Source: Ectothiorhodospiraceae bacterium (lineage in GTDB: Bacteria; Pseudomonadota; Gammaproteobacteria; Nitrococcales; AK92). Taken from it: a DNA stretch of 63,490 bases. Below the pieces are notes generated by a model. That model was not told the DNA's origin. It made no database searches and worked only from the letters and a program-made list of their open reading frames with translations. Within the stretch, counting starts at the first letter, position 1. Every line of letters starts with the position of its first letter. Positions 1 to 63,490 of the stretch are shown here, one piece after another. The position numbers and the translations under genes are program-made. The stretch lies in assembly GCA_029268285.1 (NCBI GenBank), contig JAJUGG010000001.1, positions 1 to 63,490 of the forward strand, written 5' to 3'.

Positions 1-321
1 CCGAACGGGGGTCGCGCCGGGATCGGCGTTGGCGCGGTTCACTACAACATGGCCGTGCGCCGGTTAACGCCGCGAGAGTGCGAGCGCCTACAGGGATTTG
101 CGGACGACTACACCCTCATCCCGACCGAGCGTGCCCGCAAAATCGAGCGCGACTTTCTTGAATACTTGCGCGAGCACCACCCGGAACTGACCGAGAGCGA
201 GGCACGTCGCTTGGCTGCCGATGGCCCACGCTATCGCGCCTTGGGCAACTCGATGGCCGTACCCGTCATGCGTTGGCTCGGCACGCGCATCGACCAGCGC
301 ATCAGCGCAAGAGCGGCATAA
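1..321 (+). CDS. C-terminal part of a DNA (cytosine-5) methyltransferase, cut by the window edge
   Basis: The frame is open from base 1 with no stop, so the 5' part lies outside the window; the ATG at 49 is internal. The product ends with the two C-terminal landmarks of C5 DNA methyltransferases: motif IX (RRLTPRECERLQGF) and motif X (ALGNSMAVPV). These belong to the small target-recognition and SAM-pocket part of enzymes that methylate C5 of cytosine. The catalytic Pro-Cys motif would be upstream and cannot be checked. An unknown ORF and an AlpA-like regulator follow on the same strand, then tRNA-Leu, which suggests a phage or genomic-island methylase. No endonuclease is visible. The family is clear; the target sequence is unknown. 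Confidence 0.85.
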   Translation, partial: PNGGRAGIGVGAVHYNMAVRRLTPRECERLQGFADDYTLIPTERARKIERDFLEYLREHHPELTESEARRLAADGPRYRALGNSMAVPVMRWLGTRIDQRISARAA

Positions 322-323
322 GC

Positions 324-614
324 ATGAGCACGCTAAAGGTTGAGTGGCGTACCTGCCTGCGTATGGATGATCGGAGAACCCCTCGCCAGCGCGTGGCCTA
401 TTGGCTGCGTCGACTGGCAACGCGTATCGACGGTCAGCGCACGCTCTCGCTCGCCGTCGAGACAACCCCGCCGCTCCCCGAGCATGTTCTCGAGGCCGGA
501 CTGCAACACGCTATGGACGATTTATACAAGTACGTCTCAACAGAGGCGAAACATGCAGCAAGCGACCGGCTCCTGCGCTTTACGCGCCCGGAGTTGTTCG
601 CCGATGAAAAGTGA
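324..614 (+). CDS. Small protein of unknown function in the tRNA-Leu-associated element
   Basis: 96 residues starting MSTLKVEWRT, two bases after the stop of the methyltransferase gene, so probably co-transcribed and translationally coupled. An upstream in-frame ATG at 273 lies inside the methyltransferase gene and is less likely. The protein is basic in its first half (RRTPRQRVAYWLRRLATRI) and ends with FTRPELFADEK; no signal peptide, membrane segment or recognised domain is seen. Position between a methyltransferase and an AlpA-like regulator suggests a phage or island accessory protein. Function not recognised. Confidence 0.55.
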   Translation: MSTLKVEWRTCLRMDDRRTPRQRVAYWLRRLATRIDGQRTLSLAVETTPPLPEHVLEAGLQHAMDDLYKYVSTEAKHAASDRLLRFTRPELFADEK

Positions 615-634
615 TCTAAACGAGGAAATGAAAA

Positions 635-847
635 ATGGCAGTAGCCGTCGCGAAAAAGCTTTATATTAGGGACACCGATCTTGCGGCACGTTACGACGTG
701 CATCGCTCGACCATTTGGCGCTGGATCAAAAACGGGACGATTCCGCAGCCCCGCACGCTCGGGCCAGGATGCAAGCGCTGGAACATCAAAGAGCTTGAGG
801 CCTGGGAAGAACGCAAGGCTGCCGAGGAAGACGCGAAAAACGCGTAA
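635..847 (+). CDS. AlpA/excisionase-type helix-turn-helix DNA-binding protein
   Basis: 70 residues. The segment LAARYDVHRSTIWRWIKNG (about residues 16-34) is a winged helix-turn-helix of the AlpA/MerR-like type, followed by the wing and the KRWNIKELEAWE segment typical of AlpA proteins. Such proteins regulate or direct excision of tRNA-inserted prophages and islands. A GAGGAA ribosome-binding site lies 7 bases before the ATG. It is the last gene before the 3' end of tRNA-Leu, a usual place for an excision regulator. No integrase is visible in the window. Fold assignment is firm; the role in excision is inferred from position. Confidence 0.75.
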   Translation: MAVAVAKKLYIRDTDLAARYDVHRSTIWRWIKNGTIPQPRTLGPGCKRWNIKELEAWEERKAAEEDAKNA

Positions 848-865
848 AATCCAGCGCCTGCCAAA

Positions 866-886
866 GTGTACCTGGGGGTGTACCTG
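866..886. repeat. Tandem 9-bp direct repeat near the presumed attachment site
   Basis: GTGTACCTG occurs at 866-874 and again at 878-886, a 12-bp period, about 60 bp from the 3' end of tRNA-Leu. Short direct repeats of this sort are common arm-type binding sites near att sites of tRNA-targeting tyrosine integrases. That role is inferred; no integrase is in the window. Confidence 0.4.
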
Positions 887-943
887 AGAGGGTTGCCCCC
901 AAATTCAAGGCTAAGGAGCGATTCGGTAAATGCTTGATTTAGT

Positions 944-1030
944 TGGTGCCCGGAGCCGGAATCGAACCGGCACGCCCTTACGGGCGAGAGATTTTAAGTC
1001 TCTTGCGTCTACCAGTTCCGCCATCCGGGC
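944..1030 (-). tRNA. leuZ: tRNA-Leu (anticodon TAA)
   Basis: Read on the minus strand, 87 nt including an encoded CCA. The acceptor arm starts GCCCGGA and pairs with TCCGGGC; the T arm contains GGTTCGATTCC; a long variable arm (CTCGCCCGTAAGGGCG) marks the class II tRNA; the anticodon loop reads TAA within GACTTAAAATC. It is the last member of the Gly-Cys-Leu cluster downstream of pgsA, the same order as glyW-cysT-leuZ in Escherichia coli. Its 3' end faces the element at 1-850. Confidence 0.96.
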
Positions 1031-1064
1031 GCGGGCCCGTCGTCTAGGGCAACGACGGAAGGAA

Positions 1065-1138
1065 TGGAGGCTAGGCCCGGAATCGAACCGAGGTACACGG
1101 CTTTGCAGGCCGCTGCATGACCACTCTGCCACCTAGCC
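1065..1138 (-). tRNA. cysT: tRNA-Cys (anticodon GCA)
   Basis: 74 nt on the minus strand with encoded CCA. Acceptor GGCTAGG pairs with CCTAGCC. The anticodon loop is CTGCAAA with GCA, and the T arm has GGTTCGATTCC. Middle member of the Gly-Cys-Leu set. Confidence 0.97.
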
Positions 1139-1204
1139 ATCGCGGAGATGATACCAACACCCACGCCGCCTGGCGAGTCTGTTGTTTTCATCCTTCAGAA
1201 ACTT

Positions 1205-1234
1205 GAAAGCCCCGGTTTTTAGGCCGGGGCTTTC
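1205..1234 (-). terminator. Perfect 11-bp hairpin between tRNA-Gly and tRNA-Cys
   Basis: GAAAGCCCCGG at 1205-1215 pairs fully with CCGGGGCTTTC at 1224-1234 around an 8-nt loop. The stem ends in TTTC on either strand, so it can act in both directions. It may stop or attenuate transcripts leaving pgsA/tRNA-Gly, or mark a processing point in a joint tRNA precursor. There is no long U tract, so termination is not certain. Confidence 0.55.
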
Positions 1235-1240
1235 TAAATC

Positions 1241-1316
<76 letters not shown>

Positions 1317-1354
1317 TTGCTGTGCGACATATTCTATTCAAGTCGCTGTGGCTG

Positions 1355-1951
1355 TCAACCCCCTGCGTTCTTCATCTTCTCGCTTGGAGAGGCTTCTGAA
1401 CGCCGCAGTACCTGCCACGCCGCACGAAGATACAGTATGGCGGAGTACAAGGTCAATACCGCAGCTACATAAAGTAACACCACCCCAATATCCTGTAATG
1501 GCAAGGGGCCAAGATCGCTACCGTAAAGCAAAATTATAATCGCCGCCATCTGTGCGGTTGTTTTGATCTTGCCGACCATGCTGACCGCAACGCTGGCGCG
1601 CATCCCCAACTCCGCCATCCACTCGCGTAGCGCCGAAACAGCGATCTCTCGGCCGATGATGATGGCCACGGGCACGGCGAAGTACGGCGCCGGGTGATAG
1701 GTCAGCAAGGCGACCAACGCCACTGCGACGATCAGCTTATCCGCCACGGGGTCTAGAAAGGCTCCGAACGCCGAGGTCTGGCCGAGACGACGCGCCAGGT
1801 ACCCATCCAGCCAATCGGTGATGCTCGCGACCGAAAACACAGCGACCGCAATCCAGTTCGCCCATGGGACAGGCAAAAGGAATACCAAACCCAGCACCGG
1901 AATCAGCGCAATGCGCATCAAGGTCAGGGCGTTCGGCAGGTTGAAAGGCAT
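1355..1951 (-). CDS. pgsA: CDP-diacylglycerol-glycerol-3-phosphate 3-phosphatidyltransferase
   Basis: 198 residues. Makes phosphatidylglycerophosphate, the committed step to phosphatidylglycerol and cardiolipin, in the inner membrane. The CDP-alcohol phosphotransferase signature D-G-x2-A-R-x8-G-x3-D-x3-D is complete (D49, G50, A53, R54, G63, D67, D71), inside a protein with several hydrophobic helices (about 9-27, 32-45, 73-100, 135-172). A little longer than the roughly 182-residue E. coli enzyme because of a polar C-terminal tail. Lies downstream of uvrC and upstream of the tRNA cluster, as in E. coli. Confidence 0.95.
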   Translation of the reverse strand: MPFNLPNALTLMRIALIPVLGLVFLLPVPWANWIAVAVFSVASITDWLDGYLARRLGQTSAFGAFLDPVADKLIVAVALVALLTYHPAPYFAVPVAIIIGREIAVSALREWMAELGMRASVAVSMVGKIKTTAQMAAIIILLYGSDLGPLPLQDIGVVLLYVAAVLTLYSAILYLRAAWQVLRRSEASPSEKMKNAGG

Positions 1952-2111
1952 TTACTCGTTCTCCATGGAGCCTTTTACGACGCGCGCGAAGCAGGTTGAC
2001 CGCCCTCCTCTTCGCATGCTGCCGTTTACTCTCTTGCAGCAAGCTTGCGGCGACAGCCGCGCCATCCGCCGCAAGCCTACCACGCCCACAGGCGAAGTGG
2101 GCCCACAAAAG

Positions 2112-3941
2112 CTAGCCGCCGTGGAATACTCCGTAGATTTTCTCGGCCAAAGCACGACTGATGCCGGGCACGCGCGCTAGATCTTCGACGCCGGCCTGGG
2201 TTACGCCCTGCAAGCCGCCGAACTGTTTGAGCAGACTCTGCCGCCGGCGTGGGCCCAGCCCGGGTATATCCTCGAGCACGGAGACGGTGCGCGCCTTGCC
2301 TCGCCGTGCGCGATGCCCGGTAATGGCGAAGCGGTGCGCCTCATCGCGCACCTGCTGTAGAAGATGCAAGGCCGGCGAGTGCGCTGGCAGGCGATAAGCC
2401 TGATTGTCCCCCGCAAGGAATAGAGTTTCTTCGCCGGGCTTGCGCGCCGGCCCCTTGGCGATGCCGAGGAGCAGCACGCCCTCTATGCCTAGCTCTGTAA
2501 GCACTTCGACCGCTTGAGCCAACTGCCCCTTGCCGCCGTCTATCAGCAGCAGGTCCGGAATAGGCGCTTCGCCTTTTTTTAGGCGGGTATAACGGCGCTT
2601 GAGCGCCTGCCGCATGGCGGCGTAGTCATCCCCGGCCGTCACCCCCTCGATATTGAAACGCCGATATTCGGATTTGGCCGGCCCTTCGCGGTTGAACACA
2701 ACGCAGGACGCGACCGTTGCTTCGCCGCGGGTGTGGCTGATATCGAAGCACTCGATTCGGTTTATCGACACGCCGCCGAGCGCTTCCTCCAGCGCGATGA
2801 AGCGACGATCCACGCTAGCCTTGCTCGCCAGGTGCGCGGCGAGCGCGTGACGCGCATTATCGCGCGCGAGCTCGACCCAATGCCGACGTTCGCCGCGCAC
2901 ATTAGCCCGCACGCTGACCTTGTACTCGGCCTGTTTCGACAGCGCCTCTTCGAGTATCTCTCGCTCTTCGATAGGGTGACTGACCAGAATCTCCCGCGGC
3001 ACCTTGCGGCCCAGATAGTAGCGCGCGAGAAATGCCGCCAGCGTCTCAGTCTCAGTGGTATCGTCGGGAACCTTGGGGTAAAAGGCGCGGTTGCCGATGT
3101 TATGCCCGCCACGGAAGAAAAACACCTGTACACAGGCGATGCCGTCCTGGGTCACGCAGGCGACAACATCCAGGTCTCCCTTTTGGCCGGAGATGTACTG
3201 CCGCTCCTGAATCTTGCGCAGCGCGGCGATGCGGTCGCGAATCTGCCCCGCGCGCTCGAACTCGAGCCTCTCCGCGGCTTCTTCCATCTGTCGCACGAGC
3301 TCGTCGATGACGACGCCGCTCTTCCCTTCCAGGAACATCTCGGCGTGCCGTACGTCCTGCGCGTAAGATTCCTCGTCGATGTAGCCCACGCAAGGCGCCG
3401 TGCAGCGCTTAATTTGATACTGCAGACAAGGCCGCGAGCGATTGCGAAAATAGCTGTCATCGCACTGCCTTACCGGGAAAACTTTCTGTAAATAATTTAG
3501 CGTTTCGCGTACCGCCCCAGCGCTCGGGAAAGGCCCGTAATAGCGACCGGGCCCTTTGCGGGTTCCGCGGTAAACACCCAAGCGTGGGAAGCGTTGATGA
3601 GTCGTGACGTGGATGTAGGGGTAACTCTTGTCATCACGCAGTAGTACGTTATAGCGCGGCCGATACTGCTTGATGAGATTGTTCTCAAGTATCAGGGCCT
3701 CGGCTTCGGTATTGGTGACGGTGAACTCGATGGCCCGGATCTGCTTGACCAGTGCGATGGTCTTGCGTTCCCGCAGGGTGCGATTGAAATAGCTGCCCAC
3801 CCGGCGCTTGAGGTTGCGCGCCTTACCGACGTAGATAACCACGCCGCTGCCATCCAGCATGCGGTATACGCCCGGCAGCTCGGGTAGATTGCGAACGAAG
3901 GCCTTGCCGTCGAATGCGGCGGTGTCGGAGATATCCGTCAT
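2112..3941 (-). CDS. uvrC: Excinuclease ABC subunit C
   Basis: 609 residues, normal length. UvrC makes both incisions in nucleotide excision repair after UvrAB finds a lesion. The order is complete: N-terminal GIY-YIG nuclease (PGVYRML ... VIYVGKARNLKRRV, about residues 23-50), a cysteine cluster (about 155-185), a UVR motif that binds UvrB (about 203-240), the RNase H-like 5'-incision domain with ECFDISHTRG near residue 396, and tandem helix-hairpin-helix motifs at the C terminus (DIPGLGPRRR, ARVPGISRALAEKIY). Follows the GacA/UvrY gene by 100 bp on the same strand, the widely conserved uvrY-uvrC pair. Confidence 0.97.
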   Translation of the reverse strand: MTDISDTAAFDGKAFVRNLPELPGVYRMLDGSGVVIYVGKARNLKRRVGSYFNRTLRERKTIALVKQIRAIEFTVTNTEAEALILENNLIKQYRPRYNVLLRDDKSYPYIHVTTHQRFPRLGVYRGTRKGPGRYYGPFPSAGAVRETLNYLQKVFPVRQCDDSYFRNRSRPCLQYQIKRCTAPCVGYIDEESYAQDVRHAEMFLEGKSGVVIDELVRQMEEAAERLEFERAGQIRDRIAALRKIQERQYISGQKGDLDVVACVTQDGIACVQVFFFRGGHNIGNRAFYPKVPDDTTETETLAAFLARYYLGRKVPREILVSHPIEEREILEEALSKQAEYKVSVRANVRGERRHWVELARDNARHALAAHLASKASVDRRFIALEEALGGVSINRIECFDISHTRGEATVASCVVFNREGPAKSEYRRFNIEGVTAGDDYAAMRQALKRRYTRLKKGEAPIPDLLLIDGGKGQLAQAVEVLTELGIEGVLLLGIAKGPARKPGEETLFLAGDNQAYRLPAHSPALHLLQQVRDEAHRFAITGHRARRGKARTVSVLEDIPGLGPRRRQSLLKQFGGLQGVTQAGVEDLARVPGISRALAEKIYGVFHGG

Positions 3942-4041
3942 AACAGCTAAGACCGAGAAAACCGCAGGAGGTTCGGCGGTTTACGAGGATGTAACGCGCT
4001 GTATCGAGGCGCGCGGGCCGCCTGCCCGACCCGCCGGACAG

Positions 4042-4683
4042 CTACTGGATGCGATCTATCATATCGTGCCGCAATGCCAAGTGGGTCAACTCGACGTCGT
4101 TCTCGACCCCAAGCTTCTCGTACAGGCGATAGCGGTAGGTACTTACCGTTTTCGGACTCAGGCATAGCACATCCGAGATCTCCTGCACCTTGTGGCCGCG
4201 CGTGATCATCATCATGACCTGGACTTCGCGCTGCGACAGCTTGTCGAAGGGATTCTTGTTCTTGCCCGAGAGGCCCGACAAAGCCATCTGCCGCGCGATA
4301 TCGGCGCCGATGAAGCGCTCTCCGCGCTGAACGGTGCGGATGGCGGTAACAATCTCGCTCTCATCACAGCCCTTGGTGAGATAGCCGAGTGCACCCGCTT
4401 CCATCAGCCTGCTGGGATAGGGCTCGTCCACGTGAACGGTGAGCGCAATGATCTTGAGGTTCTCGTCGATGCGAAGCAATTTCCGGGTCGCCTCTAGCCC
4501 CCCGATGCCCGGCATATTGACATCCATTAGAACGACTTCCGGCCTACTCTGCTTGACGAGATTCAGCGCCTCCTCACCGGACGATGCCTCACCAACGACC
4601 GTGATGTCTTCGACATCATCGAGCAGCCGACGGATTCCGCTGCGCACAAGCTGGTGATCATCAACCAGGACGACCTTGATCAT
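4042..4683 (-). CDS. uvrY: Response regulator of the GacA/UvrY/SirA family
   Basis: 213 residues. An N-terminal receiver domain has the acidic pocket (DD at 8-9), phospho-acceptor D54 in VLMDVNMPG, and a lysine near 104. A LuxR-type DNA-binding domain (about 146-206) contains LSQREVQVM and [20 protein letters not shown]. GacA/UvrY regulators activate small RNAs that titrate CsrA/RsmA and so control secondary metabolism, motility and stationary-phase behaviour. Linkage to uvrC is the hallmark of this orthologue group. The probable cognate sensor is the GacS/BarA kinase at 13796-16492. Upstream lies a 246-bp gap shared with a divergent gene; no clear promoter was picked. Confidence 0.93.
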
Positions 4684-4929
4684 TGAATGAAACTCCGGCG
4701 TGAATATGAAGCACTCGGAGCCTAGATCCGGTCGGCATGGAAGCGGTCCCCGTAGCCACGATCATAGGCTCTTTCCCTGTGCGGTTATCGCCTCGTTATC
4801 GTAGCTCAGGCGACGCGATTCGTCATTCCCTCAGAAACCGCCCCCACATCACGGTGGCATTGGCCCCGCACCGCCGCTCGTCGCGGTCTGCTTTAGCTTC
4901 CGCGGCTTGCAAGGGACTATTAAAGCGAT

Positions 4930-5739
4930 ATGAAAGATTTGCAACAGCTTTATCCGACGCCCGGCCCCGCGACCCTGCGTGGTCTTTACCTGCGCGAGCC
5001 ACTGCTTCCACGCGACTGGGACAACGGTATTTTCGTATACAGCAACTTCGTGATTAGTATAGACGGACGCATTACGACAGAAGACTCGAGCACCAACGCC
5101 AGCGGGGTGCCGAAGGCCATCGCGAACCCGCGTGACTGGCGCCTCTTCCAGGAGCTCGCCGCGCAATCCGATGTCCTGCTGACCAACGGCAGCCACTTGC
5201 GCCGCCTTAAGAACCCGCGCGTGAAATCCGTGCTACCGCTCAGCGCGAAACCCGAATTCCAGGATCTTCACGACTGGCGCATGGCGCGCGGACTGGCGTC
5301 CCAACCGGACGTCGCCGTCCTCAGCGCCCGCCTGGACTTTGAACTGCCGGCCGTCCTGCTCCAACAGCAGCGCAGGATCTACGTCTTTACCCCTTCTACC
5401 GATCGCGCGGCGGTAGCGGGGTTACGCCGAGCTGGCGCGACCGTTATCGAATATGCGCCCGAAACCATCGCCGGCGGGATGGTGGGATGGCTTGAGCAAG
5501 CCGGCTATCGTCGGCTGTATTCTGTCGCCGGACCGCGGGTGCTCAACAGCCTGCTTGAGGACGATGTCGTGGATGCGCTGTTTCTAACCACCGTGCATCG
5601 AATTATCGGCGGCGACTCCGCCCGCACGCTCCACCACGGCGCGCTGCAGGCTCCAGCCGACTTCGTGTTGCGTAGCCTGTACCTAGACGTTACAAACGAT
5701 CCGCAGCAAACCCTGGCACGCTATGACCGCCGCCGCTAG
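4930..5739 (+). CDS. RibD C-terminal/dihydrofolate reductase-like protein
   Basis: 269 residues. The N-terminal strand YSNFVISIDGRIT and the late GGDSARTLHHG segment match the RibD_C fold, the NADPH-dependent reductase part of riboflavin-pathway RibD, which resembles dihydrofolate reductase. There is no deaminase domain, so it is a stand-alone reductase-like protein and not full RibD; the substrate cannot be told. It is divergent from the GacA gene and its TAG stop interlocks with the fumC stop at a shared CTAG (5736-5739). Start chosen at the first ATG; there is no strong ribosome-binding site. Confidence 0.75.
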   Translation: MKDLQQLYPTPGPATLRGLYLREPLLPRDWDNGIFVYSNFVISIDGRITTEDSSTNASGVPKAIANPRDWRLFQELAAQSDVLLTNGSHLRRLKNPRVKSVLPLSAKPEFQDLHDWRMARGLASQPDVAVLSARLDFELPAVLLQQQRRIYVFTPSTDRAAVAGLRRAGATVIEYAPETIAGGMVGWLEQAGYRRLYSVAGPRVLNSLLEDDVVDALFLTTVHRIIGGDSARTLHHGALQAPADFVLRSLYLDVTNDPQQTLARYDRRR

Positions 5740-7124
5740 CGCCGGATGCCGCCCTTGGTGAGCTCGCGTGGATCCAGCAGGCGCTCGAGCTCCTGGCGCG
5801 ACAAGTCGGTCATCTCTTCGGCCACATCCAGCACCGGGCGCCCCTGGCGATATGCCTCCTTCGCGATCTTGGCGCCCTGCTCGTAGCCGATTACGGCATT
5901 CAGAGCCGTGACGAGGATGGGATTGCGCCCCAGCGCCGCATCGAGCTGCGCCTGGTTGACGGTGAAACCGTCGATGGACTTTCGGGCCAGCACTTCGCTG
6001 GTCGAAGCTAGCAACTCCACACTTTGAAGTAGGTTGAAGGCCACCACGGGCAACATCACGTTCAGCTGGAAATTGCCGGACTGCCCCGCTACGGTAATAG
6101 TGGCGTCGTTTCCGATTACCTGTGCAGCCACCATGGCGGTGGCCTCCGGAATCACCGGATTGACCTTGCCTGGCATGATGCTGCTGCCGGGCTGCAAAGC
6201 CGGCAGCGCGATTTCCCCCAGACCGGCCAACGGCCCACTGTTCATCCAGCGCAGGTCGTTGGCGATCTTCATTAGGCTCACAGCCACGGTTTTCAGCGCG
6301 CCGGACAGGGCCACCGCCGCGTCCTGGCTACTAAGACTCTCGAAGTAGTTACCGCTGGTCTGGAAGGCGATCCCGGTGCGTTCGCTGAGCAGCTGCGCAA
6401 CCTTCGCGCCGAACTCCGGGTGCGCATTAATCCCGCTGCCTACCGCGGTGCCGCCGAGCGCCAGCTGCTGCGTGTGCTGCAAGGCGCTTTCAATGCGCTC
6501 GATGCCGTGCCGGATCTGCGTCGCCCAGCCGCCCAGCTCCTGGCCCAGCGTCACGGGCATGGCGTCCATGAGGTGAGTACGGCCGGTTTTGGCGACCTCC
6601 GCTAACTCTTGCGCCCGCCGCTCGATGCTTTCGGCCAGCGTCGTTAGCGCGGGCAGCAGACGCTCGCGCGCCTCCAACGTCGCGCTGACGTGAATCGCGG
6701 TCGGGATCACGTCGTTGCTGCTCTGGCCCATGTTGACGTGGTCGTTGGGGTGCACGGCTTGACCGCAGCGGCGACTGGCCAGGGTGGCGATCACCTCGTT
6801 GGCGTTCATGTTGCTACTGGTGCCCGAGCCGGTCTGAAACACGTCGATCGGAAACTGCGCATCGTGATCGCCGCGCTCGACCTCCTCAGCCGCAGCCACT
6901 ATCGCTTGGGCTAGTGCGGCGTCGAGCCCCAGCAACTGCTGGTTGGCACGAGCCGCGGCTGCCTTGATCAACCCTAGGGCCCTGATGAATCCGCGCGGCA
7001 TGGGCAGACCGCTGATTGGGAAGTTTTCCACCGCGCGTTGGGTTTGGGCTCCATACAGAGCATCCGCCGGCACGCGCAACTCGCCCATGCTGTCTTTCTC
7101 GATTCGAAACTGTGAACCTGCCAT
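5736..7124 (-). CDS. fumC: Class II fumarate hydratase
   Basis: 462 residues. Interconverts fumarate and malate in the TCA cycle; homotetrameric and free of iron-sulfur clusters. The superfamily signature GSSIMPGKVNP is present; TGRTHLMDAMPV and GQSSNDVIPT supply active-site residues. GSSIMPGKVNPVIPEA also resembles aspartases, but the N terminus (FRIEKDSMGELRVPADALYGAQTQRA) and overall form fit the second FumC type of Pseudomonas, so fumarase is preferred. Start set at 7124 because AGGAGG lies upstream at good spacing; the open frame continues to 7262 without support. Divergent from purB, a relative in the same superfamily. Confidence 0.9.
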   Translation of the reverse strand: MAGSQFRIEKDSMGELRVPADALYGAQTQRAVENFPISGLPMPRGFIRALGLIKAAAARANQQLLGLDAALAQAIVAAAEEVERGDHDAQFPIDVFQTGSGTSSNMNANEVIATLASRRCGQAVHPNDHVNMGQSSNDVIPTAIHVSATLEARERLLPALTTLAESIERRAQELAEVAKTGRTHLMDAMPVTLGQELGGWATQIRHGIERIESALQHTQQLALGGTAVGSGINAHPEFGAKVAQLLSERTGIAFQTSGNYFESLSSQDAAVALSGALKTVAVSLMKIANDLRWMNSGPLAGLGEIALPALQPGSSIMPGKVNPVIPEATAMVAAQVIGNDATITVAGQSGNFQLNVMLPVVAFNLLQSVELLASTSEVLARKSIDGFTVNQAQLDAALGRNPILVTALNAVIGYEQGAKIAKEAYRQGRPVLDVAEEMTDLSRQELERLLDPRELTKGGIRR

Positions 7125-7198
7125 CCGCTGCCTCCTTTGCTTCTTACGCCGCGTGCGCCGAGCGCCAACGGGGTGCGCCCTGCCCCCGCGCAGAGTAG

Positions 7199-8605
<1,407 letters not shown>

Positions 8606-8612
8606 GTTCATC

Positions 8613-9080
8613 ATGCGGCGCATTGAAGACGGCACGGATCTGCGCGATGCGTACCTGGAACTCGCAGGCGAGGCTCGACACAGCCTCGCCATCCTGAGCC
8701 GAGACTTGGAGCCCGGCGTCCTGGGCACCGGCGAGTTCTGCGAAGCGGTAAAGCGCCTGGTATTGGAGAACCGCCGCGCGGAGGTGCAGATTCTGGCGCA
8801 CGACCCCGCCGCGGCGGCTAGAACAACGCATCGTCTAATCGAACTCGCGCGCCGCCTGTCGAGCTTCATCGAGATTCGGCGTCTCGGTCCGGACGATCGC
8901 GAGCTTACCGAAGCTTTCATCGTTGCCGACCGGCGGCTCGTGGTTCACCGTATCTACGGAGATCGTCCCCAAGGCGAGTACGCCGAAGACCGCGCGCGGG
9001 CGCGCGAGCTGGATCAGCGCTTCCGGGAACTCTGGGAGCGCGCCGAATTCGATCCCGAAGTCAGGCGCTTGCACCTGTGA
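8613..9080 (+). CDS. Conserved hypothetical protein, possibly phospholipase D-like fold (DUF7931-type)
   Basis: 155 residues, starting 8 bp after purB. It runs SLAILSRDLEPGVLGTGEFCEAVKRL, then AEVQILAHDP, then FIVADRRLVVHRIYGD. This alternation resembles half of a phospholipase D fold, but the catalytic HxK-D motif is absent, so enzymatic activity is doubtful. It is soluble, charged and has no signal peptide. The final TGA overlaps the GTG start of the next gene (GTGA), which implies translational coupling with a secreted secretin-domain protein. The family assignment is from memory of proteins found beside purB and is tentative. Confidence 0.6.
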   Translation: MRRIEDGTDLRDAYLELAGEARHSLAILSRDLEPGVLGTGEFCEAVKRLVLENRRAEVQILAHDPAAAARTTHRLIELARRLSSFIEIRRLGPDDRELTEAFIVADRRLVVHRIYGDRPQGEYAEDRARARELDQRFRELWERAEFDPEVRRLHL

Positions 9081-9856
9081 AAACCAAGCTCTACGCCCTC
9101 TTTCTAAGTCTGATCTTGCTCGGCCCCGTGGCGGCGGCCACGGGCCAGCAGGTAATGGAAACCTACCGCTTGAGTTTTCGCGAGGCCGCGGAAATTATAC
9201 CCCTGGTGTACCCGCACCTGAGCGAGACCGCAAGACTCAGCGGCATGGGGCAACAACTGGTACTGAGCGGCAGCCCACAGGACCACGCGCGGCTCGAGAA
9301 GTTGCTGAGCGAACTGGATCGTCCTCCGGTAAATCTTCTCATCAGCCTGCGCACCGGCACACAAAACGATATCCAGAGCCAGGGCGGCGGCGTCGATGGA
9401 GAAATACGACCGGAAGGAATCGGTGGGCGCATTCGCATTTACCGCTCTGAGTCGGCGCGCGAGGCCGACGAGTTGCGCCAACTGCGTGTCTTGGAAGGCC
9501 GTTCAGCGCGATTCGATAGCCGACTTTACTTACCCGTTACGGACCAACGTGCCTGGCGCGGCCGGCATAGCCAGGGCGTCGCGCGCGAAACCCGCTTTCT
9601 TGTGCTCGAGGAAGGCTTCTACGTTCGCCCCCGCATTCAAGGCGAACAGGTTTTGCTCGACATCAGCGCTGCGAGCCGTGAGGGCTTGGAGCAACACGAA
9701 GTGCTGACGCAGTTGCGCGGCCCGCTCGGTGAATGGCTGCCGCTTGCGGCTAGCACGGAAGATGCTTCCATCAACAGCCAAGGCCTGACCGTTCGCAGCA
9801 GTGATGCGCGTACTCGCGCCCACCAGACGTGGATCAAGGTCGACAGACTGGATTAG
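9077..9856 (+). CDS. Secreted protein with a secretin N-domain-like region
   Basis: 259 residues beginning at GTG, coupled to the preceding gene. Residues 1-24 form a signal peptide (LYALFLSLILLGPVAAATGQ). The segment TYRLSFREAAEIIPLVYPHL ending SGSPQDHARLEKLLSELD looks like the small alpha/beta N domain of type II/III secretins and of TonB-dependent receptors. The rest (RGTLIS-like strands, RFLVLEEGFYVRPRI) resembles the strand-rich part upstream of a secretin pore, but the protein is far too short for a pore. It may be a periplasmic assembly protein. Role unknown; the signal peptide is the firmest feature. Confidence 0.65.
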   Translation: MKTKLYALFLSLILLGPVAAATGQQVMETYRLSFREAAEIIPLVYPHLSETARLSGMGQQLVLSGSPQDHARLEKLLSELDRPPVNLLISLRTGTQNDIQSQGGGVDGEIRPEGIGGRIRIYRSESAREADELRQLRVLEGRSARFDSRLYLPVTDQRAWRGRHSQGVARETRFLVLEEGFYVRPRIQGEQVLLDISAASREGLEQHEVLTQLRGPLGEWLPLAASTEDASINSQGLTVRSSDARTRAHQTWIKVDRLD

Positions 9857-9865
9857 ACTGGCTCA

Positions 9866-9910
9866 GCGCGAGCGTCCGCTGGGCTCTCAGAAACCCTGTG
9901 TCGCTCGCGC
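9866..9910. terminator. Inverted repeat between convergent genes
   Basis: GCGCGAGCG (9866-9874) pairs with CGCTCGCGC (9902-9910) across a 27-nt loop. It sits between the plus-strand secretin-like gene and minus-strand nudF, where a shared terminator is expected. There is no U tract, so support is weak. Confidence 0.3.
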
Positions 9911-9938
9911 GTTCACACCCTCGCCCTTGTCGAGGATG

Positions 9939-10532
9939 TTAGTCGGTCCAGAGCGATAACACTTTATCCTTGTTCAGCGCGAGCCACTGCAGCGCCAGGA
10001 TAGGCATGGCCGCACGAATAACCCCGGATTCGACCATGCTCATGGCTTCTTCGAAGCTAGCGACATGGAGCTTAATGTCCTCGGATTCGTCGGCAACGCC
10101 GAAAACGCCCTCCAGGCCGCGCGTATCGACCTTGCCGCAGAACAAACTGATGCGTTCGTCGCTGCCGCCGGGGCTGGCGTAGTACGTGCTGATGGGCATG
10201 AGTTCTTCCACAGCGCAGCCGGCTTCCTCGCGCACTTCCCGCCGCACGACCTCTTGCGGCGTCTCGCCGGGCTCGACCATGCCGGCAACGATCTCGAACA
10301 GCCAAGACCCACGCGGATCTTCTACCGCACCGATCCTGAACTGCTCGAGCAACACGACGTTGTCGAGCTCGGGGTCGTAGAGCAGCACGCCGGCGGAGTC
10401 GCCTCGCCGGAACATCTCCCGCTCGATGTCAGCGCTCATGCCGCCGCCGAAGAGGCTATGCCGCAGGCGGTACTTCTCGATCTTGAAGAACCCCTGATAC
10501 GCAATCTTAGTATTGACGATCTCGACGTTCAT
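9939..10532 (-). CDS. nudF: ADP-ribose pyrophosphatase (Nudix hydrolase)
   Basis: 197 residues. Hydrolyses ADP-ribose, and probably related nucleotide sugars, to AMP and sugar phosphate. A complete Nudix box (G-x5-E-x7-REVREEAG) begins at GMVEPGETPQEVV, about residues 94-116; FEIVAG before it and YYASPGGSDERI after it are typical of the NudF/AdpP group. Start at 10532 (MNVEIVNTK), with GAAGGAG upstream; the longer open frame from 10580 lacks such a site. Lies 78 bp before rlmD on the same strand. Confidence 0.9.
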   Translation of the reverse strand: MNVEIVNTKIAYQGFFKIEKYRLRHSLFGGGMSADIEREMFRRGDSAGVLLYDPELDNVVLLEQFRIGAVEDPRGSWLFEIVAGMVEPGETPQEVVRREVREEAGCAVEELMPISTYYASPGGSDERISLFCGKVDTRGLEGVFGVADESEDIKLHVASFEEAMSMVESGVIRAAMPILALQWLALNKDKVLSLWTD

Positions 10533-10609
10533 GCTCGGGCTCCTTCCCCTAGCGCTTCTGATGCCAAGCGCGGCGGTCATCCCGCCGCTATAGCGCTGAG
10601 CTGCGCCGC

Positions 10610-11941
10610 TCAGCGCTCGAATAGCGCGATGCTCTCCACGTGCGCCGTGTGCGGGAACATGTCCATGACGCCGGCCGCACGCAATTTGTAGCCGAACTCG
10701 TTGACCAGCAGCCCGGCATCGCGCGCCAGCGTGGCCGGCCCGCAGGAAACGTAGACAATGCGTTCGGCCCCGAGGCGCGCTACCGGCGCGATCATAGCCA
10801 GCGCTCCAGAACGGGGCGGATCCAGCAGGACGCGGTCGTAGCTCTGCCGCAGCCAGGGCAGGCCGGCCACATCCTGACTTAGGTCGGCCACATGGAACTC
10901 GCAGTTCCCGATTCCGTTACGCACTGCGTTCTGCCGTGCTCGTTCCACTAAGCCGGCTTCGCCCTCAACGCCGACCACTCGTGCGGCGCGACGTGCCATG
11001 GGTAGCGTGAAATTACCGAGTCCGCAGAAGAGGTCGAGCACGCGCTCCTGCCCCGTCAGATGCAACAGCTCCAATGCGCGGTTCACCATCTTGCGATTGA
11101 TGCCCGCATTGACCTGCGTGAAATCGGTGGGCAGGAATTCAACTTCGACCTCATGCTCCGACAGGCTATAGCTAAGCCTTGGCGCTTCTGGCCATACGGG
11201 CTTCACCGTCTGCTCGTTGCCGGGTTGCTCGTAGATCTGAAAGCCATGCTCCTGACCAAAGCGCGTCAGCGCGTCTCTATCGCTCGCCGACAGCGGCGCG
11301 AGGTTGCGGAATACCAACGCTGCAGCTTCGTCGTCCCCGAGAGCCACTTCGATCTGGGGAATCTGCCGAGGGATGGAAAGCGACTCGATGAGCGCCGCCA
11401 AATCGGCAAGCCGCTCACCGACGCGCGGATCCAGCACAGCACAACTGTCCAATTGCGCCACGTAAGGACTGTAGCGCTCGCGAAAACCCACCAGCACCCC
11501 GCCCTTCTTGGGCACCATCTTGACCGCCAGCCGGGCTTTGCGCCGATAGCCCCAGACATCGCTGGTCAAAGGAGCGAGCCACTGCTCAGGCTCGACACGG
11601 CCGATGCGGGCAAACTGCTCGGCGAGCACGTCCTGTTTGAAGGTAATTTGCGCCTCAGGCGGAAGGTGCTGCATGCTGCAGCCGCCGCAAGTACCAAAGT
11701 GGCTGCAGGCCGGCTCCACGCGGTCCGGCGAAGCCTGTAGCACCTCAACCACCTGCCCCTCGCCGATGCCCCGCCGCCGCCGCGTGTAACGAAAACGCAC
11801 TCGCTCGCCCGCCAGTGCACCATCCACGAACACGGTTTCCGCGCCGACGTGGGCGATGCCGCGCCCCTCATGGGAGAGACCTGTAATCTCGGCCTCGACC
11901 GGCTCCTGAGGCAGTCGCGCCTTGCGTGTATGTCTAGCCAT
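10610..11941 (-). CDS. rlmD: 23S rRNA (uracil-1939-C5) methyltransferase
   Basis: 443 residues. Methylates U1939 of 23S rRNA using SAM. An N-terminal TRAM domain (about 12-72) is followed by the iron-sulfur cysteines CSHFGTCGGC, then the RumA-type methylase core with DLFCGLGNFTLPMA (SAM site), LLDPPRSGA and catalytic cysteine in YVSCGPATLARD. The ATG at 11941 was chosen (MARHTRK); it overlaps the exonuclease stop by 8 bases, which argues for coupling. The upstream in-frame start at 11971 would overlap more. Linkage of rlmD and cysM is common in pseudomonads. Confidence 0.94.
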   Translation of the reverse strand: MARHTRKARLPQEPVEAEITGLSHEGRGIAHVGAETVFVDGALAGERVRFRYTRRRRGIGEGQVVEVLQASPDRVEPACSHFGTCGGCSMQHLPPEAQITFKQDVLAEQFARIGRVEPEQWLAPLTSDVWGYRRKARLAVKMVPKKGGVLVGFRERYSPYVAQLDSCAVLDPRVGERLADLAALIESLSIPRQIPQIEVALGDDEAAALVFRNLAPLSASDRDALTRFGQEHGFQIYEQPGNEQTVKPVWPEAPRLSYSLSEHEVEVEFLPTDFTQVNAGINRKMVNRALELLHLTGQERVLDLFCGLGNFTLPMARRAARVVGVEGEAGLVERARQNAVRNGIGNCEFHVADLSQDVAGLPWLRQSYDRVLLDPPRSGALAMIAPVARLGAERIVYVSCGPATLARDAGLLVNEFGYKLRAAGVMDMFPHTAHVESIALFER

Positions 11942-12743
11942 CGATCTCCATGGCGCTTTCACGCCAAGCATTGAGGAATTCGGTAAGGTGAGGCTTGTTC
12001 TCCATTTCCAGGCTTTCGCGCACCCGCGCGCATTCGCGCCGATATTCCTCCGGGCTCAGGCGGCCGCGCATCAGCTCGAAACGAAGATAAACCAGATAGG
12101 TATTGAGTACGTCCGTCTCGCAATAGTTTCTGACCCCGGCGAAGTCGCCGGCGAGGATACTATCCCAGACCTTGGCGCCGCTCATGCCCATCTTGCCGGG
12201 AAAACCGCATAGGGTAGCAATCTCGTCCAACGGCGAAACTGCCCTGCCCTGGTAGCCGGCCAGTACATCCATCAGGTCCGTGTGCCGCTCATGGAAGCGG
12301 CTGAGGTAGTTATTCCAACGGAAGCTCTGATCGGTATTGCCGTTCTCCCAATAGCGCGGGGCGGAAACCCCGTGCAACAAAGCGCGGTAATGCAGCACGG
12401 GCAGATCGAAGCCGCAGCCGTTCCACGACACCAGGGTGGGCGTATAGCGCTCGATGCCTTCGAAAAAGCGCGCGATGATGTCGCGTTCATCGCCATCCGC
12501 CTCGCCGAGCGACCACACCTTAAAGCGCTCACCCATGCGTGCCGCAATAGAGATGACCGCAATCTTGTGCAGGTGCAACTTGAGGAAGTCGGAGCCGCCC
12601 GTTTCCTGCCGGCGCAGGGCGAACATGGCTTGAGCCGCGTCCGCATCCGTCAGGCCGTCCAAGTCGTGTACACGACGACCGCCCACGACATCGGGAATGG
12701 TCTCGATGTCGAACACGAAGATATTCTGAGGAATGAGGCTCAC
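11934..12743 (-). CDS. Predicted 3'-5' exonuclease of the PolB-like DEDDy type
   Basis: 269 residues. Exo I motif FDIETIPD supplies D12 and E14, Exo II is SWNGCGFDLPVL, and Exo III is YCETDVLNTYLVY, with tyrosine and aspartate three and four residues apart in the DEDDy manner. This matches the uncharacterised family of stand-alone exonucleases related to the proofreading domain of DNA polymerase B (COG3298). No polymerase part is attached. The substrate is unknown. It overlaps rlmD by 8 bp, so the two are made from one message. Confidence 0.82.
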   Translation of the reverse strand: MSLIPQNIFVFDIETIPDVVGGRRVHDLDGLTDADAAQAMFALRRQETGGSDFLKLHLHKIAVISIAARMGERFKVWSLGEADGDERDIIARFFEGIERYTPTLVSWNGCGFDLPVLHYRALLHGVSAPRYWENGNTDQSFRWNNYLSRFHERHTDLMDVLAGYQGRAVSPLDEIATLCGFPGKMGMSGAKVWDSILAGDFAGVRNYCETDVLNTYLVYLRFELMRGRLSPEEYRRECARVRESLEMENKPHLTEFLNAWRESAMEIDG

Positions 12744-12803
12744 GTCCCCCCCGGATCAGCAGCCACAATGATTAGATAGGTCTTCGGTCGCCGACGGCCG
12801 TCG

Positions 12804-13694
12804 TCAATCCGGGAACACGCCCGTCGACAAATAACGATCGCCGCGGTCGCACACGATGCTGACGATTACGGCGTTCTCGACCTCGGCATTGATCCGCAAG
12901 GCCGCCGCCAACGCGCCGCCGGACGATACGCCCGCGAGTATACCCTCACGCGCGGCAAGCTCGCGCATGTAGTGCTCAGCTTCGGCTTGTGAGATGTCAA
13001 TCACGCGATCGACCCTGGCCGGCTCGTAGATCTTGGGCAGATACGCTTCCGGCCAGCGACGGATGCCGGGAATGCTGGAACCGTCCTCCGGCTGCACGCC
13101 GACGATCTGCACGTCTGGATTCTGTTCCTTCAGGTAGCGCGAGACGCCCATGATCGTGCCCGTGGTGCCCATGGAGCTCACGAAGTGGGTAATCGTGCCC
13201 CGCGTGTCGCGCCATATCTCCGGGCCGGTGCTTTCGTAGTGCGCTAACGGGTTGTCCGCGTTAGCGAACTGATTCAATATCACACCTTTGCCCTCGGCAG
13301 CCATTTGCTCGGCCAGGTCGCGCGCTTCTTCCATGCCGCCTTCGCGAGAGACAAGGATCAGCTCCGCACCGTAGGCGCGCATCGCCGCGCGACGCTCGGC
13401 GCTCATGTGCTCCGGCATGATCAGAATCATGCGATAGCCGCGAATCGTCGCGGCCATAGCGAGCGCAATGCCGGTATTGCCGCTGGTGGCTTCGATAAGG
13501 GTATCTCCCGGCTTGATGGCGCCGCGCGCCTCGGCCTGGTGGATCATGCTCAGCGCCGGCCGGTCCTTGACCGATCCAGCCGGATTATTGCCTTCCAGCT
13601 TGAGGAGAATAGTATTTCCACTATTGCCGGCAAGCCTTTGCAGCCTGACCAGCGGAGTGTTGCCAACAAAGTCTTCGATCGTCGGATAGTTCAT
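12804..13694 (-). CDS. cysM: Cysteine synthase B
   Basis: 296 residues. PLP enzyme that joins O-acetylserine with sulfide or thiosulfate. The PLP lysine is K43 in NPAGSVKDR; the phosphate loop is GTTGTIMG; EATSGNTGIALA binds substrate. The length and CysM-like C-terminal half (GIRRWPEAYLPKIY) separate it from CysK. Lies head-to-head with the GacS/BarA kinase, 101 bp apart. The thiosulfate ability may matter in a cell that reduces tetrathionate to thiosulfate (ttr genes at 43 kb). Confidence 0.93.
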   Translation of the reverse strand: MNYPTIEDFVGNTPLVRLQRLAGNSGNTILLKLEGNNPAGSVKDRPALSMIHQAEARGAIKPGDTLIEATSGNTGIALAMAATIRGYRMILIMPEHMSAERRAAMRAYGAELILVSREGGMEEARDLAEQMAAEGKGVILNQFANADNPLAHYESTGPEIWRDTRGTITHFVSSMGTTGTIMGVSRYLKEQNPDVQIVGVQPEDGSSIPGIRRWPEAYLPKIYEPARVDRVIDISQAEAEHYMRELAAREGILAGVSSGGALAAALRINAEVENAVIVSIVCDRGDRYLSTGVFPD

Positions 13695-13795
13695 GAGCGC
13701 AGTTTAATGCAAAAGCCAACCCCGAAAGAAGGCGCGATGCACGGACGCGGGCGACTCATCGTCGTCCAAGCGCCGCATTCCGGCCTGTGGGCGTC

Positions 13796-16492
13796 ATGTT
13801 AAATCGTATTCGCGGCCGCGTGCTCCTGATCATGCTGTTGCCATCGTTAATGGTGAGCACGCTGCTGGGAGCCTATTTGACCTACAGCCGCATCGAGCAC
13901 CTCGAGCAGCAGCTGATGTCGGAAGGCCGCATGGCCGCAACCTATCTGACTGCGACAGCCTCCCACGCGCTGAGTACCGGCAACCACGCCGCGCTCGCAA
14001 GCATTGCAACCACCGCGGTAGAGAGTCCTATTATCGCCGCGGTCGCAGTCAGCGACCTGGAAGGCCAGACACTGCTGCGCAGCGGAGCGCGTGAAGCTCA
14101 CAACCAGGACGCGTTGACAAGCTATCTGCTGCGCCTATTCCTGGACTCCGACCTGCCCTTGTCGCTGCGTGAAGCCGTCTACTCCGACCCTACTGCCGAC
14201 CGTGAAGCACCCTTGCTCGGCTGGGTGACTGTCGATCTCACGGTGACGCCGCTGGCTGCGCAGCAGGCAGGCACCCTGGCCGCGGGCACGCTCGCCATGC
14301 TGATCGCGCTGTTCATTGCCGGCGCCTACGCCCTGCTCGGCAGTCTCGCCATCGGGCGCACCGCCGATGAACTGGTCGCAACCATACGCCGCTTTCAGCA
14401 AGGAGACCTGGAGGCGCGGGTGAAAAGCGGCGCCGGCGGAGAACTGGGCCGCGTCGGACGCGCCTTGAATCATATGGCGCGCTCGCTCCAGCATGATCAG
14501 TTCGAGCTGCAACAGAAAGTCGAACAGACAACCTCCGAACTGCGCGAAACGCTGGAAGCGGTGGAAATCCAGAACGTGGAGCTCGACCTTGCGCGCAAAC
14601 GGGCGCTGGAAGCAAGCAAGGTGAAGTCGGAGTTCCTGGCCAATATGAGTCATGAAATCCGCACACCGATCAACGGCATTCTCGGCTTCGCCGATCTGCT
14701 CACCAACACCCAAATGGACGAAGAGCAGCGCGATTACGTCAACACCATCAAGGAGTCATGCTCCAGCCTGCTCGCCATCGTCAACGATATTCTCGATTTC
14801 TCCAAGATCGAAGCCGGCAAGATGGTGATCGACAACGTAGCCTTCGATCTTCGCGATTGCGTCGAAGAAGTCCTCTCGCTGCTTGCGCCTACGGCCTACG
14901 GCAAAGGCCTCGAGCTCGTTCACCTCATCTATGCCGACGTGCCGCTGAAACTTTATGGCGACCCGGTACGCATCCGCCAGATCCTGACCAATCTCGCCCA
15001 CAATGCCATCAAGTTCACCCCCTCCGGCCGGGTCGTGGTGCGGGTGATGCTGGATGAAGAAACCGACCAGGAAGCCACCTTGCGCATCTCGGTAACCGAT
15101 ACCGGCATCGGCCTGAGCGAAGCCGATCAAAAGCGCCTGTTCAAGGCATTCGGCCAAGCCGACACCTCGATTACGCGCCGTTTCGGTGGCGCAGGGCTCG
15201 GCCTGATCATCTCGCGTAAGCTGCTCGAGCAAATGGGCGGCAGCATCGGCCTGGAAAGCGAGCCCGGCCACGGCTCTACCTTCTGGTTCACGCTGCGCTG
15301 CCTGAAGCAGCGCGATGTGCCTGGCTCCCCGGCCGAGCGCCATGAGAACGCCCTGCAGGGCCGGCGCGTGCTGATCTACGACGAAGAACCCCTTGCGCGA
15401 CTTGCGTTGCGGCACGTGTTGCAGGCGTGGGGTGCGCGCACCATTGAGGTGGATGACCGGCATAGCCTGTTGCCGATGGCAGGGACTGCGCGCATCGATG
15501 CCGCCGTTCTAGGCTTGTCGCGCGCGGACCTCAACAACCATATATTTCCGAGCCTTGCCACCCAACTGAAGAAAACCGGCGTGCCTATCATGGCCTTGGC
15601 CAGCACGGTGGATCGGGCGGAATTGCGCAGCCTGCTACAGCAAGGCGCCCAGGTTGCCCTGACCAAGGCCTTACGGCGTCAGACCCTGTATCGGGAGTTC
15701 TGCCGCGTGCTCTCGCCCGAGCCCTTGCAGGCACCGACAGCACCACCGGAGTTGAATCTCCCTGCCCCCAAGCCGCCGCAACGCAAAAAACAGCAGCCCG
15801 CGGACGGCGCGCTGAAGGTGCTGGTTGTCGACGATAACCAGATCAACCGTAAGCTGGTAACCACCATCCTTTCGAATTATGCCGTGGCCGTGCACGAGGC
15901 GCGTGACGGCAAGGAAGCGGTTGAAGCCGCACGCAGCACGCGCTTCGACCTGATCTTCATGGACATTCATATGCCGACGCTAAGCGGCGAGATGGCCACT
16001 CGCGAGATTCGCGCGCTGGACGGTCCCCAACCGCGCATTATCGCGCTCACTGCCAATGCTATGCCGGGCGAGCGCGAGCGCCTGCTTGCCGAAGGCATGG
16101 ACGACTGCTTAATCAAGCCCATAACCGAAGAGCAAGTCGCCAAAGCGATCCTGGGGCTGGCGCCGTCACCGGAGGTGCCCACCACGCCGCCGAGCGGAAA
16201 GGACAAGCAGGCGCTGGCGGCCGATCTGCGCGACATGCTGCTGAGCGAGCTGCCCGAACACCGCAAAGCGATCCAACAGGCGTTCCGGCGCAATCAACTC
16301 GAGCAACTGAAGGATGCCGTGCACAAACTGCACGGGGCCGCCAGCGTCTGCCGGTTGAAAGAGCTAAAAACCTGCTGTGCGGAGTTGGAGCAGAGCTTGA
16401 AGCGCGGTGAGCGCGTGCTGGTGCCGGAACAGACGAAGAAACTACTGAGCGCCATCGACGCCTTGATCACCAAGCCGACCGCGGTTTCCTAA
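13796..16492 (+). CDS. barA: Hybrid sensor histidine kinase of the GacS/BarA family
   Basis: 898 residues from ATG 13796, which matches the GacS start (MLNRIRGRVLL); a GTG at 13787 is also in frame. Order: TM helix 5-28, periplasmic loop to about 155, TM helix about 160-185, HAMP, HisKA with phospho-histidine H286 in ANMSHEIRTP, HATPase with DTGIGLSE and GLGLIIS, a degenerate receiver (about 520-640), an active receiver with D723 in FMDIHMP, and a C-terminal HPt domain with H843 (HKLHGAA). This is the full BarA/GacS phosphorelay, expected to phosphorylate GacA/UvrY (4042-4683). Confidence 0.93.
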   Translation: MLNRIRGRVLLIMLLPSLMVSTLLGAYLTYSRIEHLEQQLMSEGRMAATYLTATASHALSTGNHAALASIATTAVESPIIAAVAVSDLEGQTLLRSGAREAHNQDALTSYLLRLFLDSDLPLSLREAVYSDPTADREAPLLGWVTVDLTVTPLAAQQAGTLAAGTLAMLIALFIAGAYALLGSLAIGRTADELVATIRRFQQGDLEARVKSGAGGELGRVGRALNHMARSLQHDQFELQQKVEQTTSELRETLEAVEIQNVELDLARKRALEASKVKSEFLANMSHEIRTPINGILGFADLLTNTQMDEEQRDYVNTIKESCSSLLAIVNDILDFSKIEAGKMVIDNVAFDLRDCVEEVLSLLAPTAYGKGLELVHLIYADVPLKLYGDPVRIRQILTNLAHNAIKFTPSGRVVVRVMLDEETDQEATLRISVTDTGIGLSEADQKRLFKAFGQADTSITRRFGGAGLGLIISRKLLEQMGGSIGLESEPGHGSTFWFTLRCLKQRDVPGSPAERHENALQGRRVLIYDEEPLARLALRHVLQAWGARTIEVDDRHSLLPMAGTARIDAAVLGLSRADLNNHIFPSLATQLKKTGVPIMALASTVDRAELRSLLQQGAQVALTKALRRQTLYREFCRVLSPEPLQAPTAPPELNLPAPKPPQRKKQQPADGALKVLVVDDNQINRKLVTTILSNYAVAVHEARDGKEAVEAARSTRFDLIFMDIHMPTLSGEMATREIRALDGPQPRIIALTANAMPGERERLLAEGMDDCLIKPITEEQVAKAILGLAPSPEVPTTPPSGKDKQALAADLRDMLLSELPEHRKAIQQAFRRNQLEQLKDAVHKLHGAASVCRLKELKTCCAELEQSLKRGERVLVPEQTKKLLSAIDALITKPTAVS

Positions 16493-16542
16493 AGTGCCTG
16501 TTCGCAGCCGTTTCGTAGAAGCGGCTTCGCTTTGACAAAGCC

Positions 16543-16926
16543 TCAGGCGCTATACAGCACCACAAAGGCAACCGCGTAAAGTCTCTCGTCGCTAATGCTC
16601 AAGGCGCTGGCCGTTGCGCCCAGCACCTGCATGCGTTCCAAGGCTGCGCCGTGCAAAATCAGCTCCGGCTTGCCCAACGCATCGCTGGCAACCTCAACGT
16701 CGCGAAAGCGGACGCCGTTCCGGAAGCCGCAGCCTAGCGCTTTGACCGCGGCCTCCTTGGCAGCGAAACGTTTTGCGAGAAAGCTTGCCGAACGATCCCG
16801 ACGCTCCCACGCCGCCAGTTCGGCTGCGTTCAGAATGCGCTCGCCGAAACGCGCACCGTGCCGCTCCAACGCCGCCTGCATGCGAGCGATTTCGACGATA
16901 TCGGTGCCGATGCCGGCAATGCTCAT
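16543..16926 (-). CDS. acpS: Holo-[acyl-carrier-protein] synthase
   Basis: 127 residues. Transfers 4'-phosphopantetheine from CoA to acyl carrier protein. The metal site is formed by D9 in GIGTDIVEI and glutamate in [13 protein letters not shown], both present. Its ATG overlaps the pdxJ stop by four bases (ATGA), the usual pdxJ-acpS coupling, and it ends the lepA-to-acpS block. It converges on the GacS gene with 50 bp between the stops. Confidence 0.95.
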
Positions 16927-17669
16927 CGACGGGCCTCGCGCATGAGGCGCTTCATTTCGCGCACCGCCTCCGGTAGCCCACTGAATACGGCGCGTGCGAT
17001 GATGGAATGACCGATGTTGAGTTCGACCAATTCGGGGATGGCAGCTACTGCTTTCACATTGTGGTAGTGCAGCCCATGGCCGGCGTTAACCACCAAGCCC
17101 AGGCCCTGGGCCCGACGCGCTGCGCTACGCAGCCGCTCGAGCTCCTGCTCATCGCCGGTCTCCGCATAGTGTCCGGTATGCAGTTCCACCACCGGCGCGC
17201 CGAGCTCTGCCGCAGCATCGATCTGCGCCGGCTCTGGATCGATGAAAAGCGACACGCGGATGCTCGCCGCCGCAAGCCGCTGACAGGCGTCGGCAAGCCG
17301 CGCCCGTTGCCCGATAACGTCGAGGCCGCCCTCGGTCGTCAACTCCTCGCGCCGTTCCGGCACCAGGCAACAATCAGCGGGGCGCACGCGCTCAGCGAAG
17401 CTCAGCATCTCATCGGTTACAGCCATTTCTAGGTTCATGCGCGTCTGCAGCAGGTCGGCCAGGACTTCCACATCCCGTTCCTGAATGTGCCGCCGGTCCT
17501 CGCGCAAATGCAGCGTGATCAAATCCGCCCCGGCCTCCTCCGCGAGCTGCGCCGCGTACACGGGATCGGGATATCGGGTGCCGCGAGCTTGGCGCAAGGT
17601 CGCCACATGATCGATGTTGACGCCTAGCAGCAGCTCGGGCAGAAACACGGGGGCCTTATTCTGATTCAT
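16923..17669 (-). CDS. pdxJ: Pyridoxine 5'-phosphate synthase
   Basis: 248 residues. Condenses 1-deoxyxylulose 5-phosphate with 3-amino-2-oxopropyl phosphate in vitamin B6 synthesis. Conserved blocks: [16 protein letters not shown] near the start, [39 protein letters not shown], and [12 protein letters not shown] with C-terminal [15 protein letters not shown] 17669 has GGAAGG upstream; an in-frame GTG at 17675 is less likely. The gene begins inside the 3' end of recO, so the two overlap by 14 bp. Confidence 0.95.
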
Positions 17670-18399
17670 GGTCACCTTCCGAAGACGAGGGACTCCGACT
17701 ATAGCGGAACAGCTCGCGACTTTTCAGGGGGCGCGGACCTAAGTGGGGAGAAAGCGCCTGCCGGAGTAGATCGCGTGCTTCGCGTGCGTGGGCCTTGAGC
17801 GCCTTGGCGTCCTCGGCAGCCAGCGCGAGCAAAGCCGCGCCGCTGACGCTGCCGCTAGAGGCCTGCGCCGCAGGGGCAATACCTTCTTCCGGCAAGTAGC
17901 GATAATGCCGCTGGGCATCGACCTCTGCGCCCGTGACGTCGTGCGCAAAGCTGACGCCGTAGCCCAAGTGCTCCAGCAGTCGCTTCTCGAACACGCGCAA
18001 TACCGGGCCTGGCGCCGCCTGTTCGGTCAAGGCCGCCAGCGCGTCGCGATAGTCGTCGAAGAGTTCTGGGTGAGGGTCGCCGCGTCGCAGCAACCGCACG
18101 GCGAGTTCATTGAGGTAAAAGCCGCTGATGAGGGCATCGCCACCCAACACCAGAGGGCGACCAGCCGCCTCCACGTCGGTGAGCGTGAACAGCTCGCCGC
18201 GCCCGGTCCAGGAGATGGTTAGCGGCTGAAACGGCTGCAGCAAACCCCGTCGACGCGCCTTGGGACTGCGTGCCCCCTTGGCGACGAGCCCGACCCGGCC
18301 GTGCTCGCGTGTCAGAGCCTCCACCAAGCTGCTGGTATCGCCGTAGGGTCGCGCATGCAGCACGTAGGCTGCCTGCAGGAATTCCCTTTGCCGTTCCAC
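17656..18399 (-). CDS. recO: DNA repair protein RecO
   Basis: 247 residues. RecO helps RecR load RecA onto SSB-coated single-stranded DNA in gap repair. The N-terminal OB fold ([22 protein letters not shown], then [14 protein letters not shown]) and the helical C-terminal half ([24 protein letters not shown]) fit the family. The zinc-binding cysteines of some RecO proteins are absent, as in E. coli. The C-terminal tail is rich in serine and acid. It follows era by 5 bp. Confidence 0.93.
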
Positions 18400-18404
18400 T
18401 TAAC

Positions 18405-19298
18405 TCATTCGTAGCCGAGCGAGCGCAACGCGCGCTCATCGTTAGACCAACCTTCCCTAACCTTGACCCACAACTGGAGATATACCTTGCGACCGAAAAT
18501 GCGCTCCATCTGCTGCCGTGCGTCCTGGCCGACGCGCTTGAGGGTCTGCCCCTGATTGCCGATCACGATGGCTTTCTGGCCGGCGCGCTCTACCCAGATT
18601 ACCGCGGCGATACGATAGAGATTGCCTTCCTGCTCGAGCTGCTCGATCTCCACGGTGGTCGCGTAAGGCAACTCCTGCCCCAGGTGACGCATCAACTGCT
18701 CGCGCACCAGTTCTGCGGCACGGAAGCGCTCGCTGCGATCAGTCAGTTGCTCGCGCGGGAAAAGCGGCGGTGACATGGGCAAACGCTGCTTTACCGCCTG
18801 CTCGACGTCTTCGAGATTGATGCCTCGGCGGGCGGAAATCGGGATGATTTCGGCAAAGTCGCGCTTCTCGGCGAGCTCTGCCAAAAACGGCAGCAAACGC
18901 GCTTTATCGGCAACCTTATCGGCCTTGTTCACGGCCAGAATCACCGGCGCACGCACCGATTTCAAGCGCTCGAGAACCAGCTCATCATCGGGCGTCCATT
19001 GCAGCGCCTCGACCACGAAAACAATGACGTCGACGTCTGCCAGCACGGTGGCGGCCGCCCGGTTCATGTAGCGGTTCATAGCACGGCGGGCATTGCCGTG
19101 CAGACCGGGCGTGTCGACATAGATGATTTGCGCATCGTCCCGCTGATGGATGCCCAGAATCTGGTGCCGCGTCGTCTGCGGCTTGCGCGAGACGATGCTG
19201 ACTTTCTGGCCGATCAACCGATTCAGCAAGGTCGACTTGCCGACGTTAGGGCGCCCGACCAGCGCGACGAAACCGCAATGCAGCTCTGTATCGTTCAT
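18405..19298 (-). CDS. era: GTPase Era
   Basis: 297 residues. Ribosome-assembly GTPase that binds the 3' end of 16S rRNA. G1 is GRPNVGKSTLLNRL, G3 is DTPGLH, G4 is NKAD, and a KH domain follows (about 210-290, with VIGNQGQTLKRVGQDAR). Its ATG directly follows the rnc TGA stop with no gap, so it depends on translation of rnc. Confidence 0.97.
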   Translation of the reverse strand: MNDTELHCGFVALVGRPNVGKSTLLNRLIGQKVSIVSRKPQTTRHQILGIHQRDDAQIIYVDTPGLHGNARRAMNRYMNRAAATVLADVDVIVFVVEALQWTPDDELVLERLKSVRAPVILAVNKADKVADKARLLPFLAELAEKRDFAEIIPISARRGINLEDVEQAVKQRLPMSPPLFPREQLTDRSERFRAAELVREQLMRHLGQELPYATTVEIEQLEQEGNLYRIAAVIWVERAGQKAIVIGNQGQTLKRVGQDARQQMERIFGRKVYLQLWVKVREGWSNDERALRSLGYE

Positions 19299-19976
19299 TC
19301 AAGCATCCGTTAGCTGTTGCAGCATTTGCTCGGCCGCCTGCTGCTCGGCCTGCCGGCGACTGCCGCCGGTCCCCTCGGTGGTTACACCGGAGCCTTCCAC
19401 GCAGCATTCCACGCGAAACACCTGATTGTGCGCCTTACCGGTAATGGTGAGCACACGGTAGCTGGGCAAGGGGATGCGGCGTGCCTGCAGATACTCCTGC
19501 AGACGCGTCTTCGGGTCCTTGAGCTCGGTTGCGGTCGCCAAGTCCTTGAGACGCGGCTGGTAGAGGCGCTGGATTAGTTGCTTTGCCGGCTCGTAGCCTC
19601 CGTCCAGGAACACCGCGCCGAGTACGGCCTCCATAGTATCGGAGAGGATGGAATCACGACGGTGCCCGCCGCTTTTCATCTCGCCGCCGCCCAGTTTGAC
19701 GTAGTGCCCAAGTTGGAGCTCGCGAGCGAGCTCCGCCAGGCTGCTGCGATTGACGAGATTGGCCCGTCGACGGCTCAACACGCCCTCAGGAGCCTCAGGG
19801 CAGCGCTCGAACAGCTCCGCAGCTATGACGAAGTTGAGAATGCTATCGCCCAAGAACTCCAAACGCTCGTTGTTGCGGCCCTGCGCGCTTCGATGCGTCA
19901 AGGCCTCATCCAACAAGTCGTTGTTCTTGAAACGGTACTCCAGTGTTTGCTGGAGCTTTGCCGGGTCATCCTTCAA
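19299..19976 (-). CDS. rnc: Ribonuclease III
   Basis: 225 residues. Cuts double-stranded RNA in rRNA precursors and many mRNAs. The signature ERLEFLGDSILNFV holds the catalytic acidic residues; a second site is DTMEAVLGAVFLDGGY. A double-stranded RNA-binding domain fills about residues 153-222 (KTRLQEYLQARRIPLP ... GSRRQAEQQAAEQML). Overlaps the DUF4845 gene by 4 bp at its start. Confidence 0.96.
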   Translation of the reverse strand: MKDDPAKLQQTLEYRFKNNDLLDEALTHRSAQGRNNERLEFLGDSILNFVIAAELFERCPEAPEGVLSRRRANLVNRSSLAELARELQLGHYVKLGGGEMKSGGHRRDSILSDTMEAVLGAVFLDGGYEPAKQLIQRLYQPRLKDLATATELKDPKTRLQEYLQARRIPLPSYRVLTITGKAHNQVFRVECCVEGSGVTTEGTGGSRRQAEQQAAEQMLQQLTDA

Positions 19977-20335
19977 CGTGTAATCACCGCACTGTTCTCG
20001 AAGTGAACCACTCCGTCGAGATTTCCGATAAGCGGCACCCGCCTCTCGTAGTCGACAATTACCCGCCTACCGTTGGTAACTTCCTCGAAGCGCAGATTAT
20101 CCCGCTTCACGCTGTCCACGTTATCGAGTTGCAGCTGCTTGTTGAGCGCCTGCCAAATCTCTCCATTGGTCGCATTGCTCAGGGTGCGGTCCTTTTCCAA
20201 GCGCTCCAGGGCAAACTTGACGAAGTATCCCTCCATGTAAACCGGCACCAGCCGGGCCGCCATCAAACCGGCAAAACCCAGCAGAACCACGATCAGCAGC
20301 ATCTGCCAAAATGTCGCTCCGCGCTGACGATTCAT
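19973..20335 (-). CDS. DUF4845 single-pass membrane protein
   Basis: 120 residues. A short basic N terminus, one membrane helix (FWQMLLIVVLLGFAGLMAARLV, residues 9-30), then an exported domain of about 90 residues (VDSVKRDNLRFEEV, VIVDYERRVPLIGNL). Resembles a pilin-like leader, but there is no clear GFxxxE cleavage motif. This family almost always sits between lepB and rnc in gammaproteobacteria, as here. Function unknown; a role near signal peptidase is only suggested by position. Confidence 0.85.
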   Translation of the reverse strand: MNRQRGATFWQMLLIVVLLGFAGLMAARLVPVYMEGYFVKFALERLEKDRTLSNATNGEIWQALNKQLQLDNVDSVKRDNLRFEEVTNGRRVIVDYERRVPLIGNLDGVVHFENSAVITR

Positions 20336-20349
20336 CTATCCCCCCTCCG

Positions 20350-21114
20350 TCAACGAATCACGTCCCCAATGCGGCCGAAATTGATTCCGAAATTCTCGGA
20401 ATCCCAGCTCATCCATATCATAAACGCCTTTCCGACCAGATGACTCTCGGGCACCGGCCCCCAGAAGCGACTGTCGCTGCTGCGGTCACGGTTATCGCCC
20501 ATCATAAAATAGGTATTTTCGGGCACCCGGTAGCGAAAATCCCGGGACGGGCTCTCGGTATTGACCAGCATACGGTGCTCGGCGCCATCAAGCGTCTCAA
20601 GGTGTTCCATCGAGTCCGGCTCTGCGCCCGCGTCACGATAAGGCCCGACCGGTTGCTGCTCGATGGCCTCGCCGTTGACGTAGAGGCGCTTGGCGCGATA
20701 TTCGATCAGGTCGCCGGGCAGACCGATGACACGTTTGATGTAGTCCTGATTCTCATCGAGCGGGTAGCGAAAGACGACCACATCACCGCGCTCGGGCTCG
20801 CTTACGTCGATGATCTTGGTATGGGTCACCGGCAAGCGGATTCCATAAGAGAACTTGTTGACGACGATGAAATCGCCGGTCAGCAAGGTCGGCACCATGG
20901 AGCCCGACGGGATCCGAAAAGGCTCGACAACAAAAGAGCGGATGACCAACACCGCAAGAATGACCGGAAACAGCGAACGAGACAGATCCAGCCACCAGGG
21001 CACATCGTCGCCCACCGGCGCTTCGCCGCGCCGACTACGCAGTTTGTCCCAGCCCCAAATGATGCCGGTAATCAGCGTGAACGCGACGAGAAGGGTTTCG
21101 AAATCGAGATTCAT
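20350..21114 (-). CDS. lepB: Signal peptidase I
   Basis: 254 residues. Removes signal peptides at the periplasmic face of the inner membrane. The Ser/Lys dyad is S72 in RIPSGSMVP and K127 in YIKRVIGLPGD; box E is GDNRDRSSDSRFWG. Two N-terminal membrane segments are visible (about 5-22 and 45-63). Follows lepA by 66 bp. Confidence 0.96.
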   Translation of the reverse strand: MNLDFETLLVAFTLITGIIWGWDKLRSRRGEAPVGDDVPWWLDLSRSLFPVILAVLVIRSFVVEPFRIPSGSMVPTLLTGDFIVVNKFSYGIRLPVTHTKIIDVSEPERGDVVVFRYPLDENQDYIKRVIGLPGDLIEYRAKRLYVNGEAIEQQPVGPYRDAGAEPDSMEHLETLDGAEHRMLVNTESPSRDFRYRVPENTYFMMGDNRDRSSDSRFWGPVPESHLVGKAFMIWMSWDSENFGINFGRIGDVIR

Positions 21115-21180
21115 GCGGTCTCCATTATTCTTCGATGCGCGCGAGCCGCTGCGCGGCGGCTCGCGCCAAGGACGAACCGC

Positions 21181-22992
<1,812 letters not shown>

Positions 22993-23295
22993 AACTTGTC
23001 ATCCAGTCTGGTCCGTTCATGTACACGCCGGGGGTAGACATTTATCGGATAACCCGTGGTCGCGCTGGAATGGATCGCGTAAGAACGCGCCGTATTGTAC
23101 TGAGCCCAGCCCCGCGTTAACAGCGCGATCGGCCGACAGATGCCGCTCAGCGCCCTTACAGGCAGGTCTTCCGCCCGCGCCATGCCCCCGAGTACCGTCG
23201 CGTGCAGCACCCCGTTTCAGCGCTCGCAAGTTGCCGCGCTCGAAAACCAACCTCACCTCCATGTTTGACGATCAACACCGGAAGAGGACAACGGC
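22993..23295. other. Intergenic region between divergent lepA and wrbA
   Basis: 303 bp. It must carry the promoters of both genes. The open frames that cross it have no ribosome-binding site and no recognisable product. No repeat, RNA gene or well-placed promoter could be assigned. Confidence 0.5.
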
Positions 23296-23895
23296 ATGGC
23301 GAAGGTTTTGGTTTTGTACTACAGCATGTACGGTCACATCATGACGATGGCCGAAGCGGTTGCCGAAGGTGCCCAGGAAGCCGGCGCTACGGTGGACATC
23401 AAGCGCGTGCCGGAACTGGTGCCTGAGGATGTTTTCAAGCAGTCGGGCGGTCTGACCGAACAGCCCTATCCAATCGCGCAACCGAACGACCTGGGCGACT
23501 ACGACGCCATCATCTTCGGTACCCCGACCCGCTATGGCAACATGGCCGGTCAGATGCGTAATTTCCTCGACCAGACCGGCGGCCTGTGGGCACAGGGTAA
23601 GCTGATCGGTAAAGTGGGTAGCGTTTTTGCCTCATCCAATACTCAACATGGCGGCCAAGAGACCACCCTCACCAGCTTCCATACAACCTTGCTGCACCTC
23701 GGCATGGTCGTGGTGGGCTTGCCGTACAGCTGCCAGGCTCAGACGGGGATAGAGGAAGTCAAAGGCGGCACCCCCTATGGGGCCACCACCATCGCGGGCA
23801 ACGATGGTTCTCGTCAGCCAAGTGCCGTGGAACTCGAAATGGCGCGCTTTCAAGGCCGCCATACCACAGAGCTCGCAACCAAGCTAAGCGGTTAA
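23296..23895 (+). CDS. wrbA: NAD(P)H:quinone oxidoreductase, WrbA type
   Basis: 199 residues, normal length. FMN-dependent two-electron quinone reductase with a flavodoxin-like fold. The FMN phosphate loop is [33 protein letters not shown] and [13 protein letters not shown] line the flavin pocket. GAAGAGGA lies just upstream of the ATG. Thought to protect against quinone redox stress. Converges on lpxR, with two hairpins between them. Confidence 0.95.
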
Positions 23896-23897
23896 CC

Positions 23898-23963
23898 AGT
23901 GTCGATGGCGGGCGTCGCAGTTCAACGCCCGCCACACTCGAACCGTAATCGACGCGGTTCTTT
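23898..23963. terminator. Two adjacent hairpins between convergent wrbA and lpxR
   Basis: First: GGCGGGCGT (23907-23915) with ACGCCCGCC (23925-23933), extended by AGTGT and ACACT. Second: GAACCG (23940-23945) with CGGTTC (23955-23960), followed by TTT on the plus strand. Location between two gene ends supports termination, mainly of wrbA. Confidence 0.5.
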
Positions 23964-24015
23964 AATGACAGACCGACCCCGGCGCTCTGTGCGAGCCAGG
24001 CGCGCGTCAAGCACT

Positions 24016-25059
24016 CTAAAAGGATACCGTCACCCCCAGAGAACCAAAGCGCGTCGGTTCCGGTTGATTCTCGTAGCTATCGCTCGCGTCCACGGCGGAC
24101 AGCAGCAGAGCCCAGCGCCCGAAGCTGTAAGAGACGCCCGCAACCAGCATCGTTTGCCAATGCTCAAGCGGAACTGAATGGCTGTCCCGGAAAGTGTTGC
24201 CGTCGGCGCTAATATCATTGGCGACATAACTTCCGAGAACATTGAAGAACACCTGCCAACTACCGGGAGCGCCGAATACCAAAGGATTACTCTCTCGTCC
24301 CGGCAGTACCGTGGCTGCAGGAAAGCTGCGCTCCAAGGCGCGTCCGTAGCGTATGCTAAGACCTGCAACTACATTGCTTCTGATCGTGCCAAGGGCCACA
24401 CGTCCAATCCCTATCGCATCAAAGCCGCTTCCGTTGTCGAATGATAGCTCTCCAAGCCGCCACAGGCGTTCGGCCTGTAGCTGAAATACGAGCTCATTAT
24501 CAACCTGATGCTCCCAGCCCTCGGGTTCATCGGAGCCCAGAATCCGATGCGAGAGTTTCTGCGAAAACTCGGCGCCGGAAGCTGGTCCCACGACCCCCAA
24601 GGTCAAGGACAAGGTGTCGGCAACACGCGCATCGTAGGCATGCAGATTCGCCGTCCATGCCAGCATTCCAAAATAGGGCGCTTCGTCCTCGATGAGTTCC
24701 GTGTTTTCGAGATCCTCAGGCGTCTGCATACTTTGCGCGATGGTGTAACTCACCGCACGAGCCTTTTCTGGCATGCTGCTGATGTAGAGCCTCTTGCTGA
24801 CAGCATGCAGCCAGCTTGGCAGGTTCTCTTTGTTGAACGCGGCTAAACCAACACGCGCCCAGGTCACACCCAAGCCGTTCGTGTAACCGCTGTCATCGCC
24901 GACGAACAGGTCGTTTTCCCAGGTTACGGTAATCAGCCGCGGCCTTGGCTTATCACCCGCAAACGCTGAACTCACAGAAGCAAACCCCACGAACGCAGTT
25001 AAGCCGACACGAAGCGAAGTCCGCAAGACATGCTGTAAAACGCGCGATCGTGAGTTCAT
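24016..25059 (-). CDS. lpxR: Lipid A deacylase, LpxR family
   Basis: 347 residues. LpxR is an outer-membrane 12-strand barrel that removes the 3'-acyloxyacyl group of lipid A. A signal peptide ends near residue 34 (FVGFASVSSAFAGD). Active-site positions known from Salmonella LpxR can be matched: asparagine and aspartate in TWENDLF, the hydroxyl residue in GYTNGLGVTW, and histidine in KLSHRILG. The C terminus GSLGVTVSF ends in phenylalanine, as outer-membrane barrels do. Lies 160 bp after mucD on the same strand, beyond a strong terminator, so it likely has its own promoter. Family is clear; exact substrate is inferred. Confidence 0.88.
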   Translation of the reverse strand: MNSRSRVLQHVLRTSLRVGLTAFVGFASVSSAFAGDKPRPRLITVTWENDLFVGDDSGYTNGLGVTWARVGLAAFNKENLPSWLHAVSKRLYISSMPEKARAVSYTIAQSMQTPEDLENTELIEDEAPYFGMLAWTANLHAYDARVADTLSLTLGVVGPASGAEFSQKLSHRILGSDEPEGWEHQVDNELVFQLQAERLWRLGELSFDNGSGFDAIGIGRVALGTIRSNVVAGLSIRYGRALERSFPAATVLPGRESNPLVFGAPGSWQVFFNVLGSYVANDISADGNTFRDSHSVPLEHWQTMLVAGVSYSFGRWALLLSAVDASDSYENQPEPTRFGSLGVTVSF

Positions 25060-25110
25060 ATCCTGTTATTCGAGGCAGAAGGCTCACCGTACAAACAAAG
25101 TAAGCACGTG

Positions 25111-25171
25111 CCCAAAACAAAACGCCACTCTCATAAGCAGTCGGCTGTGAGAGTGGCGTCTATGTTTTGGG
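25111..25171 (-). terminator. Strong intrinsic terminator after the sigma-E operon
   Basis: A long hairpin: ACGCCACTCTCA (25122-25133) pairs perfectly with TGAGAGTGGCGT (25148-25159), and outer arms CCCAAAAC (25111-25118) and GTTTTGGG (25164-25171) also pair. On the minus strand the stem is followed by TTTTGTTTT, a classical terminator for the rpoE-mucD transcript. Confidence 0.8.
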
Positions 25172-25219
25172 TAAGCAGCATTCTGGCAGAGGTATCTGCT
25201 GCTGCATACGCTGCGGCGA

Positions 25220-26665
25220 CTAATCTTCTGGCAGACGCATCGCTAGAAAACGCGGCGCTCCTTCACGCTGCACCAGCACCGGCACCGATTTGCCGGCAGG
25301 CAGCGCCTCGGCAACACTGCGGAACTCTTCCACGCTGTTGATCCGTTGCTGGTCGAGCATCAGCAGCACGTCGCCGCGCCGAATATCCGCGGCCTGCGCC
25401 GGCCCCTGAGCCACCTCGGTAACGAGCACCCCGCCCTCCGGCACATTGAACATTTCACGTTGATCCTGATCGAGTTCCTCGACCGTCACACCCAACCGCG
25501 CGTTCTCGACCCCCGGCTCCGGGGCCTGCGGCGCCACGTCGCCTACGCGGGATTCGGCGTCGTCCGGCAGTTCCTCAATTCGAATTTGTAGCATTTGCGG
25601 CTCACCCTCACGGATAACCCGCACCGGCACCGACTCGCCGACTCGTGCACGTCCGACCATTGGCGGCAACATGCCGGAAGTGCCGACTTCCTTACCGTCG
25701 AACTCGACGATGATATCGCCGACGCGCAGACCTGCTTGTGCGGCTGGACTCTCCGGCATTACCTCGGCAACCAGGGCGCCGTAGGGTTTATCCATGCCAA
25801 AGGACTCGGCTAAATCTCGCGTGACGTCCTGAATCAGAACGCCCAGCCAGCCCCGCGAGACACGGCCGCTCTCGCGCAACTGATCCGCCACATCCATGGC
25901 AAGCTCAATGGGAATAGCGAAAGACAAGCCCATGAAGCCGCCTGTGCGGCTGTAGATCTGCGAATTCACGCCGACCACTTCGCCATCCAGATTAAACAAG
26001 GGGCCTCCTGAGTTACCGGGATTGATGGCGACATCGGTCTGGATGAAAGGCACGTAATTTTCAGTGGGAAGGCTGCGCCCTTTGGCACTCACGATCCCCG
26101 CCGTCGCGGAATGATCAAAGCCAAACGGCGTACCGATAGCTAGCACCCACTCCCCCACCTTGAGGTCGGCGGAGCGCCCAAGATTGACCACCGGAAGATT
26201 CTTGGCTTCGATCTTGAGCAGCGCGAGATCGCTACGATCATCGTACCCGATCACCTCCGCGACGAACTCACGCCGGTCGCTGAAGGTTACGATGATCTCG
26301 TCCGCATCGCGCACGACGTGGTAGTTCGTAAGAATGTAACCGTCTTTGGAGATGACGAAGCCAGAACCCAGCGACTGCGCGTCAAAGCCTTCTCCCGGCC
26401 CTTGCGGCATGCCGCCGCCAAAGCGATCCAGAAAATCCCGCAGCGGGTGATCGGGCGGCAGTTCTGGCACCTGTAACCCGTAAGGGAAGCCTTCTTCGCC
26501 GCTCAAGTGCTGAGTGGTGCTGATATTCACCACCGCCGGGCTTACCGCTTCGACCAAGTCGGTGAAATCCGGCAGCCCGCGCGCGGCCCAGGCAAGCGAC
26601 GGCAGCAGCATCGTCATCCAGAGCGCCAGCGCTACGTACCATCCCCGGCCTAGTTTATGCCCCAT
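25220..26665 (-). CDS. mucD: Periplasmic serine protease of the DegP/MucD family
   Basis: 481 residues from ATG 26665, which has GAGGAA upstream; a longer frame from 26695 is less likely. Signal peptide 1-27 (ending LPSLAWA). Trypsin-like domain with the full triad H116 (TNYHVV), D146 (DRSDLALL) and S219 (NPGNSGGP), then two PDZ domains (about 265-360 and 395-475). MucD/DegP degrades misfolded envelope proteins and limits sigma-E (AlgU) signalling. Last gene of rpoE-rseA-rseB-mucD, the Pseudomonas algU arrangement. Confidence 0.94.
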   Translation of the reverse strand: MGHKLGRGWYVALALWMTMLLPSLAWAARGLPDFTDLVEAVSPAVVNISTTQHLSGEEGFPYGLQVPELPPDHPLRDFLDRFGGGMPQGPGEGFDAQSLGSGFVISKDGYILTNYHVVRDADEIIVTFSDRREFVAEVIGYDDRSDLALLKIEAKNLPVVNLGRSADLKVGEWVLAIGTPFGFDHSATAGIVSAKGRSLPTENYVPFIQTDVAINPGNSGGPLFNLDGEVVGVNSQIYSRTGGFMGLSFAIPIELAMDVADQLRESGRVSRGWLGVLIQDVTRDLAESFGMDKPYGALVAEVMPESPAAQAGLRVGDIIVEFDGKEVGTSGMLPPMVGRARVGESVPVRVIREGEPQMLQIRIEELPDDAESRVGDVAPQAPEPGVENARLGVTVEELDQDQREMFNVPEGGVLVTEVAQGPAQAADIRRGDVLLMLDQQRINSVEEFRSVAEALPAGKSVPVLVQREGAPRFLAMRLPED

Positions 26666-26745
26666 GTGTCGTTCCTCGATCGTGTCTTTGTCCATGCTCA
26701 GCCGCGGAGTAGGCGGACGCGTGGCGCCTTATCGCGCCACTGAAG

Positions 26746-27753
26746 TTAGTTTGCCTGCGCGCTCCCATTCTCGGATAGGCGCACGGCCTCGGCGATGGTT
26801 TCAACGGTGATCTGCGGCACTTCGCCAACCGCCGTCACCTGATGCGTATCAACGGCCTTGCCGTAGGCGCTGACCGCACCGACTCGAGAATGACCGCTAA
26901 AGCTTTCCTCTGGATTTATTTTCTCGATATAGACCGAAACATTGGTCAGTCCGTCGGAAAATAAAAGGTGCTCAACCGGTTCATCGCTGCCGGGCAAGCG
27001 CCGCATTTCGTGCACGGCGAGTTCGAAGCCGGCGGGCAGTTCTTCGACTGCCCAAGCGCTCGGCTGTGTCGGTACCGTGGCCGTCGGCCCTTCTTCCAGC
27101 CGCCGCCAACTGAAATCGTACCCTTCGACCGATGGCTGCAACGCAGCATCGGAAATCTCGGCCGGCGCCAGCAGCTCGGTAAACATGAGCTGTTCGATCG
27201 GCTCGCCCTCGCCGCTCATCAAGTCCGACCGCAACAACAGACCGGTTGCGCGATCGACCCAGAAGCGGTAGCCGTAGCGATACTCATCTCGTGGCCATAC
27301 TCCGATCTGGACAGCCTCGCGCCCGGCTACCCGTCCATCGCCGATCAGATCAAGCCGGTAATGCGGGAGCAGTCCGTCTACATCCTTAGGTACTGCGCCG
27401 TTCAGGGGATTCTGGAGTTGGAGCCTGTCGATCACCACTTCCCGATCATCCGGCAGGTAGCAGCTGACCTTCTCGTTATCGCGCACGATCTCTCGCGCCG
27501 GCCCCGTCAGTGCGTACAGGCGCTCACGAACACCCTCTTCGGAGACCTTGTGCACGACGCGCAAGGCTTCGAGGTTGCCCCTATGGCGATAGATGAACGT
27601 ACCTTCGTAACTGGTAGTGCGCGCCGCCTCGCTGATTCCGGTCAGCAGGCGTTGCGCCTGGGCGCTGTCATCCGCCTGGGCCGCCGAGGCGACCAGCAAC
27701 AGCCAACCCAGCACCGTCGTTCGTGTGCAGGAAGAGAGCAATTTATTCCGCAT
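26746..27753 (-). CDS. rseB: Periplasmic sigma-E regulator RseB/MucB
   Basis: 335 residues. Binds the periplasmic part of RseA/MucA and protects it from DegS cleavage until lipid or LPS signals displace it. Signal peptide about 1-28 (VLGWLLLVASAAQADD). The LolA-like N domain is marked by TTSYEGTFIYRHRGNLEALRVVHKV, the C domain by FELAVHEMRRLPGSDEPVEHLLFSDGL. The ATG at 27753 lies 11 bases inside the rseA gene end, so translation is coupled; an upstream ATG at 27795 is possible. Confidence 0.92.
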   Translation of the reverse strand: MRNKLLSSCTRTTVLGWLLLVASAAQADDSAQAQRLLTGISEAARTTSYEGTFIYRHRGNLEALRVVHKVSEEGVRERLYALTGPAREIVRDNEKVSCYLPDDREVVIDRLQLQNPLNGAVPKDVDGLLPHYRLDLIGDGRVAGREAVQIGVWPRDEYRYGYRFWVDRATGLLLRSDLMSGEGEPIEQLMFTELLAPAEISDAALQPSVEGYDFSWRRLEEGPTATVPTQPSAWAVEELPAGFELAVHEMRRLPGSDEPVEHLLFSDGLTNVSVYIEKINPEESFSGHSRVGAVSAYGKAVDTHQVTAVGEVPQITVETIAEAVRLSENGSAQAN

Positions 27754-28321
27754 TCTGTTGACCGGCGATCCGGACGTAAGTGAGCACCCCGCCAACCTGA
27801 CGCTCAGCGCTGTACTCGCTGTGATTGACTAAATAACCGTTCAAGCGTTTCTGAACCTCGGGGTCCAGCCGCTCCCAGTGCTGAGATACCGGCATAGTCG
27901 GAGATGAGGTCTGATTGGCGGGGCTTATGAGCGATGTTGCGGCGCCGGCGGTAAGCGGCTGACTGGCGGAGGTGGCAGGGGCTTGAGGTTGCGTGGTCCA
28001 GAAACCGACCGAGAGGGCCGCTACCGAGGCGGCTACCGCAAGCCCGGCGGCCGGTCGGAGCAGTCGCGAACCCCAGCTTTGCCGCGCGCCGCTCAAGGCC
28101 GGCTCGGCTTCCAGGGCGGCCGCAACGCGCGCACTCAGACCCCGGCTCCCGGCGGGCCCGAGGTTGCCGCGCAGCGTGTCGCTGATGAGGTAGTATCGCG
28201 CCAGCTGTTCTCGCGTGCCATCGGATTGCGTCAGGCGCCTTAGCAGGAAAGCCTGCTCCTCGGCCCACAGCTCGTCGTCCACGAAGGCGGAAAGCTGTTC
28301 CTTGAACTCCTCAGTGTTCAT
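27743..28321 (-). CDS. rseA: Anti-sigma-E factor RseA/MucA
   Basis: 192 residues. The N-terminal cytoplasmic part (MNTEEFKEQLSAFVDDEL) is the RseA/MucA sigma-binding domain, followed by a short membrane helix (about 91-110, AAGLAVAASVAALSVGFW) and a periplasmic domain ending QKRLNGYLVNHSEYSAERQV, which is typical of MucA proteins. Holds sigma-E inactive at the membrane until proteolysis. Starts 4 bp after rpoE. Confidence 0.92.
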   Translation of the reverse strand: MNTEEFKEQLSAFVDDELWAEEQAFLLRRLTQSDGTREQLARYYLISDTLRGNLGPAGSRGLSARVAAALEAEPALSGARQSWGSRLLRPAAGLAVAASVAALSVGFWTTQPQAPATSASQPLTAGAATSLISPANQTSSPTMPVSQHWERLDPEVQKRLNGYLVNHSEYSAERQVGGVLTYVRIAGQQNAE

Positions 28322-28325
28322 ATTG

Positions 28326-28910
28326 TCACCTATCGGCCCCGATCAGTGGCCTCAACCGCTTGTCAATCGCATCTCGCGCACGGAATATCCGCGAGCGCAC
28401 CGTTCCCACCGGGCAATCCATCGCCTGGGCGATTTCTTCGTAACTCAGGCCATCGATCTCGCGTAGCGTGATGGCCGTCTTCAAATCCTCCGGCAAATCG
28501 TCGATCGCGGCGAAAATGGTCCGCTCGACCTCATCGCGCTCGGCGATGCGCTCCGGAGTCTCCTGCTCCTTCAATCTCGACTCGAAGTCATACTGCTCCG
28601 CGTCCTGTGCATCAATGTCGGTGTCCGGCGGCCGGCGCCCTTGAGCGACCAAGTGATTCTTCGCCGTATTGATACCGATCCGATACAGCCAGGTGTAGAA
28701 GCTGCTGTCGCCCCGGAAGTTCGGCAACGCGCGATACGCCTTGATGAACGCTTCCTGAGCCACATCCAGCGCCTCCACGGGATCGTGCACATACCGGGTA
28801 ATCAGCTTAACCAGCTTATGCTGGTATTTGCTAACGAGGACGTCGAAGGCCCGTTTGTCCCCGGCTTGTACTCGCTTGACGAGTTCTCTATCGACGGCAG
28901 CTGTAGTCAT
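28326..28910 (-). CDS. rpoE: RNA polymerase sigma factor RpoE/AlgU
   Basis: 194 residues, ECF sigma factor for envelope stress. Region 2 holds FDVLVSKYQHKLVKLITRYV, DVAQEAFIKAYRAL and FYTWLYRIGINTAKNHL; region 4 holds LPEDLKTAITLREIDGLSYE and GTVRSRIFRARDAIDK. Controls genes for outer-membrane protein and LPS maintenance and its own operon. A matching sigma-E promoter lies 48 bp upstream (28958-28984). Divergent from nadB, as in E. coli. Confidence 0.97.
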   Translation of the reverse strand: MTTAAVDRELVKRVQAGDKRAFDVLVSKYQHKLVKLITRYVHDPVEALDVAQEAFIKAYRALPNFRGDSSFYTWLYRIGINTAKNHLVAQGRRPPDTDIDAQDAEQYDFESRLKEQETPERIAERDEVERTIFAAIDDLPEDLKTAITLREIDGLSYEEIAQAMDCPVGTVRSRIFRARDAIDKRLRPLIGADR

Positions 28911-28957
28911 ATCACTCCGCCGATTCGACTGAAGAACTCATCATCATCATTATTGGC

Positions 28958-28984
28958 GTAGACATTCGCGAGCATCGTTAGTTC
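28958..28984 (-). promoter_or_regulatory. Candidate sigma-E (AlgU-type) autoregulatory promoter of rpoE
   Basis: On the minus strand GAACTA (28979-28984) is followed after exactly 16 bases by TCTAC (28958-28962), close to the known sigma-E/AlgU consensus GAACTT-N16-TCTGA. It stands about 50 bp before the rpoE ATG, as expected for self-activation. Two bases differ from consensus. Confidence 0.6.
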
Positions 28985-29130
28985 GCATGCGATGTATCGA
29001 TAACGGTATAGTACGGTCTCGGATGTATGCGGCATCGTACCTTCTTGCGTGCTGCTCGGCCGTGCCACAAGCCCATGCGTGCGGCAAAGGCATCCGAGAT
29101 TAGCCGATCCCCTCACACAGACGCAACTGA

Positions 29131-30747
29131 ATGACGGCAAGAACAAGAGCTTACGACGTGTTGATCATCGGCAGCGGCGCCGCGGGTCTGAGCCTGGCGC
29201 TGCGCCTGCCCTCCGAGCTGCGCATCGCCATCCTGTCCAAAGGCCCCCTCACTGAAGGCTCCAGCATGTACGCCCAGGGCGGCATCTCCGCCGTGCTCGA
29301 CGAGCAGGACTCGCTGGACGCCCACGTGGAAGATACCCTCGAAGCCGGCGCCGGTCTCAGCGACCCCGAAGCGGTGCGTTTTATCGTGGAACGCGCGCCC
29401 GAAACCATCCACTGGCTCATGGAGCGCAAGGTCCCCTTCTCCACCGCGCGCGGTGAAGACGGCAGCGAAACGCTACACCTGACGCGCGAGGGCGGACACA
29501 GCCACCGCCGCATTGTCCATGCCGCCGATGCGACCGGCCGCGCCGTCGAAACCACGCTCGTGGACTTGATCCGCAGGCAGGATAACGTTGATCTATTCGA
29601 GCACCATATTGCCGTCGATCTGATAACCACAGCCAAGCTCGGACACGCCGACAACCGTTGCTGCGGCGCTTACGTGCTCGACCTCAATGCTGAGCGTGTC
29701 GAGGCGGTCGGCGCGCGCACGGTCGTGTTGGCCACAGGCGGTGCGAGCAAGGTTTACCTGTACACCAGCAACCCCGACGGCGCCACGGGCGACGGCATCG
29801 CCATGGCGTGGCGCGCCGGCTGCCGAGTTGCCAACCTGGAATTCAATCAGTTCCATCCGACTTGCCTGTACCATCCGCGCGCGAAATCGTTCCTGATCAG
29901 CGAGGCAGTTCGAGGCGAAGGCGGACGCCTGTTGCTACCCGACGGCGAACGTTTCATGCCGCGCTTTGACTCGCGCGCCGAGCTCGCGCCACGTGATATT
30001 GTGGCCCGCGCGATCGACCATGAAATGAAACGCTTGGGCAGCGAATGCCTTTATCTGGACATCAGCCATCAGCCGGCCGATTTCATCACTTCACACTTCC
30101 CCACCATTCATCAACGCCTGCTCGAATTCGGCTACGACATGACGCGCGAGCCTATTCCAGTGGTCCCCGCCGCGCACTACACCTGTGGCGGCGTCCATGT
30201 CGAACTCGATGGCAGCACCGACGTGCCGGGTCTCTACGCCATTGGCGAAGTCGCCTACACCGGCTTGCACGGCGCTAACCGACTCGCTAGCAACTCCCTG
30301 CTGGAATGCCTGGTATTGGCCGCATCGGCATCGGAGCGCATCGCCGCAACGCATGACGATTTTCCGCCGCCGCCCCAGCTCCCGGCCTGGGATGAGAGCC
30401 GTGTCACCGACTCCGACGAGCAGGTCGTGGTGACGCACAACTGGAGCGAGCTCAGACACTTCATGTGGGACTACGTCGGTATCGTGCGTACCGACAAGCG
30501 TCTGGCGCGGGCGCAGCGGCGCGCCGAAATGCTGAAAAGCGAGATTCAGGAGTATTACGGCAATTTCCGCGTCACCGGCGACTTGATCGAGCTGCGCAAT
30601 CTTGCCACGGTGGCCGGCTTGATCGTGGAAAGCGCGCGCCGGCGCAAGGAGAGCCGCGGCCTGCACTACACTTTGGACTACCCGGAACGCGACCCGAAGC
30701 TGGACCGCATACCTACGGTCCTCACACCGAACAGCTTCCCGGGCTGA
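29131..30747 (+). CDS. nadB: L-aspartate oxidase
   Basis: 538 residues, normal length. FAD enzyme that oxidises aspartate to iminoaspartate, the first step of de novo NAD synthesis. FAD site [17 protein letters not shown] at the N terminus; [29 protein letters not shown] and [15 protein letters not shown] are family landmarks; the C-terminal helical domain contains [16 protein letters not shown]. It can use fumarate as electron acceptor. Divergent from rpoE across 220 bp. Confidence 0.97.
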
Positions 30748-30793
30748 GAGGAACCCGCGCGCTCAAAGTCGCGCCTTGCCACGGCCGGGCAAA

Positions 30794-31285
30794 TCACTCG
30801 GCCGCACTTTTAGCTAAGCGCAGTCTCTTCGAGAGCCATGCCGTCCAGCGTTCGGATCGGAAATCGGGGCGCTGGTACGTGCTGCGCAGCAATGCCCGAA
30901 GCCGCCGATGCGAATCCGCCGCAAGCGCATCCGCCGCGATGACCACATAACGGCGGCGTCGATTACGTCGCAATTCCAATACGCACAGCGCCGGATGTGC
31001 GAACCAGCCGATCAGGCGATAGGTCTTGCCTTCGAAGCGCCAGGCGCCGTCGATGCGCCGTTGTAACCTAGCCGCGTTCACCGTCAGCCGGCTCTGCACG
31101 CCGTGGCAAGCAAGCACAATCGCCGCACAGATGGCTGCGCGAAGCTCCAGCGGCACCGCAAGCGTCAAGACGCACCAACAGGCAGCCAAGTGCATCAGCA
31201 CCACGCCGTTGCGAATATATCGGGACGGTGTGAGGTAGAACTCAGCGGGGACGAATGAGTTCGACGAGCTCTGCGAGTGCCCCAT
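30794..31285 (-). CDS. ygfX: YgfX-family membrane protein (CptA-like)
   Basis: 163 residues if started at MGHSQSSSNSF (31285). Two close membrane helices lie at about 28-62 (NGVVLMHLAACWCVLTLAVP, then AAICAAIVLACHG), followed by a basic cytoplasmic domain with RRYVVIAADALAADSHRRLR. This is the layout of YgfX/CptA, which is encoded directly after sdhE in many gammaproteobacteria. In E. coli it has been described as a toxin partner, and it is also linked to SDH function. The gene starts 44 bp inside sdhE; the exact start is uncertain. Confidence 0.72.
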   Translation of the reverse strand: MGHSQSSSNSFVPAEFYLTPSRYIRNGVVLMHLAACWCVLTLAVPLELRAAICAAIVLACHGVQSRLTVNAARLQRRIDGAWRFEGKTYRLIGWFAHPALCVLELRRNRRRRYVVIAADALAADSHRRLRALLRSTYQRPDFRSERWTAWLSKRLRLAKSAAE

Positions 31286-31475
31286 CCGTGGGCCTGCGGT
31301 CGTTGAAGAAGAAATCCTGAAGCTGATCGTCTTCGCAATCGAGCAGGCGCTCGAAAGCCTGACGCTGATCGGGCGCCAGGCTTTCATAACGCTGCTCCAG
31401 AAAGCGCGAGAGCAACAGATCCAACTCCAGCGTACCGCGTCGGCAGCGCCATACGAGCCGGCTTCTGTCACTCAT
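31242..31475 (-). CDS. sdhE: FAD assembly factor SdhE (YgfY/SDHAF2 family)
   Basis: 77 residues. Promotes covalent attachment of FAD to SdhA. The hallmark RGTLELDLLLSRFLEQRY, with the conserved RGxxE (residues 13-17), and the helical rest with LLDCEDDQLQDFFF match SdhE/DUF339. A very good ribosome-binding site (TAAGGAGG) overlaps the sdhB stop. The gene sits directly after sdhB, so chaperone and enzyme are co-expressed. Confidence 0.92.
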   Translation of the reverse strand: MSDRSRLVWRCRRGTLELDLLLSRFLEQRYESLAPDQRQAFERLLDCEDDQLQDFFFNDRRPTDGALAELVELIRPR

Positions 31476-31486
31476 TGCTCGCCTCC

Positions 31487-32269
31487 TTACACCTGCCGCT
31501 GAACCAGGAGCTTCTTGATCTCGGCGATAGCCTTCGCCGGGTTCAAGCCCTTGGGGCAGGTCTTGGTGCAGTTCATGATGGTGTGGCAGCGATAGAGCTT
31601 GAAGGGATCCTGCAGTTCGTCCAGACGCTCGCCGGTAGCCTCGTCGCGGCTGTCCGCGATCCAGCGATAAGCCTGCAGCAGGATCGCTGGGCCAAGATAA
31701 CGCTCGCCGTTCCACCAATAGCTCGGGCACGCCGTCGAGCAGCAGAAGCAGAGAATGCACTCGTAGAGACCGTCCAGCTGGGCACGGTCTTCCTTAGACT
31801 GCAGGCGCTCCTGGTCCGGCGGAGGCGGCGTCTGGGTCCGAATCCAGGGCTTAATGGACGCGTACTGGGCGTACACGTGCGTCAGGTCCGGGACCAGATC
31901 CTTCACTACCGGCATGTGCGGCAGCGGATAGATGTTGACGTCACCCTCGATATCGTCGATCGCCTTGGTGCACGCCAGGGTATTGCTGCCGTCGATGTTC
32001 ATCGCGCAGGAGCCGCAAATACCCTCGCGGCAGGAGCGCCGGAAGGTCAGCGTCGAGTCGATTTCGTTCTTGATCTTGATCAGAGCATCAAGAACCATCG
32101 GCCCGCAGGTGGCCATGTCGATCTCGTAGGTGTCGAGCCGGGGATTCTGGCCCGAATCCGGGTCCCAGCGGTAGACCTTGAAGCGCTTGATGTCCCGCGC
32201 TCCGGGCTGGGCCTTGTGGACCTTCCCCCCCTTGATCTGCGAATTCGCAGGAAGCTTGAACTGTGCCAT
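31487..32269 (-). CDS. sdhB: Succinate dehydrogenase iron-sulfur subunit
   Basis: 260 residues. Carries electrons from FAD in SdhA to quinone. The [2Fe-2S] ligands are in [13 protein letters not shown] and the following LACTKAI; [4Fe-4S] ligands in [12 protein letters not shown]; [3Fe-4S] ligands in [17 protein letters not shown]. All cysteines are present. Slightly longer than E. coli SdhB at the N terminus. Fourth gene of sdhCDAB. Confidence 0.97.
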
Positions 32270-32299
32270 GCCTTGTAACCTCGTCTGCGACCCCGTGCC

Positions 32300-34090
32300 T
32301 TAGTACACACGCTTCTTCGGCGGGAACACTTCGACCTCGTCGGTCAATGTGTACATGTGCACCGGACGGTAATCGAGTTTGACCGCACCCTTATCGTCAA
32401 CCCAAGCAAGGGTGTGCTTCATCCACTCGTCGTCGTTGCGGTCGGGATAATCTTCGCGCGCGTGTGCGCCACGGCTTTCCTTGCGGTTGAGCGCGCCCTT
32501 GATGGTGGCCTGTGCGCAACCCAGCAGGTTCTCCAACTCCAGCGTTTCGTAGAGGTCGGAGTTCCAGACCAGGCCCCGGTCTGCAATGCGAACATCGGCA
32601 AAGGAAGCGAACACCTCATCCAGCTTTTCGCACCCCTCGGCCAGCGACTCGCCGGTGCGGAACACGGCCGCGTAGTTCTGCATCGTCTTCTGCATGTCGA
32701 GGCGCACGTCGGCGGTCGTGCGACTGCCGTTGGCGTGACGCAGCTTGTCCAGGCGCGACAAGGCAAAATCGGCACTGTCGGCAGGCAGCGGCTTATGCGT
32801 TGCACCCGCTTCCTTGACGACCTCCGCCGCGCGGATCGCCGCAGCGCGACCGAACACCACCAGATCAAGCAGCGAGTTGGAGCCAAGACGGTTGGCGCCG
32901 TGCACGGACACGCAGCCGGCTTCGCCGATGGCCATCAGACCTGGCACCACATGGTCGGGGTTGCCGTCCTTCAGGGTCACGACTTCGCCATGGTAGTTGG
33001 TCGGAATGCCGCCCATGTTGTAATGCACGGTAGGCAGCACCGGGATCGGCTCCTTGGTCACGTCGACACCGGCAAAGATGCGCGCGCTCTCGGAGATGCC
33101 GGGCAGACGCTCCTGAAGAACATCGGCGCCCAGGTGTTCCAGATGCAGGTAGATGTGATCCTTCTCCGGACCGACGCCGCGGCCTTCGCGAATCTCAATG
33201 GTCATGGAACGGCTGACCACGTCGCGCGAGGCGAGGTCCTTGGCGTTGGGTGCATAGCGCTCCATGAAACGCTCGCCTTCGGAGTTGGTCAGGTAACCGC
33301 CTTCGCCGCGCGCGCCCTCCGTGATCAGGCAGCCAGCACCGTAAATGCCGGTGGGGTGGAACTGCACGAACTCCATGTCCTGCAGCGGCAGGCCGGCGCG
33401 CAGCACCATGCCGTTGCCGTCGCCGGTGCAGGTGTGTGCGGAGGTGCAGGAGAAATAGGCACGCCCGTAGCCGCCGGTGGCCAAGCAGACGATATGCGCA
33501 CGGAAGCGATGGATCTCGCCAGTTGCCATATCAATGGCGATAACACCGCGGCAAGCCCCGTCTTCCATGATCAAGTCGACAGCGAAATACTCGATGTAGA
33601 ACTCGGCCTGGTGCGCCAGCGCCTGCTGGTAAAGCGTATGCAGGATAGCGTGGCCGGTGCGGTCCGCAGCGGCGCAGGTGCGCTGCGCGCGGCCTTCGCC
33701 ATAGTGCGTCGTCATGCCGCCGAACGGGCGCTGATAAATCTTGCCCTCCTCGGTGCGCGAGAACGGTACGCCGTAGTGCTCGAGTTCGATGATGGCCTGC
33801 GGCGCCTCCCGGCACATGTACTCGATCGCATCCTGGTCACCCAGCCAGTCCGACCCCTTGACGGTGTCGTACATATGCCAGCGCCAGTCGTCCTCGCCCA
33901 TGTTTCCGAGGGATGCAGAGATGCCGCCCTGGGCAGCAACGGTGTGACTGCGAGTCGGGAAAACCTTGGTAACGCAGGCTGTTTTCAGGCCTTTCTCAGC
34001 CATACCGAAGGTGGCGCGCAGACCCGCGCCGCCAGCCCCGACCACGACGACGTCATAGGTGTGATCGATAATCTTGTAGTCGCCCGCCAT
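32300..34090 (-). CDS. sdhA: Succinate dehydrogenase flavoprotein subunit
   Basis: 596 residues. Oxidises succinate to fumarate in complex II. FAD-binding [20 protein letters not shown] at the N terminus; the covalent FAD histidine lies in [11 protein letters not shown]; catalytic-site blocks include [20 protein letters not shown] and [13 protein letters not shown]. Starts 3 bp after sdhD. Confidence 0.98.
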
Positions 34091-34093
34091 CGG

Positions 34094-34474
34094 CTAGCCT
34101 CCAAATGCAATTTTAAGCACCGCAAAAATCCCAATCGCCGCCAGCAAATAGGCAAGGAACTTAATAGCGGTGTTGATGATGATGCGCGTGCCTTCGGACG
34201 GAATGTAGTCCTCGAAGATGACCTGAACGCCCAGCTGCGCGTGATAGGCGGTCGTGCCGATCAGGAGAATAAGCATGACTGCATTGAACGGCGCCGCGGC
34301 CCAATCGCGAACCACTTCATAGCTTTCGCCGGCGTGGCCGATGAGCGCGATCACGAACCACAAGGTCAGCGGCACCAGCGCGGCGGAACTGACGCGCGCG
34401 GCAAGCCAGGTACCAGTGCCTTCCTTCGCGGAGCCCAGACCCTTGGCCTGGCTAATCGGAGTACGGAATTTCAT
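34094..34474 (-). CDS. sdhD: Succinate dehydrogenase membrane anchor subunit SdhD
   Basis: 126 residues. Three membrane helices (about 28-48, 60-84, 98-122). YHAQLGVQVIFEDYI carries the conserved haem-ligand histidine region and quinone-site residues. The ATG shares one base with the sdhC stop (TAATG), which couples their translation; the longer open frame upstream is sdhC in another frame. Confidence 0.92.
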   Translation of the reverse strand: MKFRTPISQAKGLGSAKEGTGTWLAARVSSAALVPLTLWFVIALIGHAGESYEVVRDWAAAPFNAVMLILLIGTTAYHAQLGVQVIFEDYIPSEGTRIIINTAIKFLAYLLAAIGIFAVLKIAFGG

Positions 34475-34866
34475 TACGCGCCCCCCAACATATAAGCAAG
34501 AATCCAGGTCAGCACCGTAAGCACGACCGTAAGCGCGGCAATGAGCTTGGCGCTGCCTTCCACCTTCTCGACCGTCAGACCAGAACCGAAGTCCCAAACC
34601 AGGTGACGAATGCCATTCAAGAAGTGGTAGAAAAAGGCCAGCGTAAGCAGGAAAAGCACGAGCTGGCCGAGGAAGCTGCCTAGCACAGCCTGCGCGTTCT
34701 CATAGGCTTCCGGCCCGCTCGCGAGGGCCACCAACCAGTAGACCAGGACCAGCGCGCCGAAGGTAATCAAGGCGCCGCTGATGCGGTGCAGGATCGAGGG
34801 CACCCAGGTCCACTGGCGCTTATAGATCTGCATATGGGGGGAAAGCGGCCGGTTATCGGACTGCAT
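34474..34866 (-). CDS. sdhC: Succinate dehydrogenase cytochrome b556 subunit SdhC
   Basis: 130 residues from ATG 34866. Signature RPLSPHMQIYKRQWTWVPS is followed by SILHRISG, and the haem-ligand block is HFLNGIRHLVWDFG. Three membrane helices. Anchors complex II and forms the quinone site with SdhD and SdhB. A longer frame runs up to 35094 but is unsupported, since the typical SdhC start is here. Confidence 0.95.
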   Translation of the reverse strand: MQSDNRPLSPHMQIYKRQWTWVPSILHRISGALITFGALVLVYWLVALASGPEAYENAQAVLGSFLGQLVLFLLTLAFFYHFLNGIRHLVWDFGSGLTVEKVEGSAKLIAALTVVLTVLTWILAYMLGGA

Positions 34867-35013
34867 TCTGACTCGCTCCGCTCTAAGGTGTAGATATGAA
34901 AGCCCGCTCACGAAGCTGCGGATCGCGGACTTCGAACCAAGATTTCCGTCGCACCGAGCGGCGAAAACACAGATGTTTCCAGGCGTTCCGATGAACCCTG
35001 AACGGGCGCATAA

Positions 35014-35040
35014 ACTATACGCTCGCAAGGGTTCTTGCAA
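35014..35040 (-). promoter_or_regulatory. Possible sigma-70-like promoter upstream of sdhC
   Basis: On the minus strand TTGCAA (35035-35040) and TATAGT (35014-35019) are separated by 15 bases, or 16 if CTTGCA is taken as the -35. It lies about 150 bp before sdhC and after the DUF1674 gene. The spacing is short, so support is weak. Confidence 0.3.
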
Positions 35041-35121
35041 GATGCCACGCACGGGCGCGCGGGCCATTATTGGCGCCGTTTTTTTGTTTATCAATCCTTT
35101 ATCAGAACAAGATAAAGCGAT

Positions 35122-35289
35122 TTAGAAATCTATGCAGCGCCCATTCTTTTCCCAATCGCCATAGCGAGTCGGCTCAGGCCCCTGACGACCGCCAACTTCC
35201 TTCGGCTGGGGCGCGGCCTTATCAGCGGCGCTCGTGGTATCCTCGTGTTCTGCACGAACAGGCTTCTGAGGCTGTTCTGACTTACTCAT
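35122..35289 (-). CDS. DUF1674 small protein, SDHAF4/Sdh8-like succinate dehydrogenase assembly factor
   Basis: 55 residues from ATG 35289, which has GGAGGA upstream. The C-terminal block GGRQGPEPTRYGDWEKNGRC (to residue 53) plus the final residues is the DUF1674 signature shared with mitochondrial SDHAF4/Sdh8. In eukaryotes that protein binds flavinylated SdhA and shields it until it joins SdhB. The N-terminal half is charged, low in complexity and probably disordered. It sits 255 bp upstream of sdhC on the same strand, which supports an SDH role here. The family match rests on the motif; function in bacteria is inferred. Confidence 0.8.
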   Translation of the reverse strand: MSKSEQPQKPVRAEHEDTTSAADKAAPQPKEVGGRQGPEPTRYGDWEKNGRCIDF

Positions 35290-35387
35290 TGGTTTCGCTT
35301 CCTCCGTACGACTGGAATCGCCCACCGCATGAGGGCGCGCGAAGCCGTACATTATGCCATATGAACCGGTTATCGAGGCAGGCAAGC

Positions 35388-36377
35388 ATGACTGAAACCT
35401 GGACGCTCCCGGATACGACCGTGGGCTCGGCTGCAGAGCAGGCGGCGCGCGCCCTTGAAGGCGACATCGTGGCAGCCCTGAAATCTCTCGCTGTAATCGC
35501 GGTCGAGGGTGCTGACGCCGCGGATTTCCTGCACGGGCAATTCACCAACGCCGTCAATGACATGCAGCCCGACGAAGTTCGTTACGCGGCGTACTGCACG
35601 CCTAAGGGACGCATGCTGGCACTGCTACAGGTGCTGCGCACCGACACCGGATTTGAGCTGTTCCTGCCTGCAGAGCTGGTTGATGGGCTGCTGCAGCGGC
35701 TGCGCCTCTTCGTGCTGCGCGCAAAGGTCACTTTCACCGACCTTCGGAGCGAACGGGCTGTAATCGGCGTTTCGGGGCCTCGCGCCGCGGATCTCCTCCA
35801 AGCCGAGCTCGGCGAGCTGCCTAAATCCGGCACCAGCGCAAGGCAGGGCGAGCTACGCGTAATTGCGGCAGTCGGCTCCGCGCCTCGCTATCTGATTGCC
35901 GGCACTCCATCCGCGCTACAGACCAGCTGGACCGCGCTTGCCGCGGACGTCACTCCAGTCGCTGAACGCGCTTGGCGGTTGCTGGACATACGCGCAGGGC
36001 TGCCATGCGTGCTTGCGGGCACGCAGGAGTCTTTCGTGCCGCAAATGGCGAACGTTGATTTGATCGGCGGCCTGAGCTTCACCAAAGGCTGCTACCCCGG
36101 CCAAGAGATCGTCGCGCGCATGCACTATCTCGGTAACCTCAAGCGCCGCATGTACCGGCTGCGCTTCGATGCCGACGACGCGCCCACGCCCGGCACCGAG
36201 ATTCGCAGCGCCGATGGCAAGCGGGTTGGCGAGCTCGTCGTGGCCGCACCAGGACCTGATGGCTACGAGGGCTTGGGTGTTCTCATCATCGAGCACGCAC
36301 AGACACAAGAGCTGAAGCTGGGCGATGCGGACCTGACGGTCGAGCCGCCCCCCTACTCTTTGGCGTCAGACAGTTAA
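35388..36377 (+). CDS. ygfZ: tRNA-modifying/folate-binding protein YgfZ
   Basis: 329 residues from ATG 35388 (GAGG upstream); an in-frame ATG lies at 35361. GcvT-like fold. The family signature K-G-C-Y-P-G-Q-E, with the functional cysteine, is in SFTKGCYPGQEIVARMHY. YgfZ supports repair or assembly of certain iron-sulfur proteins such as MiaB with folate help. Divergent from the DUF1674 gene and near ygfX/sdhE; E. coli also clusters ygfX-sdhE-ygfZ. Confidence 0.92.
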   Translation: MTETWTLPDTTVGSAAEQAARALEGDIVAALKSLAVIAVEGADAADFLHGQFTNAVNDMQPDEVRYAAYCTPKGRMLALLQVLRTDTGFELFLPAELVDGLLQRLRLFVLRAKVTFTDLRSERAVIGVSGPRAADLLQAELGELPKSGTSARQGELRVIAAVGSAPRYLIAGTPSALQTSWTALAADVTPVAERAWRLLDIRAGLPCVLAGTQESFVPQMANVDLIGGLSFTKGCYPGQEIVARMHYLGNLKRRMYRLRFDADDAPTPGTEIRSADGKRVGELVVAAPGPDGYEGLGVLIIEHAQTQELKLGDADLTVEPPPYSLASDS

Positions 36378-36531
36378 AGCGCCTAAGGCAAGCCTACCAG
36401 CACCTGCAGTGCGCTTCTAACGAGATTTAGCCGGGGAAGCACGAAGAAAAGCCGCCCCTGCTGTCGGCACACGGCTCCTCTGCCGGGGCGACGACCTCGC
36501 TACAAACCTCTGTACCACAGAGGCGCCAGTT

Positions 36532-36579
36532 CGACTTCAGTCAGTCGCACGAGCTAGATGCGCATCCGACTGAAGTCGG
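36532..36579. repeat. REP-like palindromic element
   Basis: CGACTTCAGTC (36532-36542) and GACTGAAGTCG (36568-36578) form an 11-bp inverted repeat. The second arm is itself a short palindrome, CCGACTGAAGTCGG (36566-36579). It lies in the 253-bp gap between ygfZ and lysS, which are convergent. Dispersed extragenic palindromes of this look are common in GC-rich gammaproteobacteria. It could also help terminate transcription. Confidence 0.45.
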
Positions 36580-36630
36580 ACCTAGGCAGGGGGAAAGCAC
36601 CGGCGGCCGCACATAGCCGAGGACTAGCGC

Positions 36631-38148
36631 TTAGACCTTGCTCGCTTCGGGCCGCATCGCCGGGAACAGCAATACATCGCGAATCGATGCCGAGTCAGTC
36701 AACAGCATGACTAGACGATCGATGCCGATGCCCTCGCCGGCCGTCGGCGGCAAGCCGTACTCGAGCGCGCGAATGTAGTCGCCATCGTAATGCATGGCTT
36801 CCTCGTCGCCCGCCGCCTTCTCACGCGCCTGAGCGCGGAAGCGCTCGGCTTGGTCTTCGGGATCGTTAAGTTCGGAGAAACCGTTCGCGATCTCGCGCCC
36901 GCCCACCATGAGCTCGAAGCGATCGGTGAGGAAGGGGTCGTCGTCCTTGGGTCGCGCCAACGGCGACACTTCGACCGGATAGTCGATAACAAAGGTCGGC
37001 TCACGCAGCTTGTGCTCGGTCGTCTTTTCGAATATCTCGAGCTGCAGCTTACCGAGGCCGTAGCTGTCTTTGATCTCGATGTTCAGACGCTCACACAGGC
37101 GCCGCGCCGATTCCAGATCCGACAGTTCCTCGCGGGTGATTTCCGGATTGTGCTGCAGGATGGCATCGAACACGCTGACCCGGGTAAAGGGCTTGCCGAA
37201 ATCGAAGGTCTCGCCCTGATAGCTGATCGTCTCGGAGCCTACTACTTCAACCGCCAAGGCGCGCAGCAGCTCCTCGGTGAGATCCATCAGCATGTGGTAA
37301 TCAGCGTAGGCCTGATAGAACTCCAGCATGGTGAACTCGGGATTATGCCGCGTCGACACGCCCTCGTTGCGGAAGTTCCGGTTGATCTCGTAAACTTTTT
37401 CGAACCCGCCGACGACCAAGCGCTTCAAGTAAAGCTCCGGTGCAACACGCAGGTACAGCGGCATGTCGAGCGCATTGTGGTGCGTCTGGAACGGGCGCGC
37501 GGTAGCGCCGCCCGGAATCGGGTGCATCATCGGCGTCTCAACTTCCAGGAAGCCGCGCGCGTTCAGGAAGGTACGGATGTACTGAACGATGCGGCTACGT
37601 AGGATGAAAGTTCGCCGAGACTCCTCGGTAACTAGTAAATCGACGTAGCGCTGGCGATAGCGCGTCTCCTGGTCCGAAATGCCGTGCCACTTCTCCGGCA
37701 AGGGCCGTAGCGACTTAGTCAACAGGCGCAGCTGCGTGCACTTGACCGACAGCTCGCCGGTCTTGGTGCGCATCAACACGCCTTCGGCCCCGACGATGTC
37801 GCCGATGTCCCAGCCCTTGAAGTCCTGATAGACGCCCTCAGGCAAATCGTCACGGCGCAGGAACAGCTGGATACGACCGCTCATATCCTGAATGTGCACG
37901 AAGCTCGCTTTGCCCATTACGCGCTTGGCCATCATGCGGCCAGCAACGCGGACAGGAACGGCTTCCTGCTCCAGACGCTCGGCATCGTAGTCCTGATACA
38001 GCGCGACCAGATCGGCTGCCAAGCTGTCGCGCCGGAAGTCGTTGGGGAACGCCTGCCCGGCTTCTCGCAACTCTTTAAGCTTACGGCGGCGCTCCGCGAT
38101 CAGCTTGTTTTCATCGAGCTGTTGCTGCTCCTGAGATTCGTCGCTCAT
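36631..38148 (-). CDS. lysS: Lysyl-tRNA synthetase, class II
   Basis: 505 residues, the E. coli length. An N-terminal OB fold (about 65-150) binds the anticodon; the class II core has motif 1 ([20 protein letters not shown]), motif 2 ([20 protein letters not shown]) and motif 3 ([13 protein letters not shown]). Starts 23 bp after prfB; the prfB-lysS pair is conserved in enterics and pseudomonads. Confidence 0.97.
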
Positions 38149-38171
38149 CGTCAGTATTTACCCAAACAGGC

Positions 38172-39270
38172 TTAGAGGCCGGCCTTCAGGCTTGCCTCGA
38201 TGAATTGATCCAGATCGCCGTCAAGCACGGCCTGTGTGTTACCGACTTCAACGCCGGTGCGCAGATCCTTGATGCGCGACTGATCCAACACATAGGAGCG
38301 AATCTGGTTACCCCAGCCGATGTCAGACTTGGTCTCCTCCACCTTGTCCTGCTCAGCACGACGCTTCTGCATCTCGAGCTCGTAGAGCTTTGCTTTGAGC
38401 TGCTTCATCGCCGTGGCGCGGTTCTTGTGCTGCGAACGATCGTTCTGACAGGCCACTACGATACCGGTAGGCATGTGCGTGATACGGATGGCCGACTCTG
38501 TGCGGTTGACGTGCTGACCGCCGGCGCCCGATGCGCGATAGGTGTCGACCTTCAAGTCCGCTGGGTTGATCTCGATCTCGAAATCGTCATCCACCTCGGG
38601 CGAGACGAAAACCGCCGTGAACGAGGTGTGCCGCCGATTACCGGAATCGAAGGGCGACTTGCGCACCAGCCGGTGCACACCGGTTTCGGTGCGTAACCAG
38701 CCGAAGGCATATTCGCCCTCGAAACGCACAGTCGCGCTTTTGATTCCCGCGACTTCGCCGGCTGAAATCTCGATGATCTCGGTCTTGAAGCCGCGCCGCT
38801 CGCCCCAGCGCAGATACATGCGCAGCAGCATTTCCGCCCAATCCTGGGCCTCTGTGCCACCCGAGCCGGCCTGAATGTCGACGAAGGCGTTGCTGGCATC
38901 CATCTCGCCGGAGAACATTCGGCGAAACTCCAGCTCTGACAGCTCGCGCTCGTACTGGCCGAGATCGCCGACGATGGCCTCGATGGTTTCATCGTCGCCC
39001 TCAGCCCGTGCCAGCTCCAGCAGGTCGGCCGCATCGGCAAGGCCGGCGCCGAGCCGTTCCAGGCCGCTCACCACCGCTTCCAGACTAGCGCGCTCCTTGC
39101 CGAGCGCCTGAGCCCGTTCCTGATCGTTCCAGACATCAGGCTGTTCGAGCTCGCGATTTACCTCTTCGAGGCGCGCGTGCTTGTTGTCGAAGTCAAAGAT
39201 ACCCCCTAAGGGACTCGTAGCGTTCCCTAAGGTCGGCAATGTGCTGCGTAAGACCCGTTACTTCCATCAT
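38172..39270 (-). CDS. prfB: Peptide chain release factor 2, with programmed +1 frameshift
   Basis: Two frames must be joined: 39270-39196 (25 codons from ATGATGGAAGTA), then one skipped base at 39195, then 39194-38172. The joint reads AGGGGGTATCTTTGAC, identical to the E. coli frameshift site: an internal Shine-Dalgarno, slippery CTT and in-frame TGA. Low RF2 at the TGA lets the ribosome slip, so RF2 controls itself. The joined protein has 365 residues. SPF ([12 protein letters not shown]) reads UGA/UAA; GGQ ([12 protein letters not shown]) triggers hydrolysis. A caller using one frame would wrongly start at 39239. Confidence 0.97.
39191..39210 (-). promoter_or_regulatory. prfB programmed frameshift site
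   Basis: On the minus strand the site contains AGGGGGT (stimulating Shine-Dalgarno), TAT, CTT (slippery codon) and TGA-C. The TGA is at 39195-39193. The following C gives the weak TGAC termination context known to favour slipping. Confidence 0.95.
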
Positions 39271-39505
39271 TGGCTTGAAGTTCAACCTGAATCCGCGAAG
39301 GCGCAAATGGTACTACAGGCCCGAAAGCCTGTCAGGGTGCATGCCGCGCCTCGCACCCGGGGCGCAGCAGCCGCCCTACCCTAATGTTTTTCCAAGCGCT
39401 GCCGCCATTACCAACGCCTGTCACAGCGTTTGTCCGGAAAGACGCCTCCCCGGGCAAGCGCGCATTATGTTGTAAAGGCGCCGCGCATGGCGTCGGGAGT
39501 GGTTG

Positions 39506-41488
39506 ATGTCCTTTCGTTTCGATCGATTTCTAAAGCTCGGGATCATGGGTAAAGTGCTATCCGTCCCGGTGCTAATCCTTCTGCTCATGGGCTTGGTCGG
39601 CGGCGTCGCCATGTATCAGCTCGTCAGCCTGGACCAGCAAATGGCTCATGTCGCCAAGGATCGGGCGCCCAGCACTGGCATCGCCTCGGACATCCTCATC
39701 GCGCTCAACGATCAACGCCTGAGCGTCAAGGAATTCGTCGCAGCTCCCGGCGACGAGCACCGTCAGGATTTCGATGCGCACAATAGTGCGCTCGAACAAC
39801 ACCTGCAGCGGGCGGTGGAAGCTTTCCAGAGCCCGGAGCGGGCGCAACTCGTGCGCATCCTGCTCGAGCAGCACTCTGCCTACGCACGCATCTTCCGAGA
39901 GGAAGTCGTTGCCGCTGCGCAGGAACGCCAGGACATCATCGCCACGCTCAATGCCCAAGGCGGGGAAATCACACGCCAGCTGCGCGCACTCCAGGAAGGA
40001 CAGCAATCCCTCGGCGAAACCCAGCCCATGCTCGTGACCGGCGACGCCATCGGCGACTTCCTGCTCGCCCATATGAGCGCCCAGCGCTACATCGGCCAAT
40101 ATCGTCCCGAACTGCTCGAACAAGCCGATGCGGCGCTCGCCCGCACGCTACGCTTGCTGGACGGCTTGAAGATCATGTCTTCGTCGATGTTCGAGGGCGA
40201 TATTGCCAAGACCGAAGCCCAGGTCGCCGACTATCGGCGCGGGCTCGGCCGCCTAGCCGAAGTGACGAGCCGGATGCGTAACCTCGTGGCCGAGCGTCTG
40301 GACGCCATCGGTCCCGAAATGGCGAACACCGCCCGGGAGCTGCAGAACAGCGCATTCGCCAGCCTTGCCGAGGCCGCTGACCGCAGCTCGGCCGAAGCTG
40401 CCCGCGCGCGCACTGTTATAGGCGCGCTGGTGTTGATCGCCGGCGTCGTCGGCTTAGCGCTGGCTTGGCTGATCACCCGCGGCATCGTCGGCCCTATCCG
40501 CACCGCAGATGCTGAAGTGAGCCGCATTCTGAAGGATATCGAAGCTTATCAGGGCGATCTCAGCGTGCGCCTGCCCGTTCGCAGCAATGATGAAGTCGGC
40601 CGCCTCACCGCCAGCATCAATCGCTTCCTGGAAACCCTGGACGAATTGGTCCGGTCGGTGCAACAAGAGACGACGCAACTCGCCACGGCCGCCGAGGAGC
40701 TTTCTGCGGTCACCGAGGAAACCAGCCAGAGCGCGAAGACCCAACAGGAAGAAACTGACCAGGTGGCAACGGCCATGAACGAGATGACCGCCACCACCCA
40801 AGAGATCTCCCGCAATGCGGGCGCGGCCGCCGAGGCCGCCAATGATGCCCGCGAAGCATCAAAAGCGGGCGGTGCTGTCGTCGCCCAAACCGTATCCGCC
40901 ATTCAAACACTGGCCGCCGAGGTTGACGTTGTCGTCGCACTCTCTCGCCGCCTTCGCGGCGATGGCGAGGCCGTCGGCACGGTGTTGGAGGTTATTACCG
41001 CCATCGCCGAACAGACCAACCTGCTTGCGCTCAACGCCGCCATCGAAGCGGCGCGCGCTGGCGAACAAGGGCGCGGTTTCGCGGTGGTCGCGGATGAAGT
41101 GCGCACCCTCGCTCTGCGCACGCAGAGCTCGATCAACGAGATCCAGGAGATCATCGAGCGCCTGCAGACCGGTACCGACGAAGTCGCCGCGCGCTTGGGC
41201 GAAAGCCAGACACGTACCATGCACACAGTGGACAAGGCCGAAGAAGCCGGCGCCGCCCTGGAATCCATCCAACAGAAGGTCGGCATCATCACCGACATGA
41301 ACAGCCAGATCGCATCGGCGGCCGAGCAGCAGACCGCGACCAGCGAAGAGATAAACCGCAGCATTCAGGCCACCCGCGAACTTGCTCAACGGGGTGCTGC
41401 AGGTGCGACTCAGGTCAGCGGCGCCAGCAGCGAACTGGCCGCCATGGGCGTGCGTCTGCAAGAGCTCATACGCCGCTTCGCCGCCTAA
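39506..41488 (+). CDS. Methyl-accepting chemotaxis protein
   Basis: 660 residues from ATG 39506 (GGGAGTGG upstream). TM helix about 14-38, a periplasmic helical sensor region to about 305, TM helix about 306-330, HAMP, then the cytoplasmic coiled coil. The signalling tip reads [20 protein letters not shown] then [13 protein letters not shown]. Sensor part is alpha-helical (long heptad-like stretches), resembling four-helix-bundle receptors; the ligand cannot be told. No che or flagellar genes are in the window, so this is an orphan receptor locus. Confidence 0.93.
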
Positions 41489-41508
41489 ACGAATTGCGGC
41501 TTAATCAA

Positions 41509-41536
41509 AAAGGCCTCGCCCAAGGGCGAGGCCTTT
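41509..41536. terminator. Bidirectional terminator between the chemoreceptor and the MscS-type channel
   Basis: AAAGGCCTCGCCC (41509-41521) pairs perfectly with GGGCGAGGCCTTT (41524-41536) around a 2-nt loop. It is A-rich before and T-rich after the stem on both strands, between two convergent gene ends. Confidence 0.85.
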
Positions 41537-41555
41537 ACTTAGCATGACGTTCACA

Positions 41556-42836
41556 TCAGGCGGTGGAGTCGGCCAGAGCGCGCACCTCAGCGCGCGCCAA
41601 TGCGTTGCCACTGCTCCATGACTGCAAGTCCAAGCCACTGGGCTGCTGGAATACACGCAAACCGAATTCCGGCAGCACCGCCAGTAGATGATCGAACATG
41701 TCGGACTGAATGCTCTCGTATTCCGTCCATACGGTGGTGTTGGTGAAGCAGTAGATTTCCAGCGGCAAGCCTTCGGCGCTGGGGTTGAGCTGGCGCACCA
41801 TCAACGTCATGTCCTGACGAATCCGTGGATTGTTGCGCAGATAGCGCTCGACATAGGCGCGGAAGGTGCCGATATTGGTAACCCGACGGGTATTCACCGG
41901 CAGTTTCGCACGCTCGCCCAGGCGTTCGTTCCAGGACTTGATGTCGGCTTCCTTCTCGGCGAGATAGTCTTCCAGCAAGGCCACTTGGTGCAGGTACTCG
42001 CACTCGGCCGGCTCCAGAAAGCGAATGCTGTTCTGATCAAGGTAGATCGCCCGCTTGATCCGGCGCCCCCCGGACTCCTGCATGCCGCGCCAGTTCTTGA
42101 ACGACTCGGTGATCATGCGCTTGGTCGGGATAGTCGTGATCGTATTATCCCAGTTACGCACCTTGACCGTGTGCAGCGCGATGTCAATTACCGCGCCGTC
42201 CGCATTAAGTTGCGGCATTTCCACCCAGTCGCCCTGGCGAACGATATCGTTCGAGGAGATCTGAACGCTGGCGACGAGTGACAGTAACGTATCCTGGAAA
42301 ATCAACATCAAAACGGCCGCCATAGCGCCAAGACCCGACAGGAGGATTAGCGGCGAACGGTCAATCAGCGCAGCAATCATCAGGATAGCGGCTATCGCGT
42401 AGATTGCGATCTTGACCACTTGCAAGTAGCCCTTGATGGGTCGCGCCGCAGCATCCGGCCGGCGCTGATAGACCGCATTGACCATGTTCAGCACGGCGCT
42501 GAGCGCCAATGCCAGCGTGAGCACGATGTAGGCGCTGCACACGTTCTGAACGACTGTCACCAACGCCTCGGGCATGCGCGGCACAATGCCTACGCCGGCC
42601 GAAAGCACAATAGCCGGCACCGCATGCGCTAGCCTGCGCACTACGCCATGCTCCGGCATCTCGAATTTGCGCCCGCGGAAGGCGACCGCAACCACGCGCT
42701 CAAAGCCGCGTACCAAAACGCGCTTGGTAACGAAATTGGCAACCCACGCTACCAACAACAAAAAAGCACTCGCAGCGAGCGTGTACGCCCAGGGGTGTTC
42801 GTTCAGCCATGCCATGACGGCATTTATGGTTATCAT
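41556..42836 (-). CDS. ybdG: Mechanosensitive ion channel, YbdG/MscS family
   Basis: 426 residues from ATG 42836 (GAGGAATAAGC upstream); the longer frame from 42914 is unsupported. Several N-terminal membrane helices (about 17-40, 68-90, 98-125, 140-180), then the MscS pore helix region with LSLVASVQISSNDIVRQGDW and the beta domain with TVKVRNWDNTITTIPTKRM. SFKNWRGMQESGGRRIKRAI is particularly YbdG-like. Relieves osmotic pressure in the inner membrane. Confidence 0.88.
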   Translation of the reverse strand: MITINAVMAWLNEHPWAYTLAASAFLLLVAWVANFVTKRVLVRGFERVVAVAFRGRKFEMPEHGVVRRLAHAVPAIVLSAGVGIVPRMPEALVTVVQNVCSAYIVLTLALALSAVLNMVNAVYQRRPDAAARPIKGYLQVVKIAIYAIAAILMIAALIDRSPLILLSGLGAMAAVLMLIFQDTLLSLVASVQISSNDIVRQGDWVEMPQLNADGAVIDIALHTVKVRNWDNTITTIPTKRMITESFKNWRGMQESGGRRIKRAIYLDQNSIRFLEPAECEYLHQVALLEDYLAEKEADIKSWNERLGERAKLPVNTRRVTNIGTFRAYVERYLRNNPRIRQDMTLMVRQLNPSAEGLPLEIYCFTNTTVWTEYESIQSDMFDHLLAVLPEFGLRVFQQPSGLDLQSWSSGNALARAEVRALADSTA

Positions 42837-43004
42837 GCTTATTCCTCGTCTATCGCTTTGATGATCGCTCGCTTGATCACGCAAAGCCTTCTCGTGAAGC
42901 GCCCAGACTAGCAAAGCCGAACCTGCGAAGATCTCCGCGTCGTCACAACACCAGCCGGAACTCGGTCACAGCGGCTGAAACCTACGCAGCACTCGACATC
43001 GATC

Positions 43005-43018
43005 TTGCCCTAGATCAA
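43005..43018. promoter_or_regulatory. FNR/Anr-type binding box upstream of ttrBCA
   Basis: Read on the minus strand: TTGATCTAGGGCAA, compared with the FNR/Anr consensus TTGAT-N4-ATCAA. One half site is perfect, the other matches in three of five positions, and the CTAG spacer is common in Dnr/Anr boxes. It ends 57 bp before the ttrB ATG, a plausible activator position for oxygen-limited expression. Confidence 0.55.
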
Positions 43019-43075
43019 GGTGTTAAGCGACAGCCCCGTCAAGAATGGCTCATAAGCATTCGACGGAGATCATAA

Positions 43076-43852
43076 ATGGATAAGAGTCGCAGGGCTTTCC
43101 TAGGCCAAGCGGCCGCCCTAACCGCAGGTGCGGCGCTCATACCGCTGAGCGAGGCCTCGGCCGGCATCAACGATCAGCCCCCACGTCGCGGCGGCGATGC
43201 CAAACACCGCTACGGAATGGTCATCGATCTACGCCGCTGTATCGGCTGCCAGGCATGTACCGTCAGTTGCTCCCTGGAGAATCAGGCCCCGCTGGGGCAG
43301 TTCCGCACGGTCGTCCAGCAGTACGAAGTTGCCGATAGCGCTACCGGTCAGGTGGCGAATTTCATGCTGCCGCGCCTGTGCAATCACTGCGACCAACCGC
43401 CTTGCGTGCCCGTGTGCCCGGTACAGGCAACTTTTCAACGCAAAGACGGCATCGTGGTAGTCGATAATGAACGCTGCGTCGGCTGCGGCTACTGCGTACA
43501 AGCCTGTCCCTACGACGCTCGCTTCATTAACCACAAGACTCAGACCGCCGACAAATGCACCTTCTGCGTACATCGCCTGGAGGCAGGCTTGCTTCCGGCT
43601 TGTGTGGAAAGCTGCGTAGGGGGCGCCCGCATCATCGGCGACCTCAACGACCCGGACAGCCATATCCGCCAGGTTCTGCGTGAGAACTACGACGACGTCA
43701 AGGTGCTGAAGCCCGAGATGGGCACCCGCCCGCACGTGTTCTACATCGGCATGACCGACGCCTTCGTTGAACGTATTCATGGCGAGCCCGGCCTCTGGTT
43801 CGGCGCCCAGCACAGCCTGGGCCATAACGTCGGCACGGAGGATGGTCGATGA
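43076..43852 (+). CDS. ttrB: Tetrathionate reductase electron-transfer subunit TtrB
   Basis: 258 residues. A Tat-like leader (KSRRAFLGQAAALTAGAALI) is followed by a ferredoxin-type subunit with four [4Fe-4S] clusters: CIGCQACTVSC, CNHCDQPPCVPVC, CVGCGYCVQAC and CTFCVHRLEAGLLPAC. Blocks such as LIDLRRCIGCQ and LPACVESCVGGARIIGDL follow Salmonella TtrB almost residue for residue. Passes electrons from TtrC to TtrA. GGAG stands before the ATG; the stop overlaps ttrC (ATGA). The DMSO-reductase family has many such subunits, but similarity across all three genes favours Ttr. Confidence 0.9.
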   Translation: MDKSRRAFLGQAAALTAGAALIPLSEASAGINDQPPRRGGDAKHRYGMVIDLRRCIGCQACTVSCSLENQAPLGQFRTVVQQYEVADSATGQVANFMLPRLCNHCDQPPCVPVCPVQATFQRKDGIVVVDNERCVGCGYCVQACPYDARFINHKTQTADKCTFCVHRLEAGLLPACVESCVGGARIIGDLNDPDSHIRQVLRENYDDVKVLKPEMGTRPHVFYIGMTDAFVERIHGEPGLWFGAQHSLGHNVGTEDGR

Positions 43853-44949
43853 GTATCACCGAGATCACGGTACCCTTGTACGAAGTCGCCTGGTTGCCTT
43901 GGGCGGTGCAATACTTCTTCTTCATCGGCTTGAGCACAACAGCCTTACTACTCGCCAGCGTAGCGCACCTGGTAGGCCATCAGCGCTGGCAGCGACTGCA
44001 GCCGGCGGCGCTTCTGGTGGCAGTCTCCGCCGGCCTCGTGGCGCCGGTCGCCTTGCTCGCGGATCTACACCAACCCGGCCGTTTCTGGCATTTCTACGCC
44101 CATTTCACTCCCTGGTCCTGGATGTCCATCGGCTCCGTGCTGCTTCCGGCTTACTTCGCCACCCTGCTCACCTACGCCTTGATCTGGCAACGCGAACGGC
44201 TGCGTAGCCTGGGCGGCCCGCGCTGGCTGGCTTGGCTGGCACGGGGAGCGTGGTCCGGCGCCAAAGCGCTGCCTTGGCTAGCGGGTCTCGCTGCGGCACT
44301 TGCACTAGGCGTGCTCGTGTACACCGGCTCCGAAATCATGGTCGTACGGGCCCGACCACTTTGGCACACCTACTGGCTGCTGCCTAACCTCGCCTTGACC
44401 GCGCTCCTTGCCGCGGTTGCGGCAACGATCTTTGCGCAGCACTGGGTTACCGGCACCAGCACCGACGATGCCCGCTTCAGCTTGCGCCTGCTCAGCCTCG
44501 CTCTGCTCGCAACCGCCTTGGGCGCTGTCGGTTGGGGCCTTTCCGGCTGGATGCTGCAATCGGGCTCCTTTACCGAAGCCGTACGCTTATTCCGGCACTT
44601 TGGCTACTGGCGCTGGGTGTTCATCGGCTCCGCTCTGTTGGGCGTTCTCGGCCTCTGCGCTACCGTGCTCGTTTCACGCCGCCCTGCCTTGCTCAGCCGC
44701 AGCTGGATGCTGGCTCCCTTGGCACTGGCTTCCGCCTGGGCCTTCCGCTGGGTCGTGCTCATGCGCGTACAGACCGTGCCGAAGTACGGCGCGGGCCTGT
44801 ATCCGTATCAGTTACCGCTTGGCAGCGATGGCCTGATGGGAGTGATCGCCACCTTCGGCCTTTGGGTCGCGGTGTTCATCATGCTCTCCAGCGTTCTAAA
44901 CGCGTCCAAGACGGGCAATTTGACTATCCCGGAGATCGCTCATGCATAA
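43849..44949 (+). CDS. ttrC: Tetrathionate reductase membrane subunit TtrC (NrfD family)
   Basis: 366 residues, integral inner-membrane quinol oxidase subunit of the NrfD type with about nine hydrophobic helices. EVAWLPWAVQYFFFIGLS near the start, ADLHQPGRFWHFY and TPWSWMSIGSV, and the late VQTVPKYGAGLYPYQLPLGS match Salmonella TtrC. Takes electrons from quinol and hands them to TtrB. Overlaps ttrB by 4 bp and ttrA by 8 bp, so the three are translated together. Somewhat longer than the roughly 340-residue Salmonella protein. Confidence 0.88.
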   Translation: MSITEITVPLYEVAWLPWAVQYFFFIGLSTTALLLASVAHLVGHQRWQRLQPAALLVAVSAGLVAPVALLADLHQPGRFWHFYAHFTPWSWMSIGSVLLPAYFATLLTYALIWQRERLRSLGGPRWLAWLARGAWSGAKALPWLAGLAAALALGVLVYTGSEIMVVRARPLWHTYWLLPNLALTALLAAVAATIFAQHWVTGTSTDDARFSLRLLSLALLATALGAVGWGLSGWMLQSGSFTEAVRLFRHFGYWRWVFIGSALLGVLGLCATVLVSRRPALLSRSWMLAPLALASAWAFRWVVLMRVQTVPKYGAGLYPYQLPLGSDGLMGVIATFGLWVAVFIMLSSVLNASKTGNLTIPEIAHA

Positions 44950-47900
44950 GAACCGTCGAAACCTCCTCAAGGGCGGTCTAGCCCTCGGCGGCCTAGGCGC
45001 CTTCGCCGCCGGCTACACTGACCCGCTACGGAAGACCCTGAAAGGGCTCACGAAAGGCACTGCCGGTGAACCGACGCTGGATCGCATTGCCGGCAACGCG
45101 CTCCCGCCTGAATTTCGAATCGATCCGGAAACGGGCGAACTGCACTGCACGCCCGGCCAAGTCGTCAGCTTGACCCAGTGCCAGGGCTGTTGGACCCAAT
45201 GCGGAATTCGCGCTCGAGTCGACACGCAGCAGAACACCATCCTGCGCATCGCCGGCAATCCTTATCACCCGCTCTCGCACGAGAACCCTACTCCCTACTC
45301 GCTTTCAGTGCGGGAAGCCTACAGGCGCCTCGGTGGCGACAGCGCTATTCTGGACCGCTCCACGGCCTGCGCACGCGGGGCCGCCATGCTCGAGCAACTC
45401 ACCAGCCCGCATCGCGTGATCAAGCCGTTGAAGCGGGTTGGTCCACGCGGCAGCGGACGCTGGGAAACCATCAGTTTCGAGCAATTGATCCAGGAAGTCG
45501 TAGAGGGCGGCGACCTTTTCGGTGAGGGCCATGTAGACGGCCTGCGGGCGCTGCGCGACCTAGATACACCGATTGATCCGGACAACCCGGAGTACGGCCC
45601 GAAGGCAAACCAGCTGATGGTCACCGGAACCGGTGATGACGGTCGACGACCGCTGCTGACTCGCTTCACCTTCAATGCTTTCGGCAGCCGCAACTTCGGC
45701 CATCACGGCTCGTATTGCACCGGCGGCTATCGTGCCGGCTCCGGCGCCCTGCTCAACGACCTCGTCAAGCTCTCCCACACCAAGCCTGATTGGGAGCATC
45801 TACGCTTTGCGCTGTTCTTCGGCACCTCGCCGGCCCAGTCCGGCAACCCCTATAAATTGCAGGGGCGCCAACTCGCCACCGCCCGAACCGAACGTGAGTT
45901 CGAGTATGTAGTCGTGGCCCCGGCACTGCCGAATACCGCCAGTCTAGCCGCCGGCAACAAGAGCGTATGGTTCCCGGTGCGGCCGGCGTCGGATTCTGCG
46001 CTGGCGATGGCGATGATCCGCTGGATCATCGATCATGGCCGTTACGACGCGCAGTACCTCGCGCAGCCCGGTCCTGCTGCCATGAGCAAGGCCGGCGAGC
46101 CGAGTTGGACCAATGCGACCCATCTGGTGGTCAGCGAAACCGGGCATCCTGATGAAGGACGCTTCCTCCGCGGTAAGGATCTAGGCTGGAGCGACGCGGA
46201 AGCCTTTGTTGTGTGCGATGCCGCCAGCGGTGCCTGGGCGGCACATACGCAGGAAGCCCCGGCGATGCTGTTCGTCGACGCTACGGTCGAGGTCGACGGC
46301 CGCCCGGTACGGGTTAAATCCAGCCTGCAACGCCTCAAGGAAGAAGCAAGCAAGAAAACGCTCGATGAATATGCCGCCCTTTGCGGCGCGCCGCCCGCCG
46401 CCATTGCCGCGCTAGCGGAAAAGTTCACCAGCTTTGGCAAACAGGCCGCCGTAGTGAGCCAAGGGGGCGTCATGAACGGCAACGCCTTCTACACCGCCTA
46501 CGCGGTGACCATGCTCAACGCGCTCATCGGCAACCTCAACGCCAAAGGCGGCACCTTCGTCGGCGGCGGCGCCTTCCCGTCCACGACCAAAGGGGCGCGC
46601 TACGACCTGCAGTCCTTCCCTGGCATGGTTAAGCCCAAAGGCGTATTCCTTTCGCGCAGCCGCTTCCCTTACGAGCGTACTAGCGAGTACAAGCGCAAGC
46701 TTGCCGCAGGCGAGAATCCTTATCCCGCCCAGGCCCCCTGGTATCCGCTCGCGCCACCGGTGATGTCGGAATACCTGGCAGCCGCCCTGGAGGGCTACCC
46801 CTACTCCGCCAAGGTCTGGATCAACCATCTTGCCAACCCGCTGTATGGCCAGGCCGGACTGCGCGCGGCCATCGAGGAAAAACTCAAGGATCCCAAGCGC
46901 ATCGGCTTGTTCATTGCGGTCGACGCATTCATCAGCGAAACCGCAGCGTTCGCCGACTATATCGTCCCGGACACGCTCACCTACGAAAGCTGGGGGTTCA
47001 GCGCCCCCTGGGGTGGTGTCCCGCAAAAGGCCAGCACGGCACGTTGGCCGGTGGTCGAGCCGCGTACCGCACGCACCGCTGACGGTCAGCCGGTGTGCCT
47101 GGAAAGCTTCTTGATTGCTGTCGCTAAAAGCCTGAACCTGCCGGGTTTCGGCGCCGCAGCCGTGCCTGATCAAGAAGGTAATCTACACCCCCTCAATAGC
47201 CTGGAGGATTACTATCTCAGAGGAGCGGCCAATCTCGCTTTTGCCGGCAGCGCGGTGCCGGAGGCAAGCGATGATGATCTTTCCATTACCGGGCTCGAAC
47301 GCCTGCGTCCGGCACTCGAGCACACGCTGAAGCAGGAAGAATGGCGTCGGGTGGCGTACGTATACGCACGCGGCGGGCGCTTTGCGCCCAAGCCGGATAA
47401 AGCGGCAAAGGCCCCGCCGCGCATCTGGGATCGTCCGCTTTGCATCTGGAACGAGCAGGTCGGCACCACGCGCCACTCCATCACGGGAGAGCGCCTGAGC
47501 GGTTGCCCCACCTGGTACCCCATCCGAATGGCCGATGGCTCGGCACTCGAAGCGCTATATACGCCGGACCAATGGCCGTTTCGCCTCACTGCGTACAAAT
47601 CCAACCTGCAAAGCGCGGTATCCATCGGAGCTTCGCGGCTACGTCAGATCCACCCGAACAACCCGGTCGGCATCAGCCGTCAAGATGCCGAGCGCTTAGG
47701 GATCAGTACCGGCGATTTAGTACGTCTGATCACGCCAACCGGCAGCATGGTGGCCACCGCTCAGGTCAGACAGGGGCTGATAACGGGTGCCATCGCGGTT
47801 GAGTATGGCTTCGGCCATCGGGAAATGGGCGCGCGCTCGCACATCATCGACGGCCAGGCCACACCGGCCGACGCTGCGCTCGGCGCGGGGGTGAATCTCA

Positions 47901-48016
47901 ATGATATCGGCATCGTCGACCCTACCCACGGCGCCGGCAATGCTTGGACCGACTGGGTCAGCGCAGCAGCCGTACGGCAAGGGCTACCCGCGAGAATCGA
48001 GCGCTTGAAGAGCTGA
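44942..48016 (+). CDS. ttrA: Tetrathionate reductase catalytic molybdopterin subunit TtrA
   Basis: 1024 residues, close to the Salmonella enzyme (about 1,020). Reduces tetrathionate to two thiosulfates. Twin-arginine leader HKNRRNLLKGGLALGGLGA. [4Fe-4S] ligands C80, C83, C87 and C143 (TQCQGCWTQCG; STACARGA). C259 in GHHGSYCTGGYRAGSG is the likely molybdenum ligand. EQLIQEVVEGGDLFGEGHVDG, FFGTSPAQSGNP and SWGFSAPWGGV are Ttr-like blocks. No stop or frameshift. The related Arr/Arx/Srr enzymes are alternatives, but the ttrBCA order and residue match favour tetrathionate. Confidence 0.9.
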   Translation: MHKNRRNLLKGGLALGGLGAFAAGYTDPLRKTLKGLTKGTAGEPTLDRIAGNALPPEFRIDPETGELHCTPGQVVSLTQCQGCWTQCGIRARVDTQQNTILRIAGNPYHPLSHENPTPYSLSVREAYRRLGGDSAILDRSTACARGAAMLEQLTSPHRVIKPLKRVGPRGSGRWETISFEQLIQEVVEGGDLFGEGHVDGLRALRDLDTPIDPDNPEYGPKANQLMVTGTGDDGRRPLLTRFTFNAFGSRNFGHHGSYCTGGYRAGSGALLNDLVKLSHTKPDWEHLRFALFFGTSPAQSGNPYKLQGRQLATARTEREFEYVVVAPALPNTASLAAGNKSVWFPVRPASDSALAMAMIRWIIDHGRYDAQYLAQPGPAAMSKAGEPSWTNATHLVVSETGHPDEGRFLRGKDLGWSDAEAFVVCDAASGAWAAHTQEAPAMLFVDATVEVDGRPVRVKSSLQRLKEEASKKTLDEYAALCGAPPAAIAALAEKFTSFGKQAAVVSQGGVMNGNAFYTAYAVTMLNALIGNLNAKGGTFVGGGAFPSTTKGARYDLQSFPGMVKPKGVFLSRSRFPYERTSEYKRKLAAGENPYPAQAPWYPLAPPVMSEYLAAALEGYPYSAKVWINHLANPLYGQAGLRAAIEEKLKDPKRIGLFIAVDAFISETAAFADYIVPDTLTYESWGFSAPWGGVPQKASTARWPVVEPRTARTADGQPVCLESFLIAVAKSLNLPGFGAAAVPDQEGNLHPLNSLEDYYLRGAANLAFAGSAVPEASDDDLSITGLERLRPALEHTLKQEEWRRVAYVYARGGRFAPKPDKAAKAPPRIWDRPLCIWNEQVGTTRHSITGERLSGCPTWYPIRMADGSALEALYTPDQWPFRLTAYKSNLQSAVSIGASRLRQIHPNNPVGISRQDAERLGISTGDLVRLITPTGSMVATAQVRQGLITGAIAVEYGFGHREMGARSHIIDGQATPADAALGAGVNLNDIGIVDPTHGAGNAWTDWVSAAAVRQGLPARIERLKS

Positions 48017-48079
48017 GCGGCCTCAAAGCAGGCTCCCGCCTCCGGGCACACGAACAGCCAGGGGGCGGGAGAAGGCCGC
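48017..48079 (+). terminator. Large hairpin after ttrA
   Basis: Outer arms GCGGCCT (48017-48023) and AGGCCGC (48073-48079) enclose CTCCCGCC and GGCGGGAG, which also pair. It starts on the base after the ttrA stop. No U tract follows, so it may act as an RNA-stabilising stem as much as a terminator. Confidence 0.45.
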
Positions 48080-48241
48080 GAGTCGGCATTCGAAGAATCC
48101 GTTCAGCTCACACCGCCAGCTTGAACAAGCGCTAGCCCGCTAGATTACTTGAAGCAAAGCAAGCCGATGCCGATATAGGACATCAGCGCTTCAAGCGCTA
48201 ATCCCCAATCTCGGATGATGTGATGACACGGAGGTTTTTAT

Positions 48242-48559
48242 ATGAAACAGATTGTTGTGGCCGCCTTGGCCGCTTTCCTCGCCTTCCCCGCTTTCGTGAG
48301 CGCGCAGATGCAGAGCGAAGAAGCCGTGAACGGCATGGGAACATCGGACAGCGAGACGAGCATGGGCACCCTGGACTTCGAGGCTGCCGATACCGATAGC
48401 AGCGGCTCGGTTTCCCAGGACGAAGCGGATCTCGCCGGCATCAGCACGGACGACTTCGACACCGCCGACGAAGACGGCGACGGCGAGTTGACCGCGGACG
48501 AGTACGAGACCGCGTCCGGCGGCAGCTCGAGCATGGGCGGCTCCGGCTCCATGGAGTAA
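48242..48559 (+). CDS. Small secreted EF-hand calcium-binding protein
   Basis: 105 residues. Signal peptide 1-21 (VVAALAAFLAFPAFVSAQ). Mature part is very acidic, with two EF-hand loops: DTDSSGSVSQDE (about 51-62) and DEDGDGELTADE (about 76-87), both with correct calcium ligands at 1, 3, 5 and 12. Ends in a Gly/Ser/Met-rich tail. GGAGG precedes the ATG at good spacing. Has its own terminator. No partner is obvious; it follows ttrBCA by 225 bp, with no proof of a link. Confidence 0.85.
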   Translation: MKQIVVAALAAFLAFPAFVSAQMQSEEAVNGMGTSDSETSMGTLDFEAADTDSSGSVSQDEADLAGISTDDFDTADEDGDGELTADEYETASGGSSSMGGSGSME

Positions 48560-48603
48560 GCCCGACGCCGTTGGCTGCCTGCTAAGCTGAGACTCAGAAA
48601 CAA

Positions 48604-48639
48604 AAAGGCCCGCCAGGTACGCACCCGGCGGGCTTTCTT
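48604..48639. terminator. Terminator between the EF-hand gene and etfD
   Basis: GCCCGCC (48608-48614) pairs with GGCGGGC (48627-48633), followed by TTTCTT on the plus strand and preceded by AAAAAGG, so it can serve both converging genes. Confidence 0.75.
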
Positions 48640-48663
48640 GTAACCGCTTATGCCGATATCCAA

Positions 48664-50322
48664 TTACATGTTGGGGTAATTGGGGCCGCCGCCGCCCTCC
48701 GGCACCACCCAAACGATGTTCTGGGTCGGATCCTTGATGTCGCAGGTCTTGCAGTGCACGCAGTTCTGCGCATTGATCTGCAGGCGCGGGTTGCTGCCGT
48801 CGTCGTCGCGGACGATTTCGTACACACCGGCCGGGCAGTAACGCTGCTCGGGCGCGTCATACTTGGCGAGGTTGACCTCAACCGGCACCGACTCATCCTT
48901 CAGCGTCAGATGGCTCGGCTGGTTTTCCTCATGGTTGGTGTTCGACAGAAACACCGAAGACAAGCGGTCGAATGTCAACACGCCGTCCGGCTTCGGATAC
49001 TCGATCTTCGGGCACTCGCTGGCCGGCTTGATGCACTCGTGGTCTGCCTTGTCGCGGTGGATGGTCCACGGCGGCGACTGCATGCCGAGCTTGGGCAGCA
49101 GCCACTGCTCGATGCCCGTCATCAGCGTCGCCACGTTGCGGCCCTTCTTGAACCACTGCTTGAAGTTACGTGACTTGTCGAGTTCCTTGTACAGCCAGGA
49201 CTGCTCGAAGGCTTCAGGGTAAGCCGTGAGCTCGTCGTACTGCCGGCCCGCGACCACGGCGTCGAATGCTGCCTCGGCGGCCAGCATGCCGGTCTTGATG
49301 GCGGCGTGGCTGCCCTTGATGCGCGAGGCGTTCAGGAAACCGGCATCGTCGCCGACCAACGCGCCGCCCGGAAACACGGTCTTCGGCAGCGACAGAATCC
49401 CGCCTGCAACAATGGCGCGTGCGCCGTAGGAAATGCGCCGCCCACCTTCGAGGAACTTGCGAATCTCCGGGTGCGTCTTGTAACGCTGGAACTCGTTGAA
49501 CGGCGACAGCCACGGGTTCTCGTAATCGAGACCGACCACGAAACCGATGGCTACCTGGTTGTTCTCGAGGTGATACAGGAAGGAGCCGCCGTAGGTGCCC
49601 GCATCCAGCGGCCAGCCGGCGGTATGAACCACTAGGCCCGGCTTGTGCTTGGACGGGTCGATTTCCCACAGCTCCTTGAGGCCGATGCCGTAGGTCTGCG
49701 GGTCGCGGCCCTCGTCGAGCTTGTACTTGGCAATCAGCTGCTTGCCCAGGTGACCGCGCGCGCCTTCACTGAAGATGGTGTATTTCGCGTGCAGCTCGAT
49801 GCCGGGCTGGTACTGGTCGGTGGGTTGGCCATCCTTTCCGATGCCCATATCACCGGTGGCGACGCCGCGGACGGAGCCGTCTTCGTTGTACAGGACTTCA
49901 GCGGCAGCGAAGCCGGGGTAAATCTCGACGCCCAGGGCTTCGGCCTGCTCACCGAGCCAGCGCACCACGTTGCCGAGGCTGACGATGTAGCCGCCTTCGT
50001 TGTGGAAGCAGTCGGGGAGCAACCAGTTCGGGGTTGAGCGCGCACCGGTCTCGCTCAGGAACAGGAAGCGGTCCTCGGTAACCGGCGTGTTGAGCGGCGC
50101 ACCCTTCTCCTTCCAGTCCGGAATGAGCTCGGTAAGCGCCTTCGGGTCCATGACCGCGCCGGAAAGGATGTGAGCACCGAGCTCGGAGCCTTTTTCGAGC
50201 ACGCAGACGGAAATCTCGTGCTCCTTCTCCTGAGCAAGCTGCTTCAGGCGAATGGCGGTGCTCAGGCCGGCGGGGCCTCCGCCGACGATCACGACATCAT
50301 ACTCCATGGATTCGCGTTCCAT
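48664..50322 (-). CDS. etfD: Electron-transfer flavoprotein-ubiquinone oxidoreductase
   Basis: 552 residues from ATG 50322, with AAGGAGG upstream; the frame continues to 50364 without support. Takes electrons from ETF, loaded by acyl-CoA dehydrogenases, to ubiquinone. FAD-binding [17 protein letters not shown] at the start; the membrane-associated helix and quinone site lie mid-protein; the C-terminal ferredoxin-like cluster is [17 protein letters not shown] plus an upstream cysteine (YCPAG). ETF subunits themselves are not in the window. Confidence 0.94.
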
Positions 50323-50485
50323 GGCTACCTCCTTCATCTTCGGCATTTGGCACACGGACGCCACTGCCGCGGGTGCGAGCCCCGCGCGTGGTTTGGACGC
50401 GGCCGGCTAAATCGCGCCATTTTACATGTTTAAGGCGCCGCTGTGGAATCGGCTGATGTGGTTCTTTTGAAGCAATTCGCGCGAA

Positions 50486-51595
50486 TCAGTTTTTCAGGCC
50501 GAATTCCGCAAGAATTTCAGCGCTGTGCTCGCCCGGTTCCGGTGCCGCTCGCTCGACCTCGAACCGGTAGCCACTGAGCTTGATCGGGCAGGCGAATTGC
50601 GGCAAGCCATCCACTTGGCAAACCATGCCGCGGCTGACGACGTGCTCATCGGCCAGCGCTTCTTCCAACGTCAACACGGGCGATACGCAAGCGTCCGTGT
50701 CGCCTAACAGCGCCATCCACTCATCCCGCGTACGGGTGCGCAGCAGATCGGCCAAGTCTGCGCGCGTGGCCTCCGACCCAGCGCCTGTGAGTGGACGGCT
50801 CTTCCAGCCCGGTTGACCGATGGCGTCGCAGAACATCCCCCAGAACTTCGCCTCCAGAGCACCGACCGCGAGATAATGCCCGTCCCGACACGCGTACACG
50901 CTGTAATTTGGCAAGCCGCCGGATAGCACGTCCGTGCCGCGCGGCCGGGTCGCGCCGCTCTGGGCCAGGCTGGCAAGGGCAACCCACTGCAGTGCCAGCG
51001 TACCGTCCAGCATGGCGGCGTCGACTAAAGCCCCCTCCCCTGTTTCCCGCGCCCGCAGTACGGCCGCCAGAATCCCGAGCGCAGCCGTGAGCGCGCCGCC
51101 GGCAATATCCGCCACCTGGAAATTAGAGAGATCCGGCGCCCCGCCGGCGGGACCGCTCTGCTCGAGTTGCCCGCTCAGCGCGCGGTAATTGACGTCGTGG
51201 CCGGCGCGATTACGGTAAGGACCGCTTTGGCCATAACCAGTCAAGGCGCAGTAAACCAAGGCCGGGTTACGCTCACGCAGAATTTCATAGCCGACACCAA
51301 GGCGATCCATCACGCCCGGACGAAAGCTTTCCACCACCACGTCGGCACGCTCGACCAGACGCAAAAAGGTCTCACGCCCATCGGTTTGACGGAGATCCAG
51401 GCACATGCCGCGCTTGTTCCGATTGATGGCCTTGAAGAGTGCCGGCTGTAGGCTGCGGGCGTAATCCCCCTGGGCCTCGTCTTCGATCTTGATCACGTCG
51501 GCGCCCAAGTCCGCAAGGTAGAGTGTGCAGGCCGGCCCCGGGAGCAAGCGGCTGAGATCCAGCACACGCAGCCCGGCAAGCGGTTTCGCGTTCAT
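50486..51595 (-). CDS. CaiB/BaiF CoA-transferase family protein, alpha-methylacyl-CoA racemase-like
   Basis: 369 residues from ATG 51595. A GTG at 51610 has GGAGG at ideal spacing and is a serious alternative start. Class III CoA-transferase fold: LAGLRVLDLSRLLPGPACTL, ADLGADVIKIED, KRGMCLDLR, VVESFRPGVMDRLG and GHDVNYRALSG. The GHDxNY block and the length suit the racemase branch (AMACR/Mcr), which inverts 2-methylacyl-CoA before beta-oxidation. Transferase activity cannot be excluded. Divergent from an AraC regulator that may control it. Confidence 0.78.
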   Translation of the reverse strand: MNAKPLAGLRVLDLSRLLPGPACTLYLADLGADVIKIEDEAQGDYARSLQPALFKAINRNKRGMCLDLRQTDGRETFLRLVERADVVVESFRPGVMDRLGVGYEILRERNPALVYCALTGYGQSGPYRNRAGHDVNYRALSGQLEQSGPAGGAPDLSNFQVADIAGGALTAALGILAAVLRARETGEGALVDAAMLDGTLALQWVALASLAQSGATRPRGTDVLSGGLPNYSVYACRDGHYLAVGALEAKFWGMFCDAIGQPGWKSRPLTGAGSEATRADLADLLRTRTRDEWMALLGDTDACVSPVLTLEEALADEHVVSRGMVCQVDGLPQFACPIKLSGYRFEVERAAPEPGEHSAEILAEFGLKN

Positions 51596-51710
51596 GGCAG
51601 CTTGAGGCACCCCATATCCTCCCGAGTCCGAACTTCCAGCCACTGTACCCGCCCCGGCGTAGGCATGCTACGCTCGGAGTACGTACGGCGTTGCATGATT
51701 ACGGAAGACC

Positions 51711-52733
51711 ATGACTGAGCAGGCGATTTCCTCGATCGTATTGCCGAGCTGGATAAAAGCAGCCGCCCGCTGCGGTATCGATATCAAGCCGATTTTTCAG
51801 CGCCATGGTATTGAAGTCGACCTTAGCCGCCTGGACACCCGCACGCTCGCTCCGGCAGCGCTTAGCCGCGTCTTGCAAGAATGCTGCGAACGCCCTGGCG
51901 GCGAGCACTTCCCGTTCTTGGTAGGCGAAGCCTTTGCCTTCGAGTACCTGCCGGAGCTCGAGATCTACCTCAGCACCAGCGCTTCACTGCGCGACGCAGC
52001 GCGGGTTTTCGAGTGGCTGCCGGCCTTGGTCAATCCGGTACTCGACGCGCGCCTCGAGGAAGACGCCCACCACGCCAGGCTCGTGCTTTATCTGCCTGAG
52101 GATACGCCCGTCGCCGTCAGGCCACGCTATGTAGAGGCCTTTTTTGCCTCCATTCTGAAGTTCGCCCGAGGGCTAACCAACCGGCCCGACATACTCGCTT
52201 TGTGCGTACAAAGTCCGCCCGCCGCCTACGCCGATCTGTATCAACGCTATTTCGGACTCCCCGTTCAGTTCGCCCAGCCTAGAAACGAAGCCGTTTTTCT
52301 GCGCGCCGCACTGGATCGCCCCCTGGAAGGCGCCCTTCCCGATCTGCATCGGCAGGCAGCCGAATCCATTGAGCATCGCGTGGCCGCGCTACGTACGCCC
52401 GGTGCCGTCACGGCTCGCCTGCAAGCTATCCTGCAGCGTAGCCCGGCACTCCTGCGTGGCGGCATCGAAGCCGCTGCCGCAGCCGTGGATCTGAGCCCGC
52501 GTACGCTGCAGCGGTACTTGTCAGCCGAGGGTACCTGCTTTGCCGAAGTCATGGACGGCGTGCGCTACCAATGGGCGCGCACGCGTCTCGAGCGCGGCGA
52601 AGATTTAGAGGCGCTCGCAGAAAACCTCGGTTTCTCCGACCGCCGCAGCTTTACCCGCGCCTTCAAGCGCTGGAGCGGCCAGACCCCGAGCGCCTGGCGC
52701 CGCGCCGCCCGTCCTGCAGCCATGGGCGAGTAA
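51711..52733 (+). CDS. AraC-family transcriptional regulator with an Arabinose_bd-like N domain
   Basis: 340 residues. N-terminal sensor region (about 15-215) of the PF12625 type (IKAAARCGIDIKPIFQRHGI, then YLSTSASLRDAARVFEWLPA). C-terminal DNA-binding domain with two helix-turn-helix motifs (about 250-332): IEAAAAAVDLSPRTLQRYLS, and ALAENLGFSDRRSFTRAFKR followed by WSGQTPSAWRR. Members often control catabolic genes next door. It faces away from the CaiB/BaiF gene across 115 bp and stands upstream of the PF10118 gene. Confidence 0.85.
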   Translation: MTEQAISSIVLPSWIKAAARCGIDIKPIFQRHGIEVDLSRLDTRTLAPAALSRVLQECCERPGGEHFPFLVGEAFAFEYLPELEIYLSTSASLRDAARVFEWLPALVNPVLDARLEEDAHHARLVLYLPEDTPVAVRPRYVEAFFASILKFARGLTNRPDILALCVQSPPAAYADLYQRYFGLPVQFAQPRNEAVFLRAALDRPLEGALPDLHRQAAESIEHRVAALRTPGAVTARLQAILQRSPALLRGGIEAAAAAVDLSPRTLQRYLSAEGTCFAEVMDGVRYQWARTRLERGEDLEALAENLGFSDRRSFTRAFKRWSGQTPSAWRRAARPAAMGE

Positions 52734-52789
52734 AGACACTCACCACCTAGACCGCAGCAGAAGGCGCAAGCTTCAAAAAGCATCTGTGG

Positions 52790-52902
52790 GAGCGACCTCG
52801 CCGACGAGGGTCTTACCTTTCTCCGCCTCTTCATGCCCCCATGGTTCATTTCCCGTCTTAGCGCTATAGGCGAAGTCCGACCGCTAGAGCGGCGCTATGG
52901 CG
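52790..52902. repeat. REP-like and short repeated sequences before the PF10118 gene
   Basis: GTGGGAGCGACCTCG runs into a small hairpin CCTCG-CCGA-CGAGG (52796-52809), a form seen in dispersed extragenic repeats of GC-rich gammaproteobacteria. Further on, GCGCTATAGGCG (52861-52872) is nearly repeated as GCGCTATGGCG (52892-52902) around CCGC-TAGA-GCGG. The 279-bp gap shows nothing else apart from the strong AGGAGGAG ribosome-binding site at its end. Confidence 0.4.
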
Positions 52903-53012
52903 CGTTTTGTTCCTTTTCGGCGCCTTGCGTCATAGGCAAACGCTGATGGAGCGCCTAGATTCTCTGTAAAGATCAATAAAAGCTGTAAAAGGCTGATATA
53001 GGAGGAGTAAAG

Positions 53013-53894
53013 ATGGCGTCACGGAAGGATGACGCGTTGAGGACCATCGTCCCGCGCAAGGATTTGGATTTTCGCCTGGACTCCGAGGACATTCCTCGCC
53101 ATTGGCTGGAAGGCGACCCGTTCAAGACTCGGTTCTTCGACGCGATGTCGCTGCTGTTCCCCTATGGCGAACGCTTCTTCATCCAATGCGTGCGCGACTT
53201 CCGCGACCAGGTTACCGATCCCAAACTCCTGGACGAAGTCCAAGACTTCATTTTCCAGGAAGCGCAGCACGGCCGCGCCCACACCCAGTTCAATGACCGC
53301 GTGGCACAGCAAGGCGTGGCCGTCGATAAGGTCATCGAGTTCCAGCAAAAGGTGCTTGCGTGGTATCGCAAGCGCCTACCGCGAAAATTCACCCTTGCCC
53401 AGACCGCGGGTGCGGAACACCTAACCGCTCTGATGGCGCATTTCATCCTGGAGAATCCCGAGATCATGGCGGGCGCCGATCCACGCATTCGGGCCATGTA
53501 CATGTGGCACGCCGTAGAAGAGATCGAGCACAAGGCTGTCGCCTACGACGTCATGAAGAAGGTCGCCAAAGCCGGCTATTTCACCCGTATAGCGGGAATG
53601 CTCAACCTGTCACTCGGCTTCCCCTTCCATGTGCTCATGATCATGCGCCACATGCTCAAGGTGGATGGCTATTCCAAGCGCGAACGCCGCCGCATCTGGC
53701 TCAAGGGACTGTGGTGGCTATACGGCCCGCGGGGCATTTTCACGCGGATGATGCCGCACTACCTCGCCTATTATCGCCCCGGCTACCACCCGTGGGACAA
53801 AGGCGAAACGGCGGCTTTTGCACGTTGGCGCGAGGAATATGAACGCCATGCGGGCGACCCAGTCGCGGCGAGCAATAGTTTCGTCGCCGCGTGA
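53013..53894 (+). CDS. PF10118 family predicted metal-dependent hydrolase (ferritin-like diiron protein)
   Basis: 293 residues. Metal-ligand-like helices are clear: FFIQCVRDFRD, FIFQEAQHGRAHTQFND, TAGAEHLTALMAHF and YMWHAVEEIEHKAVAYDV. The Glu and ExxH pattern is that of a four-helix di-metal site. PF10118 proteins are called metal-dependent hydrolases, but experimental support is thin; the fold equally suits an oxygenase. A hydrophobic stretch (about 196-215) may touch the membrane. A perfect AGGAGG site precedes the ATG. Neighbours suggest lipid or acyl-CoA metabolism. Confidence 0.82.
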   Translation: MASRKDDALRTIVPRKDLDFRLDSEDIPRHWLEGDPFKTRFFDAMSLLFPYGERFFIQCVRDFRDQVTDPKLLDEVQDFIFQEAQHGRAHTQFNDRVAQQGVAVDKVIEFQQKVLAWYRKRLPRKFTLAQTAGAEHLTALMAHFILENPEIMAGADPRIRAMYMWHAVEEIEHKAVAYDVMKKVAKAGYFTRIAGMLNLSLGFPFHVLMIMRHMLKVDGYSKRERRRIWLKGLWWLYGPRGIFTRMMPHYLAYYRPGYHPWDKGETAAFARWREEYERHAGDPVAASNSFVAA

Positions 53895-53969
53895 AATCCG
53901 CTTCTGGGCTAGACTAGAGAGACATCGATCCAGTCCTTTGAATGTTTAGCCTCGAAGTAACAAAACCCT

Positions 53970-54716
53970 ATGCGCAAAACCATACTAATAACCGGCGCTA
54001 GCTCCGGCCTCGGCGCCGGCTTAGCGCGTGTGTACGCCGCCGCCGGCCGACACTTGGCGCTTTGTGCCCGCCGCACCGAGCGCCTTGAGGCCTTGCGCCA
54101 CGAACTGCTGGCCCAACACCCGAACTGCCGCATCTCCATACGCAGCCTAGACGTCAACGATCACGAACAGGTCTTCGCCGTCTTCAATGCTTTCCGTGAA
54201 GAATTCGGCTCGCTCGACCGCGTCATCGTCAACGCCGGCGTGGCAACTGGCCGCCGCGTCGGCACCGGCCACTTTGCGGACAACTTGAAGACGGCGGAAA
54301 CGAACTTCATCGCGGCACTCGCGCAATGCGAAGCTGCGGTGGAGATCTTCCGCCAGCAAAACCACGGCCATTTGGTTGCCATCTCTTCGATGAGCGCAAT
54401 GCGCGGGCTGCCGCGGCACCTCACAGTGTATGCCGCCAGCAAGGCCGGGCTCGCCGCCCTCGCCGAGGGCATCAGGGCCGAACTTCTGAACACGCCTATC
54501 CGCGTCTCGACCCTGTTCCCCGGCTACATTCGCACGGAACTGAACGCCGATGCGCCAAAGATGCTGTTCGAGGTGGACGCGGAAACGGGTGTTCGCGCCC
54601 TGTTCAAGGCTATCGAAAAAGAACCGGACCAGGCTTGCGTACCGGCCTGGCCGTGGACGGCAATGGGCTTTTTCATGCGGCGTCTGCCGCTAAAAACGAT
54701 AGCCCGCATGTCCTGA
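53970..54716 (+). CDS. Short-chain dehydrogenase/reductase
   Basis: 248 residues. Rossmann NAD(P) motif TGASSGLGAG at 8-17, VNAGVATG, catalytic serine in ISSMSAMRG and the Y-x3-K pair in YAASKAG. ARR after the second strand suggests NADP(H). The substrate is unknown. Lies 75 bp after the PF10118 gene on the same strand and just ahead of a small conserved gene, perhaps one transcript. Confidence 0.87.
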   Translation: MRKTILITGASSGLGAGLARVYAAAGRHLALCARRTERLEALRHELLAQHPNCRISIRSLDVNDHEQVFAVFNAFREEFGSLDRVIVNAGVATGRRVGTGHFADNLKTAETNFIAALAQCEAAVEIFRQQNHGHLVAISSMSAMRGLPRHLTVYAASKAGLAALAEGIRAELLNTPIRVSTLFPGYIRTELNADAPKMLFEVDAETGVRALFKAIEKEPDQACVPAWPWTAMGFFMRRLPLKTIARMS

Positions 54717-54768
54717 GCGTATCAGCAACCACCAACTCGAGACCACACACCTACGGAGAGCGACAAGC

Positions 54769-55068
54769 ATGAGCAAGGCCATCGGCACCTGGAAGCTGAC
54801 CATGAACACGCCTTTCGGCGTGCAGACCCCGACGCTATCGATCAATGAATCGGGCGGCGCTTACAGCGGGGAACTCGACGGCGCAACTGGCGCATCGGAA
54901 TTGGAAGATCTTGAGCTCAATGGCGACGCGTTCAGCTTCACCACGAAGGTGAGCACGCCGATGGGCAAGTTCCGAATTTCCTTCCGCGGCCAGGCTGAAG
55001 GCGACACCATGAGCGGCACCTTCAAGAGCATGGCCGGCATAAGCGAATTCAGCGGCGAACGCGCCTAA
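54769..55068 (+). CDS. Small beta-rich conserved hypothetical protein
   Basis: 99 residues, no signal peptide. Alternating strands (IGTWKLTMNTPFGVQTPTLS, YSGELDGATG, FSFTTKVSTPMGKFRISFRG, MSGTFKSMAGISEFSGERA) suggest a small lipocalin-like or beta-sandwich fold that might bind a hydrophobic ligand. GGAGAG precedes the ATG. Similar small proteins are remembered near acyl-CoA genes in proteobacteria, but no function is known. Reading frame well supported. Confidence 0.7.
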   Translation: MSKAIGTWKLTMNTPFGVQTPTLSINESGGAYSGELDGATGASELEDLELNGDAFSFTTKVSTPMGKFRISFRGQAEGDTMSGTFKSMAGISEFSGERA

Positions 55069-55075
55069 AACAAGC

Positions 55076-55115
55076 GCGCCGCGTGACGCTGCTCCGGTTC
55101 AGCGGCACGCGGCGC
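55076..55115. terminator. Inverted repeat between convergent genes
   Basis: GCGCCGCGTG (55076-55085) pairs perfectly with CACGCGGCGC (55106-55115) over a 20-nt loop, located between the ends of the small beta-rich gene (plus) and the SDR (minus). No U tract is present. Confidence 0.4.
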
Positions 55116-55147
55116 AATAACGCTCTCTAGCACGAAGCAGCCGACGT

Positions 55148-55999
55148 TCAGCCGGCACTCATCGGATCGAAAGCCTGTTTTTCTTCCTGCGCCGCTTCGG
55201 CCCGCGCCTGGATCAGAGACTTGATCTTGCGGTGGGGGAAGACGTAGAAGCGGTTCTCTTCCACCGCCTGCAGCGTCATCTCGGCGATTTCCGCCGCCGA
55301 TAGGCGGCCGTGCTCGACCGCGTAGCGCAGCATTTCTTCGCGCTTGCGCCGCAAGGGGCTGTCAGGCGCAGTCTCGGCCAGTTCGGCCGGACGATTGCGC
55401 GCGGAATTGGCTATAGCGGTGGCGAAGAAGGCTGGCGATAAGCACGTGACGCCGATATTGGCATCAGCATCCTTGAGGTCCAGCACCAAGGTTTCGGATA
55501 TGGATACAACCGCGCTCTTGCTGGCGCTATAAATCGCACTGCCCGCACTGCTCATCCAGCCAGCAGCCGACGCCGTATTCACCACGTGCCCCTCGCCCTG
55601 CGCGATCATTATCGGCACGAAGGCCTTGATGCCCCAGGCAACGCCGAGCAGGTTAACGCCGAGCACCCACTGCCAGTCCGCAGCCGTGTATTCCCACACC
55701 GGCCCGCTAACGCCGACGCCGGCATTGTTGAACAGCAGATGCACACTGCCGAAACGGGACTTCGCGAACTCCGCCAACCCCTGCACTTCTTCCAGGCGCG
55801 AGACATCGACCCGACGCGTGATCGCCTGCACACCCGGTGCCGACGCTTCGACCTGCTGAACAGTCTCGGCCAGCCCCTGTTCATCCACGTCCGCCAGCAC
55901 CAGCGCCATGCCGCGACGCGCGCAGCACAACGCAAACTCGCGGCCAAGCCCGCTGCCGCCGCCGGTAATGACGGCAACTTTGTCTTTTAGCTGTTTCAC
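55148..55999 (-). CDS. Short-chain dehydrogenase/reductase
   Basis: 283 residues. NAD(P) loop TGGGSGLGREF at 12-22, DVDEQ after the second strand (favouring NAD), NNAGVGVSG, catalytic serine in NTASAAGWM and YSASKSA. A C-terminal extension of about 40 residues (RFYVFPHRKIKSLIQARAEA) is common in SDRs of lipid or steroid clusters. It is separated from the thiolase upstream by a terminator, so likely transcribed alone. Confidence 0.86.
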   Translation of the reverse strand: MKQLKDKVAVITGGGSGLGREFALCCARRGMALVLADVDEQGLAETVQQVEASAPGVQAITRRVDVSRLEEVQGLAEFAKSRFGSVHLLFNNAGVGVSGPVWEYTAADWQWVLGVNLLGVAWGIKAFVPIMIAQGEGHVVNTASAAGWMSSAGSAIYSASKSAVVSISETLVLDLKDADANIGVTCLSPAFFATAIANSARNRPAELAETAPDSPLRRKREEMLRYAVEHGRLSAAEIAEMTLQAVEENRFYVFPHRKIKSLIQARAEAAQEEKQAFDPMSAG

Positions 56000-56121
56000 G
56001 AAAACTCCTCCGGTACAACGTGAGAGGGAAAACCGCGGGGACGTTTTCTATTGACTGGACACGACGCGGGCCTGGCCCGCCGCCTTGGCGCCTGACGGCC
56101 TCTGCGGTTTTCGAGGTATTC

Positions 56122-56149
56122 AAAAAAGGCCCGCCGGGCGGCGGGCCTT
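56122..56149 (-). terminator. Intrinsic terminator of the fadB-fadA transcript
   Basis: AAGGCCCGCC (56126-56135) pairs with GGCGGGCCTT (56140-56149). On the minus strand the stem is followed by TTTTTTG. It stands 10 bp after the thiolase stop. Confidence 0.88.
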
Positions 56150-56158
56150 GGAAGGAGC

Positions 56159-57340
56159 TTAAACGATCTCGAAGAGACCTGCAGCACCCATGCCGGTGCC
56201 GACGCACATGGTGACCACGGCGTACTTGGCGCCGCGGCGCTTGCCTTCGATCAGCGCGTGGCCCGTCAGGCGCGCACCGGTCATGCCGTAGGGGTGGCCC
56301 ACAGCAATGGCACCGCCATTGACGTTGAGCTTCTCGTCCGGAATGCCGAGCTTGTCGCGGCAGTAGAGTACCTGCACCGCGAAGGCTTCGTTGAGCTCCC
56401 AGAGGTCGATGTCATCGACCGTGAGCCCCGCACGCTTGAGCAGCTTCGGCACGGCATACACCGGACCGATGCCCATCTCGTCAGGCTCGCAACCGGCAAC
56501 GGCAAAGCCGCGGTAAATGCCCATCGGCTCAAGGCCGCGACGCTGCGCTTCGGAAGCCGTCATCAGCACGCAGGCCGAGGCGCCGTCGGAGAACTGGCTA
56601 GCGTTACCCGCCGTGACCACGCCGCCCGGCATGGCGGGGTTGATCCTGGCGACGCCTTCCAGCGTGGTGTCGGGGCGAATGCCCTCGTCCTTGGAGACGG
56701 TAACTTCCTTGGTGCCCATGGCGCCGGTGGCCTTGTCGGCCACGCCCATGATCGTGGTCATCGGCACGATTTCGTCGTCGAACTTCCCTTCAGCCAGAGC
56801 TTGCGCCGCACGCTGCTGACTGCGCACGCCGTACTCGTCCTGGGCATCCTTGGAGATGCCGTAGCGCTTGGCCACGGTCTCCGCGGTCTGCAGCATGCTC
56901 CAGTAGACCTCGGGCTTGTTCTTTGCCAGCCACTCTTCCTGCAGGTAATTGGTGTTCACGTTCGCCTGCACGGTGGAGATGGACTCCACACCGCCGGCGA
57001 CCATGATCGGCGCCTTGTCGACCTGAATGTGCTGAGCTGCCATGGCGATGGCCTGCAGGCCGGAGGAGCAGAAGCGGTTGACGGTCACACCGCCGACGCT
57101 GACCGGCAGGCCGGCACGGATCGCGGCCATGCGAGCGACGTCATTACCCTGCGAACCTTCCGGCAGCGCACAGCCGAAGATCACGTCGTCGATCTCGCCG
57201 CCTTCGAGCTTGGCGCGTTCGACCGCGTGCTTGATCGCGTGCGCAGCCAGCGTGGCGCCGTGCGTCATGTTGAAGCTGCCGCGCCAGGACTTCGCCAGCG
57301 GCGTCCGCGCGGTGGAAACGATAACTACGTCTTCAGTCAT
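56159..57340 (-). CDS. fadA: Acetyl-CoA acyltransferase (thiolase)
   Basis: 393 residues. Cleaves 3-ketoacyl-CoA to acetyl-CoA and a shortened acyl-CoA. Nucleophile C91 in [10 protein letters not shown], histidine in [12 protein letters not shown], and second catalytic cysteine near 379 in [10 protein letters not shown]. Substrate-range residues cannot settle long- versus short-chain use, but the position 52 bp after the FadB-type gene implies beta-oxidation and not biosynthesis. Confidence 0.9.
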
Positions 57341-57392
57341 GGATCTCTCCCGATGAAGGGAGGGCGAGCCCTCCCCTCCTTTAGCCCTTGAT

Positions 57393-59483
57393 TTAGTTGA
57401 ACGTCTTACCTTCGTCGGCGAGCTTGGCGAGCAGCGGAGCCGGCTCCCAGAACTTGCTGTCGGTGTTCGGGTTCTCGCGGATCTTCTCGATCGCGCGGAC
57501 GACGTTCAGCAGGCCGACCTGGTCGGCGTAGAACATCGGACCGCCGCGGAACACCGGGAAGCCGTAGCCCGTCAGGTAGACGATATCGATGTCGGACGCA
57601 CGCTGAGCGATGCCTTCCTCGAGAATCCGCGCGCCTTCGTTCACCAGGGCGTAGACGCAGCGCTCGACAATTTCCTGATCGCTGATCTTGCGCGGCGTAA
57701 TGCCCATCTCCTTGCGGCACTCCTCAATGACCTTATCGACCTCGGGATCGTGCTGCGGCTTGCGGTTGCCGGGGATGTACTTGTAGAAGCCGGCGCCGGT
57801 CTTCTGACCGAAACGGCCCATCTCGCACAGGCGATCGGCGATCACCATGCGCTTCATGTCGGGCTTTTCTTCATAGTGGCGCTTGCGAATCGCCCAGCCG
57901 ATGTCGCCGCCGGCCAAGTCGGCCATGCGCAGGGGGCCCATCACGAAGCCGAACTTCTCGATGGCCTTGTCGATCTGCTGCGGGGTTGCACCTTCTTCCA
58001 GCATGAGCAGCGCTTCGGTCTGGTAGCGGCCGACCATGCGGTTGCCGATGAAGCCGTCGCAGACGCCGGAGATCACAGCGGTCTTCTTGATCTTCTTGGC
58101 GAGCTTCATGGACGTGGCCAGCACTTCCTTCGAAGTCTTTTCGCCGCGCACCACCTCAAGCAGCTTCATGACGTTGGCCGGGCTGAAGAAGTGCAGACCG
58201 ATCACGTCTTCCGGACGCTTGGTGAACGACGCGATCTTGTTGAGATCCAGCGTCGAGGTGTTGGACGCGAGAATAGCGCCGTGCTTGCAGATCTGGTCGA
58301 GTTTCTCGAACACCTGCTGCTTGACGCCCATATCCTCGAACACGGCCTCGATCACCAGGTCGACATCGCTGAGGTCGTCATAGGACAACGTCGGCTGCAG
58401 CAGCGCGACCTTCTTCTCGGCGTCCTCGGCCGTCATCTTGCCCTTCTTGACGCGACCCTCGTAGACGCCCTGGATGTGCTTGACGCCGCGATCCAGCGCT
58501 TCCTGCTTCATTTCGAGGATGCGCACCGGAATACCGGCATTGAGGAAGTTGATGGCGATACCGCTGCCCATGGTGCCGGCACCGATCACACCGACGCTCT
58601 TAATGTCTCGGGTCGGGGTGTCTTCCGGAACATCCGGAATCTTGGAAGTCGCACGCTCGGCGAAAAAGGCGTGACGAAGCGACTTAGATTCCTCGGTCTG
58701 AATAAGCTGCGCAAAAGCATCGCGCTCGACCTTGATGCCGTCGTCGAACTTCTTGAACACAGAGGCCTTGACCGCTTCCAGGCACTTCATCGGCGCCGGG
58801 TAGTTCTTGGCCATCTGCTGGATGCCGTTGCCGGCCCACATGAAGAAGGCTTCAGCCTTGGGATGGCTGACCTTCATGTCGCGCACGCGGCGAATGCCCT
58901 TGCCTTCATCGATGAGCTTCTCGGCAAAAGCCAGCGCGTCCTGCAGCAGCTCGCCCTGGGAGAACTCGTCGAACAGCGGGCTGCCCTTGAACATGGCGGC
59001 GGGCACCGTGGCGCCGGAAACGATCAGGTTCAGGGCGTGCTCAACGCCGATCAGGCGCGGCAGGCGCTGGGTACCGCCGGCGCCCGGCAGGATGCCCAGC
59101 TTCACTTCCGGCAAGGCGACCTTGGTATCGGCCTTGGCAATACGGTAGTGGCAGCCCATCGCCAACTCGAGACCGCCGCCCATGGCTACGCCGCCGATGG
59201 CGGCGACAACCGGCTTGGTGGTCGTATCGAGGAAGTTGATGACGGTCGGCAGCGTGGGCTCGGCCATCATCTTGGGGGTGCCGAACTCGCGGATGTCGGC
59301 GCCGCCGGAGAAAGCCTGCTCGGAACCGATGATGACCACAGCCTTGACGTTATCGTCGGCCTCGGCCTTCTTGACGCCGTCGACGATCCCGCGCCGAAGC
59401 TCATAACCCAGACCGTTGACCGGCGGGTTGTGCATGCTGATCACGGCCACCCTACCGTGCAGTTCATATTGGGTGCTGCTCAT
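57393..59483 (-). CDS. fadB: FadB-type multifunctional enoyl-CoA hydratase/3-hydroxyacyl-CoA dehydrogenase
   Basis: 696 residues, a little shorter than E. coli FadB. Hydratase domain (1-190) has both catalytic glutamates ([24 protein letters not shown]). The dehydrogenase domain (about 295-480) has [13 protein letters not shown] and [15 protein letters not shown]; two 3HCDH C-terminal repeats follow (about 480-570, 600-690; [15 protein letters not shown]). The form is closer to peroxisomal-type bifunctional enzymes than to classical FadB. Operon partner of the thiolase and divergent from a TetR regulator. Confidence 0.92.
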
Positions 59484-59555
59484 GGCTACTCCTCGATCAG
59501 TGAGCGGATTGGTGACAGCAACGGCAAGGGCCGCCCTGCCTCGCAGATTACATGG

Positions 59556-59577
59556 ACAATAAACTACAACTTATTGT
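59556..59577. promoter_or_regulatory. Inverted repeat in the fadB-tetR intergenic region
   Basis: ACAATAA (59556-59562) and TTATTGT (59571-59577) form a perfect 7-bp inverted repeat in an AT-rich stretch 73 bp before the fadB ATG. It may be an operator or overlap the fadB promoter. Confidence 0.4.
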
Positions 59578-59620
59578 TTATATAACGTTTTGTTTACACG
59601 ATTAGCGATTTTGTGCTTAC

Positions 59621-59634
59621 ATACACTAGTGTAT
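59621..59634. promoter_or_regulatory. Candidate TetR operator
   Basis: ATACACTAGTGTAT is a perfect 14-bp palindrome 41 bp before the tetR ATG, between divergent fadB and tetR, where a TetR-family repressor would be expected to bind and control both genes. Confidence 0.55.
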
Positions 59635-59674
59635 CTTCTTAACCCGGTCAATAAATCCCGAGGACCTCATTCCC

Positions 59675-60286
59675 ATGAGCGCCCACCGATCCGGCACGCG
59701 GCACAAGACGCCGGAGAAACGACAACTCGGCCGTGATGAATGGCTCGATGCCGCCGCCGCAGCCATTGCCGAAGGCGGCTTCGACAACGTACGCATCCTG
59801 GTGCTGGCGAAAAAGCTCGGCGTCACCCGGGGCAGCTTTTACTGGCATTTTCAGGACCATGCTGAGTTTATCTCCGCCTTTCTGGAGCGGTGGCGAGACC
59901 GCCGACTCCGGGAGCTTACCTTCTGGAAACCCACCGGCGGCGACGCCGAAACCGAGCTCCGCAGCGTGCTGCGATTTCTGCTCAGCGACACGGCACGCAG
60001 CCTGCGGCGCCTGCGGGTCGAACTCGCCGTACGCGACTATGCGCGCCGCAACGACGCGGCCGCGGCCATGGTCGCAGAAGTCGACCGCGCTCGCCTCGAG
60101 CAGGCAACCCGGCTACTGGGCTTGGTGACGTCGGACCCCGACGAAGCCAGGGACCTGGCGCTGCTGCTATATATGAACACGATCGGGAGCCAAGTGGTAC
60201 TGACCGCCTCGACCGCCAAGGAGTCCACGATCGCGCGCATGGAGAACCTAATCGCCGAGTTCGTGCTGTCCCATACACGTCGCTAG
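59675..60286 (+). CDS. TetR-family transcriptional regulator
   Basis: 203 residues. N-terminal TetR helix-turn-helix (about 19-65): WLDAAAAAIAEGGFDNVRIL, KKLGVTRGSFYWHFQDHAEF. The C-terminal ligand domain is helical and unassigned. Divergent from fadB, so probably represses the beta-oxidation pair in response to acyl-CoA, as FadR/PsrA-type TetR proteins do; that ligand is inferred. An MDR reductase gene follows 77 bp downstream. Confidence 0.88.
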   Translation: MSAHRSGTRHKTPEKRQLGRDEWLDAAAAAIAEGGFDNVRILVLAKKLGVTRGSFYWHFQDHAEFISAFLERWRDRRLRELTFWKPTGGDAETELRSVLRFLLSDTARSLRRLRVELAVRDYARRNDAAAAMVAEVDRARLEQATRLLGLVTSDPDEARDLALLLYMNTIGSQVVLTASTAKESTIARMENLIAEFVLSHTRR

Positions 60287-60363
60287 AGCGGGGCCCGCTC
60301 GTGTCCGCGCCCGCCGCGATGGGCTAGGATGTTGCCTGGAGTCGCACCAATCAGGAGGAACAC

Positions 60364-61335
60364 ATGCGCGCGTGGCTTATTGAAGAAGGCGGTCGACTGA
60401 ATCTGGGCGAAGTTCCCACGCCCGACCCGGGACCGGGCGAAGTTCGGGTGAAGGTCGAGGCTGTCGGCGTGAACCGCGCCGATCTACTCCAGGTCATGGG
60501 CCAGTACCCCGCGCCGCCGGGCTTCGACCCGCGCATCCCGGGTCTAGAATACGCCGGGCGCATCGATGCGGTCGGCGACCGAGTGCGGCTTCATAAAGTG
60601 GGCGACCGGGTCATGGGCCTAGTGCCCGGAGCGGCCTATGCCGAGTATGTCGTATCTACCGAGCGCGAGGTCATCCCCGCGCCGGCGAGTCTGGATGCCG
60701 TGCATGCCGCCGCTCTGCCGGAGGACTTCCTCACAGCCTATCGCGCCCTGTATATCGAGGGCGGTCTGAAGCCGGGCCAATGGGCTGTGATTCGCCCCGC
60801 CACCTCAGGCGTGGGGTTGGCCGGCGTGCAACTAGTCAAGGCGCTGGGCGGGCGCTGCATCGGCACCAGTCGCAATGCCGAGCGTCTGCGCGCCGCCGAG
60901 GAGCAAGGCCTGGATGTAGCCCTCGTGGATAGCGGCGACGGCGTAGCCTCGCAAGTCATGGAAGCGACCGGCGGCGAAGGCGCAGCGGTCGTCTTCGATA
61001 TGCTGGGCGCCAAGGCTCTCGGCGATAATATGTCGGCGCTACGCTTGGAAGGCAGCGTGGTTATCATCGGCTTGCTCACCGGCGCCAAGAGCGATATCAA
61101 CCTTGGACAACTGCTCATGCGCCGCTTGCGGGTGCGAGCCATGACCATGCGCGCACAGCCACTGGAAGAACGCATCCGCATCGCGCAGATTTTCAGCGAT
61201 AGACTCGCACCACTATTCGAAAGCGGCCAGCTTAAGCCGGTGCTTTCACTCAAGCACCCCTTTAACGATGCCCCCGGCGCCCACGCCGCAATGGCCGCGA
61301 ATCGTCACCTCGGCAAGATTGTGCTGGAACTCTAA
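60364..61335 (+). CDS. NADPH:quinone oxidoreductase, zinc-independent MDR family
   Basis: 323 residues. Medium-chain reductase fold: VEAVGVNRADLLQVMGQYP, PGLEYAGRIDAVG, then the cofactor domain with ATSGVGLAGVQLVKALGGRC and TSRNAER (NADPH-type). Structural-zinc cysteines are absent, as in quinone reductases of the PIG3/QOR type. AGGAGG lies at ideal spacing before the ATG. May detoxify quinones or enones; the true substrate is not shown. Confidence 0.87.
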   Translation: MRAWLIEEGGRLNLGEVPTPDPGPGEVRVKVEAVGVNRADLLQVMGQYPAPPGFDPRIPGLEYAGRIDAVGDRVRLHKVGDRVMGLVPGAAYAEYVVSTEREVIPAPASLDAVHAAALPEDFLTAYRALYIEGGLKPGQWAVIRPATSGVGLAGVQLVKALGGRCIGTSRNAERLRAAEEQGLDVALVDSGDGVASQVMEATGGEGAAVVFDMLGAKALGDNMSALRLEGSVVIIGLLTGAKSDINLGQLLMRRLRVRAMTMRAQPLEERIRIAQIFSDRLAPLFESGQLKPVLSLKHPFNDAPGAHAAMAANRHLGKIVLEL

Positions 61336-61595
61336 TACCGGCTCTCCCTCACGCGACGGCGCGCCCAGCGCGTCGTCGTTCCTCAACTGCTTGGCACGCT
61401 TTCATGCCCCCTCTGCTGCCCTGCTTCTTGTTTTCGTCGCCCATCGATCTATAGTCTTAACGCACCTGCCCCAGATTCTATAATCAACCCATAAAACCGT
61501 TACTTAGGGAACAAATATAAAGTTATCTTCTACAATCCCGAACCCCAATACTACCAACCCTGCGCCAAGAGTGGCTTTGCGAGGGGGATGTCGGC
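61336..61595. other. Intergenic region with an AT-rich segment
   Basis: GC-rich up to about 61440, then clearly AT-rich from about 61440 to 61560, unlike its surroundings. No gene, strong promoter or repeat could be assigned. It may contain the promoter and damaged start of the frameshifted gene that follows. Confidence 0.4.
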
Positions 61596-62155
61596 GTGCC
61601 ACCTAGAAATCGGGGCATCCAGAAGCGCAGCATTCTGCTTTCTCCCGACGCAGTCTTCCGCTTCGACCAGCAAATGCACCACCTGACCGGCAGCGCAACC
61701 AGCCTCAGGCTCGGCAACGGCAGGGTGGAATACCGCGCTGTCGGCAGCGATGAACTCGTTGGGCGCTTCGATCCCTCTCGCCCGCTCGGCCGCGATTGGA
61801 ACCTCATTCGGCTACAGGAGATTGCACCGGGAGCCTTTATATTCGCGAGCAACTGCTGGGCACAGTCCAGCGAGGGACGCGCCCGCGCCCTGCGGTCGGG
61901 GCCTATCCGGCTGACGAAGACTGCCCGTACACCCCGCTCAACACGCTCAACATCGAGCTACTTGATAGTGTAGAGGTGCTCGAGTATCCGCGCTATTACT
62001 ACCAGGGTCCGGAACCGCTCTGGGCCTGTGCGCCGGGTTTCGAAGGCCCAGAACGGATTGGGGCGATCATCCGGATGGGTTTCTACGCCTATTACATCAT
62101 GCGCTTGCCTTCCATCCGGCCGGGCGAGGCGCCGACATTGGGAGGCGGATGCTGA
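61596..62155 (+). pseudogene. Unknown gene interrupted by a probable frameshift
   Basis: Two overlapping plus-strand frames look like one protein. The first reads LLSPDAVFRFDQQMHHLTG through DWNLIRLQEIAPG; the second continues as SLYIREQLLGTVQRG, then LNIELLDSVEVLEYPRYYYQ and AIIRMGFYAYYIMRLPSIRP. The switch lies near 61830, in ATTGCACCGGGAGCC, where one base gained or lost would join them. The first frame may begin upstream of the GTG at 61596. No domain recognised. A sequencing error would give the same picture. Confidence 0.5.
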
Positions 62156-62275
62156 GTCCGCGGCAACCATTCCTGCGCGTCACGTCTCGAGTGCCGCTCC
62201 GCGACTGGGGCGGCAAGCTCTAGCTCTGTATTCTCGAGATCCCAGCTTGGGGCGACTCGACACTACTTACGCGCC

Positions 62276-63352
62276 TTACTGTTCAAAGTCATTTTTACGG
62301 TCAGCGGCTGGGCTAGGGTTGAAGTCGCGCATGAAAATGCCCCAGAAGGCCGTGAACAGCACCGCGATCAGCGGGCCGATTACGAAGCCGTTCAAGCCGA
62401 ACAGCATAAGGCCGCTCAAGGTCGACAACAGCACGACGTAATCGGGTAACCGGGTATCGCGGCCCACCAGAATGGGTCGCAGCAGATTGTCCACCAGGCC
62501 GATCACAAGGATGCCGAACAGAGTCAGAACCAAACCCTGAATCCAGTCGCCGGTGGCAAACAGGTAAATCGCCACCGGCCCCCAAATCAGCCCTGCACCA
62601 ACGGCTGGGATTAGCGACATGAGCACCATCACCACACCCCACAGCAATGCCGCGGAAATGCCAAGCACCCAAAATATCAGCCCGCCGAGCGTCCCCTGAA
62701 TAATCGCGATGACGAGATTCCCCTTCACGGTTGCACGAGCCACTTCAGAGAACTTGGCAAGCAATAGGTTCTCGCGCTCGTCCCCGAGCGGCAGGGCACG
62801 AATCATCAGGTCGATCAGTTTCCTGCCGTCCCGCAGGAGAAAGAACGCGAGGTACAGCATGACGCCGAGGTTCACGAAAAACTGCATGGTGCCCTGCCCC
62901 AACTGCACCGCGTGCTGCGCAACGAAACCGCTGACGGCAACGGCAGCACTGCTAATCCGGGCCCCCAGATCCTCGAACTCCACGCCTAGGCGCTCGAGGA
63001 TAGACTGGGCGAACGGAAAAGCGTCTTGCACGGTTCGCAGCAAGGCTCTCGGATCAATTTCCCCGCTTTCCAGGCGCTGGTACAAAGAAGCGCCTTGCTG
63101 AAAAAAGGCGCCCAACACGAAAAGCACGGGGATGATGACCACCACGATGCAAGCGAACAGCGTCATTAGCGCAACCAGATTCGGCCATCGCCCCCACCGC
63201 GCCAACAGGCGTCGCTGCAAAGGATGGAATAGCACGGCGATAATGCAGGCCCAGAGCACGGCGCCGAAAAAAGGTTTCAGCAGATAGAGAAACAGCAGAG
63301 TAACGACCGCCAGCATCAATAGAAACGAGCGGTTTTGGAGAGCGTCGCGCAT
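62276..63352 (-). CDS. AI-2E family transporter (PerM/YdiK-like membrane protein)
   Basis: 358 residues with about eight hydrophobic segments: pairs at 11-45 and 60-85, a soluble stretch (about 88-140), then helices from 145 to 345. The C-terminal part (IPAVGAGLIWGPVAIYLFAT, GLVDNLLRPILVGRDTRLPD, GLNGFVIGPLIAVLF) has the family pattern. Members export or import various substrates; autoinducer-2 transport applies to only a few, so substrate is unknown. Its ATG lies 139 bp from the window end. Confidence 0.87.
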   Translation of the reverse strand: MRDALQNRSFLLMLAVVTLLFLYLLKPFFGAVLWACIIAVLFHPLQRRLLARWGRWPNLVALMTLFACIVVVIIPVLFVLGAFFQQGASLYQRLESGEIDPRALLRTVQDAFPFAQSILERLGVEFEDLGARISSAAVAVSGFVAQHAVQLGQGTMQFFVNLGVMLYLAFFLLRDGRKLIDLMIRALPLGDERENLLLAKFSEVARATVKGNLVIAIIQGTLGGLIFWVLGISAALLWGVVMVLMSLIPAVGAGLIWGPVAIYLFATGDWIQGLVLTLFGILVIGLVDNLLRPILVGRDTRLPDYVVLLSTLSGLMLFGLNGFVIGPLIAVLFTAFWGIFMRDFNPSPAADRKNDFEQ

Positions 63353-63490
63353 AGTTACATCCTTGCTTTCCAGCCGTAACAGGTGCTCCCTGCAGGGCTG
63401 TCATCGCCACAAAGGTTTCCTACTTGAACCGGTCGATACCGCCCCCACTGCCGGTATCGCACGGCCTCGGGTGCGTATGGGAGGGCCTTA

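Follow-up and report, generated by a model that had tools for sequence, protein, structure and literature searches.

A tetrathionate reductase operon lacking TtrSR and the TtrR operator, with a putative FNR site 30 bp nearer a -10-like element

The ttrBCA operon in the 63,490-nucleotide stretch of DNA analysed here (the window) is complete, and neither the TtrSR two-component system nor the TtrR operator accompanies it. Comparison of ttr promoter sequences suggests that tetrathionate respiration in this bacterium has probably lost its link to tetrathionate sensing and responds only to oxygen, through FNR. Tetrathionate respiration is a process under two-signal control, in which tetrathionate acts via TtrSR and anoxia via FNR, and TtrSR is in use as a gut-inflammation biosensor. 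The enzyme itself is ordinary. The coordinated change in the promoter would be the interesting part and appears new as far as the accessible literature shows; no description of TtrSR-less ttr promoters was found in literature outside subscription journals.

The reading frames ttrB, ttrC and ttrA, in that order, are all open and overlap by 4 bp (ttrB/ttrC) and 8 bp (ttrC/ttrA) (Table 1), in line with the first-pass annotation, which described a complete operon of three intact, overlapping subunits. The cofactor residues that it listed are also in place. The 16 cysteines of TtrB form four groups of four (55/58/61/65, 102/105/110/114, 134/137/140/144 and 161/164/176/180), and TtrA contains the 4Fe-4S cysteines C80, C83, C87 and C143 and the Mo ligand C259, all five of which are invariant across ten aligned TtrA sequences. 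TtrB scores 431.6 bits with NF011569 and passes the cut-off of 416. TtrC matches NF011568 over its full length with 249.8 bits, below the curated cut-off of 314, and PF03916 with 98.3 bits. The full-length match of TtrA to NF011567 (1489 bits) is below the curated cut-off of 1750, a score reached by none of the 115 relatives searched.

Table 1 Features of the ttrBCA locus and its upstream region, in window coordinates.
Feature	Position	Strand	Description
MscS-family channel gene	41556..42914	-	PF00924, 56.8 bits; divergent neighbour at the ttrSR position; outside the system; likely start near 42836
FNR-type box TTGCCCTAGATCAA	43005..43018	+	Matches TTGYYYYRGATCAA, the box of ttrB promoters under TtrSR control, without mismatch; differs from consensus TTGATN4ATCAA at 2 positions
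Stretch expected to hold the TtrR operator start	43019..43040	+	Operator absent; expected centre ~43039-43040
Putative -10 element AAGAAT	43041..43046	+	First base 29.5 bp from the FNR-box centre; second-best -10 score of 50 offsets
ttrB	43076..43852	+	Periplasmic iron-sulfur subunit; Tat signal SRRAFL; 16 cluster cysteines
ttrC	43849..44949	+	NrfD-family membrane quinol-oxidising subunit; NF011568 and PF03916 matches
ttrA	44942..48016	+	Molybdopterin catalytic subunit; Tat signal NRRNLLK; 4Fe-4S cysteines and Mo ligand; NF011567, tree

The window TtrA shares 75% identity with that of a sister genus (G003), 59% with a Pseudomonas TtrA and 54.5% with the enterobacterial TtrA. A tree of 95 sequences groups it with Arhodomonas, Spiribacter-group genomes and the sister genus (98% SH-aLRT), within an 85-row clade (99% SH-aLRT) that includes the Vibrio, Shewanella and enterobacterial TtrA, and brackets it between the Vibrio/Shewanella and the enterobacterial sequences. 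Genome-set kinship and locus titles assign the organism to the order that contains Arhodomonas and Spiribacter. The phylogeny proposed as a check in the first-pass annotation sets TtrA apart from arsenate/selenate-type homologues, well outside an outgroup of only two arsenic-island/haloarchaeal sequences, neither of them a bona fide SrdA or ArrA. One member of the alternative arsenate reductase/SrdA branch, from an arsenic island of Citrobacter (L065), resembles the ttrBCA operon in layout and superfamily but has only 34.5% TtrA identity, is flanked by ars genes and falls in a separate clade. An arsenate or selenate enzyme identity for TtrA was rejected on percent identity and tree. A structure search identified no solved close relative, the best matches being ArrA and thiosulfate reductase (E ~1e-12). 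Apart from TtrA, the molybdopterin enzymes of the assembly comprise an apparent NuoG and, as judged by best scores, some of them below cut-off, apparent formate dehydrogenases and an assimilatory-type nitrate reductase; TtrA is therefore the only candidate respiratory oxyanion reductase of the molybdopterin superfamily found in the assembly.

It is very improbable that the main substrate is another oxyanion (arsenate or selenate) or thiosulfate instead of tetrathionate. The scores of TtrA and TtrC below the NCBIfam equivalog cut-offs and the catalytic versatility of the TtrA family (PMC10100899) would allow this, but the 55-60% identity to Ttr enzymes, the placement of TtrA between the clades of Vibrio/Shewanella and of enterobacteria, at a wide remove from the arsenic-island/haloarchaeal homologues, and two homologues of the thiosulfate dehydrogenase TsdA in the genome argue against it. 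The operon is thus predicted to encode a genuine periplasmic tetrathionate reductase.

No TtrSR is encoded around the operon in the window, as had been noted from the sequence alone, and the genome-wide search proposed with that observation extended the result. TtrS queries from Citrobacter and the sister genus matched only histidine-kinase domains in the genome, never the sensor domain, and no decayed ttrS was seen in the same searches, which read through stops. TtrS was thus not found in the whole assembly, which is 91.9% complete in 320 contigs and may lack ~8% of the genome. The sole PF12974 protein (contig C14) was rejected as a TtrS sensor; it is a 331-aa stand-alone ABC-type binding protein beside an ABC permease. 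In the sister genus ttrSR are the divergent neighbours of ttrBCA, as in Salmonella. The upstream neighbour in the window had been described as a mechanosensitive channel gene, which its MscS-family match bears out. Homologues of this gene are located away from ttr in both G002 and the sister genus; the upstream MscS/ttrB junction is therefore a rearrangement.

The TtrR box, GTGG-N4-CCAC, has been established experimentally in Vibrio parahaemolyticus (PMC11293645). Within the promoter scan region, defined as 300 bp upstream of ttrB, the best match in the window has two mismatches and the wrong spacing, and no site matches the extended operator with up to two mismatches anywhere in the assembly. 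TtrS-bearing relatives have the extended operator at ttrB and/or near tsdBA. Because the operator is gone as well as TtrS, control must differ, as the first-pass annotation had proposed. The combination that it named as a refutation, ttrSR elsewhere with a matching site at this operon, was not found in the 91.9%-complete assembly. It is quite unlikely that TtrSR is encoded in sequence missing from the assembly and controls ttrBCA in trans via a diverged site. The incomplete assembly, the separation of TtrS from ttrBCA in G044 and Azospirillum argentinense, and the window FNR-type box, which is still of the TtrSR-promoter type, are compatible with such an arrangement. However, the operator is missing at ttrB without any near copy elsewhere in the assembly, close relatives that keep TtrS also keep the operator, and the eight TtrS-bearing loci without an operator are of alphaproteobacterial, betaproteobacterial or otherwise divergent types.

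The FNR-type box is the element that the window promoter shares with TtrSR-controlled loci. In Salmonella, ttrB transcription requires FNR (cited in PMC5408782). FNR sites with two mismatches are uninformative, with 25 matches in the window, and the restricted pattern TTGYYYYRGATCAA was decisive; it occurs once in the 63-kb window (43005-43018) against 0.03 expected. The sister genus has the box TTGTCCCAGATCAA at the homologous place. The AAGAAT hexamer aligns with AACAAT of the sister genus, and the flanks are similar in pairwise alignment (p = 0.0095). The distance from box centre to -10-like hexamer is 29.5 bp in the window and 59.5 bp in the sister genus, a net shortening of 30 bp, or three helical turns. 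With the -10 hexamer taken to start at -12, as for all FNR positions given here, the putative start site would be at ~43053 and the FNR-type box at -41.5. AAGAAT matches at only four of six positions, and the hexamer beside the ATG is slightly better. The sister genus locus (L045), with divergent ttrSR and a perfect operator core, resembles the window locus in TtrA, FNR-type box and -10 flank but differs in regulator, operator and spacing. The start of the region in the first-pass annotation, 43005, is the first base of the FNR-like box and not a gene start.

An unrecognised regulator other than FNR and TtrSR, or an operon left constitutive or silent after the MscS-ttrB rearrangement, is also unlikely. 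The MscS/ttrB junction is absent from G002 and the sister genus, and the Pseudomonas ttrBCA, which is followed by an arsR gene, has neither an FNR nor a TtrR box; both observations would fit such an account. Nonetheless, the FNR-type box of the window is conserved and unique within it, its spacing fits class II activation, and no regulator gene adjoins the operon. Control by FNR is the preferred reading. The genome encodes one FNR-type protein, which passes the NF008365 cut-off of 228 with 291.8 bits and has the iron-sulfur cysteines (CxxCx5C plus a further Cys) as well as the E-x2-SR recognition residues.

The promoter pattern was compared across ttr loci; the genome scan reported at least 506 relatives, of which 80 were taken. 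No nearby or known TtrS accompanies 28 of the 85 scored loci, a count that includes L112 and L146, whose assignment is uncertain, with a TtrR relative next to each. TtrSR-less ttrBCA occurs in Achromobacter, Comamonas, Delftia, Melaminivora, Oryzisolibacter, Lampropedia, Pseudomonas, a Paracoccus plasmid, the complete Spiribacter-group genome G008 and others. Genome-wide searches found no TtrS in two Achromobacter, one Comamonas, one Delftia and one Pseudomonas genome, nor in G008, which is 100% complete and has lost both TtrS and the ttrB operator. The TtrS label switches at least 9-10 times on the tree, counted with labels set before correction of L042/L081 and L064, whose TtrS genes lie at a distance. 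Absence of the sensor is therefore common, and the view that ttrBCA without ttrSR is unusual in an aerobic-looking bacterium is not supported, with common aerobic genera among these loci.

The TtrR operator is present in 49 of 57 loci with TtrS versus none of the 28 without (Fisher 1e-15, with rows related by descent). In 47 of 56 loci with adjacent TtrS, the centre of an off-consensus FNR-type box lies exactly 28 bp from that of the operator, the arrangement of gammaproteobacterial TtrSR loci. The consensus FNR form TTGA...ATCAA (consensus TTGATN4ATCAA) occurs in 20 of the 28 loci without TtrS, whereas none of the 57 with TtrS has it. Measured from the FNR centre, the averaged -10 score peaks at +59 where TtrS is present and at +29 where it is not (dereplicated z of 3.08 and 2.96, respectively). 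These distances would place FNR at -71.5 and TtrR at -43.5 in loci with TtrS, the class I position, and FNR at -41.5 in loci without, the class II position. TtrSR loci also show a conserved -10-like signal at +31, which was not accepted as a promoter element because it corresponds to the operator's right arm (CCACAATA). The G044 locus keeps the operator despite a non-adjacent TtrS, which was then located ~8 kb away. The association between operator and TtrS is strong by count. Eight phylogenetically independent pairs are available, and the operator differs in four, all in the expected direction (4:0, p = 0.125); as only these four are informative, the rule partly reflects shared ancestry, and the independent-pair test is consistent with it but underpowered.

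The window keeps the ancestral off-consensus FNR-type box without the operator. The TtrSR-less loci of Achromobacter, Comamonas, Delftia, Melaminivora, the Paracoccus plasmid and G008 likewise have neither ttrSR nor operator, and their group profile places a -10-like element at +29, but most of them carry the consensus box. Because the window box is two mismatches off that consensus, FNR may act on it weakly.

In the proposed mechanism, TtrC would take electrons from the quinol pool, TtrB would relay them and TtrA would reduce tetrathionate to thiosulfate. In the ancestor, ttrBCA would have been jointly activated from two sites, a TtrR operator at -43.5 and, near -71.5, an FNR box that departs from consensus. 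In this lineage ttrSR would have been lost and the operator deleted, with a net 30 bp removed between FNR box and -10 element, which would bring FNR to -41.5, the standard class II position. Oxygen limitation would then activate FNR and turn on ttrBCA from -41.5 with no tetrathionate signal. The genome also carries two tsdBA pairs away from the operon; therefore, thiosulfate could be oxidised to tetrathionate by TsdBA when oxygen is present, and the store could be respired by TtrBCA when oxygen is gone. More tentatively, at somewhat short of an even chance, the loss of TtrSR may be repeatedly paired with a stereotyped promoter change, in which the operator is lost, the FNR site shifts from -71.5 to -41.5 (three helical turns) and a two-signal switch becomes oxygen-only. 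The window would be an intermediate, its box moved and not yet drifted to consensus.

The locus resembles the Salmonella/enterobacterial ttrRS-ttrBCA (Citrobacter plasmid pM92-1, L053) in gene order, cofactor residues, TtrA sequence and the upstream FNR-type box. It differs from these loci in lacking the divergent ttrSR and the TtrR operator, and its FNR-type box is 30 bp nearer the -10 element. The TtrRS-TtrBCA-TsdBA system of V. parahaemolyticus (PMC11293645) has the TtrBCA enzyme and TsdBA in common with the window genome, which, however, lacks TtrRS (TtrS searched) and the TtrR box and encodes tsdBA away from the operon. A sequence rule based on the operator (present or absent) and the FNR box at +59 or +29 would predict tetrathionate sensing versus oxygen-only sensing, and the locus may represent a testable case of a promoter rewired by whole helical turns. 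The TtrSR-less Pseudomonas and Lampropedia loci are also without a clear FNR box. A class-wide out-of-sample test gained one usable TtrSR-less promoter, which matches that of Comamonas.

In G002, a genome from the same family as the window's organism, TtrSR is retained solely for the thiosulfate/tetrathionate cytochromes. The genome is 100% complete and lacks ttrBCA, and its orphan TtrSR genes are divergent from tsdBA, with the TtrR operator positioned upstream of tsdB. The window's own genome contains two tsdBA-like pairs, both unlinked to ttrBCA.

TtrS is encoded apart from ttrBCA in both G044 and Azospirillum argentinense. In G044 the ttrB operator is kept, and a GTGG-N4-CCAC-type operator was not seen in A. 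argentinense, which carries another TtrSR type. Co-directional ttrS-ttrR genes lie upstream of ttrB in alpha- and betaproteobacteria and in the genome G012 (L044, L063, L122, L133, L147, L150 and L156). The GTGG-N4-CCAC operator is missing at these seven loci, and TtrR of this type probably recognises a different site.

Neither ttrSR, the TtrR operator nor an FNR box was found at ttrBCA of two Pseudomonas loci, L052 and L083. Here ttrBCA is followed 3' by arsR and then by genes encoding a Sulf_transp-like protein, DUF6691, a YgaP-like membrane protein and OsmC. This arrangement, carried by a conjugative plasmid, may represent a third way of controlling ttrBCA, through an ArsR repressor that responds to sulfur.

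Within the window, the chemotaxis gene directly upstream of the MscS gene gave no indication of belonging to ttr. A gene for a small secreted EF-hand protein, which matches lanmodulin weakly (21.9 bits; cut-off 135), is flanked by ttrA on one side and by a gene resembling ETF-quinone oxidoreductase on the other.

Coordinates of the tsdBA, TtrS, arsR-region and ttr-flanking features
Feature	Location	Coordinates
tsdBA-like cytochrome pair	window's genome, contig C162 (L192)	749-2386
tsdBA-like cytochrome pair	window's genome, contig C135 (L193)	313-2268
Orphan TtrSR + tsdBA	G002 (L172)	5492-9679
ttrBCA with arsR arrangement	Pseudomonas sp. BYT-5 plasmid pBYT5-2 (L052)	13179-15024
Same arrangement as L052	P. 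putida 31753 (L083)	
TtrS	G044, contig C6	105434-107095
TtrS	A. argentinense plasmid AbAZ39_p2	897458-899278
EF-hand protein	window	48242-48559
Methyl-accepting chemotaxis protein	window	39503-41488
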